Below, piece after piece: positions 1 through 64,000 of a DNA stretch of 64,000 nucleotides (positions are counted from its first letter, which is position 1; each line of letters starts with the position of its first letter). The notes under the pieces are model-generated. The model was not told where the DNA came from and did no database searches. It saw nothing but the letters and a program-made list of their open reading frames with translations. Position numbers and translations under genes: made by a program. The DNA comes from Tachypleus tridentatus (lineage: Eukaryota; Arthropoda; Merostomata; Xiphosura; Limulidae), in contig NC_134825.1 of assembly GCF_004210375.1 (NCBI RefSeq), forward strand, positions 65,091,558-65,155,557, read 5' to 3'.

Positions 1-194
1 CTCTATATATTTCGGACTAAGAGCTATGATGTCAGAAAAAAAGATTGCTGCTGGTTTGGTCGTGATTATTTTCAAATTTATTTTTTTCCTTTCGTAATTT
101 CAAAACGCAGTCAAGTAGATTTGGTCGAAAAACAAAAACAGCAACAAAAAATTATATGTCGAACAAAGATAACATCAGTTCTTTCTTTTTACTA

Positions 195-318
195 AGTTGT
201 TGTTATTTGTAGTTAAACACAAGGCTACAAAAAGTGTTGTCTCTGCTCACTACGGGTTTCGAAAGCCGATTTTTAACGTTGTAAGTCCGCATACATAACA
301 CTGTGCCTCTGGGGGGGT
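195..318 (-). mobile_element. SINE-C
   Basis: tgttatttgtagttaaacac, ctctgctcactacgggtttc and gtaagtccgcatacataaca match the SINE-C complement in order. Confidence 0.8.
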
Positions 319-582
319 GACTTTTAAAAAAGAACGTATTACTTAAATATTAAGTTATGTCAAGGAGTCTAATTTCGGCTACTGAAAATAATTACTGAAC
401 TTTTGAGCTATGAGCATGAAGTCGCTTAATGACTTAGCTGTATGCCTGAGAACTTATAACGTTAAAGTTTGTTTATCGACCCATGAGTACATCACACGGA
501 ACTCATTCTGCTGTGTGCTTAACATAAAACAAACGTGTACAAATAGTTTCATTTTATGCCAAACAATGCAAAACGTCGCTTT

Positions 583-690
583 TGCATGGATATTGTATTG
601 TGCACGGATATTGTATTGTGTATGGATATTGTGTTGTGCACGGATATTGTATTGTGCATGGATATTGTGTTATGCACGGATATTGTAGAA
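583..690 (+). repeat. 18-bp tandem repeat
   Basis: About six copies of tgcayggatattgtattg with transitions, alternating between 'cat' and 'cac' forms. It gives rise to a spurious repetitive ORF. Confidence 0.9.
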
Positions 691-1078
691 TAGGGATGAA
701 ATCTAAAACATGGAGTCTTCAAACAAAATTTTTGTAATTTATCTTCAGATGGTGCAATACATTATCACCGTAATATTCCCTTCTACTCTAACCACCTTTT
801 ATTCGTTTTCTAAACTTTTAATCTGTCACTAAATAAACTTTATCATGGCTCAATACCTACCATGTTATATATTCTCATCGCGTATGTTGTTCAAGCATCA
901 TGGCGTCTCGATACAGGATTAGACAATAACCTGGGAACAGAAAACCGAACAACGAAGCAAGCTTTATAATCATAGGTTAGTATAGGAGTTTCATGCTAGA
1001 AAAGAGAAAGATAAAAGTTATAATAATGCAAGCACATAGCAAAGTTTACCAGATATAAATAAACGAAACATTAAGTAC

Positions 1079-1288
1079 CGGTCGCACCAAAACATCCCGC
1101 CCTTTCAGCCGTGAGGGCGTTATAATGTGACGGTCAGTCCCACTATTCATTGGTAAACGAGTAGCCCAAGAGTTGGCGGTGGGTGGTGATGACTAGCTGC
1201 CTTCCCTCTACTCTTACACTGCTAAATTAGGGACGGCTAGCACAGATAGCCCTCGAGTTGCTTTGCGCGAAATTCAAAACAAGCAAAC
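1079..1288 (+). mobile_element. SINE-A, 5'-truncated
   Basis: Starts within the head just after the B box (GGTCGCACCAAAACAT) and runs to the AAGCAAACAA tail. The 13-bp target duplication aaacattaagtac at 1066-1078 and 1289-1301 shows that the truncation occurred at insertion. Confidence 0.9.
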
Positions 1289-1301
1289 AAACATTAAGTA
1301 C

Positions 1302-2501
1302 GTATAACACAGAAAATTTCAGAAGGAAATTAAAACTAGTTGTCTGCAACAAAGTTTAGACATAAAACCCAATGAACATTACTTTGAGTTCGTGTCTCAC
1401 TTTAACTCTTAAACTGTGGCCATCATCAACAGATGCTGCTCCCTGCAACATTCCCGCTGTTTAAGGGTTAAACACGGGAACCAGATGAACATTGTATCTT
1501 GTACGATTGCTTACTCAAAGACTAGAGAAAAAGCGGACATTGAGTTTTATGTAAGATGGTTCATTGTAGACAGGTGAATAGTATGCTGCACTAGCATATA
1601 GCTCGTTACAAATGACGGATCAAGTGTTACCAACCCCACCTTATGTTATATCCTAATCTCATAGTTTATGATCAACTGAAGTAAACAAATAATATGAAAC
1701 CAATCTAAGAAAGAGGCAAAAATGTGTAGTCAAGACTGTCAAACATCGATAATTACTTTGTGAGTTAATCAAAATGAAGGTCATTTATGAAGTAAATTCG
1801 TAAAGTATCCGAAGAACAATCATTGGTGACAATCAATTAGGTTAACAATTTTTAGAAAGGCTACGTTCTAATAATGGCTTTTATGTCGTGTTGCTCAGCA
1901 ACGAAAACATAACCTAATATTATTGTTAGTTTATGTGATGAAAAAATAAAATTAAAAGTATAAAAAACAAAACTGGAAAATATTTATTGACTTCGTATGT
2001 TAGTTTACATTGTTTAAAGTAGTTTATTTTTAAATAAAACATTGTTATAAACAGTAAATAACTTTTCAGAATTTTTCTTAATTCAGAAGCGATTTAAGTT
2101 TAAAATTGAATTGATATTTTAACTCTAATGATAGAATTTATACACTTTGCTCTAGGCTAGGTATTCCCACAATATGTCTTTACTTTAGGGTTAGTATACC
2201 AATACTCATTACACTTATAAGGTTTCACGGCACCCTCTCACTGAACCCTTTTTCTCTGTCACTAAATTCATAATGAGCAGACAGTAATCTAGCTATTGTA
2301 TCTGGATAAATGCATTATTGCTTTTATGATTCCTCTTATTTTGTAAAATCAGGAGAAATTTAGCATGACGCGATGTGATACACACTGGCTTGTATATAGG
2401 TTAGATTTTGCTGCTCACTTCAGACATGGGATCAAACGGGCACAGCATTGTGACAATAGCTTAAGTTAGACACAAGACCAGATAGACATTGTGGATTGTA
2501 T
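1302..2501. other. Non-coding, nothing recognised
   Basis: AT-rich sequence between a SINE-A and the first Tc1/mariner element. No ORF, repeat family or RNA gene supported. 691-1065 is likewise blank. Confidence 0.6.
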
Positions 2502-2503
2502 TA

Positions 2504-3659
2504 TACTCTTCAAAAAAAGAAAGGCGATAGGGATATTTTTGTTATTTTAAAGAGAAATATATGTAATAACGTTACAAGCTCAAAGTATGTGATGTTACAC
2601 GTGTTAAGGCACTGATTGTCAGACCAAAATGACAATAAAAGTTGTGCACTTTGAAAACGGAGGAAAACATCGGATTTTTCGCCAAAACGCATGCGTGTCC
2701 AATAAATTTGTTTGAGAGATTTGCATGTTCTGCAAGTGCAACATGTGCAAAATCCCTATAAAAGTGACGGGTTCTCGGTTTTCATAGCTCAGTACTAAGC
2801 CACCGACACGCAATACAGTTACGCCAAGACTGACTGAAGCACAACGCAACAACGCCATTGGTCACTTGGAAGCAGGCGAATCTCGATCAGATGTTGCCAG
2901 AGCTGTGAATGTCCACCCAAGCACCATCACAAGGCTATGGAATCGTCACCAACAACATGGATCAACTCGTGACCGTTTACGATCTGGCAGACCTCGTGTG
3001 ACCACGCCCGCACAAGATCGCAACATCCGGTTACGTCACCTTCGGGATAGAACCACCACTGCGACGTCTACTGCCTCAACAATACCAGGGCTGCGTAGGA
3101 TTTCCGATCAGACTGTACGCAACCGTCTACGAGATTCTTAGGCCCCATGTGCAACCCATCATGGTGAACGTCAACGACGTTTTTCAACATGACAACACCC
3201 GTCCTCACACAGCCCGACTCACCACTGTCTTCTTGAGACACCACAACATCAACGTTCTTCCCTGGTCCTCCAGATCACCAGATTTAAACCCCATCGAACA
3301 TCTTTGGGACGAGTTGGATCGACGTCTGCGACGGCGACAACCTCAACCGCAGACTCTACCTCAGTTTGCAGCATCTTTGCAGGCTGAGTGGATAGTCATT
3401 TTACAGAATGTGATTCGTCATCTCATCGCTTCCATGGGCAGGAGATGCCAAGCAGTTATTGATGCTCACGGGGTCATACTCGTTATTGACGTTGAGTGAC
3501 GTTGAACTTCACCTAGTGAGCGTGGACTTCGCCTTTGCAGACTTTGGATTCAGCAGTGAATGTGCAAAGTTTCACACATGTCATACAGAACTACCCTAAA
3601 TAAACTTGTTAACAATTTGTCTCATATTTCGCCTTTTGCGTTTCTTTTTTTGAAGAGTA
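2504..3659 (+). mobile_element. Tc1/mariner element, internally deleted
   Basis: A 1156-bp element with terminal inverted repeats TACTCTTCAAAAAAAGAAA on both ends, flanked by TA dinucleotides as expected for this superfamily. It carries a transposase relic and its own promoter-like motifs: TATAAAAG at 2757-2764 and TCAGT at 2789-2793. The length is several hundred bases short of a complete element because the central catalytic region is missing. Confidence 0.9.
2821..3499 (+). pseudogene. Tc1/mariner transposase relic (start lost, centre deleted)
   Basis: Codons from 2821 read PRLTEAQRNNAIGHLEAGE after an ACG where the start ATG should be. A helix-turn-helix DNA-binding region follows (RSDVARAVNVHPSTITRLWN), then the GRPRVTTPAQD linker. 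Near 3136 the sequence jumps to EILRPHVQPIM in another frame, so the stretch with the first catalytic Asp is deleted. The C-terminal part keeps HDNTRPHTAR (Asp codon 3191-3193) and SPDLNPIEHLW (Glu codon 3296-3298), 34 residues apart (DD34E). The relic cannot encode active transposase. Confidence 0.88.
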
Positions 3660-4151
3660 TATATTCGATGATTCGCTTTAGAGACAGGACCAGTAGTACA
3701 TCTCATTGTGTAAGAAATGCATAAGAAATTAAACAGAAATATACATGAACATGTCAAAATAGAATACGTTTAAATACACATTAGTACATATCTGAATTTT
3801 AATTTAAATTAATCAGGCTTACTTTGTTGATATTATAATATCTTAAATTCATCTACTGAACTTAGTGTGGATGCTCTCTTGAAGCTCACTTCATTTCTAA
3901 TCGTTACTTGTGTCAAGAGGTTAGTCACATATGAAATATGAAGTATTAAAGGTCAGTTACAAAATAAAGCTCTTAAAATGTAATGTCAGAGCTAGCAAAG
4001 GAAATACTAACGTAAATCAAATTTATACATAAGGATGAGATCACCTTGCAACTAATTTGTAAAATAATTATAATCACACCTAAACCATTGTCATCTAGAG
4101 ATATCAAATGATACTAAACTTGCTTCACAAAGTCTTATGATAATAATTTTA

Positions 4152-4345
4152 GAAGTGGTGGACTAGAGGGAAGAAAACAATTGGTCAACACCACCCATCG
4201 TCATCTCTTAGATTACTTATTATCAACGAAAAGTGGAATTGACTGTAATATTATAACTTCCTCAAGTTGAAAAGCATATCCAGTACAGGATTCGAACCCG
4301 CAAGCCCCAGATTAGGTGTCGAATACTCAAATAACCAGGCTAATG
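4152..4345 (-). mobile_element. SINE-A, old and diverged
   Basis: Recognised by gtggactagaggga, accacccatcgtcatctctt, and a B-box complement ggattcgaacccgc near 4290. There are many substitutions, and the 3' tail is missing on the left. Confidence 0.7.
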
Positions 4346-4458
4346 AATGGAAAAATAAACCACCACTTATAGTATAAATGTTTTCTTTAATAGTTTCCAG
4401 TTACGTATAAACAAAAATATTAAGATTAATCTATTTTAACATGAGTAGAATTTAGCGT

Positions 4459-4560
4459 TTGTTAGCTCAAAGCTACATAATTGGCTATTTGAATTCTGTC
4501 CACGGTAGGTAATCAAACTTGAATTTTAACTTTGTAAGTCCGTAGAAGTACCGCTGATGT
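4459..4560 (-). mobile_element. SINE-C, diverged
   Basis: gtttgttagctcaaagctac, gtccacggtaggtaatcaa and aactttgtaagtccgtagaa in order. Confidence 0.65.
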
Positions 4561-5821
4561 TAAGTATAGGTGCATCTTAACAACTGGTTAACATTACTGA
4601 CCGTCAGTTGTTAGAGTACTGCTGTTTGATTTGACAGTCACTCTTATACTGCACATGCAACCCCAAAGTGTGGTACCCCTTCTTTGAGGTAAACTACAAA
4701 TCATCAGATTCACAATACGGAACATTAAGGACAATAATATACCCTCTGCTAACCTAGAATGTTATTGCATTATTTAAATTGGTATAATGGTACCCTCATT
4801 CTGAGACCTTTTATTTTAAATCGATCAAACACATTGGCCATGTGTTACAATATAAAAGTGAACTAAACTTACCAGGCAAAGATTAGTGAGATGTTTTATG
4901 TTTAATTAAACTGGAAGTTAAAAAGGAAAAAAAATGCTATTTTCTATAGCGTAACAATTAAGCTTTATATTCAATAAGTACTAATTACATCTGCACGTTA
5001 CCATTGTCCAACTAAGCCACTGGCATTACTTAGTAGACAATACCACAATATTAATTGGATACGTGAGGAAAATACCGGAGTAATTACAGTCATCTTTTAA
5101 AAAGGCACAAATAAATTCAGTGCGTGCTTTTCACACCAGGTGTTTAAACTCAAAATTCTATTATTTCTTAAAGCTTGACAGGACTGTTGCACAGTTGAGA
5201 AAACATTTTAAACTTTAGGTTTTTAACTTTAATCATTATTGCCTAAACATAATGTTGATATATTCTGTATGTACCCTCTAAGCCTAGTTCCTTTATCCTT
5301 GTAACTTAAACATAGAGTTATCGCTTGTTTTGTTTTTTTTTCTAAGCGTATTTCTTTTCTCGTTATATGTACAGTGTGGCTGCGCGGTCGCACAACAAGC
5401 CAGTCAAGTGCCTTGCACTTCATTATTGCAGCCTCGCACATCCTCAATAATGTCGAGGGGTCTCAACATCCAGTCGACATACATAAAGCCTAAATAACCA
5501 ACTGGTAGTATTGCAAAGTGACCTAGTGATCCAGTGGGGTAGACTGTCTAAAAAATATCCGTCCCTACCTAAAATAAAATTGGTAGCGCTCATCTACACA
5601 TTGCCTTGATACTGGTGCGTATGAAGAAGTTCATTCCGCACGTGGATTGAAAAAGTTAGAAAGAACATTGGTTATAACCTAAGGATATGGGGATGATATC
5701 CCATGTACTTTTTTCTACGCGTTTTTTCCTCGTTATAACCTACGGATAATGTTAAGTTACTCTGTGTATTTTTTTACCTTGTTAATACTTTATGGGAACA
5801 TTATGGTATTCTTTAATTTTT

Positions 5822-6097
5822 GATCTGGCATGGCCAGGTGGTTAAGGCACTCGACTCATAATCTAAGGGTCGCAGGTTCGAATCACGGTCGCACAAAACA
5901 TACTTACTCTTTCAGCCGTGGGGGTGAAATAATGTGACGGTCAATCCCACTATTCGTTGGTAAAAGAGTAGCCCAAGAGTTGGCGGTGGGTGGTGATGAC
6001 TAGCTGCCTTCCCTCTAGTCTTACACTGCTAAATTAGGGACGGCTAGCACAGATAGCCCTCGTGTAGCTTTGCGCGAAATTCGAAACAAACCAAACC
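5822..6097 (+). mobile_element. SINE-A, near full length
   Basis: Has an A box (TGGCCAGGTGG), B box (GGTTCGAATC), complete body and tail, with target duplication ttaattttt at 5813-5821 and 6098-6106. Confidence 0.92.
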
Positions 6098-6121
6098 TTA
6101 ATTTTTCTTTAGTTTCGATTT

Positions 6122-6245
6122 TGTTTGTTTGTAGTTAAGCACAAAATTGCATGAGGTATTATCTCATGTGAACTTTTCACGGATATCGAAACCTAGTTTT
6201 TAACGTTGAAACTTTAAGACTTACTGCTGAACCACTGGGGTATTT
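6122..6245 (-). mobile_element. SINE-C, diverged
   Basis: tgtttgtttgtagttaagca, cacggatatcgaaacctag and cttactgctgaaccactggg in order. It lies directly beside the SINE-A ending at 6097. Confidence 0.75.
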
Positions 6246-6750
6246 CGGTTTTAAGAAATTCATTTGTTTAATAAGTTATTTCTTAGCTAAACACTTTGGC
6301 TACACAAAGTATTTTTGACTTAAATATTATTTGTTTTCTAAAGTTCGAAAAGAAGTTTGTGACGAATCTACAAGTTGAGTCTTAACTGAGATTACGTTTG
6401 TGCAATCATCAACTTAACGACTATAAAGATTTCTTCCAATTATACAGTAAGGAGGCCGTGCTTTTATACTCTCACGCTTCCAAAGAACTGGTGACATTAC
6501 ATGAGATTTCTGAAGGTAATCAATGGTCATCGGTTGAAAGTAATTACTAGTGATAGGAATTTATATACTTGAAAATTTAGATAATAAATAAATACAAACT
6601 TAATTACATACACCACCTATGGGCTGTGAACAAAAACCTGAAGCATGATATTAGTTGGTTAAACCTTCTATTTTATAATTGCATTGTTTATGTTTAAAAC
6701 CACCGTGTAGCAGGAGTAAGGCTGGGTGCTTTCGATACCTGTAGTGATAA

Positions 6751-7020
6751 TAGCACAGCCAGGTGGTTAAGGCACTCGACTCGTAATCCGAGGGTTGCGG
6801 ATTCGAACCCCGCCACACCAAACATTCTCGCCCTTTCAGCCGTGGGGGCATTATATGTGACAGTCAATCCCACTATTCGTTGGTAAAAGAGTAGCCCAAG
6901 AGTTAGCGGTGGGTGGTGATGACTAGTTGCCTTCCCTCTAGTCTTACACCGTTAAATTAGGGACGGCTAGCGCAGAAAGCCCTCGTGTAGCTTTGCGAGA
7001 AATTCAAAACAAACAAACAA
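6751..7020 (+). mobile_element. SINE-A, near full length
   Basis: Head CAGCCAGGTGGTTAAGGC with B box GATTCGAACCC, body and AAACAAACAAAC tail all present. No clean target duplication was found. Confidence 0.9.
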
Positions 7021-7263
7021 GCATAGTACACATAGCGTTCTGTATGGATTTGTGGCTAATAACAAACACTTTTTATGATGAACTATACTACTGTTTGAAT
7101 TTTAATGATAATGTCTAAGCACTAATATAGTATAACTTGTTAAATGCCCAAGTATATACTTTTATGATTATAATGTAGAACATACCTTTTCAAAGGAACC
7201 TCACCAGGTAGGAAGGACAGTCAGTATATTCTTGATGACAAGAAACCCACTTGAAATAAAAAT

Positions 7264-7434
7264 GTATCTTAGAACGTCTGGTATTGATATTATGGCTTTT
7301 ATTGGTAAGCAGAGTACAACGTTTCAACCTTCCTAGGTCATCTTCAGGTTAAGAAGATGACCTAGGAAGGTTGAAACGTTGTTCTCTCCTTATCCATTAA
7401 AGTGTTAATACCCATAGTAGTCGTTCTGAGATAC
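7264..7434. mobile_element. Fold-back (long inverted repeat) element
   Basis: An inverted repeat with a 29-bp perfect inner stem (7317-7345 against 7353-7381, 7-base loop). Outer similarity continues to gtatcttagaacg / cgttctgagatac at the ends. It would transcribe as one long hairpin. Probably a MITE; no target duplication was identified. Confidence 0.8.
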
Positions 7435-8095
7435 AAGGACAGTATATGTTCTCCAACAGCCATCGACGTGTGCTCCATGATATTCAGACATTAAGCAGAT
7501 TACGTATTAAACACACATGACTATAGTTAATTAGATGATACCCATAGCAACAGCGAACACTAAAAATATCTGTAGTTGAGCTTATGATCATGTATCGCAA
7601 AATACTTAAATTATTTTATCTACTTTTTCTGCTAAAAGCGCTAGTTTTACTGTTTTGGACCATGGCTATGGTTTTGGTTATTTATTATTAACAATACTCG
7701 TCATAAGCTATTAAGTATTAGGACTATAAAATTTCTTATCAGTACTTCTCTTTGGAATTTTCAAGAATAAGAGAAGTGCATAATAACATTATTTCAATCA
7801 CACTGTTAGCTTTGCCATCTTGAAAAAGGGGGACGTTCATGCTGTGACAATTCTTTGTTTCAACATAAGCATAATTAGAAAACTGTTTGCTGAGTATATG
7901 AACGTACTCTTGCTGTCGATAGTGAACGGTAAATTACAAATAACTACACTAAGCTGCTTTTAAGGAGTAATGGATAGATCATATCCAGCAGCCCGCTAAT
8001 TTAAATACTAAATAGCAAGAAAGTATCTGTTCAGTAATGTATGGTAGTATCATGACTTAGTACCATACCGATTGAAGTGTTAATAACTAGCAGGA
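7435..8095. other. Non-coding, nothing recognised
   Basis: No repeat family or ORF supported. The same holds for 3662-4151, 4561-5812, 6246-6750 and 8228-9540. Confidence 0.6.
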
Positions 8096-8103
8096 ACTTC
8101 TCT

Positions 8104-8219
8104 GGGTGGTGATGACTAGCTGCCTTCCTTTTAGTCTTACACTGCTAAATTAGGTAGGGTTAGTGCAAATAGCCCTCGTCTAGTTCTGGGCAAAATTCCA
8201 AAAAAAACAAAAAAACAAT
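8104..8219 (+). mobile_element. SINE-A, 5'-truncated to the 3' half
   Basis: Starts at GGTGGTGATGACTAGC and ends in an A-rich tail. The 8-bp duplication acttctct at 8096-8103 and 8220-8227 marks it as a truncated insertion. Confidence 0.85.
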
Positions 8220-9540
8220 ACTTCTCTCGTCTGTTATAAACAATGACAATAAGATTCCGTGTGTGTGCGTGTCACATAACTCCAGTTAAACCTCTAGTCG
8301 TACAGACTTTTAAGTGGTACCAAACAAACCGTCTGGATCTCGAGGTTTGCACACAAGTAATTTTTATTTCGTCCGACCTCTTAGAAATACTGTAGATTTC
8401 CCGAAAACGTCTCCTAAATTTCTGGGCTCACCAACTTCTAAATGTTGCCAAACAAATCGGTGATTATTGTGTAAAATCAAGTATTTTCATGAAATAATAA
8501 ATATAATTTAAGAAAAATAGGTTAGAACGTATTCTATTTATATTTCATGCAAGTACTTAGAAGAGCAAATTCATTTCTAGAAGCTTTGGAAACGAATATT
8601 TATATTAAATGCAAAATTACCGTTTACTCGAACTAGATACGTTGTAAAGAAAGGGAAAAAAAAACATTTGTATCGCATTCTGAATCTCAAACTTTTACTC
8701 TAATTGTAATATATAAAGACGATTCATGACAGCGTCTCTTATCTCACAGACGTAGAAATCTTAAGTAAATCAGTATCTTAGGCATCAATGTTAATAAAGC
8801 GTCCAGTAGTTGGAAAGTAGAAGTTTACCATTAGTAAAAATTATTCAACTGTCTCTCTATAAAGTATGTCCTTTATTAAAACAAATTTAGCAGAAATGCA
8901 CATTGAGAAATAATTAAAACACGATCGAAAATTTAGTGTTGTACGAATGACCGCAGTTTGAATACCTTTCAAATACCATTTATTACGAACAGCTTTTAAA
9001 AACAATCACATAAAGGATAATAATACGTCTTTTCAACTGGAGGCTAGTCTCAACACATACATGTTATTAAAAATTGATTTTAGATACAACTGACATAATA
9101 AACACATGTATACACTTGATGTTTCCACGTATTTATCAATTAATTGTCCTTGTCATTAAATAAAATTGGTGTTTTCTTGGGAAGAGCTGTAGATATGACT
9201 CATACTTGACACCTGATGCGGCACAGACAGGTATACATAAACGAGGTTTCAGAAAAGCAATCTATCACTTAGAACTGCTTACCAGAAGAAGGGAAGTCAG
9301 TTAAAAACACCTTTCTCTTATACTGCTACTCTTAACCCAATAGCAGGATTGATACATATAGTTACATCGCTCTAGTAACTGAATGTGCGGGTCGTTTACA
9401 GCAGCTCAAACCTTGGACCTTTCGATACAAAGCCTAGTACGCTAATCACATATACAGTTGTATCACGTAACATAAGATGTATGCGACGAAAGGAATAACG
9501 AGACAAGTGAGTTTGAAAGTGTACCTTGTTTAGTGCATCG

Positions 9541-9792
9541 CGGTCTGGCATGACCACTTGCAATTTGAGGGTTACGGGTTCAAATCCCCGTCACACCAAT
9601 CATACTCGCTCTTTCAGCTGTGAGAGCGTTACAATGTGACTGTCAATCCCACTATTCGTTGGCAAAAAAGTAGCCCAAGAGTTGGTGGTGGGTGGGGATT
9701 ACTAACTTCTTTCCCTCTAGTCTTACACTACTAAATTAGGGAGGGCTGCGCAGATAGTCCTCGTGTAGCTTTGCGCAACAATTGAAAAACAA
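9541..9792 (+). mobile_element. SINE-A with deleted anticodon arm
   Basis: Head GGTCTGGCATGACCA joins directly to CTTGCAATTTGAGGGTTACGG, so part of the D and anticodon arms is missing. The B box GGTTCAAATCC, body and tail follow. The tail grades into a 17-bp tandem repeat. Confidence 0.88.
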
Positions 9793-9843
9793 ACAATAAT
9801 GCATAGACAACAATAATGTATAGACAACAATAATGTATAGATA
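9793..9843 (+). repeat. 17-bp tandem repeat after a SINE tail
   Basis: Three copies of acaacaataatgtatag. It may have arisen by slippage in the SINE tail or target duplication. Confidence 0.75.
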
Positions 9844-9889
9844 ATAACGATGAGTTTTTTTAATTTAACAGTTTGTCCTTTTTCACAGA

Positions 9890-10010
9890 CTCTATGGCAA
9901 GTTAGGACTTACGATGCTGAAAGCTATGCTTCGATACAAGTGCTGTTCAGAGTAAAGAGAGCCAACTGGGTACCTTTGCGCTTAACAACAAACAAAAACA
10001 GACCTTTTCA
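9890..10010 (+). mobile_element. SINE-C, diverged
   Basis: actctatggcaagttaggac, ttacgatgctgaaagctatg and tttgcgcttaacaacaaaca in order. Confidence 0.55.
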
Positions 10011-10746
10011 ATATGAAAAGTGCATTGACTAAATGTTTCATTTTTTGTACGATATATTGCTATAATAGATCTTGTTTAGTGTGAAATACGAAGACCTCAA
10101 ATACGTTGTTTTTCAGGTGAGACTGATTCCACGAGTCTACTAATAACAGGAAATTCGACAGGCTCTTACTCTGAAGTAATCCTGTTCTCTGACTACTGAA
10201 GTCATGCACAGTTAAAATTTACACTTTACTGATTACTAATAACAGTTGTCTTTACTAATTTGGTGATATCTAACTCCAAGGTCGTATACTAGACTTAATA
10301 TTATGAAATCTTTTTCTTGGCTGAAAAAGTCGAGGTTTAGTTCTAAACTGAATACATTTCACTATGGTTACATGAAACATTAATGTTAAGCTTACCTGAA
10401 ACAACTGGTACTACCCAAATGACTGGTCATTTCCCAATGAAATGCAAGAGGGACCATTAACTTCAGAGGTTAACTAACCACCAGTAGAATGGTACCTAAC
10501 TTCATATACTGCAGGTGTCTTTATAACTTTCTCAAAACAATGAAAGATATCTTACAATGGGTAGTTAAAGTGAAAGGAGTTTAACAACATTATTAACTAG
10601 CGTGGTGTGAAAATAGTACCAAATGATAAATTATCAATATTTGTATTTTAACACAGAGAGGAACAAAACGTATAGTTTGATATATAAAATATGTCTTAAT
10701 TTTGTCTTTCGCTTTTAAAGAAAAATACATATGGACAAAACAACTC

Positions 10747-10848
10747 CCCTCCCTCATTGGCACAGCAGTGTATCTACTGATTTAGAACGTTTCGATGCCC
10801 GTGGTGGACAAAGCACAGATAGCTGTGTTCTTTAAACAAACAAATGAA
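10747..10848 (+). mobile_element. SINE-C, internally deleted
   Basis: ttggcacagcagtgtatcta, gatgcccgtggtggacaaag and a tail of ttaaacaaacaaatg. Confidence 0.7.
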
Positions 10849-13800
10849 CGAATTAGACAAAGTGCATCAACATGTACTTTAATTGTGAAAGGTCAATAAC
10901 TATAAGAAAATTAAAATGTGTTATTATTATTAATTCTTAGCTTCATGACTTTTGATAACATATTAAAATTATCTTTATAACAACATCACGTTCAATGCTA
11001 TATATAATGTAGTTACATATGTTTGTTTATTTCGTATACTCTCATAAATACACAAAGGCTATCTATGTCCCTAATTTTGAATTAATAGGTTAAAGGAAAG
11101 CCATCTAGTCAACAGTATTTACCGCCAACCTTTGAACTACCCTAATCAAATAATGGAACCATAGTTCCTATGATCCGCAGTTTGGCAAGCTAACCACTAA
11201 GCCAAGCTCGGTTCGTTGTTACATAAGAGTGATTTGATTGTTGAGAGAGAGAGAAGCAGTTTTTTCTTTGTTCTATTATAGTAGGATAAAACTTGAAGAC
11301 AATATATATGTATTATCTGAGAAATTTCAAGAAGCCAATACAAATACAGAATCAAAAACATGGATAGAAAAGAAGGTCCAGAATAACTTGCTTGGAGTAC
11401 ATTAGAAATCCAAGGATATGGAAAAGTTGGATCACCACAATAGCAAAGCAGAAAAAATGAGTAATTTTGAAGTCAACAAGTACTACTTATAATTTTTGTC
11501 TTTATAACACCTAACATTCAAAACGTGTATGTGTTTACTACATACTAATATAAGATTACACTCTTAAGGATACCACTGTAACTATATTCAACACTAACTT
11601 TATTGTATTTTAAAATTTCCCAAGACAATACACAGCCTCATTATTATTAACTATCACCCTTCTACACTATATAATGTTCTCGAATTCTTCCTTTGAATAC
11701 ACTAATTATTTTACTTGTAATATAATTGCAGGGTGTGCTCATGCGCAATGTTCCCTTGAATCTCGTACGTCAATTAATTCACATTTTTAACAAATTGGTC
11801 TGTACTTATACGTAACGCACTTCCTTTCTTAGCAGCATAATTCCTCATTTATCAACTCCAGTAAAGAGTAGTAAGTAATTAAGGCAAAACATATCATACT
11901 ATTTGTGAGAATTGAGACAAGTTGGTTATTTTAAGTGGCTTTAGAAATATATAAATTAAGAAAGAGTCTGTATACACTATGGATATAAATAATAGATAAT
12001 TATTTTCTAAGAGTCCAATTAAAAAGTAAGCTAAACATAACCAAACTGCGAAAATGATTTTAATATAGCATCAGAGTGATTGCTAGTGACAAAGTAAAAC
12101 TGAATTTTGTAATTTACAACTCGGTGAAACCCCTAAACTCGATCTATCTATGTATGGTGCATATTGGATTAAGTAAAGCACGTGATTATTAGTATTGTTA
12201 GAGCTCACAGGAGATTTAGTCATATTTATTGTTCTAGGTGTGCGCAATATATAGATGCAATTTTAAGACTCGCAAGTTCAATATAGCCTGTAAGTACAAA
12301 AACTGAGACTATTGTTTGGGGAAAACAATTTTTGCTGAGTTATTTTAATATATTAATCTCTATACTCCATTACAATTAACATAGTTTTGTATTTTTCAAT
12401 TATAATGGTTATTTCTTATACGTAATAACATACGAAATGTTAATAAATTCTCACAGGAAATATTTATAGTGAAATATAACTGTTTTACTATATTTTACAA
12501 TATTACTATGCAATGAAATAATTGATATTAGTGTGATTAAATATATTCCTACAAATATAAACATTTTATAACAAATTATTACAGTAACACTAAAAAAATC
12601 AAGATTTTATCATCTGGACGCGGAATAAATTTTTAATAATATATTTAATTCACCTAACTTTTAGTATTTTGTTAAAATATTAACATGCTGTTTCAAACTT
12701 GCATTTTTAACAATTTATAATCCTAAATATTTTATAACCTCTATTTTCTCATTTTGCAAACTTTTACAGTTTTTTTTATTATTTATGTACCATTTATTAT
12801 GAATGCGTGATTTAACATTGTTTTCATTTATGCAAGTTTTATTTTTGAGTCAAAATATACATATTTTGTTTTAGTTGTATTATCAGATATTTTTTTCCCA
12901 AAAAACAACTTTATACTGTTTGAATGTTAATCTTAATTTAAAATTTTGGTTCTTCTCTGTTATCAGAACTAAATGTCATTACTGTTAATTTAAATTTAAA
13001 CCACATAATTAATTTATGATTATTATAAAAAAATATGGATTTAAATATAGAAATCTGTTGACACTGTACTTTGTTATATTGCGTCACTAAAGTTATTCTT
13101 TATTTTTACAAACTATATCTATAAACTAATGACACTGTTATATAATTTATACATTATTTTACTATAATTACTTGGATTCTATCATGAACTGGAATTTCTG
13201 ATTTTTTATGCTCATAATTATAGTTCTCACTCTCTCATTTCATGAATAAAATAATTTAGTAGAGTGTTCGCTTCTTTTTATATCAAACAATTTGGATGGT
13301 TCCTTATCAATTTATTTTATAATTTTTCTGCTTTATTTATAAAAACGTTAACAAAATTTTTGTGCCAGATTTTTAATTATTCCATTATCATTTCCTCTAT
13401 CACCATTTGCACAGTGAGGTAACATTATTTTCTTATCTTCTTTAACATTTAACCTATTTTACAGTTTTCTATTTTTTGTTTTTGAATCTCTTCCACATTT
13501 CAAAAATTCATTTTTATGGTATTCATTTGTTTTTCATAATCTTAACTTTTGATTAATTTTATTTCTGTAATATTTGAAGTTATTTTCATATTTGATGCTT
13601 CCTATACATTAAACCTCTAACTTTTATCAATCATATTATTTTACTAGTGATCCATGATTTGTTAAATTTGCTTGTTTTGTAACCTTTTAAATAATTAATT
13701 GTTTTTTTTAAAGTAATATTTTGTGAAATATTTCATAGGCATTATTAACGACTGTATAAGTACATGTTTTTCAATTTATTTTATTTAAATTTTTGTTTTA

Positions 13801-13886
13801 AAATTTGATAATTATATTTTTAGTTCTTTGTTCATATTATGTACCTTTCTATCGATATTTATTTGTTTAAATATTGATAAAAAATT
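10849..13886. other. Long AT-rich tract
   Basis: Apart from a SINE-A relic at 11020-11215 I recognise nothing. From about 12300 to 13880 the composition is extremely AT-rich with long T runs on the + strand. It may hide a decayed transposon, but no domain is readable on either strand. Confidence 0.6.
11020..11215 (-). mobile_element. SINE-A-like relic, strongly diverged
   Basis: Weak but ordered matches: tgtttgtttatttcg, aaaggctatctatgtccctaa, agccatctagtcaacag, accgccaacctttgaactac, and a terminal aagctaaccactaagcc. Confidence 0.5.
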
Positions 13887-13898
13887 AATACTTACTGG

Positions 13899-13996
13899 TG
13901 TGTGTGTGTTTTTCGTATAGCAAAGCCACAAAGGGCTATTTGCTCAGCCCACCGAGGGGAATCGAACCCCTGATTTTAGCGTTGTAAATCCAGAGA
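13899..13996 (-). mobile_element. SINE-B, 5'-truncated
   Basis: Contains the B-box complement gggaatcgaacccct and the tail complement gtgtgtgtgtttttcgtat. Target duplication aatac/tttactgg (one mismatch) at 13887-13898 and 13997-14008. Truncated inside the anticodon region. Confidence 0.9.
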
Positions 13997-14008
13997 AATA
14001 TTTACTGG

Positions 14009-15410
14009 ATTTAATAAACAAACTTTAAATTATATTTTTAAAGTAATCCGTAATAAATATAAAAATGTATTAAAAATATAAAGAAATTTTACTAAAAGAT
14101 TATGATAACTATTTTTAGTTGTGATTAAGGTCATTAAACAACTTACATTACTTTCTGCAGATGAAGACCTCAACGCATATAAAGGCTTGTTCAGAGTATG
14201 AAAACTGATAGTCACAGTAGACTCAATGGGTGGTGGTTTGGGAGTTATACTTGTTAATTTAGATAACTATTTGGGATCCTTCATACTAGTATAATTTGTC
14301 TACTGGGCTACTAATTAACGCTTTACCATCATAATCGGAGCTGAAATGCTAAATTCAGGAGATAAGTTTATTTAACTTACTTACTCCCAAAGGGTAGTAA
14401 CTTATTTTTATTGTTTATGTATTTTTATTTAATTTTTATTTATTTTCCTTCTCTACTTTGGAAAGCAGCCATTTTCCCACAACTGAGTGATATGGATGTG
14501 GGACGTTGTGGGTTTGAGTAACCACATTCCTCTCTTCTACTTTCTATGATTTTAACTTCTATTGCTATTTCATTATTTTATTTCTCTATCCGAGACTGGC
14601 AAACAGAGGTTAAGACTGATATACGATGTACCCCCACCGCAATGTGAGTCCTACTTCCGCAGTCACCTCGAAAATCAGGGTATATTTCTCATCCCACATT
14701 ACAGCCTGTACCCTGGAAATCCTTTCAATTGTTGTAGTGTTTTAATTTTTGTTTCAGCTTGTTTTTTTGCTTTTAACAAACTAACACAGGTTTGTATTTG
14801 CTGTTTTTAATGCGGTCCTTCTTTTTTAATTTGTTTTATTTTACTTAACCCTTCAGTATTAATATTCTCTCTTAATATTTATCTACATATGAATATATAT
14901 ATATGTATAGTAATGCTATTAAACCATAAGCTTCTTAAATAACAAAGCACAGCAACAAGTCTGAAGTACTCATCTGACTTATATGGTAAAAGGCAACATA
15001 CCAATTCAAACTTGAAAGATATTGATTGGTTCAACTCTCCTATTGCTTCATTTATACATATATAATATACACTGTCGCTAAATCTCTGTACTTGTTAACT
15101 TACTTTGTTTCATCTAACAAATCAATGTTTAAGCACCCGCACAGATTACGTTTTTAATTTTTTATAACTCAATTTCTTATTCATTTATACAATTTCTCAT
15201 TCATTTAAGAACACATATATTGTAAAATAACTAGAAAAACGTGTTAAATTACATTTTCAGAACCTTTTAAATAAATTGAATATTTAAACTTAGAAAGCAT
15301 TTAGAATATTTTTACAGACAGTAAGTCACAAAATATATATGGACTTCCACACTATACATCAGAGCTCAAATCTTTGAGTGAAAGTTCTTGGCTAAATAGC
15401 ATAAAATATC
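14009..15410. other. Non-coding, AT-rich
   Basis: 14441-14730 is less AT-rich (cccccaccgcaatgtgagtc, acagcctgtaccctggaaat) and may be an old repeat fragment. acaaagcacagcaaca at about 14944 recurs near 16894. Otherwise nothing recognised. Confidence 0.5.
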
Positions 15411-15590
15411 AACACTTTGTTGAATGAACAGCAACTGCCTGTTGTAGAGACACAAGTATAGAGAAAGACGATTTGAAAGTCTTCTGTCTTTCGTCTTTAG
15501 GTCAGTGAAGAGACGGAAGACTTTCGAAACGTCGTCCTCTACACTTGCGTCTCCACAACAGGCAGTTACCATCCATTCTACAAAGTTTCA
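15411..15590. mobile_element. Fold-back (long inverted repeat) element
   Basis: Arms of about 80 bp: aactgcctgttgtagagac at the left pairs with gtctccacaacaggcagtt at the right. Similarity continues outward to cactttgttgaatg / cattctacaaagt and inward to agtcttctgtct / agacggaagact. The axis is near 15500. Probably a MITE or inverted duplication. Confidence 0.75.
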
Positions 15591-16040
15591 TCATGAATAC
15601 TCTGCCTAAACAATCTATCAAAGAAAAGCATAAAGTATTTATAATGACTGAATAATATATTTAAATAGCTCAAATGATGAAACAGCGTAAAATGTTCATG
15701 ACTTCAAGACTGCATATTACAATAAAATAGCTGAAATATTTAAGTTGAAATTCACGTGATGACTAATCAAAACACTATGAAATAAATTATTTTAATTATT
15801 CTAAAACAATTAAGAAATGTAACGCAAAATTAGGTCTAGATAGAATAATTTTATTCTTAATATATGCATAACGTAGATGAATATTTCGTATGAAGTTATA
15901 ATTACATATACTAGAACCCAAACTTGAAATTGGGAAAGGACTGGGTGATATAAAATTACCTATTTAATGAAGGATATAATTCCATTGTACTGGTTTAAAA
16001 CTGACATCGACTTATCTTGAATTTACAATTAACTGTTACG

Positions 16041-16344
16041 TTTGTTTGTTTGTTTGGGAATTTCGCACAAAGCTACTCGAGGGCTATCTGTGCTAGCCGT
16101 CCCTAATTTAGCAGTGTAAGACTAGAGGGAAGGCAGCTAGTCATCACCACCCACCGCCAACTCTTGGGCTACTCTTTTACCAACGAATAGTGGGATTGAC
16201 CGTCACATTATACGCCCCCACGGCTGGGAGGGCGAGCATGTTTAGCGCGACGGGGGCGCGAACCCGCGACCCTCGGATTACGAGTCGCACGCCTTACGCG
16301 CTTGGCCATGCCAGGCCGAAACGTAAACGCCCCCGGGGGGGCTC

Positions 16345-16378
<34 letters not shown>

Positions 16379-16404
16379 TTAGCCGATTGCGCCACGGAGG
16401 CGTC
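16041..16404 (-). mobile_element. Composite SINE-A with extra tRNA-Asn head
   Basis: Read on the minus strand: a tRNA-Asn-like sequence, a linker of about 10 bases, the usual SINE-A head (GGCATGGCCAAGCGCG, then GGGTTCGCGCCCCCG), the SINE-A body and an AAACAAACAAAC-type tail. The whole unit is flanked by the 11-bp duplication taactgttacg at 16030-16040 and 16405-16415, so it inserted as one element. Other copies here lack the tRNA-Asn part. Confidence 0.9.
16328..16401 (-). tRNA. tRNA-Asn(GUU)-like sequence, part of a composite SINE
   Basis: 74 bases folding as a full cloverleaf. The acceptor stem is GCCTCCG/CGGGGGC (one G-U pair), the A box TGGCGCAATCGG, the anticodon loop CTGTTAA with anticodon GTT, and the B box GGTTCGAGCC. 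The only flaw is a T-C mismatch in the T stem. It closely resembles metazoan tRNA-Asn. Because it lies inside the target-site duplications of a SINE, it is probably a retroposed SINE head rather than a working tRNA gene, although Pol III promoter boxes are intact. Confidence 0.7.
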
Positions 16405-16544
16405 TAACTGTTACGAGTTATGTATTCACTTTTCATTTTCTATTTGAAAATACCTAATATTTTGTTTCACTTGTGGAAAGCTGTTTCGATATATCTTAAT
16501 AAACTTCGCTTTTCGATACTGTTTTCCTTTTTACAGGTTTAATT

Positions 16545-16802
16545 AGGTCCAGCATGGCCAGGTGGTTAAGGCACTCGACTTGTAATATGAGGGTCGCGGG
16601 TTCGAATCCCGGTCGCACCAAGCATGCTCACTCTTACAGCCATGGCGGTGTAATAATGTGACTATCAATCCCACTATTTGTTGGTAAAGAGTAGCTCAAG
16701 ACTTGAAGGTTGGTGGTTATGACTAGCTGCCTTCCTTCTAATCTTTCACTGCTAAATTAGGGACGGTTATGTGTAGCTTTGCGCGAAATTCAAAACAAAC
16801 AA
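16545..16802 (+). mobile_element. SINE-A, full length
   Basis: Intact A and B boxes (ATGGCCAGGTGG, GGTTCGAATCC) and a short deletion in the 3' body. Target duplication acaggtttaatt at 16533-16544 and 16803-16814. Confidence 0.92.
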
Positions 16803-16936
16803 ACAGGTTTAATTTTAAGTAGCGACCAAAAACACATTAAAAATGAATAAATTCACATTTTTGGTGCTGTTGTTAAATACTTTAAAAAAAAACAAAGCAC
16901 AGCAACAGGTCTAGAGTTACTCATCTGTTTTAAGAG

Positions 16937-17067
16937 ACCACTAAACACCAATGGCACAGCGATATATCTTCGGACTTACAACGCTAGAAACCAGGTTTCG
17001 ATACCCCTGATGAGCAGAGCACAGTTAGCCCATCGTGTAGCTTTCTCCTTAACTACAAACAAACAAA
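16937..17067 (+). mobile_element. SINE-C, full length
   Basis: atggcacagcgatatatctt, cttacaacgctagaaaccag, GTTTCGATACCCC. Target duplication ctgtttt(a/g)agag at 16925-16936 and 17068-17079. Confidence 0.9.
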
Positions 17068-17079
17068 CTGTTTTGAGAG

Positions 17080-18384
17080 GATAAAGAAAAATATTAAAAA
17101 TAATTTTCAAAACTAGCTTTTCAGTACACATTTTTTTAATTTTAATATTGAAATAATAATAATTATTATTATCATTTTTTGCCTTGACTTATTAATAGAT
17201 ACATCCCTTTATGTACTGTTCAGCAGTAAAAATAAATAAATAATCGGTGTTAGAAATAAAAACACATAAATAATACTGTGTTGGTAATCTTTATCCTAAA
17301 ACTCTAGCTTGTACCTGACTTAAATAAAAATTAATAGTAATTAGAGTTCACTCACACAATAATAGTTGATGTTCATGAAAGGTGGTGATATTAATAGCAT
17401 TTATCGTATCCTGTCCGACCTGATGAGCACTGATATTATAAGACAAGCCTTGCCAGCACTAGATATGATAAGTGTAATGTGCTTAATATATTTATTTAGG
17501 CTTTCATCCATTATGTTATTCGAATTAAGGTACAGCAATATTAAAGGCAGTTTGAGATATTTACTCTTACGCAGATGTAAGTGAGTACCTTACATTGCAT
17601 ATTGAGTGTATACAAAAAGCTAGAGTTACAATACAGGACGTGGTTTTAATATGATATTAAAGACTAATTCATTAAAACGAAAATCAATATAATAAACTCT
17701 TCAGACAAGTTCTTATTGTAACAGTAACATATACTTATCTTACAATTAGAAATACTATTTTTATCGATACGTAAATACACTTTTTTCAACTCAAACATTC
17801 GTAATGAACGTCCTATAATGCAAACTTTCAATGATTTTTTTCACAAGTCATAGGACTTCAGGAACAGTTATATAAATGGTTCGGAGAAATCTGCTGGGTT
17901 TTTCATTATTTCGTTTTTGTTTTGTGGACAACCAGGAAATCATATGGCCACTATACATAGCACTGTTGAAAACGAAAACCTTACTATTACTGAAAAGAGG
18001 CTTTCAAGGTTCTCGAAATCCGTCACGATATCCATCTGTTCATTTGCTCTTTTTTATCTTTCATGTGTTAGAAGTTGTACTTTGTCAAGCTGTAAAAAGA
18101 AAAGAGAGAAGAGAAAGGTATCTTTGTCAGCTCGTTGTTCGGAAGATAAAAACTGTTTTCATACAAGCTGAACCAGAAAAAGTAAAACGTGAAATTATTT
18201 CAAACAAAATACCTGTCAACAGACATTTATTTTATGAACTTACGAATGAAATATGTTTTGTCTTAGCACAAAAATGTTAATGAAAAAGGTTAGTTCAAAA
18301 TTAGGTTTCATTTATGATAGCTATAATGACACGAGTTTCGAAAAATATGTCTTGACATTGCGTGACTCTGTCAGGGATAAACTG
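17080..18384. other. Non-coding, nothing recognised
   Basis: Includes a 134-codon open frame at 17876-18280 with no recognisable domain or codon pattern; I do not support it as a gene. Confidence 0.55.
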
Positions 18385-19227
18385 ATGAGGATCAGCAAGG
18401 CATGATTATGTTTGTAGAGTTTAATATTATAAACACTTACTTAGTGCTGATTAGGATCAGCAGGGCATGATTATGTTTGTAGAGTTTAATATTATAAACA
18501 CTTACTTAGTGCTCATTAGGATCTGCAGGGCATGATTATGTTTGTAGAGTTTAATATTATAAACACTTACTTAGTGCTCATTAGGATCAGCAGGGCATGA
18601 TTATGTTTGTAGAGTTTAATATTATAAACACTTACTTAGTGCTGATTAGGATCAGCAGGGCATGATTATGTTTGTAGAGTTTAATATTATAAACACTTAC
18701 TTAGTGCTCATTAGGATCTGCAGGGCATGATTATGTTTGTAGAGTTTAATATTATAAACACTTACTTAGTGCTCATTAGGATCAGCAGGGCATGATTATG
18801 TTTGTAGAGTTTAATATTATAAACACTTACTTAGTGCTCATTAGGATCAGCAGGGCATGATTATGTTTGTAGAGTTTAATATTATAAACACTTACTTAGT
18901 GCTGATTAGGATCAGCAGGGCATGATTATGTTTGTAGAGTTTAATATTATAAACACTTACTTAGTGCTGATTAGGATCAGCAGGGCATGATTATGTTTGT
19001 AGAGTTTAACATTATAAACACTTACTTAGTGCTGATTAGGATCAGCAGGGCATGATTATGTTTGTAGAGATTAATATTATAAACACTTACTTAGTGCTGA
19101 TTAGGATCAGCAGGGCATGATTATGTTTGTAGAGTTTAATATTATAAACACTTACTTAGTGCTCATTAGGATCAGCAGGGCATGATTATGTTTGTAGAGT
19201 TTAATATTATAAACACTTACTTAGTGT
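18385..19227 (+). repeat. 65-bp tandem array, 13 copies
   Basis: The phrase catgattatg recurs every 65 bases at 18401, 18466, 18531 and so on to 19181, 13 times without a length change. Units differ mainly at two sites (gctgatt/gctcatt, atcag/atctg). The first unit is the most diverged. The array ends sharply at cttacttagtg. Confidence 0.97.
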
Positions 19228-21667
19228 TTCAAAATACGAGTTTGATTAATTAATAGATAACTATTATTGTTCTATGTAAACTTCCAGCTCTGAAGCCTGT
19301 CAAGTAGTGTTATTGTGAAAAGGATTTTGTTGCAAGTGGCAGATAAGTGTTGTTATCATGTGTACTCTATTAAAAATATATTTAAAATAATCTGGTATTT
19401 AAGTAGCTACAACTAAATTAATAATAATACAGTCGTTATGGTTAATAAAACATAACATAATTGTGTTGACTGAAGAACACAGTCTTCATGGTTAGTTTTA
19501 TACAACCTATCAACAGTATAAAATGTGACTTCACAACACAACAATGTATCCAAATAAACACAATTTTAATTGAAAAACTACACGTTATTTTATCGTTGAA
19601 GTGCATAAAACATGTCTGTTTACATCGCTACAACTAAAAGCTGTCATAGTTCACACTAATCTGTGTTTAGAGAACACAGTTTCTATTTATGTTAAAAACA
19701 CAATGTTTATATTAACAAGACAATGTTTTTACGCATGTGAAGCATATTTATTTCACTAATACTGAATGCATTTCGATTGATATTAAATTATAGAATTTCT
19801 CAAGACCCATGTAATGTTGCGTCGTGCTGTTTTCCAAATTCCATTTAAGTATCACGTATAATCTGGTTAGTGTGCCATAATGTTTAGTATTATGGCACAC
19901 GTATTTGTGCTTCAGTTAGTTTTGTGTTGAACAATAGCCTGAAATCAGTATTACAAGTGTTCAGGGCCTGGTTAATATGTTGAATTATTGTATTGATTTC
20001 CAATGTTGTCAGTATTTAACTCAGGAAACTACAGTGTAAAACAGTTAATATTTATAATGCGCTGCACGATAATTCATTATTCTGCATAAAGTATACAAAT
20101 AATAACTAATGTACAACAGAGAAACAGTCCTTTTTTAGCATTGTGTAACTTATGAAAGTTGTAATATTACACGTGATAACACTGTAATTTGTACGTTGCA
20201 CTACTGAACAATGAATATAAGTACAGGTATATTCCAGATCGTTCACATATCATAACTATGTAATTTCCTTCTAAGACAAATAATGATGAAAGAATGGTGG
20301 CTTCTAATGTATACATAAGTTATGTTAAGCCTTGGGGAGATATTGTTTTTTAATAATTTGAATAATATATCTAAACAGTTTCAAGTAGTTAAACGTTGTA
20401 GTTAGACATGAGAAATTAAAAATATTAAATGAAAATATGTAATTTGTAAATGTACATAAAATAATTACCAAATCAAACTCAGCTTCAATCTATTCAACTG
20501 TAACATTTCGTTTTGCTGATGTGGTATTTCAGGACCTTCTGTGTGCTACCAGGTGATTAAACCATCCTTATTACCAGGTCCCTTTCCTTCTCTCTTCTTC
20601 TCTACATCAAAAGAACAGCTGGACAAGAATGTTAAACTCTTCAGGTAACTGTAAACAGTGTCAAATAAACGGGCGTGTTAAGAGATTGGTATTTTAACCA
20701 GCTTCGTAAGTATATTACGTTCAGAAACAATGTAACGAACTAAATACTCTTATTAAAATGAGACAAAACAGATAAGGCTGCATTCTTGATTTCTTGTTCA
20801 TTTACGGGAAGGGGGGGGAAATCCCCGCCTCTCCTTCGAATGTCTAAATATTTAGGCACCAGAAAGACAGACTTCTGAACGTGAAGCCCAGCTTTGGGAA
20901 GAACCGGTTACAAACAGTCCCATATAATCACGTTAACAGGTCCACGTTCTCACCGCTTTGATTGTCACGGTTTGCTAAACTCAAAGGACATGAATATTGT
21001 GTTTCTGACTAGGCTTAGTGAGTACAAAGTTACATACGAGCACATAAAAGTATCTAAGTAGACCTTGTAAGTAGGGTGGAACATACCGAACAATGTAACT
21101 GTTCCATACACTCACTGAATTCTTGTGTTGTAGCTTTTTGTAATAACTGCTAACAACTTTAATGTCATTGTACAACCTAAATGTAAGTTTAAATTTACGA
21201 AAGAATATTACAGCTTTCACATAATGAATAATATAACATATTAAATGTGTGTAATGAAGGGATAAATTAATGTTTTATATTGAATTAACTAGATAAGAAT
21301 AATGAAAAACGAGTTATGTGTATCGTACAACTCACAAACTGTGGTCTTTAAAGACTGGTGGGCAGTCTTAAAATTACAAAAGCTCTGTATTTGAAGTTTA
21401 AAAGTAAGCTGGAACATGTGTCTTTTTACTCCAAGAAGGAGACTGACTGTATGCAGTAGTACATGTACTAACGATACGGTCTATAGTAGTACCGTAACAA
21501 GCATATTTTACATTGAAGGCAATATGATACATAGGTATAAAAACAAGTCATGGTACTTCTACAGAAAGTTTTAAATAGGTCAATAAACTAATTTTACATG
21601 TTAGAACACCGTTCTCAGTTTCTGAACGTTAATCACCGTAGATGAAGTAGTAGTAACGGTCTAGTCC
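19228..21667. other. Non-coding, nothing recognised
   Basis: Only a short stem-loop at 19870-19900 stands out. 21896-22453 and 23461-24508 are similarly blank. Confidence 0.6.
19870..19900. other. Perfect 12-bp stem-loop
   Basis: gtgtgccataat and attatggcacac flank a 7-base loop (gtttagt). Function unknown; too short for a microRNA precursor. Confidence 0.7.
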
Positions 21668-21895
21668 TTGGCAGGGCGTAGTATAGTTGTTAGCGTACTG
21701 GGGCTGTAAATCCGAGTATTCATGGTTCACAGTCCTTTGAAGACATGGATACACTCTAAGAGCACCGCCCAAATACCACAATTCGACCATAAAAAAAACG
21801 TAGCCTAATAGTTGGCAGTGGGCGCTGTTGATTAGCTACCTTCCCTTTAGTTTATTAATTCAAAATTAAGAACTGTTGGGTCAACTGAGGGATAA
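21668..21895 (+). mobile_element. SINE-A-like relic
   Basis: gcagggcgtagtatagttg, then gttggcagtgggcgctgttg and attagctaccttcccttta, follow SINE-A order at low identity. Confidence 0.5.
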
Positions 21896-22453
21896 TGCCC
21901 TCTCGCCGGCCAGGAGAATGATATTCTTATGGTAAGTATACGTGTATAATGTGTTGGTCAAAAAATGAATCTCAAAAATTGAGCTGTGATTGACAGATAA
22001 AATTATTCTTAGAAAACAAAACAAGAGACATTTATGATACACTATATGTACAGTGATGACTCGGGCACTCTTCAAGCTATCAAACTGAATGAACAATATC
22101 CGTTGGTCTGTACTTTATTTTAATTAAAGTTTTAATACCGATAAATTTGAGAATACATTTTTACTTGAAGTGGGTTTCTCGTCATCACGAATATCTGTTG
22201 TGGTATGAAATAAATTATGTTGATGAAGCGCAATTTTTATGAATCTTTTATGTGCCGGTTAGAAATCAAGATTAGGATGATAATTAATAACATATTATTT
22301 ATATTTAGTTCAATCACTTTTATTTATTTTTACTTGAATTAACTTTTCTCACCATTCAGAAGGACAGTCAATCCAACCTTATTATTCTTGGAATGGTCAA
22401 GCATAAATAGAATACTACATCAATAATTCTAAGAACTTGTGAGTGAAAGTATT

Positions 22454-22717
22454 GTTTGTTTTTTGGATTTCGCGCAAAGCTACACGAGGACTATCTGCGC
22501 TAGCCGACCCTAATTTAGCAGTGTAAGACTAGAGGGAAGGCAGCTAGTCATTACCACCCACCGCCAACTCTTGGGCTACTCTTTTACCAACGAATAGTGG
22601 GATTGACCATAACATTATACGCCCCCACGGCTGGGAGGGCAAGCATGTTTAGCGCGACGCGGATTCGAACCCGCGCACCTCGGATTACGAGTCGAGCGCC
22701 TTAACCACCTGGTCATA
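22454..22717 (-). mobile_element. SINE-A, full length
   Basis: From tgttttttggatttcgcgc to the head complement cttaaccacctggtcat. The B-box complement ggattcgaacccgcg is intact. Confidence 0.9.
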
Positions 22718-22916
22718 CTTCTCTAAGGTCCGAATTCTAAAGTAAATAGATAACATAGGCCTGCGATTTCCGTGCACTGAATCCGAAAATGATATCCATT
22801 TTACTTCGAAACATCATATGTAGTTTTACATAACTGAATCATTTTTATTGAATTTTGTTGTCGCACCGCTAATATATAAACAGTTAACAAGCCACATAAC
22901 GCATTTTTTTCAGTTT

Positions 22917-23044
22917 GTTTAGAACAAAGCGCTATCTGCGCTAGCCGTTCCTAATTTAGCAGTGGACTAGAGGGAAGGCAGCATGCAACGAATAGTGGGA
23001 TTGACCGACATTATACACCCCACGGCTGGGAGGGCGAGCATGTT
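22917..23044 (-). mobile_element. SINE-A fragment with internal deletions
   Basis: gcgctatctgcgctagccg, agtggactagagggaaggc and gcaacgaatagtgggattg are present in order. The intervening 'casting' segments and the whole tRNA head are missing. Confidence 0.8.
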
Positions 23045-23260
23045 TCAATGTTATTTATTTGTCGCTATGGCAAAAAGAGGTTGTGTAAATGACACCAGCA
23101 TATTCTGATAAATTTGTTGTGAATTTGATCTAAGTAAGAGTTTTTTTCCTTCCCGATTTCTAAAAAAATCCTTACGCAATAGAAAAAAATAAATATTATT
23201 TTCGAAATCTGTATAACTGAATTGTACAAAGTTCTTTATTAAAACCAAAACAATTTTGAT

Positions 23261-23460
23261 GAAGACTGTTTTTGTTTTAGTTTTGCACAAAGTCCCCCGA
23301 GAGCTACCCGTGCTAGCAGTTTTTAATTTGTTAAGTGGTAGACTAGAAGGAGGGCAGCTAGTCAACATTACTCACCACCTCAAATCCTGGGGCTACTTTT
23401 TACCAACAAATAGTGGGATTAACCGTCAGAATATGACATCCTCACAGTTGTCGACGCAGA
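23261..23460 (-). mobile_element. SINE-A, diverged, head missing
   Basis: Body matches run from ttgcacaaagtcccccgag to aatagtgggattaaccgtc, ending at a degraded catcctcacagttg. Confidence 0.75.
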
Positions 23461-24508
23461 AAGGCACTGTTTAAAATACATAAGTAACAGGACAGAACAA
23501 CTTAATAAGGATGACAGGAACTGGTCCATTACTAATTATATGTGAATGATATACCAAACCTTTTTCGATAATATTTTAATATTGTAAGGTATCACTTTAC
23601 ATATCATGAAACTTCATATCGGTAGCAAGTATATTTCAAAATAGATAACATTTTTAATCGATAAACTTGGTAATATTACTTTTTTTTTCGTATTATTATT
23701 AAATCACATGGCCAAAGTATCTTGCCGTATTTTTACATCACCTTGACAATCAGGGAAAACCCTGCTCTTATCCATTTGCCGTTAAAAGTAGAGCTATGAT
23801 GTAATTTTTCTTTTTAGTGTTCTTTTCTGCTGTCATCTTTGGAGTGTTCTGAGAGGGCTATTTTCTGTGGTGGTTTTTTTCGACGGACGTCTGGTGCATT
23901 ATCGTCTTTAAAAGTTACTAACTAAAAAGTAGGTTTAGATTATTTTATAAGCTACTAACCATGACAACGATTGATACCCGATCGCCACAAATTTATGATA
24001 ACAATACTTTATTATATGACTATGCTCTTGCATTTACAGGATTCAAGAAAATCCTTGTGATACATCGCACAATCGGTGTGTTTCACACAAATAAATACAT
24101 CAATCATTCTACACATTCGTGTGAATGGGTCTTAATACAGTGACCAGTCTATACATTATTATACTGCATCCGCAAAAGGAAAAAAAATCGAATGTACTTA
24201 ATATGCATGTACTTTAGAACAGGCAAGACGAAAACCTGAATACTGAAAACAAATGTAAGATGATAAATAGTCTTGACAGACATATTTCATTTTCTCAGCT
24301 TTCTACCAGGGTTCAATAACTCATTTTATCTCTCAGCTCATTCACAGTAGTACTTTGAGGTTTCTTACAAAAAGTGTATGCACCAATATAATTTTAAAAA
24401 GTATAGTTTTTATTTGTATTATTTTTTCTAGTACTTCGTCAAGTTTATCAAAGGACTGAAATGCTATTTCTTTAAAATTCTTCGAATTGTTTTTCACGCA
24501 TTACTAGT

Positions 24509-24615
24509 TCATGTCCCCAGTAGCCTGCATACTTACAACGCTAAAAGTCATGTTTCCATACTCGTGGTGGACAGAACACAGACAGCGCACCGTGTAGCTT
24601 TTTGCCTAACAAAGT
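24509..24615 (+). mobile_element. SINE-C, diverged
   Basis: cttacaacgctaaaagtcat, actcgtggtggacagaacac and ccgtgtagctttttgcctaa. Confidence 0.8.
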
Positions 24616-24718
24616 AGCATCAACACCACCTAGTTGACCAAATATTTACTTATATTCTGTTACCGGTGAAGGATCATTATAACCAAAAGCTTTGTGTTTC
24701 TTCTTTACTGACTCATTT

Positions 24719-24832
24719 GTGTTGCCTCAGTGGCAAGTTTGAGAGCTTAGAGTGCTAAAGTTCGGGTTTCGATACTCTCGGTGGGCAGAGCACATATAGC
24801 TAATTGTGTAGCTTTGTGCTTTAAAAGAAATA
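24719..24832 (+). mobile_element. SINE-C
   Basis: cctcagtggcaagtttgaga, GGGTTTCGATACTCTCGGTG and tgtgtagctttgtgcttta. Confidence 0.82.
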
Positions 24833-25586
24833 AACTTTGCTGACTGACATAATAAAAATATAGAATAAACAAAAAGGGTGTAGTATGTTTATGTCATAAC
24901 CTCACATAATTTTGTGGTTGATGTTTGGATGCTAAAATCTATATTTTATTACAGCTTCAACAATAAAGACAAAGTTTATCGATATGGTCAAAAACGGCAT
25001 TTCTTGCTAGTGCCAGTATAACATGTTTTTTCATTCCATTGTTCATTTTATTTTAGATGACTGATATATGACTGTATGAGGCTACCGAACTGACTTTTTC
25101 ATGGACGAACAGACGTGTTAATCCCTAGATTAGTCTGATTGTTATTGGCTTCACTAGCAGAACTGATATCACTTTCGGAGTCAAGTTTCAGCCCTTAGAG
25201 TTAAGTTTTTCTTAACAATGAGTGCAGCCCGGTCTCTTGTGGCTTTTTGTTTCTTTGCCCAGTCAGCCATGAAAGGTGGTCTAAGTGACATCAGTAATTT
25301 GAAGATTTAAAGTTATTTATATCTTATGTTTGAAATTCCGTGTTCTTTATTTTCGCATATTTTGCACATCTTTTTTTCAACAAGACATTTCATGCAGTTT
25401 GACTTCAGTCAACCCAAAGTTATGTTTAAATAAACTACTTGATTAAGCTTTGTTTTTGCTTGAAGATAATTAAATCACTTTATTAATTCATGAGCTGGGT
25501 GTGTTTTAAGTATAAGTACTCGCACTGGGTATCAGGGACTTGTGGTTCGGGTCCCATTCCCACAAAAACATGATCTACACGTTGAG

Positions 25587-25796
25587 GGCCCGGCATGGCC
25601 AGGTGGCTTAAAGCGTTCGACTCGTAGTTTGATGGTCGCGGGTTCGAATCCCCGTCGCACCAAACATGTTAGCCCTTTCAGCCGTGGGGGCTACATAAAG
25701 TGACGGTCAATCCCACTATTCGTTGGTAAAAGAGTAGCCCAAGAGTAGCTCTCGAGTAGCTTTGCGCACAATTCAAAAAAAACAAACAAACAAAAA
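25587..25796 (+). mobile_element. SINE-A with internal body deletion
   Basis: Intact head (GGCCAGGTGGCTTAAAGCG, B box GGTTCGAATCCCC). The body jumps from GCCCAAGAG to TAGCTCTCGAGTAG, losing the ladder region. Target duplication ctacacgttgag at 25575-25586 and 25797-25808. Confidence 0.92.
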
Positions 25797-25871
25797 CTAC
25801 ACGTTGAGATAGCACGTACATTGGAAGAGCTTTGGTCAAATTCAATTTTTCAGTCAGGTAAGAGTAATTCT

Positions 25872-25998
25872 ACAGTTGGCGGTGGGCGCTGTTGACTAGA
25901 TGATTTTTCTTTGATCTGTCAGTTCAAGATTACGGACCTGTATGTGGAGATAGTCTTTTGTAACTCTTTTGCGCGAAATTCTGAAACAAGCAGACCTC
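25872..25998 (+). mobile_element. SINE-A 3' fragment, diverged
   Basis: cagttggcggtgggcgctgt at the left and cttttgcgcgaaattctgaa at the right, with degraded middle. Confidence 0.65.
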
Positions 25999-26433
25999 AC
26001 TCACGTTGGTTTTTATGTCATTTTTCACCAAATCCTAAACCTCTCATGTACACGTCTGTCTCTCTTAACTCAGAATATCACAAGTCAATATCAATTTCTG
26101 TATACAAGTACAAATATTTATTTTACAACTTGTTCGTATTGTTGGCCAACAATAAAATAACTCTGATTTTTACAGAAATTCATGGAGAAAGAGCGATTAA
26201 TCCTGTATACAATAGCAGCTCAAAAGAACAGATATTGTCTAGTTTGTTGTAGATAAACTCTGAGGGTGAAATAAAAAAGATCCATCCCAGACGTCGTACT
26301 GAATAGTCACGAGCCACGGGGTGCTCGTTCTTCAGCAATGGATAACAGACGCACGCGCAACGTGCCGAGGAATGCGGTTTTCGCGACTAGCGACTGTTCC
26401 CACGCCAACAGTCTTGAATATCCATTCCCCGTT

Positions 26434-26441
26434 ATAAATAG
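26434..26441 (+). promoter_or_regulatory. TATA-like box in a GC-richer island
   Basis: TATAAATA lies within 26280-26750, a stretch with more CpG than its surroundings (acgcacgcgcaacg, ttttcgcgactagcg). A weak initiator-like ttagtg lies about 30 bases downstream. This could be a solo LTR or an unannotated promoter; neither is demonstrated. Confidence 0.35.
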
Positions 26442-27109
26442 ACTCCATCAACCGTGGTTAGTGATGGATTAATTGGAACGTCACGTTAAGAGTGGCGTAT
26501 GTAACTCTACTTGAATCGTCTTCCAGTGCTTACCGAGTACTTCGGGCCGAAGGTCACTCATAAGTACTGATTTGTGTTGGAGTTTATTGCTTGGTGTTCA
26601 AATTAAAGTACATCAGTAAGTCTAAGATAAAGTCTTTTGTATTGATAGCAATGCCATAAAGGGGGGAGATCTGTGTGTGTGCCGCCTTAAATCGGGCACG
26701 AATTAAATATCTATCGTGGTAACATTATACTGTTTTTACTTATCACCCTGCGTAACAGTTTCCTGTTTTCCAAGGTAATGCTGACATCAAGGAGGGATAC
26801 AGTCCAGTGTCTTAGCATGTGACTGAGTAGGAACTTCATATTGGACGATATGTTAGTCCTTTTAACTAAAATAGGCTTTTGGTTATATAATAAAAGTGAT
26901 TATTCTCCTGACTTTATACACAAGAAAAACAGCAACTCTTTCTAATGTAAACTAATGATTTAAATTTTCAGTATTTTTGGAAGAATGGATAAGTAAACAC
27001 ATTGAAATTTAGTGTTTCTTTGTATATACTCAACAGAAACGGGCTTTAAAAGGCAGAAACTACGCCTAATTCACTTTAGATTAGCTTACTAGTCGCTAAC
27101 AGTAACGTT

Positions 27110-27455
27110 ATCTGTGGCGTGTTATGAAAAATGTGTTGCTTTACTGGATGTAATTCCGCAGGGTCACCGAAAGTTTCGAAAGTAAGTGGAACCAAAATTA
27201 AGAGTAAGAATTATTTTATTTTCTGTTTTTTGAAGCTCGTAAGTCGCACTGTGTTGTAGCCTAAAGAGTGCATAATTCTTCTCGTGTTTTACTGACGTCA
27301 CGACAGTACAAATTGCAACGTTAAGCGTCCCCTATGTGACATCATTTTAGTGTCTACTGACTACCTGATAAACAATACACTAACATACTGTGGTTCAAAT
27401 GCTTAAAACAGGTGAACCCTAGAGGCAGATTTCAGCCCCCTTTCGGAGCAAGGAT
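27110..27455 (+). repeat. Unclassified dispersed repeat, copy 1
   Basis: Co-linear with 51965-52480: tggatgtaattccgcaggg, gttgtagcc, gtgcataatt, gtacaaattgcaacg, gtggttcaaatg and gccccctttcggag recur in order. It contains the palindrome TGACGTCA at about 27293-27300. No ORF or terminal repeat was recognised. Confidence 0.75.
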
Positions 27456-27860
27456 ATATATGTATGACTCCAAGAGTTTCTCTACAGCAGACTAGAAAAT
27501 ATGTGTGCTATTTTAGAACACCTGGTATGCACAATGTTAATCACTCTTCTTCTGTGCATTTCTGTAACAATCAGGGGGACAAAAAATGTCCTACCATGTT
27601 GCCCATGTTTTTCTTTATTACCAAAGTTATTTTATTAAAACACACTAAACATTGATGGGTGTTCGTTGTTTTCTAGAAAACTAAAGCATTTATCTTCTAG
27701 TTACGTTTACTAAGCAACAAATTGAAAGTGAGCTTTTCGAGCTAACAAAAAATTACAAAGTTTAAAAATAGGCATAATTTAAGATTTGTTTTGTAACATT
27801 TCAGTAAGATATTTAAATGATAGTAATAACTTAAATGATATTTTTTCTGCTTTTAAGATA

Positions 27861-29078
27861 TACTTAGTGGCCACTTTATTAGGTACACTTGGTCTTTAAC
27901 GAAAATAGCCAAACGGCGAATCATTGGGCTGCAACTTAATATATAAAGCATGTAGGCATGGTCAAGAGGTCAATTTATTGCTCGACCAAATGTTATAAGG
28001 GGGAAGATGCGTGATCTAAGCGACATTGGCCGTGGAATTATTGTTAGTGCCAGACGTGGTAGCTCCAGCATCTCACAAACTGCTGATCTCCTGAGATTTT
28101 CACACACAACAGTCTCTAGAGTTCACACAGAATGGTGCGAGAAAAAAACCAGCAACATCCAGTTTGTGGCAGTTCTGTGGGCGAAAACACCTTGTTAATG
28201 AGAGAGGTCAGAAGAGAATGGCCAGACTCATTCAAGCTGACAGGAAAACCACAAATACTCAAATAACCGCTCTTTACAACAGCAGTGTGTGGAAGGGCAT
28301 CTATGAACGCACAACACGTTGAACCTTAAACCGGATGGGCTACAGCAGCAGAAGACCACGCCGAGTTCCACTTCTGCCAGTTAAGAACAAGAAGGTAAGG
28401 TTACAGTGGACACGGGATCACGAAACATGGACGATTAAAGATTAGAAAAACGTCAACTTGTCTGACGAATCTCGATTTCTGCTGCAACATTCAGATGGTA
28501 GGGTCAGAATTTGACGTAAACAGCATGAATCCATGGATCTATCCTGCCTTGTGTAAACGATACAATATTTTGATGGTTGTGTACTGGGTGTGGGGAATGT
28601 TTTTTTTGGCACACATTAGGTCCCTTAATACCAACTGAGCATCATTTGAATGTCCCAGCGTACCTGTACATTGTTGCTGACCATGTGCAGCCATTTATGG
28701 CCACAGGCTACCCGTTTTCCAATGGCTACTTCCAGCAGAATGATGCGCCATGTCACAAAGCATGCATCATCTCAGGCTGGTTCCAAGAACATGATAGTGA
28801 CTTCAGTGTACTCTAATGGTCTACATAGTTCCCGGATCTCAATACAATAGAGTACATTTCAGATAAGGTAGAACGGGGGATTCGCGGCATGAACATGTGG
28901 CCGACAAATCTGCAAGAACTGCATGATGCTAGCAAGTTAGCATGGACCAAAATCTCTAAAGGATGTTCTCAGTATTTTGTTTAATCCATGTCGCGAATAA
29001 TTCAGTCTGTTCTGGAGACAGAAGGGGGTCTTACCTGGAACTAGATAGATGTACCCAATAAAGTAGCCATTGAGTGTA
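27861..29078 (+). mobile_element. Tc1/mariner element, decayed (second family)
   Basis: About 1.2 kb, bounded by imperfect inverted repeats: TACTTAGTGGCCACTTTATT at the left, and at the right GTACCCAATAAAGTAGCC followed by ATTGAGTGTA. This is the 'GGCCACTTTATTAGGTAC' Tc1-like family known from fish and invertebrates. The adjoining bases are TA-rich, so the exact TA target copy is uncertain by two bases. Confidence 0.88.
28007..29046 (+). pseudogene. Tc1-like transposase relic with stops and frameshifts
   Basis: An N-terminal helix-turn-helix segment (RDLSDIGRGIIVSARRG, then SISQTADLLRFSHTTVSRVH) is followed by frameshifts. VNLSDESRF carries the first catalytic Asp (codon 28464-28466). FQQNDAPCHKACIISGWF then PDLNTIEY gives the second and third catalytic region (Glu codon 28850-28852), with stops at 28814 and 28826. 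The usual QQDNAPCH order reads QQND here, so the second catalytic Asp appears to be Asn. The relic ends near LETEGGLTWN. It is clearly non-functional. Confidence 0.85.
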
Positions 29079-29253
29079 CATTTAGTGTAAGCACGTGTAA
29101 GTCAACGACTTCTCTTGAATGTGGCGATTGACCATGGAAACGAGTTTACCTTTTTTTCAGCTTTGTTCACGATTCGCTTGTATTTTTATTCATAGTTTGT
29201 AATGAGTAAAATAACTTCGAATCCTGAAGAACTGAGATAGTAACCTTAATTTT

Positions 29254-29339
29254 GCTCCCCAGTGGCACAGCTACATATATGTCTGTGGTGGGCAGAGCAC
29301 AGATAGCCCATTGTGTAGCTTTGTGATTAAGTACATACA
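29254..29339 (+). mobile_element. SINE-C with internal deletion
   Basis: gctccccagtggcacagcta joins directly to tctgtggtgggcagagcac, so the B box is gone. Target duplication aaccttaatttt at 29242-29253 and 29340-29351. Confidence 0.9.
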
Positions 29340-29940
29340 AACCTTAATTTTTCCATTTTTACCTGTAAAAAGAAAACATGATACGTAAGTACGAGAATAT
29401 AAAATTTCCAATAATACATATGTGTAGAAATTCAATGACAGACGCCCACTATCGAAGTGAATAAATTTAGCATGATAAACTAAAATAATGGTATAACTAC
29501 TCTGGACGTTAATCAACTTTCTCTCGGAGGAGGGAAGGGTAATTTAGCTTCATCTTAATATAGTTTTCTTCCACTACGAAAACGTTACGGAATTAAGTCT
29601 CATGTTAACAAAAAATAATAAAACATTGTTCTTAATGAGACTGGAGAACGTTATGACAACATTCAGTACCTTGTGTCAGCTCGATTCTAGAAGCGTGCCA
29701 GACATATAATAAAATTCACCATAAGACTTGATGAAGACAAACAGTAGAAAAAAGGACTGCTTCAGAATTACCTGCTGTAATTACTGGTGGTAACAATAAT
29801 CCATGGTGTTAAGAAAAATATCTATTAATAGAAGAATATCTGAAAACAAAACGTAGGGATATTTTTAGAATTGATGCTTAGGCCTGAAATACTTTCTGAA
29901 GCATGACTTCTGATTGTTGAATTGCAAAAGTCAAAAATAT

Positions 29941-30063
29941 TGTTCTGCTCTGAAACAGACAACCATGTGTTGCCCTAAATGTGTTCTGCTCCGAAACAGA
30001 CAACCATGTGTTGCCCTAAATGTGCTCTGCTCCGAAACAGACAACCATGTGTTGTCCTAAATG
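29941..30063 (+). repeat. 41-bp tandem repeat, three copies
   Basis: ctgctccgaaacagacaacc recurs at 41-base spacing. The three units are nearly identical. Confidence 0.95.
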
Positions 30064-30344
30064 TACTATATTTTCACGTTTGTTTTCCTACGATGTGAGA
30101 TCAGTTTTTTTCAACGTTTAGATTGTGAATTTCAAGAAGTTTGCCCTAATTACTACAATACAGTTAGCCTCTCCAGGTTGAATAATATTCTGTGATGACA
30201 GACAAACATTACTTCAAGTAATTCCTCACTCTTGAAATTCAAATGTTATTTGGCGAAAGTCAAATGTCTGTAAAGTTCAACGGGAACATCATAATTCTAA
30301 CCATTCATAGAGGAAAAGATGTTGATTGGTGAAAAACAAGTTCT

Positions 30345-30700
30345 ACTAACATGAACTAGATTGAGTTAGTCGAAGTAATATAGAATGGTGCTAACCCAAT
30401 ATAGCTTAAAATAAATAAGTTCTATTGAAAATGACAATATATCTAGTTAGTCAGCACAATATATATATAGATTGGTGTCAGCTAAACGTACTTTAAAATG
30501 AGATAGTGTTTACTGATGTTGACGAGAGATTTTATTAGTGATGGTAATTAATATTGCTTGGTGATAACAAAGCATTCCTCGAGGTTAACTAGTGTCTATT
30601 GATGGCGACAACTTATTTGATTAGTCGGTATAGTATAGACTAGTGCTAATAAAAATGAAGTAGCGTTTAATCTAATGAAGATGACGACAGATTTATTGGA
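30345..30700 (+). repeat. Diverged tandem repeat, roughly 80-95 bp units
   Basis: Recurring ordered motifs such as (tct)atygatgayga, a(t)ttagttag, tatagaytggtgctaa suggest four or five old units. Boundaries are approximate. Confidence 0.5.
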
Positions 30701-31233
30701 AGTAAAGGGTGTTGCCAGGTTAGACCAGATAAAAAGCCCAACTTACTCTAATATGGATGGGTGAAGATTGTAAGCCTATGTGTACTTTCCAATATATTCG
30801 AAACATTTCTATAATATAACCTCAAACACACTTAGCGAAAACTAAGTTATACAGTAACTAAAATACAACTCATGTAGCGGCTATAACAGGATTAGTTAAA
30901 AACAGTGTATAAAGTAGGTGAACAGTAATACGGAGAGAGGAAATGTAGGAACAAGTGAAAATATATGATTGATTTAATATTATTTCAAAGAAGCACAACC
31001 AGTAATTAGTTTCTATGAGGGTGGTTTTTCTATTATGTTATCGAAGAACTTCACATAAAACAGTCCTTTTGAAAACACATTCAAGAAACTACAATCTCAC
31101 GGATTTTAAAAAATTCAAACAAAGATTTAAAAAGAAAGCCTAATTCTGCTTATAATAGAAGACGGACTTAGTAAAATAATAATACAATATAATAATAGAC
31201 CAATTCTCACTTAACATCTTCTCTCTTTCCGAG
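30701..31233. other. Non-coding, nothing recognised
   Basis: AT-rich sequence between two tandem-repeat regions. 29352-29940 and 32547-33344 are similar. Confidence 0.6.
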
Positions 31234-31526
31234 AAAAATAAGGGCACTCAATAATAGCCAAGGACTATTCAAGAGGTGCCATCTTCATTAGATCTAGATG
31301 GTAAAAAAAATAAGGGCACTCAATGATACGTGAAGACTGTTTAAGAGAAACCAACCTCATTATATCTAGATGGTATAGAAAAATAAGGGCCACTCAATAA
31401 TAGGCAAGGACTGTTCAAAAGGTGCCGTCTTCATTAGATCTAGATGGTAAAGAAAAATAATGGCACTCAATAATATGTGAGGACTGTTTTAGAGGAATCA
31501 TCTTCATTAAATCTAGATAGTAAAGT
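31234..31526 (+). repeat. Tandem repeat of about 73 bp, four copies, A-B-A-B
   Basis: aaaaataagggcactcaata starts each unit and tagatctagatggtaaa closes it. Units 1 and 3 share agccaaggactrttcaa; units 2 and 4 share tgargactgttt. This indicates amplification of a two-unit block. Confidence 0.85.
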
Positions 31527-31946
31527 TGTGACATGACATATATTATTCGTTTAACATTGTTACTGTACATCCAGTGAAACACCGAGTGCCTCACGAAGTT
31601 ATAATCGTTTGTTTAAAACCTAGAAATAAATATATTTGTTTACAGTAAAAAATAAACGTGTTTTTATTTGTAAAATGTCATGAAAGGCCCCTTCCTGATG
31701 TCTAAGTAGAGTCGTTCTTGTTATTTATATAGCTATTTCTTTACGTTACTTACCACTAATAACTGTTTCAATGTGGAATTTCATATTAAATTATTTTATC
31801 TAAACAACAATTTAAAATAGCATTTCAGCCTTATATTTTATCTGCAACAACTAATTTCACAGTATCAAAATTTACCTTTGGGCAAGACTGCAATAGGTTA
31901 CATATCTGAATACAGTATTGATAACACACTATTAATATATGTCATG

Positions 31947-32184
31947 GGCAATGTCGTCAATGGCCGGACAATTTTCTCATTTCCCCCTCTCTTGGGCACT
32001 AATGGGAATAATGCCCGATTTCACCACCCCATCTTGTGTTAAATCACAAATTTACAACATAGTAAACAAAATGATTACATCATCCATGTTATAAGAGGCA
32101 ATGTTGTCAATGACCGAACTACTGTATTTTAACGGACGTAAAATAAATAGCCCAAACTTTGAAGCCAATGTTGTCAGTGAACCG
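31947..32184 (+). repeat. Three dispersed copies of a ~21-bp motif
   Basis: ggcaatgtcgtcaatggccg (31947), ggcaatgttgtcaatgaccg (32097) and gccaatgttgtcagtgaacc (32164). Nature unknown. Confidence 0.6.
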
Positions 32185-32258
32185 TAACGTATACAATGCC
32201 AACCCTTGTCTGCGAAGGAGGTTTTCTAACCTCATAAATACTAACAAGTTCACATGGA

Positions 32259-32536
32259 TGTTTGTTTGTTTTTGGAATTTCGCACAAAGCTACTCGAGGG
32301 CTATCTGCACTAGCCGTCTCTAATTTAGCAGTGTAAGACTAGAGGGAAGGCAGCTAGTTATCACCACCCACCGCCAACTCTTGGGCTACTCTTTTACCAA
32401 CGAATAGTGGGATTGACCGTCACATTATACGCCCCCACGGCTGGGAGGGCGAGCATGTTTAGCGCGACGCGCGCGAACCCGCGACCCTCGGATTACGAGT
32501 CGCACGCCTTACGCGCTTGGCCATGCCAGCCCAGAA
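32259..32536 (-). mobile_element. SINE-A, full length, 'ACGCGCTTGG' head subtype
   Basis: tttgtttgtttttggaattt through to gcttggccatgccagccca. Target duplication ttcacatgga at 32249-32258 and 32537-32546. It shares the unusual head sequence of the composite at 16 kb but lacks the tRNA-Asn portion. Confidence 0.92.
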
Positions 32537-33344
32537 TTCACATGGAAATAAAGGTATTCATTGAAACTTCTCTCTGTTAGTCCTCTGCATGTTTCAAACC
32601 ACAGGTGTGTGTAACTGAGTTATTAGTTCTGCACACAGTTAATATGCAAAATAAGCTTTTGGCTGCTGCAAGTTCACCCTATTTAATTAGCAATTGATTA
32701 ACAAATTGTCTTCTGAGAAGTGGCTTAAGGCAAGCAAAAATATGATTTCTTCTACAGCCTCTAACAAAGCGGAACGAGCAGTTAAACACGATGTATTTTT
32801 AATGAATTCATTAGAGCAAATAGTCTTAATTTTGTCATTTCAAGCATGTGATAAGTTTTTAATTAACACACTATTTAATAGAGAATTTACATTTTCAATA
32901 AATTTTGTCTCTTTATATGAATTTCTTCTTTCTAGCTTTACAAATTTTCACGAGTTCGTTTTTATTAAGTTTATTAAATGTAAATAACTTGAAATAGTTT
33001 ACTATTTACTGAATGTAGTCTTAACTTAAAATAGTTTATAAAATATAGATAACTTGATAAAGTTTATGTAAAAACAATAACAAAAATAAAATTTGAGAAT
33101 GTGCGTTTGTGATATATTTGTCTAGTATTTCTTTGCGTGGTTCTACAGTGATTTATTGCACATTTTAAGCTATTCAGGCATCCATCAAGATGCAAACTAT
33201 TTTATTTTTGAAAACATTTTTGAAATGTTTCTTTCTCATGTTCCTGTGAAGTATGAGGGAAATACGTAATATGATAAATGTTTTGTTTTTCTAGATGGTA
33301 TGTGATATTTTTTAACTTGAATGGCTTGTTATATTACACGGAGA

Positions 33345-33592
33345 TTAAACGGCCAACCAGAAGGCTTCAAAGATCAGGCATAACTACCCATAATTAGTTA
33401 GGTGACTATAGGGAAGGCAGCCTGTCAACAACACACTCCGCCTAAGTTGTTACTCTTAACCGGATAACTGGATTAACTATTACAGTTATAACGTTTCCAT
33501 AAATGAGAATGCGTAACTTGTCCAATGAAAGATCGTAGCTTAAACCTTGGGGCTTTTGGTATGCAGATAACCACTAGGTTACGCTCGGTAAT
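33345..33592 (-). mobile_element. SINE-A-like relic
   Basis: gtgactatagggaaggcagc, tgttactcttaaccggataa and a terminal agataaccactaggttacgc follow SINE-A order with much divergence. Confidence 0.6.
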
Positions 33593-33664
33593 TTTGTTCT
33601 TATAAACAATTAAGTTCCACCGACTTTTCAGATATGTGATAATAATATGCAATGTACTGGCTAG

Positions 33665-34330
33665 CTAGGCAATGTCTAAAATGTTTTGTTTTTGTGAACA
33701 TCTGAGCACCATCGGCTCTCCTAGTAAACTATGAATGTTTTTTTTTTTGTTCTTTTGATGATCTAAGCACCACAAGCTCACCTGATAGAATATGAGTTGT
33801 TTCTGTTTTTGCAGAATTCTAAGTAACACAATTTCGCTTGATAACATGTACCATGTTTTACTGTTGTAAACAAACAAGCATCGTGAACGTCACCTGGTAA
33901 AGTATAAGATGTGTTGTCTTGTGAAAAGCTAACCACCATCAGCTTGTCTGTAAAGAGTAATATGTTTTGTCCTTGTATATAGCTAAGCACCATCAAATTA
34001 TCTGTAAGGTATAAAATGTTTTGTTTGTGTGAAAAGCTAACCACCATCAGCTTGTCTGTAAAGAGTAATGTGTTTTGTCCTTGTATATAGCTAACCACCA
34101 TCAAATTATCTGTAAGGTATAAAATGTTTTGTTCGTGTGAAAAGATAATCACCATTGGCTTGCATTTAAAGTAAACATATAAGCATCATGTGTTTTCCTG
34201 GTAAGATGTAAGATATTTTGCTATTTTAAACTGTTAAGTAGCATCTCTACGCATCAAGCAAAGTGTAAAATGTTCTGTTTTTTTTAAACGGCTAAGTTGC
34301 AACGACTCGTCAGGCAAGGTATACATTGTT
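33665..34330 (+). repeat. 58-bp tandem array with dimeric organisation
   Basis: About eleven diverged monomers with core agctaaccaccatcagctt and taaaatgttttgt. In the middle (33920-34150) two alternating monomer types (cagcttgtctgtaaagag and caaattatctgtaaggta) form a homogenised dimer of roughly 116 bp. The minus-strand ORFs here are repeat artefacts. Confidence 0.88.
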
Positions 34331-35054
34331 GTAAACAACTGAATATCTTTGATTCATCACATAAAATTTCAAGACACTTGTGAGTGTGAATACTTTCAAA
34401 TAAAGCCATACATAAAGTCATTAGTCAGTCAATGAAAATATTATGTAACATGTATTTTAGAGAACTAGATCTTTTTTTTTGCAAAAAACGCTTTTGCATC
34501 AATAAGAAGTAAAACGTTTTCTAGAAATGGCATCGAAATGTATTTCAAAGCGACATATTTTACACATGGAGCATCCATGCTATCAGTACTATTTATGAAT
34601 TACAGACTCATAAACTGAGTAATCTTGTAGATCGTCAGACGGGGAAACTGGGAAAACAAACGGGGGAGTATAACATTTTCCAGTACAACAGTATACTCAC
34701 AATCGAACCTTAGGCTTAACACAGAAAGAGCATGAAATGCCCCTCAATGTTTTCGTTTTTACATTACGTAAGTGCTGTGGAATAAACATTTGTAAAGGGG
34801 CATAAATATCTCGCAACCTTAAAAATTTTAGTCACAAAATAGAACATTTGTAAATGATTGTAGAGCAGCTACACATTCATTTATAACGTCTTAAGAATAT
34901 CCAGTAGTTCGGAAATACACTTGCATTTATTAATTCTTCGGCAAATGATTAATGTTGGACTTATGACTACCAAAAAGAAGAATTATATTCTAAAAATGAG
35001 AATAAAAGTCAGCGTTAATATCTTGATATTAAAATAGTGCAAATGTCATGTATT
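34331..35054. other. Non-coding, nothing recognised
   Basis: No repeat or ORF supported. 37458-38681 is also blank apart from a poly-A run near 38083 and a small hairpin (gaaggaggggg / ctcccctccttc) near 37708-37764. Confidence 0.55.
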
Positions 35055-35250
35055 CATACCGGATCCAAATTTAATATTAATATTCTAAATTTAAGGCAGG
35101 ATTAAACCTAATATTCATATTCTAAATTAAAATTAGAAATAATTTCATTTTTATGTCCTGAATTCAAATTAGAAATAAATTTAATAATCTCCTTAATTCA
35201 ATTACAAAGTAAAATAAAGTCCATAATTCATAATATTCAAACTTGAATCA
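35055..35250 (+). repeat. Diverged AT-rich tandem repeat
   Basis: taatattmatattctaaatt and attcaaattagaaataa recur at irregular spacing of roughly 45-55 bases. Confidence 0.5.
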
Positions 35251-35574
35251 AAAATAGTTTTAACTGAACTTTATACTTAATTGTTAAATTTATGCAATAT
35301 ATAAAGGTTTTAGATAATCATAGTGCGTTTAAATAGTAATGATATGCACATATATTTCTATATATATTTCGTATGGAATACGTTCACGCATACAAAAATT
35401 GTGTAAAATGGAATATAAATTTGCAGAGGTAAATAAATATTAATCTAAATTATTTCTAAATGTCACTAAAATATATTATTCCTTATCCTGTTGTATTTTG
35501 TGTGTTTTACAATTTTAATTTATAAACGATATTAGCTAAAATAAATAATACTTGATGAGAAGTTAATAATTATC

Positions 35575-35660
35575 TGTGTCGTGTCTCCTACTGCAGGGAT
35601 TGAACCTTAGATTATAGCGTTATAAGCTCTGAAGTGTACTTCTGAATCATCGAAGAGGAG
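35575..35660 (-). mobile_element. SINE-C or -B relic
   Basis: ctgcagggattgaaccttag and tagcgttataagctctgaag resemble the complemented B box and anticodon region. Confidence 0.5.
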
Positions 35661-35716
35661 CAGCAAAAACTCATATAAAAAACAAAGATTTACAATATTG
35701 TTTTGCCTAGACGTCC

Positions 35717-35838
35717 CCTGCTAGTACCGCGGTAAGTCTACGGATTTACAACGTTAAAATCAGGATTTCAATTCCCCTCGGTGGACTTAGCAGATAGCCC
35801 GATGTGGCTTTGATATAAGAAAACACACACACATTTTA
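35717..35838 (+). mobile_element. SINE-B, full length, degraded B box
   Basis: ctgctagtaccgcggtaagt, then tttacaacgttaaaatcagg. The B box has drifted to ATTTCAATTCCCC. Imperfect 11-bp duplication cctagacgtcc / cttagacatcc at 35706-35716 and 35839-35849. Confidence 0.88.
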
Positions 35839-35915
35839 CTTAGACATCCAGACAAATTATAGAATTCGAAATATATGTGTTTTGTAAATTTTAATACATC
35901 TAATCATATTTTTAA

Positions 35916-36176
35916 AGGCCCAGCATAGCCAGATGGTTAAGGCACGTGCCTCGTAATCTTAGGGTCCCAGGTTCGAATCCCACTCCCACTAAACATGCTT
36001 GCACCTTCAGCCGTGGGAGTGTTATAATGTGACGGTCAATCCCACTATTCGTTGGCGATGGGAGTTGATAACTAGCTGCCTTTCCTGTAGTCTTACGCTG
36101 CTAACTTAGGAATGGCTAGCGCAGATATCCCTCGTGTAACTTTGCGCGAAATTCAAAAAAACCAAAACGAATAACG
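35916..36176 (+). mobile_element. SINE-A, full length with small body deletion
   Basis: Head GGCCCAGCATAGCCAGATGG and B box GGTTCGAATCCC. Part of the 'TAAAAGAGTAGCCC' block is missing. Target duplication tatttttaa at 35907-35915 and 36177-36185. Confidence 0.9.
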
Positions 36177-36376
36177 TATTTTTAAGTGTCTGGGCTGTTT
36201 AACTTTCCAGTTAACTAAAGTACTCAGTTTTTATAGTTGTTGGGTTTTGTTTTGTTTTTTCTCCTTCAGCTATGCAGCCAAAACAATGTGGAATGTGTTT
36301 TCAACTAAACCTACTATGATAAACTGATATCATAATCATTATTATTTGATTACAGCGACTAACATTTTTGATGAAG

Positions 36377-36632
36377 AGCCAGGCGTTGCCCAACGGTTAA
36401 CTATCACGAATTGTCGATCCGAGAATTCCCGAATTGAGACCTACTGCCTTAAAAACACGCTTCGCAGTTTGAGTCCGTGGGTGCATTTGAAGTGTGACTG
36501 ACAAATCCTACTATTTCATTAGGCAAATAGTTAGCGGTGATGTTGTCGACTTGCTATCTGTCAGGTGAAGATTAAAGAAGGCCATGCGCAAATATTCTTT
36601 GTATAACTTTGCGCTAAATTGTGAAACAAACA
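36377..36632 (+). mobile_element. SINE-A-like relic
   Basis: agccaggcgttgcccaacgg resembles the A-box region. The body is heavily diverged and ends gcgctaaattgtgaaacaaa. Confidence 0.6.
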
Positions 36633-36669
36633 TTTTGGCGAAAACCGTTACTAACTATATCAGAGAAGG

Positions 36670-36953
36670 TCAGTCATGACCAGTTGGTTTGGGCATTCGA
36701 CTCGCAATCTGAGAGTCGCGAGTTAGGATCCAAGTCCAACCAAACATGCTCACCCTTTCAGTCGTGGGGGCGTTATAAAGTAACAGTCAATCCCACTATT
36801 CGTTGGTAAAAGAGTAGCCCAAGAGTTGGCGGTGGGTAGTGATGGCTGTTTGCCTTCCTTCTAGTCTTTCATTGCTATATTAGAGACGGCCAATAACGAC
36901 AATCCTCGGGTTGCTTGTCGCGAAATTTAAAACAAACAATTCAAAACAAACAG
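36670..36953 (+). mobile_element. SINE-A, moderately diverged
   Basis: GGTCAGTCATGACCAGTTGG head, degraded B box (AGTTAGGATCC), good body, and tail duplicated as aaaacaaacaattcaaaac. Confidence 0.88.
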
Positions 36954-37160
36954 AGCGCTTCATGTTGTCTAAACTACTTAGGCTTAAGATAATGACATAC
37001 CTCGAAACTAACAAATTTCATTAGTATGGTCCAAAATTTTCTTAGAATTCACGTTCAGATTTTTATGGTATTCTTAAAAATAGGTTTATATGTTTCTGAA
37101 GAGACGTTACTATTTGTGAATCACTGGAAATTTAACTTACATACATTGTAATGAATTATG

Positions 37161-37446
37161 GGGTCCGGCATGGCCAAGCGTGTTAAGGCATGCGACTCGT
37201 AATCCGAGGGTCGCGGGTTCGCATCCCCGTCGCGCCAAACATGCTCGCCCTTTCAGCCGTGGGGGCGTTATAATGTTACGGTCAATCCCACTATTCGTTG
37301 GTAAAAGAGTAGCCCAAGAGTTGGCGGTGGGTGGTGATAACTAGCTGCCTTCCCTCTAGTCTTACACTGCTAAATTAGGGACGGCTAGTACAGATAGCCC
37401 TCGAGTAGCTTTGTACGAAATTCAAAAACACACAAACAAACAAACA
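37161..37446 (+). mobile_element. SINE-A, full length, young-looking
   Basis: GGTCCGGCATGGCCAAGCG, B box GGTTCGCATCCCC, near-consensus body, AAACAAACAAAC tail. Target duplication aatgaattatg at 37150-37160 and 37447-37457. Confidence 0.93.
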
Positions 37447-38681
37447 AATGAATTATGTTCAATTTAAAATGAATTATTACGAAAGAACCTGTAACTACAT
37501 AAAGCCGTTATATCAAATGATTAAAAGTTTTAGCAAATAACGTTAAACATTCCTTTGAAATATCAAACAAAGTAAAATTTAAAACCATCAATTAAAACCA
37601 ACAGCTACATTCTGTCACAGCTTCTTGGACACTAGTTGTCTTCCTCGTTGTCAACCGGATCTTTACACGAATGTTGGTAATTAAATAAACAGTAACGTGC
37701 AGTGGAAGGAGGGGGTGACGAAGTATACTTAAGCTCCTCCCCTCCTTCGTTTATGCCCTAAAGTGCATTTTTCAATCGTAAAAAAATATTGTCACCAACT
37801 ACTAAAAAACACGCCTGATTTCATAATTTGTTTGCTGCGAATTAAAAACAAGGTTTCAACTTTAAAATGAACAGGTACTTCTATGTTTTTTACTGTAAAA
37901 AATCATCGTGTTACTAATTGTTAACACGCAAGAGTTGACTGTTTAACTTTAGATTTTAAACATGTTTATAACACGAATTGTATAGGGATAAAAAGCTGTT
38001 TTCTTTTCATGGTTTTCCACGCTATATGTACTAGAAGCAACCTAAAGTCCCCATAAATTCCCCTAACACCCCTCTCGCCAAAAAAAAAAAAAAAAGTTCT
38101 ACTCTACGATGATTGAAAATTTGAATAACTATTGTACTTAAAGGTACAATTGTAGTATGAATCTCGGGTTGATTGATGCAGCCAACTGTAGATTTCAGGA
38201 ATTCTTATTTTTTGTTTCAACTCATCGTGGGAAATTCTTGTTACAATATGTTTCCCTGTTAAATACCAGTTGAGAGAGGCGTAGGACACTGGTCTCTGTT
38301 ATAGAATATAACACCTTTACAGGAGTCGTGGGGAAAAAATACGTTCACTAATGAAATTAATTATTGGCAAAATGCTTAAGTTCTAACTAAATGCTTGGTT
38401 AATCTTATTGTATTACAAAAGGTGCTATATGTGATCAACCTCAACCATAAGCAAGTGAAAGCTAATCACCTTAGCATGTCTCGAGCTGTAAATGGACTGC
38501 TTTGTGAAGGCACTAATGAGCACAAGAGAGCAAGTAGATGAAAGAGAAATTACTGGTATAAACGCTAGCAAGAGCAGTAAAATCGTTCATCTATAGAGTT
38601 CTTAACAAAGATGTCGACGCATCCCATGAAAATTTTTTTTAAAAAAAAAAAGCTCATGAACTCAGTTTTCTTGTTGCAACT

Positions 38682-38917
38682 CCAACTTATCGAAAATGAG
38701 TTTAATGGACTTGCTGACACGCTGCGTAAATCATTAAGTTGTGTTTTCACTTATCTAGGAACTGATGCTGGTGTAACAACTGTGTTAAGAATTGGAAGTC
38801 CAACTTATCAAAAATGAGTTTAATGGACTTGCTGACACGCTGCGTAAATCATTAAGTTGTGTTTTCACTTATCTAGGAACTGATGCTGGTGTAACAACTG
38901 TGTTAAGAATTGTAAGT
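38682..38917 (+). repeat. 118-bp direct duplication
   Basis: ccaacttatcgaaaatgag at 38682 recurs at 38800, and both copies run to aactgtgttaagaattg. I see one mismatch (tcg/tca), so the duplication is recent. Confidence 0.93.
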
Positions 38918-39159
38918 TCTTTTATCCTAATGTAAATTCTTCCCGTTATTTTTGCTTTAATTAATTAAAACCTACCGGACGGAGATCAACAGTGACACAA
39001 CCAAGGCCGGTTGGACCGGCAGAAAATCTGACTGAGAATTAAATTGCACGATATTTGAATTTCAAGCAAGCCGTGCGCTATTTAACGACAGGTACAATAA
39101 GAAAAGTAAACTTTTCTTACTTAGACTGTTTAGAAATGGCACAAGAGTCGGGGATGCTG

Positions 39160-39275
39160 ATTGTTTGTCTGTTTCTTGTTGCGCACAATGCTGCACAATA
39201 GTCTAGCTGTGCTGAACCTATCGCAGGGATCGAATCTTGAATGTTATCTTTACAAGCTTTCAGCCTTACCTCTGA
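39160..39275 (-). mobile_element. SINE-C relic
   Basis: tgtttcttgttgcgcacaat, gcagggatcgaatcttgaat in order. Confidence 0.5.
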
Positions 39276-39379
39276 GCACACGTGTTAGCTGTTACTGTAA
39301 TATTTTCTCACACTTTGACACAGATAAATTTGATTTTATTAGTATTGCGCTTGTTTTAAAATCTCGCTGGCAGCTGCTT

Positions 39380-39615
39380 GAGAGCTATTTGCTCCAGCTG
39401 TCTCTAATTTAAAAGTAATAGGCTAGAAGTAAGGCAACTATTCAACACCACCCATCGCCAATTCTTAGGCTACCTTTCACCAAAGAATAGTAGGGTTAAC
39501 CGTAACATTATAACGTCTCCACGGCTGAAATGGTGAGCATATTCGGGGAGAATATTCGAATCCTCTACCCTCAGGTGACGAGTCGAGTGCCCTAACCACC
39601 AGGTCATGCCATGCC
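39380..39615 (-). mobile_element. SINE-A, diverged
   Basis: gagctatttgctccagctg to ctaaccaccaggtcatgcca. The B-box complement is degraded to attcgaatcctc. Confidence 0.82.
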
Positions 39616-40704
39616 TTAGAAAAGGGAGTGGGTTGCAAATTGAAAATCTTGCCTTGGGCGACAAAGTAGCTCGTGCTCGACTTGAGTACCATAATAACTA
39701 CTTTAATTTTTTTCATGCGTAGAATATTAAGTAAATTTAGAAATCTCGACATAGATTGGGACAAAACAGTTACATTAACTGTTTAGTTAATTCATGAAAA
39801 GTACAAAATTATTGTTAAAAATATAAATTCTACCAGTCTATCTACCTATTTATCTGTCTTTCATCAGCTGTTTGTCTGAATACTCTAGGTTGTCAGAAAA
39901 GAACTATTTTGTCTCCTTATGTTATACCACTCAAAACTTAACTATTGTAATACTTTTCTCTGTATTCTATAAGTGTGTGTACGTGTCAAAAGTACACCGC
40001 TGAAAAGTATGTGTTATTAATAACAGGCAGAACCTCTATGCACACGTGTGAGATAAAGAAATCAGCAACGCTCAGTGTGTGACGTCTGATTGTTCTAGTT
40101 GAAGTGCATGCAAGCAGTTACCATCTGCTCTGCAATTACTTTACGAAGTAATTAACTTTACCGTTGTTCAGCCCTCCTTGGCTGGTTGTCAGACTTCTGA
40201 TGTCGGTGAGGAGAGGGAAGTAAAGAGGGAAGGACAGTTATGTGAAGAAAATAATGTAACGAATAATCATTTACGGCACAGAAACAGTAAATCTGATGCA
40301 TTTTGAGATGGGTAAGCAGATACATACCTTCTGTCATACATACCTACTTGCACCTGTCATTCGACAGGAACGGTGTGCACTTGCCTTTGATCTGTACTAA
40401 TTAACAGCTGGTTTACAAACTAATAACTCGAAGAAATCACCATGACACTACGTCTGTTATCATACAACTGTACTTTGAAGAAAAGAAAACGAAGCCTTTG
40501 ATGGTAGTATTGCAGCTTTAACAACGATAGATGTAACATGTGACTTATAAGATGCCCTTATTTTTTTACAATTGTATATATGTTTACTTCATTAATTTCT
40601 AAGAACTATTTTTTATATTTTGAGCAAAAATAACGCCTACCAATTATCTTCACAACCGCTATTTTGTCTGACTCCATTTGTAGGTTTATTTCACTCATTT
40701 GTTT
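39616..40704. other. Non-coding, nothing recognised
   Basis: 40060-40260 is somewhat GC-richer but carries no readable domain. 38918-39159 and 41372-42270 are blank. Confidence 0.55.
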
Positions 40705-40785
40705 AGAGAAAAGATACATTGGGCTATCTGCTGTGTATATCGTGGGGAATCAAACCGTGGATTTCAGCATTGTAAGTCCGTAAGT
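40705..40785 (-). mobile_element. SINE-C relic
   Basis: cattgggctatctgctgtgt, tcgtggggaatcaaaccgtg, cagcattgtaagtccgtaag. Confidence 0.7.
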
Positions 40786-41232
40786 GAAATATAATAAATA
40801 TAGTGGTACTAACAGAGTGAAATAAAACAAAGGTGTTATTAACACCAAAATAATGTATTGAAAAATAAAAGTAAAAGCATAATGAACCCAGACAAGTATT
40901 GCTAGTAAAACATTGCAAATACGAAAATACTAAAAGGGTGAAGTAAAACAGTAAGATACCAAATTAAAGTGGTACAGCTCTTAAAAACATGGACATAGAG
41001 AGGACTGTTTTTACTTAGGTAAAAAATATTCTGAATAATGATAATGTTTAGCTTGAAGTATATATATGTTCCTTTTGTTGTATAAACATATATATTTTTA
41101 AAGAGTTACATGGAACACTTGAAGGTTTTGAAACTGTTTAACAAAAAAACAATTAAAAGTGACTTGCATACACCACAATTATCGTAATAGACAAGAAGCA
41201 TAAGATTATTGAAGCAGGATTATTCTTTAAAA

Positions 41233-41363
41233 GAATCCCCCAGTTGTACAGCGGCATGTCTGCGTACTTGCAATAGTAGAATCCGAGTTTCGATACCGGT
41301 GGTGGGCACATCACCGATAGCCTATTGTGTAGTCTTGTGCTTAATTACAAACAACAACAACAA
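41233..41363 (+). mobile_element. SINE-C, full length
   Basis: ttgtacagcggcatgtctgc and GAGTTTCGATACCGG with an (ACA)n tail. Target duplication ctttaaaa at 41225-41232 and 41364-41371. Confidence 0.9.
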
Positions 41364-42270
41364 CTTTAAAATATAAAGACAGAATCGAACACACATTAAA
41401 ACATTTTTGTCTGTACTATTTTTTCCAAATTGATTTCATATCAAAAGTTTTATGAATAAATACAACGATTCTGTTCATTTATTTACAGTTATTTTGTATG
41501 AAGATTATTTGTTGAGTATGAATATAATGTTTTGTTTAGGATCGAGCCCTGTTCTGAGAAATAAAGGGACAAAAAGATAAGAAGCGACAAACAAACTGAT
41601 CAGCTCAAATGTTGAACACAGTGAAATAAAATATTACATTGGAACGGAAACAAATGGCCAATTGCAACGGAAACATTGTCTGCATTAAACAATACAATTA
41701 CTGAATCGTATTTAAGTAAAATGTCCTCTTATAATGAGATATACTCATGTGTTGAATTACACTGAAATAAATCTTTCCAGAGATTTAGTAATAATGGTAT
41801 TCCTCCGCAGGTATAATTCAAATCATTTTAATGAAAAACAAGATGTTTAAGAAATAGCCACTCATTACCCTGCGTGTTGCTTTGTGTGAAAAAGTGTCAC
41901 CACAGCCACGTAAGTGCTCCAAGCTAGCAATGGCCAGTCTTATAACATGTGGGAATATCCAGCGATCACACTTTTAAAGCTTCTGCTTAAGGATGATGAG
42001 CGAACGTCATTGACAGAGACAGGCTGGAGTAACAGGTTTATAAACTTAAGTAAAAGCAAGTGTTAGAAGTTGATGACTCGTTTGATACTTAGTTGTAACT
42101 TGGAGCTATGTGAGTGACTAGACATAATTACCGACAACGTGATAGTATTTGTTAAATGTCAAACGAAACGTTGTACGTAATGGAAATTATAATTATTGCT
42201 TCTTTGCGATACGACTCACGATACGAATCTTAATGGTGTTTTTTTTCCATAATTTAATTTGTGTCTTAAA

Positions 42271-42530
42271 TGTTCGCGCAAAGCCACGCGAGAGCTATCT
42301 GCGCTAGCCGTCCCTAATTTACCAGTGTCAGACCAGAGGGAAGGCAGTTAGTCATCACCACCCACCGCCATCTCTTGGGTTACTCATTTACCAACGAATA
42401 ATGGGATTTACCGTCACATTACAACGCCCCCACGGCTGAAAGGGCAAGCATGTTTGGTGTGACGTGGATTCGAACCCGCGACCCTCAGATTACGAGTTGA
42501 GTGCCTTAACCACCTGGCCATGCAAGGCCT
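42271..42530 (-). mobile_element. SINE-A, near full length
   Basis: ttcgcgcaaagccacgcgag to ccacctggccatgcaaggcc. The B-box complement ggattcgaacccgcg is intact. The terminal CAAA tail is lost. Confidence 0.9.
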
Positions 42531-43214
42531 TTACAGGTTTATAACACAATGTTTGTGGAAAGTATTCTCAATAGATAAACCACCATTTAGGCTTAAATGT
42601 TCAGCGAAACTGTCTCACAGATTGGTATGGAGGATCGGGGGAGTTGTTGAGCTAATTATAAAATTAGGTATAATTATAAAATCTGATTAGCAATGATTAA
42701 ATAATATTTAAATTTCTGAAAAACAAATAAACACACTGGGAACTCTGGTTATCTTTTAAGCTAAATACACGACATTATAGGCACTTAACGTCGACAGCAG
42801 GAATCATTGACACTGCACAGCCAAACATCCACTTCTACACGTAGATCGTCCAAAAGAATCAAGTCATCTACTTGATAAATAACATGAGATGAACTCAAGA
42901 ACACACAAGTTTAGTTTTTCTTAACGATTTCAAGTAAGACCAGCTGCTCGGGCAGATGTTGTCTAGAAACTCAACCACCTGGCTGCTCTCGCTTCGTTTG
43001 CTTAAACGTCTTATGTTATTAAAAAAACTTTGTGTCATAGCATAGTGAGAATTTAAATCCTTGGCTTTGCGCTTTAATTTGAATTATCGAGAATTAGAGC
43101 AACTCGATTTTTGAATATCAACAGGTATGTAACATTATAATTTTGATTCTAATACTAATGAATTAATTGTTACATAAATTTTAATGTTGTGGCTACTTAG
43201 ATATAAGCAAGGAG

Positions 43215-43480
43215 TTAAAATTTAACCTTGTGTTCAGACGTTGATAAACTAAGAGATAAACAAATATTAATCATGTGTTAAAATATTGTTAAACCAAGAG
43301 TTAAACAAAGCTGAATTTCGTGTTCAGATGTTGATAAACAAAGAGAAAATAAATATTAAACTTGTGTTCAGATGTTGTTAAGTTAAGAAATAAACAAATC
43401 TTATTTTAGTGCTCATATCTTGATAAGTTAAGAGCTAAAAAAATCTAAATATTATGTCCAAATGTTAATAAATTAAATAA
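43215..43480 (+). repeat. ~45-bp tandem repeat, about six copies
   Basis: tgttcagatgttgataaact and aagagataaacaaat recur at 43-47 base spacing from 43231. Degenerate traces continue to 43600. Confidence 0.8.
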
Positions 43481-43617
43481 GCCTTAATTCTACTTTCAAC
43501 TACTATTTAGCTGAAGGTTAAACACTTCTTAATTTCTGACTTCAGTTACTGTTAATCTAAGGTTTAAGCAAATCCTACTAGTATACCCAGGTATTGACAG
43601 CCTAAGTCTTGATCTTG

Positions 43618-43734
43618 TTTTGAATTAAGCACAAAGCTACACAACGGGCTATCTCTGCCCACCACGGGTATTGAAACCAGGGTTTTAGCGTTGTGAGTCC
43701 GTAGACATACCGTTGAGCCACTGAAGGGCTTTAA
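43618..43734 (-). mobile_element. SINE-C, full length
   Basis: gaattaagcacaaagctaca, ccaccacgggtattgaaacc, gttgtgagtccgtagacata. Target duplication aagtctt(g)atcttg at 43604-43617 and 43735-43747. Inserted at the end of a tandem-repeat region. Confidence 0.9.
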
Positions 43735-43792
43735 AAGTCTTATCTTGTTTGTACCCAAGTATAATTAAGCTAAGTGTTAGACAACTGTTGAG

Positions 43793-44000
43793 GATCATGC
43801 GTGGCCAAGTGTTTGGCGTGCTGGGTGGTGTTTCTAAAGTTTCTAGGCTCCAACCTGTGATATGCTACTACACACACTCTATATTTTAAGTTATGTGTGC
43901 GTTATAAAAGTGGCAGTTAATAACGTTAGTTGGTTAACAGTAACCATGTAGAGAGCAGTTTCTGCTGTCTAGCAGATTGTCCTCCCTTTTTCCAGCAGTT
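43793..44000 (+). mobile_element. SINE-A-like relic
   Basis: gatcatgcgtggccaagtg head resemblance, then tgtgtgcgttataaaagtgg and gttggttaacagtaacc. Low identity. Confidence 0.5.
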
Positions 44001-47000
44001 GTAAGTTGGAGGTTGTTATATCAAAACCTTAGTTTTGATTTCTTTCCTGGCTATTTAGTCCATGTGTCCTATAAGGTGCCGTTCAAGTTAGCTATAATAA
44101 ACACAACTGTTAATCATGTGTTTGTCTATCAATAATCTATGGCTCAACAAGTCTTAATCTTGTGGTCATCTGTTGATAAGTTAAAAGGCAAGTAACCTCC
44201 AATCTTTTGTTCATCAAACAATAATTTCCAGACTGGGCAATATGATGAGTTATTGACAACTGAGTTTTAAATCTCAATCTGACCGAAACGTAATAGCACT
44301 AAACCGCTAAGTTTTAAATATACCACACTTAATTGTTATCTGTAATCATTTTATAAAGTAAGCGCCACTAATAATGTTTTAATGTATATATGTAATTCTC
44401 AGATATGGCCATATTTAAAATGACCTTAGACGTTCAGAAACGATAGTCCAAGTGTTTGTGTGCTACCTAAGTAAGGAATATTGTATTATTCATTTATTTT
44501 TGTTTTCATCAACAATACTGGTTATAGCAGCTAGTATATTGAATGTAAATTACCATTGTTTATGTAACTTTTACTATTATATATTGTTATAAAGACTGTT
44601 AACTTGTAATTCATATTTGTGAGAACCTAAATCTCCTAAGCCGACCGAGCTTCATGAAAAGTTATTCCTATAAAATGTCTCTAACAGCAAGAGTACCAAA
44701 GTGACGAAACAATACTTTGTAATATTTATAACTAGAAAGGTTAGAAAATAAATATATTTTGTTAGTTATACTGATAGGCAGATTGATTTTTTCTTTCCCT
44801 ATAAGTAAATATCTTACTTTGATTGGAATTCTTTATTATTTACACATATTTATACATATCTATATAAGCTATCTACTTCTAATATTTTATGCAGTATCTT
44901 AATACTTTAAGTAATAAACTTCTATTCAGATACGGACAATGTGTTTTTTTTAACTCTGAATGAAGAAAGAATTTTTATTCTTCGTGCTCATAAGCTACAA
45001 ACTCAATAAATGTAAATAAATATATATATCTGTGTGTATTTGTGTGATACTTTAGTTTAAAATATTCTGGCTGTAAGTTCTATAACTGAAAAGAAACTTT
45101 AAGAAAGTAAACCACACGTTCATATTTAATCTTTCACAGCTATACGCAGGAATTACTATAGTTAAATAAAAAAAAACGTGATTTTTACATTTTGCAATGT
45201 ACAGAGATGTTTCGGGATTTTAAATCATACATGATTTTAAAAAAGGAATGAATAGCACTTTCTTAGTTATATCTTGTTCTCGTGTGTTTTTTAAACCAAT
45301 GAACTACGAGAAAAATGAAAGAAACTAGCTGCAGCTAATGATTTATTCTAACAGCCAAGACCCAATCTATCTTCTCTTCAACACGTTCATTGGACGAAAC
45401 CTTTACATAAGGCGAAGGCCCTGATTGGGAAATTTTGCTTATGTACGAGTTGTTTTTTCCTGGTTTTGTAACGTTACATTATTATTCTAGTTGAAAGATT
45501 TAGAGTATTACATCAAGTTCTTTTACAACCCTGAACAAACAGAAGAGAGAGAAAATAATAACATCACATTTAAGTTTTACAAAATAGTTTGTAGTTTGTT
45601 AAATTTATACAACATATTTTTTAGTGCATATTGAGTGTTAGTCTGAGAAATGTTTGGCACTTAAAACAAAATATGAAAATATGTCGTTGGGTTTATGTGG
45701 ACCAAAGCTAACTAAAAGACAATGCATTAAAAATACGATGTACTCTTTTATATTGTATAATATATGCATTTAGTATTATGCATGAAAGAAATTCCTTTAA
45801 CTGAGGTTTTAAATTTGAAATTTTCATTATAAACCAAGCATTTAGAATACTAAACTCAACACTTACGCACATGAAAAGTAAAAAATTCCGAACAAGCTTT
45901 TTGAAATTCAACGATTTAACGATCTGATGCTCAATCGATATGGAAAAATCAACTACAATACCCATGTAGATCTCGAGATAGTTTGAGAAAGCTCACCTAC
46001 AATAGCCGTGCAGATTTTAGATAAATTTAATTAGTTTCAGTTTAAGAAAGCTTTTTTCTTTACCAGCAACATCAAAATAATTTTCTGTGCATTGCATTCA
46101 AAGAGATGATTTTGTTCAGCTGGAGTTGCTCCTGGTGGGATGATTACAGACAACACTTTCGATTTAAAACAAAGCTCCAGTGTATTAACATCTCTGGATT
46201 AAAATTATTAATTTCGATGCATCATACTAGAACAGTATTAGGTCCATGAACTCTTTCAATTGAAAGAATTGTTCTTGCAGGACTGAATGTTAGTGTGAAG
46301 ATTATTTAGAAGCATTATATTAGGTTTCGGATAGATTCAGACCTGTTCTCATGTTAAAAGACATTCTTATTTAAAAATTTTTAATTTAATTTTCTAGTTG
46401 GATATTTACATCAAGAACTTGGAAACCATTCGTCAAATCAAACATTTTTTACAAAAAAGCTGGGTATTTTTTTCTGTAACAGGATATGTCTAAGTGAGGG
46501 CTCTGTAGCATTTCACTCGCTATGTTCACTCAAAAAAATACATCATGCCAAATCACGGACAATAAAAGGATTTGAAGCTTCGAAGTTTAACTACGAAGGC
46601 CTTATGTTTTATCCTTGTTATTCTGTGGACTGGGGTGAATGTTCTGTCTTCTGTTAGTACTACTAAAGGAAAGTACACCTGTGTAACTTGATAATGAATA
46701 GAATGTACAGGTTCTACTCTACTCTTACGTCGAGTGTTTGAGAGCGACTCAACACTCAGTGTAGTTACGCACTTTTTGAGAACATCCCATTCGCGTATTA
46801 TCCCATAAAAAAAAGACAAATGCACTTTAGATAACTAAAAGAAGAAGAAAAGATTCGTAATTGAAAACAGGATTGAATAAGTGAACACAAAGAAATATTT
46901 TAGGTTTAGTGCTATAGTCCTATGCTGAGCTTCAATGTACTTAACATTTAATATTAATGTCGTTGTCAAAGCATTGTTTCCTCATTGTTGTCTTTTCATT

Positions 47001-47344
47001 GTTTTCTCTTGCCTTCAAGATTTGTTTCTTAATTTTAATTTTTCATAGTATCAACTAGTAATACCAACGCCTTTTGTTTCAGTGGATCGCATAAAATGTT
47101 CTCTAATTCTGATTTTAACAGAAGCGGCATTGATAAATAAAACCATTATTGTCATCATTTGTGACCGATAACTAGAGTACAATTCAGTACAATGGAGTAG
47201 CAACTCTTTGTTTTGCCTCACGTTACTGTGAATGTGTATTTCTTCAGCAACTGTTTAGCATTCTCTTTATTACGACAACAAATGATGAAGTTCGGGAACT
47301 TACGATTCTTTTGTTCATTTAGAAGGTCTAAAGTTCTTTAAAGT
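44001..47344. other. Long non-coding stretch
   Basis: About 3.3 kb, AT-rich. 44100-44230 has faint similarity to the 43.2-43.5 kb repeat unit (tcttgtggtcatctgttgataagtt). No gene supported on either strand. Confidence 0.55.
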
Positions 47345-47462
47345 GGAAGACACTTCTAGATAAACGCTTTATGGAAGAATATTTTTGAATTAAATGTTTT
47401 ATGGAAGACACTTTTGGACAAATGTTTTATGGAAGACACTTCTAAATTAAACGCTTCGTGAC
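47345..47462 (+). repeat. ~31-bp tandem repeat, about four copies
   Basis: tttatggaagacacttctaa with aaattaaacgc spacer recurs with small changes. Confidence 0.85.
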
Positions 47463-47978
47463 AGCTGTAAGTCTTTATTTTTCACTTTACCTCTTCATTT
47501 TCAGATTAAGTTACAAGTATATCCATTTTATAGACGTAATTTTAGCTCTTTCTATTTTTAAAAGCTTCCCGATAAGTAGGGGACGTTTCGTGATTGCTTA
47601 ATATTTAAAATGTGTTCATCTAATCATTCATACAGTTGTTAACCAAAACAAATTGTGTTGAAGAATGAGCAGTAATACATGACATCTCGTTAAACTGCAT
47701 AAACTATGTTTGTTCTTTATCAGTGAGATAGTCCTTTTAAGATACTGCAAAAAACTACTTTTGGTTTTAGTTCCTATAACACGTTTTTTTCTGTTGTTCT
47801 TTTATTTTGCAGTCGTTTTAACTATCAGTTATTTAACCCTGAAGAGTTACTCTTAGTGATTTATTAATGCTATCATTTTTCACATGCTCACATTCTTCCA
47901 ATGCATTAAAAATACTTCTTTTCAATGTTATTTTTTGACATTTTGCTTACTGCCTTCCATTTCTTATAAACACATATA

Positions 47979-48188
47979 GCAGTGTAAGACTAGAGGAAAG
48001 GTGGCTAGTCATCACCACCCACCGCCAACTCTTGGGCTACTCTTTTACCAACGAATAGTGAAAATGACCGTCACATTATAACGCTCCTACGGCTGAAAGG
48101 GCGAGCATGTTTGGTGTGACGGGGGTTCAAACCCGTGACCCTCGGATTACGAATCAAACGCCTTTACCCACGTGGCCATGCCGGGCCT
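47979..48188 (-). mobile_element. SINE-A lacking its 3' tail
   Basis: Starts at gcagtgtaagactagagga and runs through body and head to ccacgtggccatgccgggcc. About 60 bases of the 3' end are absent. Confidence 0.88.
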
Positions 48189-48605
48189 AATTAAAGTCAC
48201 AGAAAAATAATAATTAAAACACTGTGTCTATGTGTCTTTCAATGTGTCTATCGTGCTGCACTCAAACAGGAGAAAACATTGTTCCCTCACCAGTTACATC
48301 TATTTATATTGCGAACCATGGTGTCTGTTCGAGCGTTCGTCTGTCTACCGTTTAAAAAGCTGTGCACGCAGACAAACCTCAACATTCTCGTTGGAAACGA
48401 CGGGAGAACAAACATGAATAATGTTGATGATAAATTTTATTTCACAAACAGGATATTCTACATCATTTAAATAATCACACTGTTATTATTCACATTTCAA
48501 AATGTGGCGTAACATAAATAATAAAAATATAGATTTACCGCATGCTATTCATGAGTAGCTCTTAGCATGACTGGAATGTTCCATAATTACTTTTCGCGTT
48601 GAACG

Positions 48606-48620
48606 ATATATATATATATA
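48606..48620. repeat. (TA)n microsatellite
   Basis: Seven to eight TA units. Confidence 0.95.
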
Positions 48621-49249
48621 GTTCAGATCTTTTGCTCTAAGTGAAACCAAGAGTGCAACACAATTAACCTCCTTAAAGTCCATGAAATAATTTAAATTGA
48701 TAAATCAACTTCAACCTTTCCCGTCACTGGAGACGGGTACTTTTGTTTGCTTATTTATATGTTTCTCAATGTACATCTATTTATTCATTTTTTAATTTTG
48801 AATAATTTGGTCTATGGGTGGATTATTTATTTTTATTAAGTTTGTACCTATACAAGAACCTTCCTTAGTCATAAGTCACATTCATTTAAATGTGATGCAG
48901 TTTAAATCACTATGCGTTAGCTCATGCTCATCATGCGTCTCTCTAGTGACGACACTCTTTTTATCAAAAGAGTCCTTTTACACAAAAGTTGGATGTGTTA
49001 CACCCTAGTTTCTGAACTAATCTTATAGAGGCAGACTATTTGTGAAAAAAACAACACCACTTTACTCAAAATCAGAAATCTGTGTAAACAATAAGCATGC
49101 ATCACATCTTAACGTGTGTGTAGACAGTAAATGAAACAATTTTTAAGCTAAACCGAAGACATTTTTACAAGGTAAGAAATCACAGAGAAAATTTGCTTAT
49201 TTGCCAAAAACGGGACTCGAAAATGAAGCAAGTAATTATTTGATGTTGT

Positions 49250-49362
49250 TGCTAATTATGAAGCCACAAGAGTAGGATATCTGTGACGTGTCCACCACGG
49301 GTATGGAAATCAGATTTTAAGAGCTGTAAGCCTTCAGACTTACTTATGAGCCACTTGGAGTT
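49250..49362 (-). mobile_element. SINE-C, diverged
   Basis: tgtccaccacgggtatggaa and cttacttatgagccacttgg in order. Confidence 0.7.
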
Positions 49363-50325
49363 TGAAATAACTGATCAAAAAGGCATCTATTTTCTGTGAG
49401 TTGTTGATGAACTATAAATGTAGGTATTTACAAACATTCGCCTTAACACATTTATAACAATCATTATTTAAATATATATTGATTTAATTTTCAGTTTAAT
49501 CGACAAGTAGTTCAGTCCATTATCTTTAACCTTATTACGTAGTGTTTAATTATAGATGAAGTAAGGATTAGATAAACTTTTACTTTGTTTCAACTATAAC
49601 TTAACACCTTACTTGTTTGTTGTTACCCACAAAGCTACGCAATGAGCAAATTATGTTGTGAGAAAATCTAAAACAATAAGAACAAAAAATCCCTATTTAC
49701 ACAAGTTATTTCGTTAGATGTCTCTAGTTATAAGACACTAGGATAACAAATTTTAGAGCGAGTCATTTTACATACATAGTTTGATATTAAAAATATTTGG
49801 TGAACATACTGTTGTTCTCTAAGTATGTTTATTTTTAATAAATCTATAAGTTATATCCGAGGGTTTAAGTAATATTACTCTAGTAATTTGATAGTTGAAA
49901 AAGTATGTATTTTATTTACTTACAAAATATTTGTTTTCATATAACAATGTTGATTATCTGAAAGACGTGAGCTTTGGATAGTGATCATGTGAAGTTTAAT
50001 CAACTGCCTTTCTTCAACCTTTAAAGTTTTTTATTTATTTCCATCTATAGGAATAATTCCATAGATAACAGTTTTGATATGTTAAAGCGTTTATCACTTT
50101 TTACAATACATATTTTCAATAATTTGATTCAAAAATATGATTCTTTCTGATTGATCGTGTTGTGTTTTCTGCTGAGGAAGATTTAATAGTTTCTCCCCGT
50201 CATAAAACCTGTGATTAAATCTCATAACTGTTCGCCTTAACGCGTCAAGGTCTAAACTGGCACTTTGGAGATTCCGTTCGTCTCATTTTGAGCAATTTTA
50301 GGAATTCCGTGGATTTTCATAATAA

Positions 50326-50584
50326 GTTTGTTTGTTTGTTTTGGAATTTCGCACAAAGCTACTCGAGAGCTATCTGTGCTAGCCGTCCCTAATTTAACAG
50401 TGTAAGACTAGAGGGAAGGCAGCTAGTCATCACCACCCACCGCCAACTCTTGGGCTACTCTTTTACCAACGAATAGTGGGATTGACCGTCACATTATAAC
50501 GCCCCCACGGCTGGGAGGGCAAGCATGTTTAGCGCGACGCGGGCGCGAACCCGCGACCCTCGGATTACGAGTCGCACGCCTTAC
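50326..50584 (-). mobile_element. SINE-A, 5'-truncated, 'ACGCC' head subtype
   Basis: Long clean body. The head stops at gtcgcacgccttacg, before the A box. A short flanking similarity ataataa may be the target duplication. Confidence 0.9.
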
Positions 50585-51059
50585 GTCAATAATAATAGGA
50601 AAGGACAGGACAGTTTGTTAATGTTAAAATTTTTATGAAGTCACTTACATTTTATGTTCTTTAAAATGAAATTTCTTTTCTTCACTGTCACAGAACAAAC
50701 TTTTAAGCTATGTCTCCACAGAATATGAGGGTAAATTTAACTTTACATCTTTGTTTACTTCAATATATTCTAAGATCCTGCGACTTTTATTTGGCACTTT
50801 GGTATGTTTGGAACTTTTAATCCAACACACTCCATCCTGAAGGTACATTGTTCTACACACGTGCGTTATTGGAAGTCATTTTTCATATAAATCAAATACA
50901 AATCGTATAAATCAAATGTTCCATTTCCAAATGAAAAATTTTAATCAGTGTAACATTATTTTTCCTTCCTTCTTTTAGGCATAAGTTTTAAAATTTCAAC
51001 GACGCACTTATTATCTAAAAAAAAAACTAAATAAAGCGTTCAAGTTCTGGTACGTGATT

Positions 51060-51275
51060 CAACAGATGGTAGTTTCAACTTTGCTCAACAGGCTGCGCCT
51101 TAGGGGAGCTTCTCTCACTTGTGCTCGTGTGGAACGACGCTGCACGTGCAACAGATGCCCGACAAAACGATAGAAGTTCGAATGATGTGGCAGAGAAATG
51201 AGCAAAAAAGCCCTTGGTTCATGTGACGGCTATTGTAAAGGAAGACAGGTAAGAAAAGAAAGGGCAGCTGGGGGC
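51060..51275 (+). promoter_or_regulatory. GC-richer island upstream of Delta, candidate regulatory element or exon
   Basis: Contains the palindrome TGCACGTGCA (51141-51150; CACGTG is an E-box/HES-type site), CAGATG (51152-51157), CAGCTG (51265-51270; proneural E-box type) and a perfect splice-donor-like CAGGTAAGA (51246-51254). About 2.6 kb upstream of the Delta promoter. Function is inferred only from motifs and position. Confidence 0.3.
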
Positions 51276-51964
51276 CTTTCCATGCAGACTATACTCCTTG
51301 ACAAGCATATTTGGCTCAGAAGTTTTTAACTTAATTGATTACAATACCGATCACGTGACTCGTGCTGCCACATCTTAGTGCGATTTTTCGGTTATTAATT
51401 GTTGTTCATTTAACATAACAAACACATGGTACTTTGATGTATCAACAAACATTACTAGTGATGGATGTTACAACATGCAAGTAACACGTCTAAATAACTT
51501 ATGTTATTGTTTACCTCAGTTTATAAAACATTTCTTATCATTGTGCCAAAATAACTTTTGTGTTCGGAGAGATTCTGCAGAAACAAAGTGCTGTATGTTA
51601 AAATATCTTAACATTCCATCAGTTAATTACAATTATTCAGTATACAAAAATGACGTTTGAATTATCTTTCTAAATACCAAGTCTATTCCCTTCACCTGTC
51701 AACACGAACCTATATTCCTCAGACACTGATTATATCTAGTGTTCTTCCTACAGGCGACTAAGAACCCTGCGTCACACTGTTCGTCATTCACAGAAGGTAT
51801 GAAATAGACCTCAGCAGCACCAACAAGTGAGAGCTGAGTGGCCAGTGTCTGCAACTGTCACCACGTGTACCATTCTGTTATCTCTTAGACAACTGAGATA
51901 CGAAATTATTTATGTGATTAATCCCTTCAAAGGGAGTATCTCAAGTCGAAATAGACGTTAATCA

Positions 51965-52480
51965 CCGCCCTTCAGCTGTTTATTTGCATATAACTAGACG
52001 TAATTTTGCAGGTTTCTCGAAAGTGTTCTGTTTCAAGAGGGTATAATACTAAAGAGCAACGAATATTTTTATTTCTTGCTTCTGACGTTCATATGTCATT
52101 CTAAGTTGTAGCCATACAGTGTGCATAATTATTCTCGTAATTTATGGAATACGCGTTTTACTGAAGTCACGTCAGTACAAACTGCAACGCTACGCATCTT
52201 GTACATGTCAGTTTAATGTCTACCGACTGACTGACAAGCAAAACACTACTGTATCGTGGTGCAAATCAGTGGCGTATTTATGTGGCTAGAGGGGGGCTCA
52301 ACCCCAGGGTCCATGGTCTTAATGGTAGCCCATTGATAATTTTATTATGTGTAAAATTACTCGGGATGTAGGGTCCACAAAAAGTATTAACCCCTGGGCC
52401 CACACAACTTTAAATCTGTCACTGATGCAAATGGTTAAAACAGGTGCCCTTTCATACGGCTTTCGGCCCCCTTTCGGAGA
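51965..52480 (+). repeat. Unclassified dispersed repeat, copy 2 (interrupted by a MITE)
   Basis: Matches the 27.1-27.45 kb repeat in order on both sides of a 158-bp insertion at 52267-52424. The insertion explains the length difference between the two copies. Confidence 0.75.
52267..52424. mobile_element. hAT-like MITE
   Basis: 158 bp starting CAGTGGCGTATTTATG and ending CTTTAAATCTGTCACTG, imperfect inverted termini. The 8-bp flanks gtgcaaat (52259-52266) and atgcaaat (52425-52432) match at 7 of 8. The paralogous repeat at 27.39 kb (gtggttcaaatgcttaaaac) shows the empty site. Confidence 0.85.
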
Positions 52481-53091
52481 AATAACAAAAGGTTCCCTAT
52501 TTTTACTTTATTCCATTGCGTTATATTCATGTATGCACACGCACACACACATACATGTAGTTTATTCACTCTAGTCTGTGTTTCAAATTCTGCGATCTAC
52601 GGAAGAGAACAATCCTTCTGTCTTAATCAAGATTGTACTAAAGGCAGAATTGATTTTATATTCCAGGCTATATGAAACGGAAATCGTATTAGATCGTGAT
52701 TGATGTGCATAGTTTTAAATTTAACAACTAATGTGCAGAAAATAATTAATATCCGTGAATATTTTTAATTCAAACTTAATATATTTAATGGTTTGCTTAC
52801 AGGCAAATAATTAAATAAAACATTGTTAAAGTTTCGAGGATACCTTTTCATGGGTTTGGATATTCGCTAAAACTTGCACTTTGAGAACACAACTCACATT
52901 TTTTTATCACACTATATTGATACCGTAATATACATATAATTAATTCTGTATTAACTTCGGAATATAAATAGTGGAATGAGTTGCATACACAATATGAATA
53001 TTTTGTTTTAATCTGATGTCGATGTGACTGATTTATCTTCACCAATGATAAATTCCTCGCAAAAATAATAGATTAATTTTTCCACATTTTG

Positions 53092-53215
53092 TTGTTGTTT
53101 GTTATTAAGCAAAACACCACACAAAGTGCTCTGCCCACCACGGGTATCGAAACCCGGTTTCTGGCAGTTTAAATCCGCAAATATACTGCTGTGTCACTAT
53201 GGGAGCAATCCCGTT
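53092..53215 (-). mobile_element. SINE-C close to the Delta promoter
   Basis: tgtttgttattaagcaaaac, ctgcccaccacgggtatcga and aatccgcaaatatactgctg. It lies about 600 bases upstream of the Delta TATA box. Confidence 0.88.
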
Positions 53216-53801
53216 TTAGTTGCTTTATGTACAGCCTTGAATTCATTAGGAACCATTCAAGTTAAAAAAGCTGAGAATAAAAACTGTTTTGTATGGAAAC
53301 CATTATTTTTTGCTAAATATATCAAAATGAGTTTGGTAGCAAAAAAAAAAACAACAACAGCAAAACATAAAAATACGTCCAAGGAGTAGTCGTCTTGATG
53401 GATTTCTGTTCGCCGAAATGACGGCGGATACAGCTGGTGGTCAACTCTGAAATACTATACATCTAGATAAGCTTAAAACAAAATATGAACGTTTGTATAA
53501 TTAATTATCACTGAATGTCGATAACCGAAATGTAGCCCAAAATAAACCCTAACTATCAGTGAAAAATATCATTTTCCAGTTACTTTATAAAGTGTATAAA
53601 TACATATATAGTGAGCAGTAACTTAACACAAGTTTAAAAAAAAAATGTAGTTCGTTTATTATTTGCAACACTTCTTGCTGTGTGATTCTAAAAGTACCAC
53701 TTCATGAATTTAATATCAACGACGTTCGGGTTTTGCCAGAACACCACCGCTGCTTGACTGACTCCTATTACGTTGAAGTTGAGTACATGCGCCCGGCCCA
53801 C
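53216..53801. other. Delta promoter-proximal upstream region
   Basis: The last 110 bases before the TATA box (53715-53800) are GC-richer (gacgttcgggttttgcc, gcgcccggccca). No canonical Su(H) site (YGTGRGAA) was noticed in a quick read. Confidence 0.45.
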
Positions 53802-53839
53802 TATAAAAACCAGGTGTCAAACAACAGCCCTCAGTCAGT
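53802..53839 (+). promoter_or_regulatory. Delta core promoter: TATA box and arthropod-type initiator
   Basis: TATAAAAA lies at 53802-53809. The overlapping pair TCAGTCAGT at 53831-53839 contains two copies of the arthropod initiator TCAGT. The A of the first initiator is 31 bases from the first T of the TATA box, the canonical spacing, so transcription probably starts at about 53833. The coding ATG is about 424 bases downstream. No clear DPE is seen at +28 to +32. The motifs are seen in sequence; their use is inferred. Confidence 0.65.
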
Positions 53840-54256
53840 AGCTCAGTTGTAGGCGTGTGGAGCTATCGTAGTTCTCGTTTAGTTACGTTGAAGAGGAAAA
53901 TTCATTTATTGGAATCGCCAAACAAGCGTTGAAAGTTATGCAACTTCTTCAGTGGTATAGCAGACTTAGATCAGTTGCATTGTTTTTGACCAACAGTTGA
54001 TTTTGAAAAACATCGGTTAGATGTTCTTATTTAATGATCACACTATAGGATGTAGGCTGCCGTGGTTTCCGCCTAGGATATAGCACCTGGATCCGCGGCG
54101 CGTTGTCCACCGGAAACACCGTCGCACGCGACTCACCCTGTTTTCTGTGTTCCTTCAGAATCCTGTCAGTCAAGCGAGCGGGCGGAGCCTACACGATTCA
54201 GGGACCAGGCCGACGTGTATCGAAAACAGACTTTAAACAGACGACAGCGTGACGCA
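53833..54256 (+). other. Delta 5' untranslated leader with short upstream ORFs
   Basis: This is the predicted leader, noticeably GC-richer than its surroundings in the second half (54085-54256). Upstream ATGs open short ORFs at 53938-54000 (20 codons), 54021-54083 (20 codons) and 54034-54048, plus a start-stop element ATGTAG at 54050-54055. All end before the Delta ATG. A good acceptor-like tract (ttttctgtgttccttcag, ending at 54158) raises the possibility of a small leader intron, which I cannot confirm. Confidence 0.5.
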
Positions 54257-54319
54257 ATGGGGAGGCGAGAACGTGAGTCTCTGCTCGTTTTCGTGGTGTT
54301 TTTATCTGTAGTGTTACAG
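54257..54319 (+). CDS. Dl: Delta exon 1 (coding part): start codon and signal peptide
   Basis: Twenty-one codons, beginning MGRRERESLLVF: a short basic start followed by a hydrophobic core, which is a classical secretory signal. The exon ends in CAG with donor gtaaga, phase 0. The reading frame stays open for over 100 bases upstream but contains no ATG there, so this methionine is the preferred start. Cleavage is expected near the exon 1/exon 2 junction, just before SSSGAFEF. Confidence 0.9.
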
Positions 54320-57300
54320 GTAAGATGACGTTGTGTAAGTTAGTACGTTAATTACAAATAGAAAAAGTATTTATCTTAAAATATTAACAATATTTTAGTA
54401 ATTTAAATTATTTATTGTGTTAGATAATATTACAGTTACAATAAAGGTATTGTGTTATATTTCAAATTACGACTCAGTTATTTAATAATAAATAACAAAA
54501 ATCTTTCATTATGTTTTGAAGTTAAATTATTTGATAAAAAATATATTTTGTATATATGTTAGAACTCGGGTACTTGGAGGTAATAAATAGAGAAAACGTT
54601 TGTAATGCAATTTGAAGTTTAACTGTTTAATATAATGAATATAAACATTTTTACTTATATGTTTACATGTTTCAATTAAAAAAAAATTCATGTCGATAAC
54701 TACATTTTCCAGTGACAGTTTTAATATTAGTGTTATGCAAAGTAATATCTTCTCAATTAACGAAATATATGATATTTTTATGATTGTAGTCGAATTAACC
54801 AAATTCGTTTTATTGTACCTTAGCTGGTATAAATAATAACAGATATGACAGTTTTGTTGTTGTTGTTTTCTTTCTACAGAATTGTTTGGTTGTATGATAG
54901 ACAACAGGTTAAATTTTCTGTTTTCTTTGCTGCACGGTAGGTCTCAAGCTCGGGAGCGTTTGAGTTTCGTTTGGTGTCGTTCTCCAACGATAACGGTCGT
55001 GATTTCGAAGGAAATTGTTGTACGGGATACCGAACCTCGCAAGGCTTGTGTAGTGGTGTTTGCCGGACATCTTTCCGCGTGTGTTTAAAACACTACCAGA
55101 CAACTATTGACCCAAAGCCACCGTGCACTTTTGGTGAGATTATAACTCCAGTGTTGGGCAATAATTCAGTGCGTCTTTTGGATAGAAAAGTACCCGGATT
55201 TATCAACCCCATCCGATTCCCGTTCGATTTTTCGTGGCCGGTAAGTAATTACTTTCAAATCAATACAGTATTAATGTATTATTTGATAAAATCGAGGGTA
55301 ATCTAACTAAATTTACCTGAAAGGTTTAGGGTTAGATCATTTTTCCGAGTACAAATGTATGTGAACTGGAACATGGGAAACATGTTTAAATACAACTACA
55401 TTGTCTGCTGCTAACTTTATATTACATACACTATGGGTGCCAGGTGAAATAAATTCTTCCTGTTAATATTGTGTGGTCATTGAGTTGATATGGTATCACA
55501 GGCTAATTAATAAATACAGCTATAGGATTTAGAGGCTGCTTGTTTTTTATTATATCAATTTAACAAGTCAGTAGACAATCATTTCTCACTGTTGTTATTA
55601 TTACCAAGATCCAGTCGATTTTTAAAAATATGCCAGATTATTGTAACAAACATTTAACATCAGTACAGACGTTAGTTTACCCTGATGTTCCTTTGTTAAA
55701 ATCAATTAACTGAATCGTATGCCATGATATACTTTCGCAAGTTTCACATTGAATTTGGATAAGTTGTTTTTACGTTTAACACTGAAAAAAGAAATAAAAG
55801 CAAAATTGTATATATAAATGTGTCGTCAAGAAAACCTAGATGAAAACAGAAAATGAAACAGTTATGGAGGTGACACTTCTCTGAAGTACGTGGCAAAAAC
55901 AAGCTTCGTATCACGTGACTGTCAGACGTGTTTCACGTTCGACGAAATAAACTGATTTTAAAAATCAATTCCGGTATTGATAACAAGACATTTTAAGAAT
56001 TTCAATTAATTTTTTTCCTTAACCACATTTAGCGTTGTTACTCCAACTGTACCATAGTTAAAAAGGTCAAATTATGCTTCAAAATCAAATACGATCTTAC
56101 GAGTTGTTAAACCTTTACCTCAGACATTTCTTATAAGCCGGTAACGCTAGATGGTATAAACATGAGTCATTTAATTTTAAAGATTCCGGGCTGTTGGTTA
56201 AAATGAACTAACGTTGAAAAACAAATTTTTCGCTTACATTTGTTTTGAATTTCGCACAGTGCTATCTGTGCTTGCCGTCCGTAATTTAGCATTGAGAGAT
56301 TACAAGGAAGGCAGCTAGTCATTGTCACTCGCCGCCAACTCTTGAGTTGTTCTTTTAACAACGAATGGTATAAGTGATCGAAACTTTATAAAGCACCCAC
56401 GGCTGAAAGGTTTGGTTTGTTTTGAATTTCGCCGAAAGCTACTCGGTGGCTATTTGCGCTAGCCGTCCCCAATTTAGCAGTGTAAGACCAGAACGAACGC
56501 AGCTAGTCATTACCGCCAACTCTTGGGATACTCTTTTACCAACGAATAGTGGGATTGACCGTCACATTTTTACACCCCTTCGTCTGAGAGTGCGAGCAAG
56601 TTTGGTGTGACGGGGATTTGAACCCGCGACCCTCAGATTACGAGTCGAGCGTCTTAACCACCTGGCCATGTCGGGTCTGCTTAGATAAATTAGGACGTTG
56701 CCGAAACGTATTTTATCTCCTCTGACTATCATTACATAAAACTGTTTTTGTTTTTTTCGCCATGTAATACCCTTCTACTTCGTGTTGCGTTTTAACTTTT
56801 AAACCTCTACCAGGTTGAAAGAATTGCGTTTTGGATCCGTTTAGATTTATAGAAAAATAAACGTTTCGGATAGGAAGTTTGCAGTGAAAACAAAATTTCA
56901 TCATAAATAATACATTTTCTAAGTAGCATTTGTGTTATGATCATAATCTCATGCCAAAGGTTCGATAATCTTGCTTAATACAAGCTGTTAAATAAAACGG
57001 ACTCTAGATGGCATCGCACGCCGGTTGATTGAATAATCCTTCTTATATATCCGTTAAGTGTGCACATTAACCGAGAAGTAATACGTTATGTGGCTCTAAA
57101 CGTAGCTAGCTGATTATTTATGTAGCCATTGAAAGCAAGCTGAAAAACAGAAGATGTTGCTCATTTCTGCGTCATTTATAGCTTGATTACTGCAGGAAAT
57201 TAGAGGTATGCACTTGTATGGGTACATTTGTATATTATGCATGTCAGATACATGCAAAGAAGAAATGTAATCACGATATTGAATTTGCTCTTTATAAAAA

Positions 57301-60300
57301 CGTCGCTTAGATAAACAGATGGCCTGTTGGCTCTAGTTCATTAGGTCTAGGTTTAGAGTCCGTAATACGTCGTTCAGTACGCTCCACATATCCACCTTAT
57401 GGGTACATTATAATAGTAACAACCAATACTGCTCACTGTTCGGTCAAGAATTAATGTGTAAGCAGGTGGTACTGTCGACTAGCTGCCTTTACTCTAAACA
57501 CCAGTTCGACACTAAGAACCACTATACCTGAACCTTGAGGTCTCTAACCTGGTCATTTAGCTCATGTTTTGCATTGATGGTGTTCAGACTACAGAAAATA
57601 CCAAATACAAAATCAAACCCGTTTAAAATAAGTTATTCGAGTTATCGAAGACTTTGAATGAAACCATTATTTGATTTAGCTGGAGACCGTAAAATTTGTG
57701 ATGCATTTAACACAAATAGTTATTTATAAAACCATATACTGTTTATTCATCAGCTTCGTAATAGATTTTCTCATAATCGTAGAGATAAACTAATATTAAA
57801 CTTGTACGTTTCTCTATTTCATCCACTAGATGTCGTTCATAAAGTAGTTAAACATTTCAGGCAACGTAATTGAGTATTGAGTTTGTATGCCAAGACATCG
57901 TGTTTCTTCTTGAGGTGTAAGTTGTAGATTTTCTAAATGTTTATAATAAACGCATTAAAACATTGACAAATTTCCTATTGTGTTGTAACATTCTTTATCT
58001 TCGTGACATAAACTGTCTGCTAGAAGTAAGTAAGACGTAGTTCTCGAATAATCATCCCTTCAACCCAAGTGCGGTGTGATTATATCTTTCTTCAACATAC
58101 AATCTACTTGTATGTTGTATGGGTAGAAGTTTTACGTTCTTTATAATGCTCATTAATAGAATATAGGTTTGTTTGCTTTTTGAATTTCGCGCAAAGCTAC
58201 ACGAGAGCTATCTGCGCTGGCCATACCTAATTTAGCAATGTAAGGCTAGAGGGAAGGCAACCAGTCATCACGACCCACCGCCAACAAATAGTGGGATTGA
58301 CCGTCACATTATAACAACCCAACAGCTGAAAGGGCGAGCATGTTTTGTGTGACGGGGATTTGAATCCGCAACCCCCAGATTGCCATGCCGGGGTTAGAAT
58401 ATAGATAGGAAAGCTGATGTTTTGTTTTGTACAAGACTAAACAATGGGTTACCTGCATTTTGTTTTCGGCGGTGAATCAAACCTCGGAGTTGAACATTGT
58501 AAGTCTGTAAACTTACCCCTGGTTCTGTGGAGGGAATATAAATACGAAAAAGGCGGATTTCTGTCATTCACGACTAGGGGGCACGTGGACCATCCTGGAC
58601 TAAACAGTTGCCAGTCCATCTTTTTGTTTAAGTAATAGAGTAGAATAAAATAGACAATATTTGACGTCATCTATTTGTTATTCTCGCTATTTTTGTAATA
58701 TTGGGGAACATTTAATTATATGAAACTGTTTCTCAGCTCCTGTTATTGTCTCTGAAAGTTTTGAAAGAACAGGTAGTATCAAACAACAATCTTTCCCCAT
58801 ATTTATAACAATATCACAATATGTAATGTGAAGGAATGGCGCTGAACCATTATAACGATTGTATAATCGCTTCGTGAATACATGTTCAAACAGCAATTAT
58901 TTATTAATTACGTGTAAGGAGTCTTGTTTTTTATTGCATTTGGACCTATGATGACATGGGAGAGGAGAGGTCTAATAATTGGTTAATGATTATGAATGCT
59001 AGTTTCACACTTCTAATTACATTGTGTAACAAGGTTTTTACTTTTTCTTGTTCCTGGGCAGAAAGTGTTATTTCCCAATTGCTTATGCTTAAAGTAAATG
59101 GAAAAAGACCTATTTTTCTCTTCAAACTTTGCTTTTGTGACTTGGGAGCGTATAACGAAAACATGATGGGAGACTGACTGTATTTGGGGGTTGATATGTG
59201 AAAGTGATTTACATTACTGTCGCAAATCTCGAAAAACTACTCACCTCAAAACATTTTTGCATAACTTTAGTATAAATACATCTAAGTCTTGATTCATATG
59301 TTGTTTTATTCAGACCTTATGTAAATGAAACTGTGCAAATTTGCCCGTTTTTATATAGAAAATGGGTTAATTTCTGAATTTCATTATCCAGGTCACAAAA
59401 GCAAAATTTGAACATAAAGCAAACTTTTACAACATAAGCAATTAAGAAATAACATATACTATCCAGGAACAAAATTTGTGTTACATAGTGTTATGACTCA
59501 AAATGTAACTTGATTATATGAAGCGAAATTAGTATATTCTTGTTAATATCAGTGTCATTTTCATTCTTTCCTTAGGGAACATTTTCACTGATTGTTGAAG
59601 CCTGGCACGAAAACAATAACCGAGAAGGTACGTTTGTAATTGTGTATTGATTTTTGTCGTAAGTAAATTTATTAATAAATAATTCTTTCTTCCAGTGTTT
59701 ATAAAATTAAAACATCGGATAAGTTATCTGAAACACGATCTTCTGAGAATTTCTATGAAAGATTGTGTAACATGAAAAACCTTTTACCCTCCGTTTAGTA
59801 AGTTGCAACTTGCGCAGGTTAAAGGTACTGCGAAGTGATTTCCGGATAATCTTCAGTTACTTAACACACTGTATAGCATGTACTGTCTCCCAAGTACTGA
59901 GAGGAAGGTCTGAACAACCAAACAAACTGTATAGCATGTGCTGTTACCCAGGTGTTAGGGCAGTGGTTCCCAACCAGGGGTGCGAGATAGCGTTCCAGAG
60001 GGTGCGAGGTAACATTTGTTTTGGCCACCTTCACCTTTATTCTTAAATAAATAATTATTGTGAGGGGTGCAAGAACATATTAAAATTTTTTAGGGGTGCG
60101 GGGCATAAAAAAGGTTGGGAACCACTGTTTTACGGAAAGGTCTGAACCACCAAATAAACTGTACTTACCCCACTGGCCCACGCTGAGGAAGTGAACAGAC
60201 GTGTGTATGTGTACGATATGTATAAAATGTGGTACAGTCACTTACAGCCGTATGATATGTTACTCCAGATCCCTAAGAAATAAACTTTAGAAATAATTCA

Positions 60301-62497
60301 ACTCCAGTTCAGTACTATCTATTGATTACACAAACTAAAGTGATGGGTAGACACTTTACAAAAAACTAATTCTGATAGCTATATTAAGTTAAAGTAATGA
60401 AAACGATTTTTTTTTCTGTTCAATGACGAAGCTGTAATAATATTATAAAATAATTGGTTTAAACGAAACAACTAAAATCATCGTTGTCATAGTAACACAG
60501 TTTCAATGAAACATCCAGGATTTGATTATTATATTTTATTGGTCGTTTGCCCGGAACGTGGAAATTACATTTATTCCCTCCACTCCCCTGTATATTGGCA
60601 AGTGAAGACCACTTGACAATAAGTTTAACTCATTTTTGCTAATACGATATTAATATTGAAATTTAATAGGATTCTCACGTACATGAGGCTGCGATCAATT
60701 ATAGCATACCCATTTCAGTACCCATAGAAACTCATAATTGTATTCATAAGATTGAATAAATTCTGTAAATAACATTAATGTTCCATTCACTGCTTATTGT
60801 AAATTCAGCGTCCTATAAAATTACCCGTAAAACTTTAATTTTGAGCTGTCAGATTCGACACTACCTCAATAATCCCTGCAGTCTTATATCATGAGTTATT
60901 TAGAGCGCCCTCTAGGTTAATCTACTAACCTTGCTTCCCACGGTAGAGGCGAGCACATGAATCAAACATTGGCTGACCTTTCTTGCAGGAAACGGTCAGT
61001 CAGCCATCTGGCGTTCTCAAGATCAGTGGCGATGCTAAGCCTTGTTTTTTTTTTTTTCTTTCCGTGATTCACTTCCCCTACTCTTTCCTTGTCTTCTAAG
61101 ACTGGGGACATGAGAACCGTGAGAAACATGCGCTTGTCCACAATCAATATTTGCTAAGTAGACAAAATGTCAACACGGCGGAGTGCACAAAAAATACAAA
61201 TAGAAGGCACATTCTATATATAACAGTGGTTTACCTGACTTACAACTGGTAAATGTACACATACAGTTTGATCTAAACAGATTATATGTCGTTTAATCTT
61301 AATGTCTATGATAATATTATAAAACTGTTGTTGTTTTTATTCATAATACATTAAAATGAATTTCGCGTGCTATTTTTCAGTCTTTATCATGCAGTTAATT
61401 ATTTGAAGCTCAATTAATACTTAATACAGTGATCAATTTGGAGGGGAATATTGTAACGTCTTATTAAGTTTAATTGGTTCGAAGTGTATTAAAAGTGTGG
61501 TTAATTCAATAACTATTTGTTAAAACTCTGACGCTTGTGAGTTGGATGTTACTTAATATTATATTATTGTGGGCTGATTTAGTAAAATTATTACTTAAAG
61601 TAGTTTAGTTTTAACGTTTAGTGGTAATACAGTTTACAATAATGGAATCTAGTACCATTTATAACCTTTAGGCATATACTTACAATTCAGAACTTAAGAG
61701 TCTGAATGGAATATTCAGACGTATATGAAACACTAATAACATTGTGAGTACCAGGAGGGTTGTTTGTTGCATTTCAGTTAAGAATCGCTTTAATTTTATT
61801 TCACTAACTCCAGTATCAGGAAAACAAATCAACTCGCCAGTAACTCCGTTTAATTTTAAAATATATATATATATATATGAAATTTTCGCATCAATCACTT
61901 TTTCGTAGCGTACAAAAAATCATTAATTTCGACTAGTTTTTAGCGTTGCATTCGTTACGTTGTTGTTGTCATGTTATGAAGAGGCAATGAAGCTAGCTAT
62001 TTGTGTATGCCACTTTCAGGCCTCTAATCTCTGGTGACGAGAACTGTTATAGTGTTGTGCGATAACGTGAAACCATTAGTGTTATCTTTGCCATGTTGAA
62101 CTTCTGTATATGTAATAAAACTATTTTTAAAGACGTCTTTGGATATCGACAGCAATTTAAATCTGCGTTTATGTAAAATTTGACATATCTATGTGTGCAC
62201 GGTTATTAACGTCAATGTAATGAAGGAAAATGTACACAGCAGGAGAAAAGACATTGGTCAGTCGACTAGCCACGCAGCGGTGGCTGGACGTCTCACCAGA
62301 GTGGACGCAAGACGCACATCGTACGAACCACACCACTATGACTTATTCTTTTCGGGTGCTGTGTGAAGAAAATTACTACGGTGACGCCTGTGCCAAGCTA
62401 TGCCGGCCAAGAGACGAAACGTTTGGCCACTACAGCTGCAATTCCAAAGGCGAGAAAATATGCTTACCTGGATGGACAGGCGAATATTGTTCCAATG
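54257..62497 (+). CDS. Dl: Delta-type Notch ligand, 5' part (4 exons, continues beyond window)
   Basis: This encodes the N-terminal part of a Delta protein, the cell-surface DSL ligand that binds and activates Notch on neighbouring cells. Exons join(54257..54319, 54941..55240, 59576..59627, 62240..62497) give 224 codons plus one base. Residues 1-21 form a signal peptide with hydrophobic core LLVFVVFLSVVL. Residues 22-135 match the MNNL domain (Cys 47, 48, 58, 62, 69, 83; motifs FRVCLKHYQ, PIRFPF and GTFSLIVEAWH). Residues 180-222 are the DSL domain with six cysteines (180, 189, 193, 205, 213, 222) and the CRPRDETFGHYSC Notch-contact region. Predicted N-glycosylation sites are N95 and N168. 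Motifs such as PIRFPF, SRLATQR and EWTQD point to Delta rather than Serrate/Jagged. All eight junctions are GT/AG and keep the frame. EGF repeats, membrane anchor and tail are outside the window. The identification is from family knowledge and is very secure; the start is the only ATG giving a signal peptide. Confidence 0.95.
54320..54940 (+). other. Delta intron 1
   Basis: A 621-base intron, gtaaga...gtag, AT-rich. I see no repeat family or RNA gene in it. Confidence 0.9.
54941..55240 (+). CDS. Dl: Delta exon 2: MNNL domain
   Basis: Exactly 100 codons, phase 0 at both ends. The acceptor is tttctttgctgcacggtag and the donor is gtaagt. It encodes the N-terminal Notch-ligand (MNNL, C2-like) domain: GAFEFRL start, the NCC pair, CRTSFRVCLKHYQ, PPCTFG, TPVLGNNS and NPIRFPFDFSWP. 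Six cysteines are in the family arrangement. There are no stops or frameshifts, so the exon looks intact. Confidence 0.95.
56242..56409 (-). mobile_element. SINE-A, older, interrupted by a second SINE-A
   Basis: gttttgaatttcgcacagtg to aagcacccacggctgaaagg. Its tRNA head is missing beyond the point where the next SINE-A begins. Confidence 0.85.
56410..56681 (-). mobile_element. SINE-A inserted against an older copy
   Basis: tttggtttgttttgaatttc through ccacctggccatgtcgggt, with B-box complement atttgaacccgcg. It abuts the preceding copy head to tail. Confidence 0.88.
57318..57510 (+). mobile_element. SINE-A-like relic
   Basis: gatggcctgttggctctag, gggtacattataatagtaac and ggtactgtcgactagctgcc follow the SINE-A order weakly. 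Confidence 0.5.
58167..58394 (-). mobile_element. SINE-A with two internal deletions
   Basis: Missing the block between ccaccgcc and aacaaatagtggg and the anticodon arm before gccatgccgggg. Target duplication tagaatatag at 58157-58166 and 58395-58404. Confidence 0.9.
58444..58535 (-). mobile_element. SINE-C relic in Delta intron 2
   Basis: ggcggtgaatcaaacctcgg and gaacattgtaagtctgtaaa in order. Confidence 0.6.
59576..59627 (+). CDS. Dl: Delta exon 3: end of MNNL domain
   Basis: A 52-nt micro-exon encoding GTFSLIVEAWHENNNRE plus one base. GTFSLIVEAWH is a near-invariant Delta motif directly following the FxWP that ends exon 2. The acceptor is ttctttccttag and the donor is gtacgt. It leaves a phase-1 overhang (G) that exon 4 completes. 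It is too short for ordinary ORF finding and was located by protein continuity and splice sites. Confidence 0.93.
59868..60165 (+). repeat. 58-bp tandem repeat interrupted by the MITE
   Basis: ACTGTATAGCATG begins at 59868 and again at 59926. GGTCTGAACmACCAAAyAAACTGTA follows each unit and recurs after the MITE at 60139-60162. Removing the MITE and one target copy restores a second unit closely matching the first, which supports the element's boundaries. Confidence 0.65.
59961..60127. mobile_element. hAT-type MITE in Delta intron 3
   Basis: A 167-bp non-autonomous DNA element with perfect 15-bp terminal inverted repeats CAGTGGTTCCCAACC / GGTTGGGAACCACTG. The flanks tgttaggg and ttttacgg match at 6 of 8 positions, consistent with a decayed 8-bp hAT target duplication. 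The CAGTGGTTCYCAACC terminus is characteristic of hAT MITEs in many animals. Confidence 0.85.
61860..61879. repeat. (TA)n microsatellite in Delta intron 3
   Basis: About ten TA units. Confidence 0.95.
62240..62497 (+). CDS. Dl: Delta exon 4: linker and DSL domain
   Basis: Encodes (A)GEKTLVSRLATQRWLD, then EWTQDAHRTNHT, then the DSL domain from CEENYYGDAC to GWTGEYC, ending SN plus one base of a split codon before donor gtaact. The six DSL cysteines and the RPRDETFGHY loop known to contact Notch are present. The 3' acceptor is ambiguous by three bases (cagcag), so the exon may start at 62240 or 62243. The next exon should begin the first EGF-like repeat; it is not found before 64000. Confidence 0.95.
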
Positions 62498-63129
62498 GTA
62501 ACTAATGATATCGTAATGCTAACCTTTTTTTTTTCATTGGTGGATATGTATTTCCTGCAATATTATTATTATTGCTTTAGTTGTAACCCAGAGTAATTTT
62601 ATCATACAAACTTTAAGTTAGGTAGGTGTACGGGAGTTTATTGTGAAATCTATTATTAATATGTGGTGTGTAGAATAATGCGACGAGGGCCACAAGTTTT
62701 GAAAGCCTTGAAAAGTGCTGTTACTGTGAACCGAGTTAGATAACTGCAGTTTGTTAACCAAGAATGGCGTATTAAACAGCGAGAAGACATTTGAAACAAA
62801 TATTAAACTTATGAATAGATAATAAAAATCTACAAGATAAATCATGACAGAGTATTAAAGCGCCATCTCTTTTTGTACTAAGTAATTTAGTTTGTAATAT
62901 TTTAATATAATATCCCATAGAACTCCCAACCCGTCATTAAGTAGACAGAAAAATTACATATCAAACGCCCTCGTGGAGTTATTTATGAACTAGTACCTTA
63001 TTTTTATTTTATCACGTGTATCGTAACACCTTTAATTTAATGTTTAATCTGATCTTCAAGTTAGTGAATTTTGAAACTTTATATTATTTAATATGTAATA
63101 GGTGGTATTTTTTTTATTCACTTCACAAT

Positions 63130-63250
63130 GATCCCCGCTAGTACAACAGTAAGTCTACAGATTTACTTCGCTAAAATCAGGGGCTCGATTCTCTTCGGTG
63201 AGCTCAGCAGATCGCCTGATGTGGCTTTACTTTAAGAAAAATACACAAAT
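63130..63250 (+). mobile_element. SINE-B, full length
   Basis: ccccgctagtacaacagtaa head and GGCTCGATTCTCTTCGGTGA. Target duplication acttcacaat at 63120-63129 and 63251-63260. Confidence 0.9.
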
Positions 63251-63374
63251 ACTTCACAATATCCTTTTTATTGATATATTTGTTCACTCATTCTGACATC
63301 GTATCATTTTACAATAAAACAATGGCTTAGTTATTTTTAAGGAGACCAACATTGCTTGTTAACATGAATCCTGT

Positions 63375-63500
63375 AAAGAGAGTTTGTTTCAGTGTAAAGC
63401 TATGTTGAGCTATCTGCTTTGTACACCAAGGGGAATTGAACCCTGGGTTTTAATGTTATAAGCCCATAAAGTTCCCGTTGATGCAACGGGGGACGTAACT
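63375..63500 (-). mobile_element. SINE-C/B relic in Delta intron 4
   Basis: aagctatgttgagctatctg, ccaaggggaattgaaccctg, ttaatgttataagcccataa. Confidence 0.7.
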
Positions 63501-63514
63501 TCTGTTTTTGCTCT

Positions 63515-63610
63515 TGTTTTATTGTTATTAACCACAAAGTTACACGATCGACTGTCACTTCTGTGCTCACCTCAGGAACCCAAACCTGAAATTTCGCGTT
63601 ATAAACCCTC
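63515..63610 (-). mobile_element. SINE-C relic in Delta intron 4
   Basis: gttattaaccacaaagttac, acctcaggaacccaaacctg, ttcgcgttataaaccctcaa. Confidence 0.6.
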
Positions 63611-63815
63611 AAATTTGTTAAATGACATTAAGGGCAGAGTTATCATCATTGTTGATTTTGTAAGGCTAAAACTACCTGTGGTCGAAATACAGCAGCGAAT
63701 CGGATTCCGGATTTAGTACTGTAAATCCGGAAATGTGCTGTTTACCCAACGAAGAGCAGGGTGCTTTAAACATCGTCACAATATTATATGGAGATTTCCT
63801 TTACTGTAATTAATG

Positions 63816-63945
63816 CCCCCCGCTAGTACAGCGGTTAGTCTACGGATTTACAACGCTAAAATCAGGGGTTCGATTCCCCTCGGTGGGCTCAGCAGATAGC
63901 CCAATGTGGCTTTGCTAGAAGAAAACACAAACACACTGTGATTAA
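63816..63945 (+). mobile_element. SINE-B, full length, best-preserved copy
   Basis: A box TAGTACAGCGG, an anticodon loop reading TTTACAA (UAC, valine-like), B box GGTTCGATTCCCC, tail AGATAGCCCAATGTGGCTTTG then (ACAC). Target duplication taattaatg at 63807-63815 and 63946-63954. Confidence 0.93.
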
Positions 63946-64000
63946 TAATTAATGTCTTTAGATATTGAATAAACAAAGTCACAGTGAGACTATTTCTAGC

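Follow-up and report, generated by a model that had tools for sequence, protein, structure and literature searches.

Template switching by LINEs onto small RNAs is established, double switches included (PMC2104539). U6/L1 and similar chimeras, like the WEIRD-MgSINE and WEIRD-MgSINE-MGL elements of Magnaporthe, consist of two or three RNAs fused within one short duplication, in some cases by double jumps (PMC2104539). Chimeras of tRNA and LINE-1 are likewise inserted jointly and carry target duplications (PMC13174262), and one potentially true case of the small RNA U6atac before an Alu has a duplication of 14 bases (PMC4476161). For the PittSINE of passerine birds, a template switch from SINE to tRNA has been proposed to explain a new head (PMC5729268), and for HaSE3 of Helicoverpa armigera the proposed switch leads from a tRNA-derived SINE RNA to 5S rRNA (PMC3272025). 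The gain or exchange of SINE heads has so far mostly been inferred from finished families. The Twin SINE of Culex is a single family with two tRNA-related units, and the title of its description proposes an origin from a dimeric tRNA precursor. Searches of one open-licence library returned no account of unspliced pre-tRNAs being fused serially to intact SINEs.

The window examined here is a 64,000-nucleotide stretch of the genome of the horseshoe crab Tachypleus tridentatus (contig NC_134825.1, positions 65,091,558 to 65,155,557 of the forward strand). Coagulogen, a protein peculiar to horseshoe crabs, is encoded in this genome: Pfam PF02035 finds matches in it but in 0 of 14 control genomes, and one exon agrees with the solved coagulogen 1AOC at 48 of 51 aligned residues. 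In excerpts of the horseshoe-crab genome paper, SINE repeats are given as a small share of the repeats (PMC7815833). The element of interest occupies 16030-16415 on the minus strand, where a tRNA-Asn(GUU) precedes a full SINE, called SINE-A here, for whose body string a search of the open-licence literature returned no match. Read in its own direction, the element opens with the 5′ copy of an 11-bp target-site duplication (CGTAACAGTTA in the minus-strand reading; 16405-16415), and the composite insert proper then runs from leader to SINE tail (16041-16404). It comprises a pre-tRNA 5′ leader, GAC (16402-16404), which is also found in the tRNA-Asn array genes; the 74-nt tRNA with its discriminator base (16328-16401); a 9-nt trailer, TTTACGTTT (16319-16327); a junction base C (16318); and SINE-A itself (16041-16317), consisting of a tRNA-like head, a body, and an (AAAC)n tail. 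The identical 3′ copy of CGTAACAGTTA lies at 16030-16040. The junction base is assignable to neither part and is variable among copies; the variation of the base before GGCC is a point against the explanation favored below. By DNA search, subfamily classes, and tree position, the SINE belongs to the youngest SINE-A subfamily. SINE-A has the features of a SINE, namely a boxed tRNA-like head (boxes by loose pattern, in the window copy at 16301-16308 and 16254-16264), a body, a simple tail, duplications, and many dispersed copies.

The original prediction described this element as a composite with one enclosing duplication, and direct reading, ARAGORN, Rfam, and the duplication itself (11/11 positions identical; p = 0.009 against 352 mismatched flank pairs) bear it out. 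ARAGORN places a tRNA-Asn(gtt) at 16327-16402 as its single call within the whole window, and the Rfam model RF00005 matches 16328-16401 with 54.4 bits (E = 6e-9). The claim of a complete cloverleaf stands as far as these two programs call it, but the lowest-energy fold of leader plus tRNA-Asn differs from a cloverleaf (z = -1.45), and the tRNA departs from array gene L021 at two bases (D-arm G to A, T-arm A to C). Matches to the predicted A and B boxes are present in the extra head (16383-16394 and 16339-16349, by pattern only). What had been taken for a linker of about ten bases is 3′ flanking sequence that belongs to the tRNA gene itself and extends to its T-run (in the gene, GTTTACGTTTT). 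Because one perfect 11-bp duplication surrounds the tRNA-Asn and SINE-A jointly, the two were inserted as a single unit. A duplication of the SINE's own at the tRNA/SINE junction, as nested or sequential insertion would leave, was sought in the window copy and is absent. As predicted, a comparison SINE-A of the same subtype on the minus strand (32259-32532) lacks the extra head; its likely duplication, TCCATGTGAA (by eye), ends approximately 4 nt before the SINE head. An older SINE-A in opposite orientation (16552-16805) adjoins the composite.

Far from being the isolated rarity first envisaged, the window copy has relatives across the 2.17-Gb genome. A DNA search with the whole element found four more full-length tRNA-Asn/SINE-A copies that are 91-93% identical, and searches with the front part and the junction added others that are more diverged, truncated, or cut, for at least ten copies including that in the window (L001-L005, L020, L032, L036, L054, and L088). 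One of these, L036, retains just nine SINE-A bases after the tRNA-Asn. Duplications could be placed for seven of the ten, and all differ. L002 is a chain of three, in which an older SINE-A head (ending CATGCTTTTTTCTC), a pre-tRNA-Asn with leader, and a young SINE-A all lie inside one perfect 11-bp duplication; L076 is possibly another. Searching for the junction had been suggested as a check. In the genome, 1790 sites lie within three mismatches of the head-containing junction pattern, mostly by chance according to our estimate. Among 30 loci examined at up to three mismatches from the junction pattern, four carry a full tRNA-Asn (all already known, one being the window copy), one a truncated tRNA-Asn (L054), two other tRNA-like pieces (L053 and L060, without isotype name), and 23 none.

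The source genes are readily recognized. The tRNA-Asn genes are clustered on C5 and C7, mostly 2.47 kb apart. When leader, tRNA-Asn, and trailer alone were used as the query, 28 of the 40 places listed fell into these clusters, five other matches ended before the trailer does, and seven dispersed copies kept the trailer. All seven continue into a SINE 5′ end, six into SINE-A and one into another SINE. This last copy, L118 on C9, joins its tRNA-Asn to the different SINE within a perfect 11-bp duplication (by eye). Nearly all listed tRNA-Asn genes carry G at the D-arm base that follows a GGCTA-like stretch; the chimeras L001, L004, L005, L032, and L036 often have A, T, or C there, perhaps reflecting variant source genes or copying errors. 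Long-period tandem arrays are common among the tRNA genes (G000 C5, C7, C8, C13, and C19), with a computed period of 2.47 kb for Asn and, from listed coordinates, periods of approximately 1.06 kb for Lys, 3.43 kb for Leu, and 3.86 and 4.87 kb for Tyr.

Numerous other tRNAs have been joined to SINE-A in the same manner. We searched the genome for a B box followed by 10-40 bases and a SINE-A head, which yielded 107 sites (100 listed) with a GGCYCGG head and 42 with a GGCYTGG head; the reversed pattern gave none. The upstream piece is of tRNA type at 22 of the 100 listed GGCYCGG sites and at 11 of the 42 GGCYTGG sites, or 33 in all, by a sorting done partly by script and partly by eye (33 of the listed GGCYCGG sites were re-sorted by eye). 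One C3 pair among the 22 is identical in the matched stretch and probably represents a duplicate. We inspected 21 of these 22 sites and all 11 of the others. Besides Asn, the donors are tRNAs for Val, Glu, Ile, Asp, Ala, Lys, Arg, Leu, Tyr, and Ser, where Leu, Tyr, Ser, and the 5′-truncated pieces were named by us from their sequences. Truncated pieces of this kind occur, for example, at L072, L078, L084, and L108, and also at L060, which has no isotype name. Two damaged copies that ARAGORN calls Lys (L080) and Pyl (L106) are read here as Glu. L077, which has a long flanking duplication, and L083 were set aside as not being tRNA chimeras.

The remaining 78 listed GGCYCGG sites have upstream SINE heads of A type (24) or B type (46) or are unassigned (8). 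Fifteen SINE-head sites were fetched (12 of the 24 A-type and three of the 46 B-type sites), and since they were picked mainly for a T-run, their outcome is not a rate. They reveal that short SINE-head transcripts, often ending in a T-run, have been joined to SINE-A as well. Three loci, L100, L101, and L102, share a near-identical SINE-B-like head transcript ending GATATCTTTT, GATATCTT, or GATATCTTTTG, each with its own duplication; the head could represent a separate short RNA made by Pol III. At L118, L129, and L130, tRNA-Asn, another tRNA-like 3′ piece, and a SINE-A head, respectively, are joined to a second SINE family with a 3′ end similar to that of SINE-A. A candidate dimer family in another SINE (25 sites) was rejected, as 10 of the 12 fetched loci proved to be one triple chimera in a larger repeat. 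This chimera (L119-L128) is composed of a truncated SINE, a SINE-A head, and a full second SINE; its flanks are shared among copies, and it therefore spread with the repeat and not as a SINE.

If a single tRNA-Asn/SINE fusion had founded a mobile dimeric SINE family, dispersed copies with differing duplications might be expected. The ten Asn/SINE-A copies are indeed dispersed, the duplications placed for seven of them differ, and the copies L004 and L005 may even be sisters (support 95/67). However, the SINE parts of the Asn copies are spread over the age classes of SINE-A that we designate oldest, intermediate, young, and youngest. On a tree of 68 SINE-A bodies with eight usable Asn copies (on which L077 is labelled 'chim' though set aside), the Asn copies need seven changes, near the mean of 7.7 for shuffled labels, and strongly supported branches alone force at least three. 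A single clade of the eight fusions is rejected by the AU test (p = 0.0001), other tRNAs fuse alike, and tRNA-Asn is also found on another SINE. A single dimeric family is thus refuted and in our view retains hardly any probability. The junction search, while it did recover copies with independent duplications, therefore did not reveal the mobile dimeric family that such copies had been expected to prove. Small sub-clusters are possible. A clade of the five intermediate-age Asn copies (p = 0.155) and a clade of L001 and L002 (p = 0.097) were not rejected, and given also the pairing of L004 with L005, some Asn copies may share an origin. Regardless, by our count, at least three independent Asn fusion events have occurred, L118 included, and probably more. 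Neither a single event nor a mobile dimeric family accounts for the tRNA-Asn/SINE-A composites. Because the SINE parts belong to different subfamilies, one clade is rejected, and other tRNAs and a second SINE are involved, the fusions are best regarded as recurrent.

The extra pieces match tRNA precursors. The Tyr chimera L114 agrees with a tRNA-Tyr gene over 98 of 98 nt, including the 3-nt leader, the intron, and the trailer, and it ceases to be homologous to the gene after the final T of TTTT. The Leu chimera L079 keeps its intron; its T-run numbers six, against four (TTTT) in the gene. Homology ends after TT of the gene's TTTT in the Lys chimera and after TTT in the Asn chimera. The 3′ flank of the tRNA-Asn genes is GTTTACGTTTT (GTTTATGTTTT in one of 22), and beyond the TTT the chimera switches to SINE and differs from the gene. 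For the four tRNAs compared with genes (Asn, Leu, Lys, and Tyr), the T-run at the junction is the Pol III terminator, and two different transcripts are fused directly in the same sense, as in chimeric retrogenes. No CCA follows the discriminator base at any of the tRNA-type junctions inspected by eye. Leader, intron, and trailer match wherever genes were compared, and as judged from these alignments the donors were unprocessed pre-tRNAs and not mature tRNAs.

The same junction recurs across the collection. A T-run lies within 3 nt of the junction at 28 of the 33 tRNA-type sites (18 of 22 and 10 of 11, the GGCYTGG sites being flagged by eye), placing the donor side of the join at the 3′ end of the donor RNA; five junctions are without a T-run. 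Among the 46 sites with an upstream B-type SINE head, seven have a T-run (Fisher p = 4e-10), a control that shows only that a T-run is not general before SINE-A; three of these sites (L100-L102) are themselves chimeras. A sample of unselected SINE heads, five in number and including the window chimera, is too small as a T-run control.

The original prediction offered read-through of a tRNA gene into a SINE as one source of the composite. If a SINE had inserted behind a tRNA gene and Pol III had passed the terminator, retrotransposition of the two-headed RNA would also place tRNA and trailer before the SINE, with one duplication around both. This scenario requires independent SINE insertions at, or a few bases from, the terminators of approximately ten kinds of tRNA, and the T-run itself should end the transcript. 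Moreover, none of the 22 fetched tRNA-Asn array genes has SINE-A in the approximately 1.5 kb behind it, nor do the short flanks of one Leu, one Tyr, and one Lys gene contain it. Read-through is unsupported by these findings, and we consider it very unlikely.

Target duplications indicate that joint insertion is not peculiar to the window copy. In an anchored automated search, for which 352 mismatched pairs served as the null (99th percentile 10, maximum 16), scores of at least 9 (null p of 0.031 or less) were reached by 12 of the 26 located chimeras, always 5′ of the tRNA, and by 11 of the 18 located monomers, always 0-3 nt from the SINE head. In L088 among the chimeras and in eight monomers, this search did not locate the SINE. 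Most of the 18 located monomers had come into the sample through a TTTACGTTT-like flank, and two of them, L051 and L052, share flanks. Duplications of 7-13 bp, placed by hand and checked by script, enclose both parts at 26 of 38 tRNA-type loci (Asn, 7 of 10; others, 13 of 19; a later set, 6 of 9) and at 10 of 15 SINE-head loci, counts that leave out L118, L129, and L130. Of these 36 duplications, 27 are perfect and nine have one mismatch. By hand, no duplication could be placed at 12 of the 38 tRNA-type loci, and L107, L109, and L111 are without one. Among the 15 SINE-head loci, two are plain nested insertions (L092 and L096), and three (L093, L094, and L105) are ambiguous and were not counted as enclosed. 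The true nested cases look unlike the window copy.

Given these observations, we favor recurrent end-to-end template jumping, with a probability of roughly 80%, and regard the window copy as one product. A LINE enzyme would copy the SINE-A RNA to its 5′ end during target-primed reverse transcription. The reverse transcriptase would then jump to a pre-tRNA-Asn that is still unprocessed, landing on its U-tailed 3′ end, and continue copying to the 5′ leader. Insertion of the joint cDNA as a single unit would leave one target duplication. This process would have taken place with other pre-tRNAs and with short SINE-head transcripts too, and from at least one other SINE family. Both the join by an enzyme jump and the LINE as source of the enzyme are inferred. 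In the chimeras read, the SINE side of the join is its 5′ end, the donor side is at or near the U-run, and the donor's own 5′ end is the leader or a truncation. The pattern demands a SINE 5′ end and a donor B box, so the pattern searches cannot show that jumps are limited to these sites; joining at the SINE 5′ end was tested freely by the search with leader, tRNA, and trailer alone (7 of 7).

The closest competitor is RNA ligation, whereby a ligase joins pre-tRNA and SINE RNA end to end before copying and insertion. It yields the same products, such that sequence alone cannot separate the two, and for U6/LINE-1 chimeras it has been discussed alongside one other route (PMC13174262). Template jumping accounts in one step for junctions between SINE 5′ ends and donor U-runs, whereas ligation adds a step, and the L002 chain of three would take two ligations. 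The ends normally found on Pol III RNAs, a 5′ triphosphate and a 3′ hydroxyl, are poor substrates for the known ligase route. Ligation appears improbable, if less so than the other alternatives.

Beyond the individual loci, we lean toward the view that this LINE/SINE system regularly jumps end to end from the SINE 5′ end to Pol III transcripts that are nascent and unprocessed, at their U-tails. The insertions would then constitute a fossil record of the pre-tRNAs, with leader, intron, and trailer, that were present at sites of reverse transcription; jumps could chain, and a standing route to new SINE heads would exist. These are single fusions whose parents remain readable, so that donor gene, terminator stop, leader, and intron can be aligned, and template-jump fusions of this kind show how SINEs could pick up new heads. 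They also open to test the question of whether LINE enzymes meet precursors or mature tRNAs, and hence where in the cell insertion takes place. A caution is that tRNA predictions in such genomes include retroposed copies joined to SINEs.

Chimeric retrogenes are known, and what is new here is the breadth of the phenomenon, the use of unspliced pre-tRNAs as donors, and an acceptor SINE that is intact. In contrast to the Magnaporthe and U6/L1 chimeras (PMC2104539), copying in the horseshoe crab begins on an intact SINE and reaches its 5′ end; approximately ten tRNA species take part, and among the donors are unspliced pre-tRNAs, with the join at the T-run. The tRNA/LINE-1 chimeras number 21 loci and typically contain half tRNAs, mostly antisense to LINE-1, whereas the SINE-A fusions are in sense orientation and several hold full-length precursors (PMC13174262). 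U6atac/Alu is described as rare (PMC4476161), yet the horseshoe crab has 33 tRNA-type sites from two pattern searches. PittSINE exchanged its old head for a new one and gave rise to a family (PMC5729268); SINE-A keeps its old head, and no single Asn-headed family has formed. Finally, the switch proposed for HaSE3 resulted in a 5S-headed family (PMC3272025), whereas SINE-A carries tandem heads drawn from many donors.
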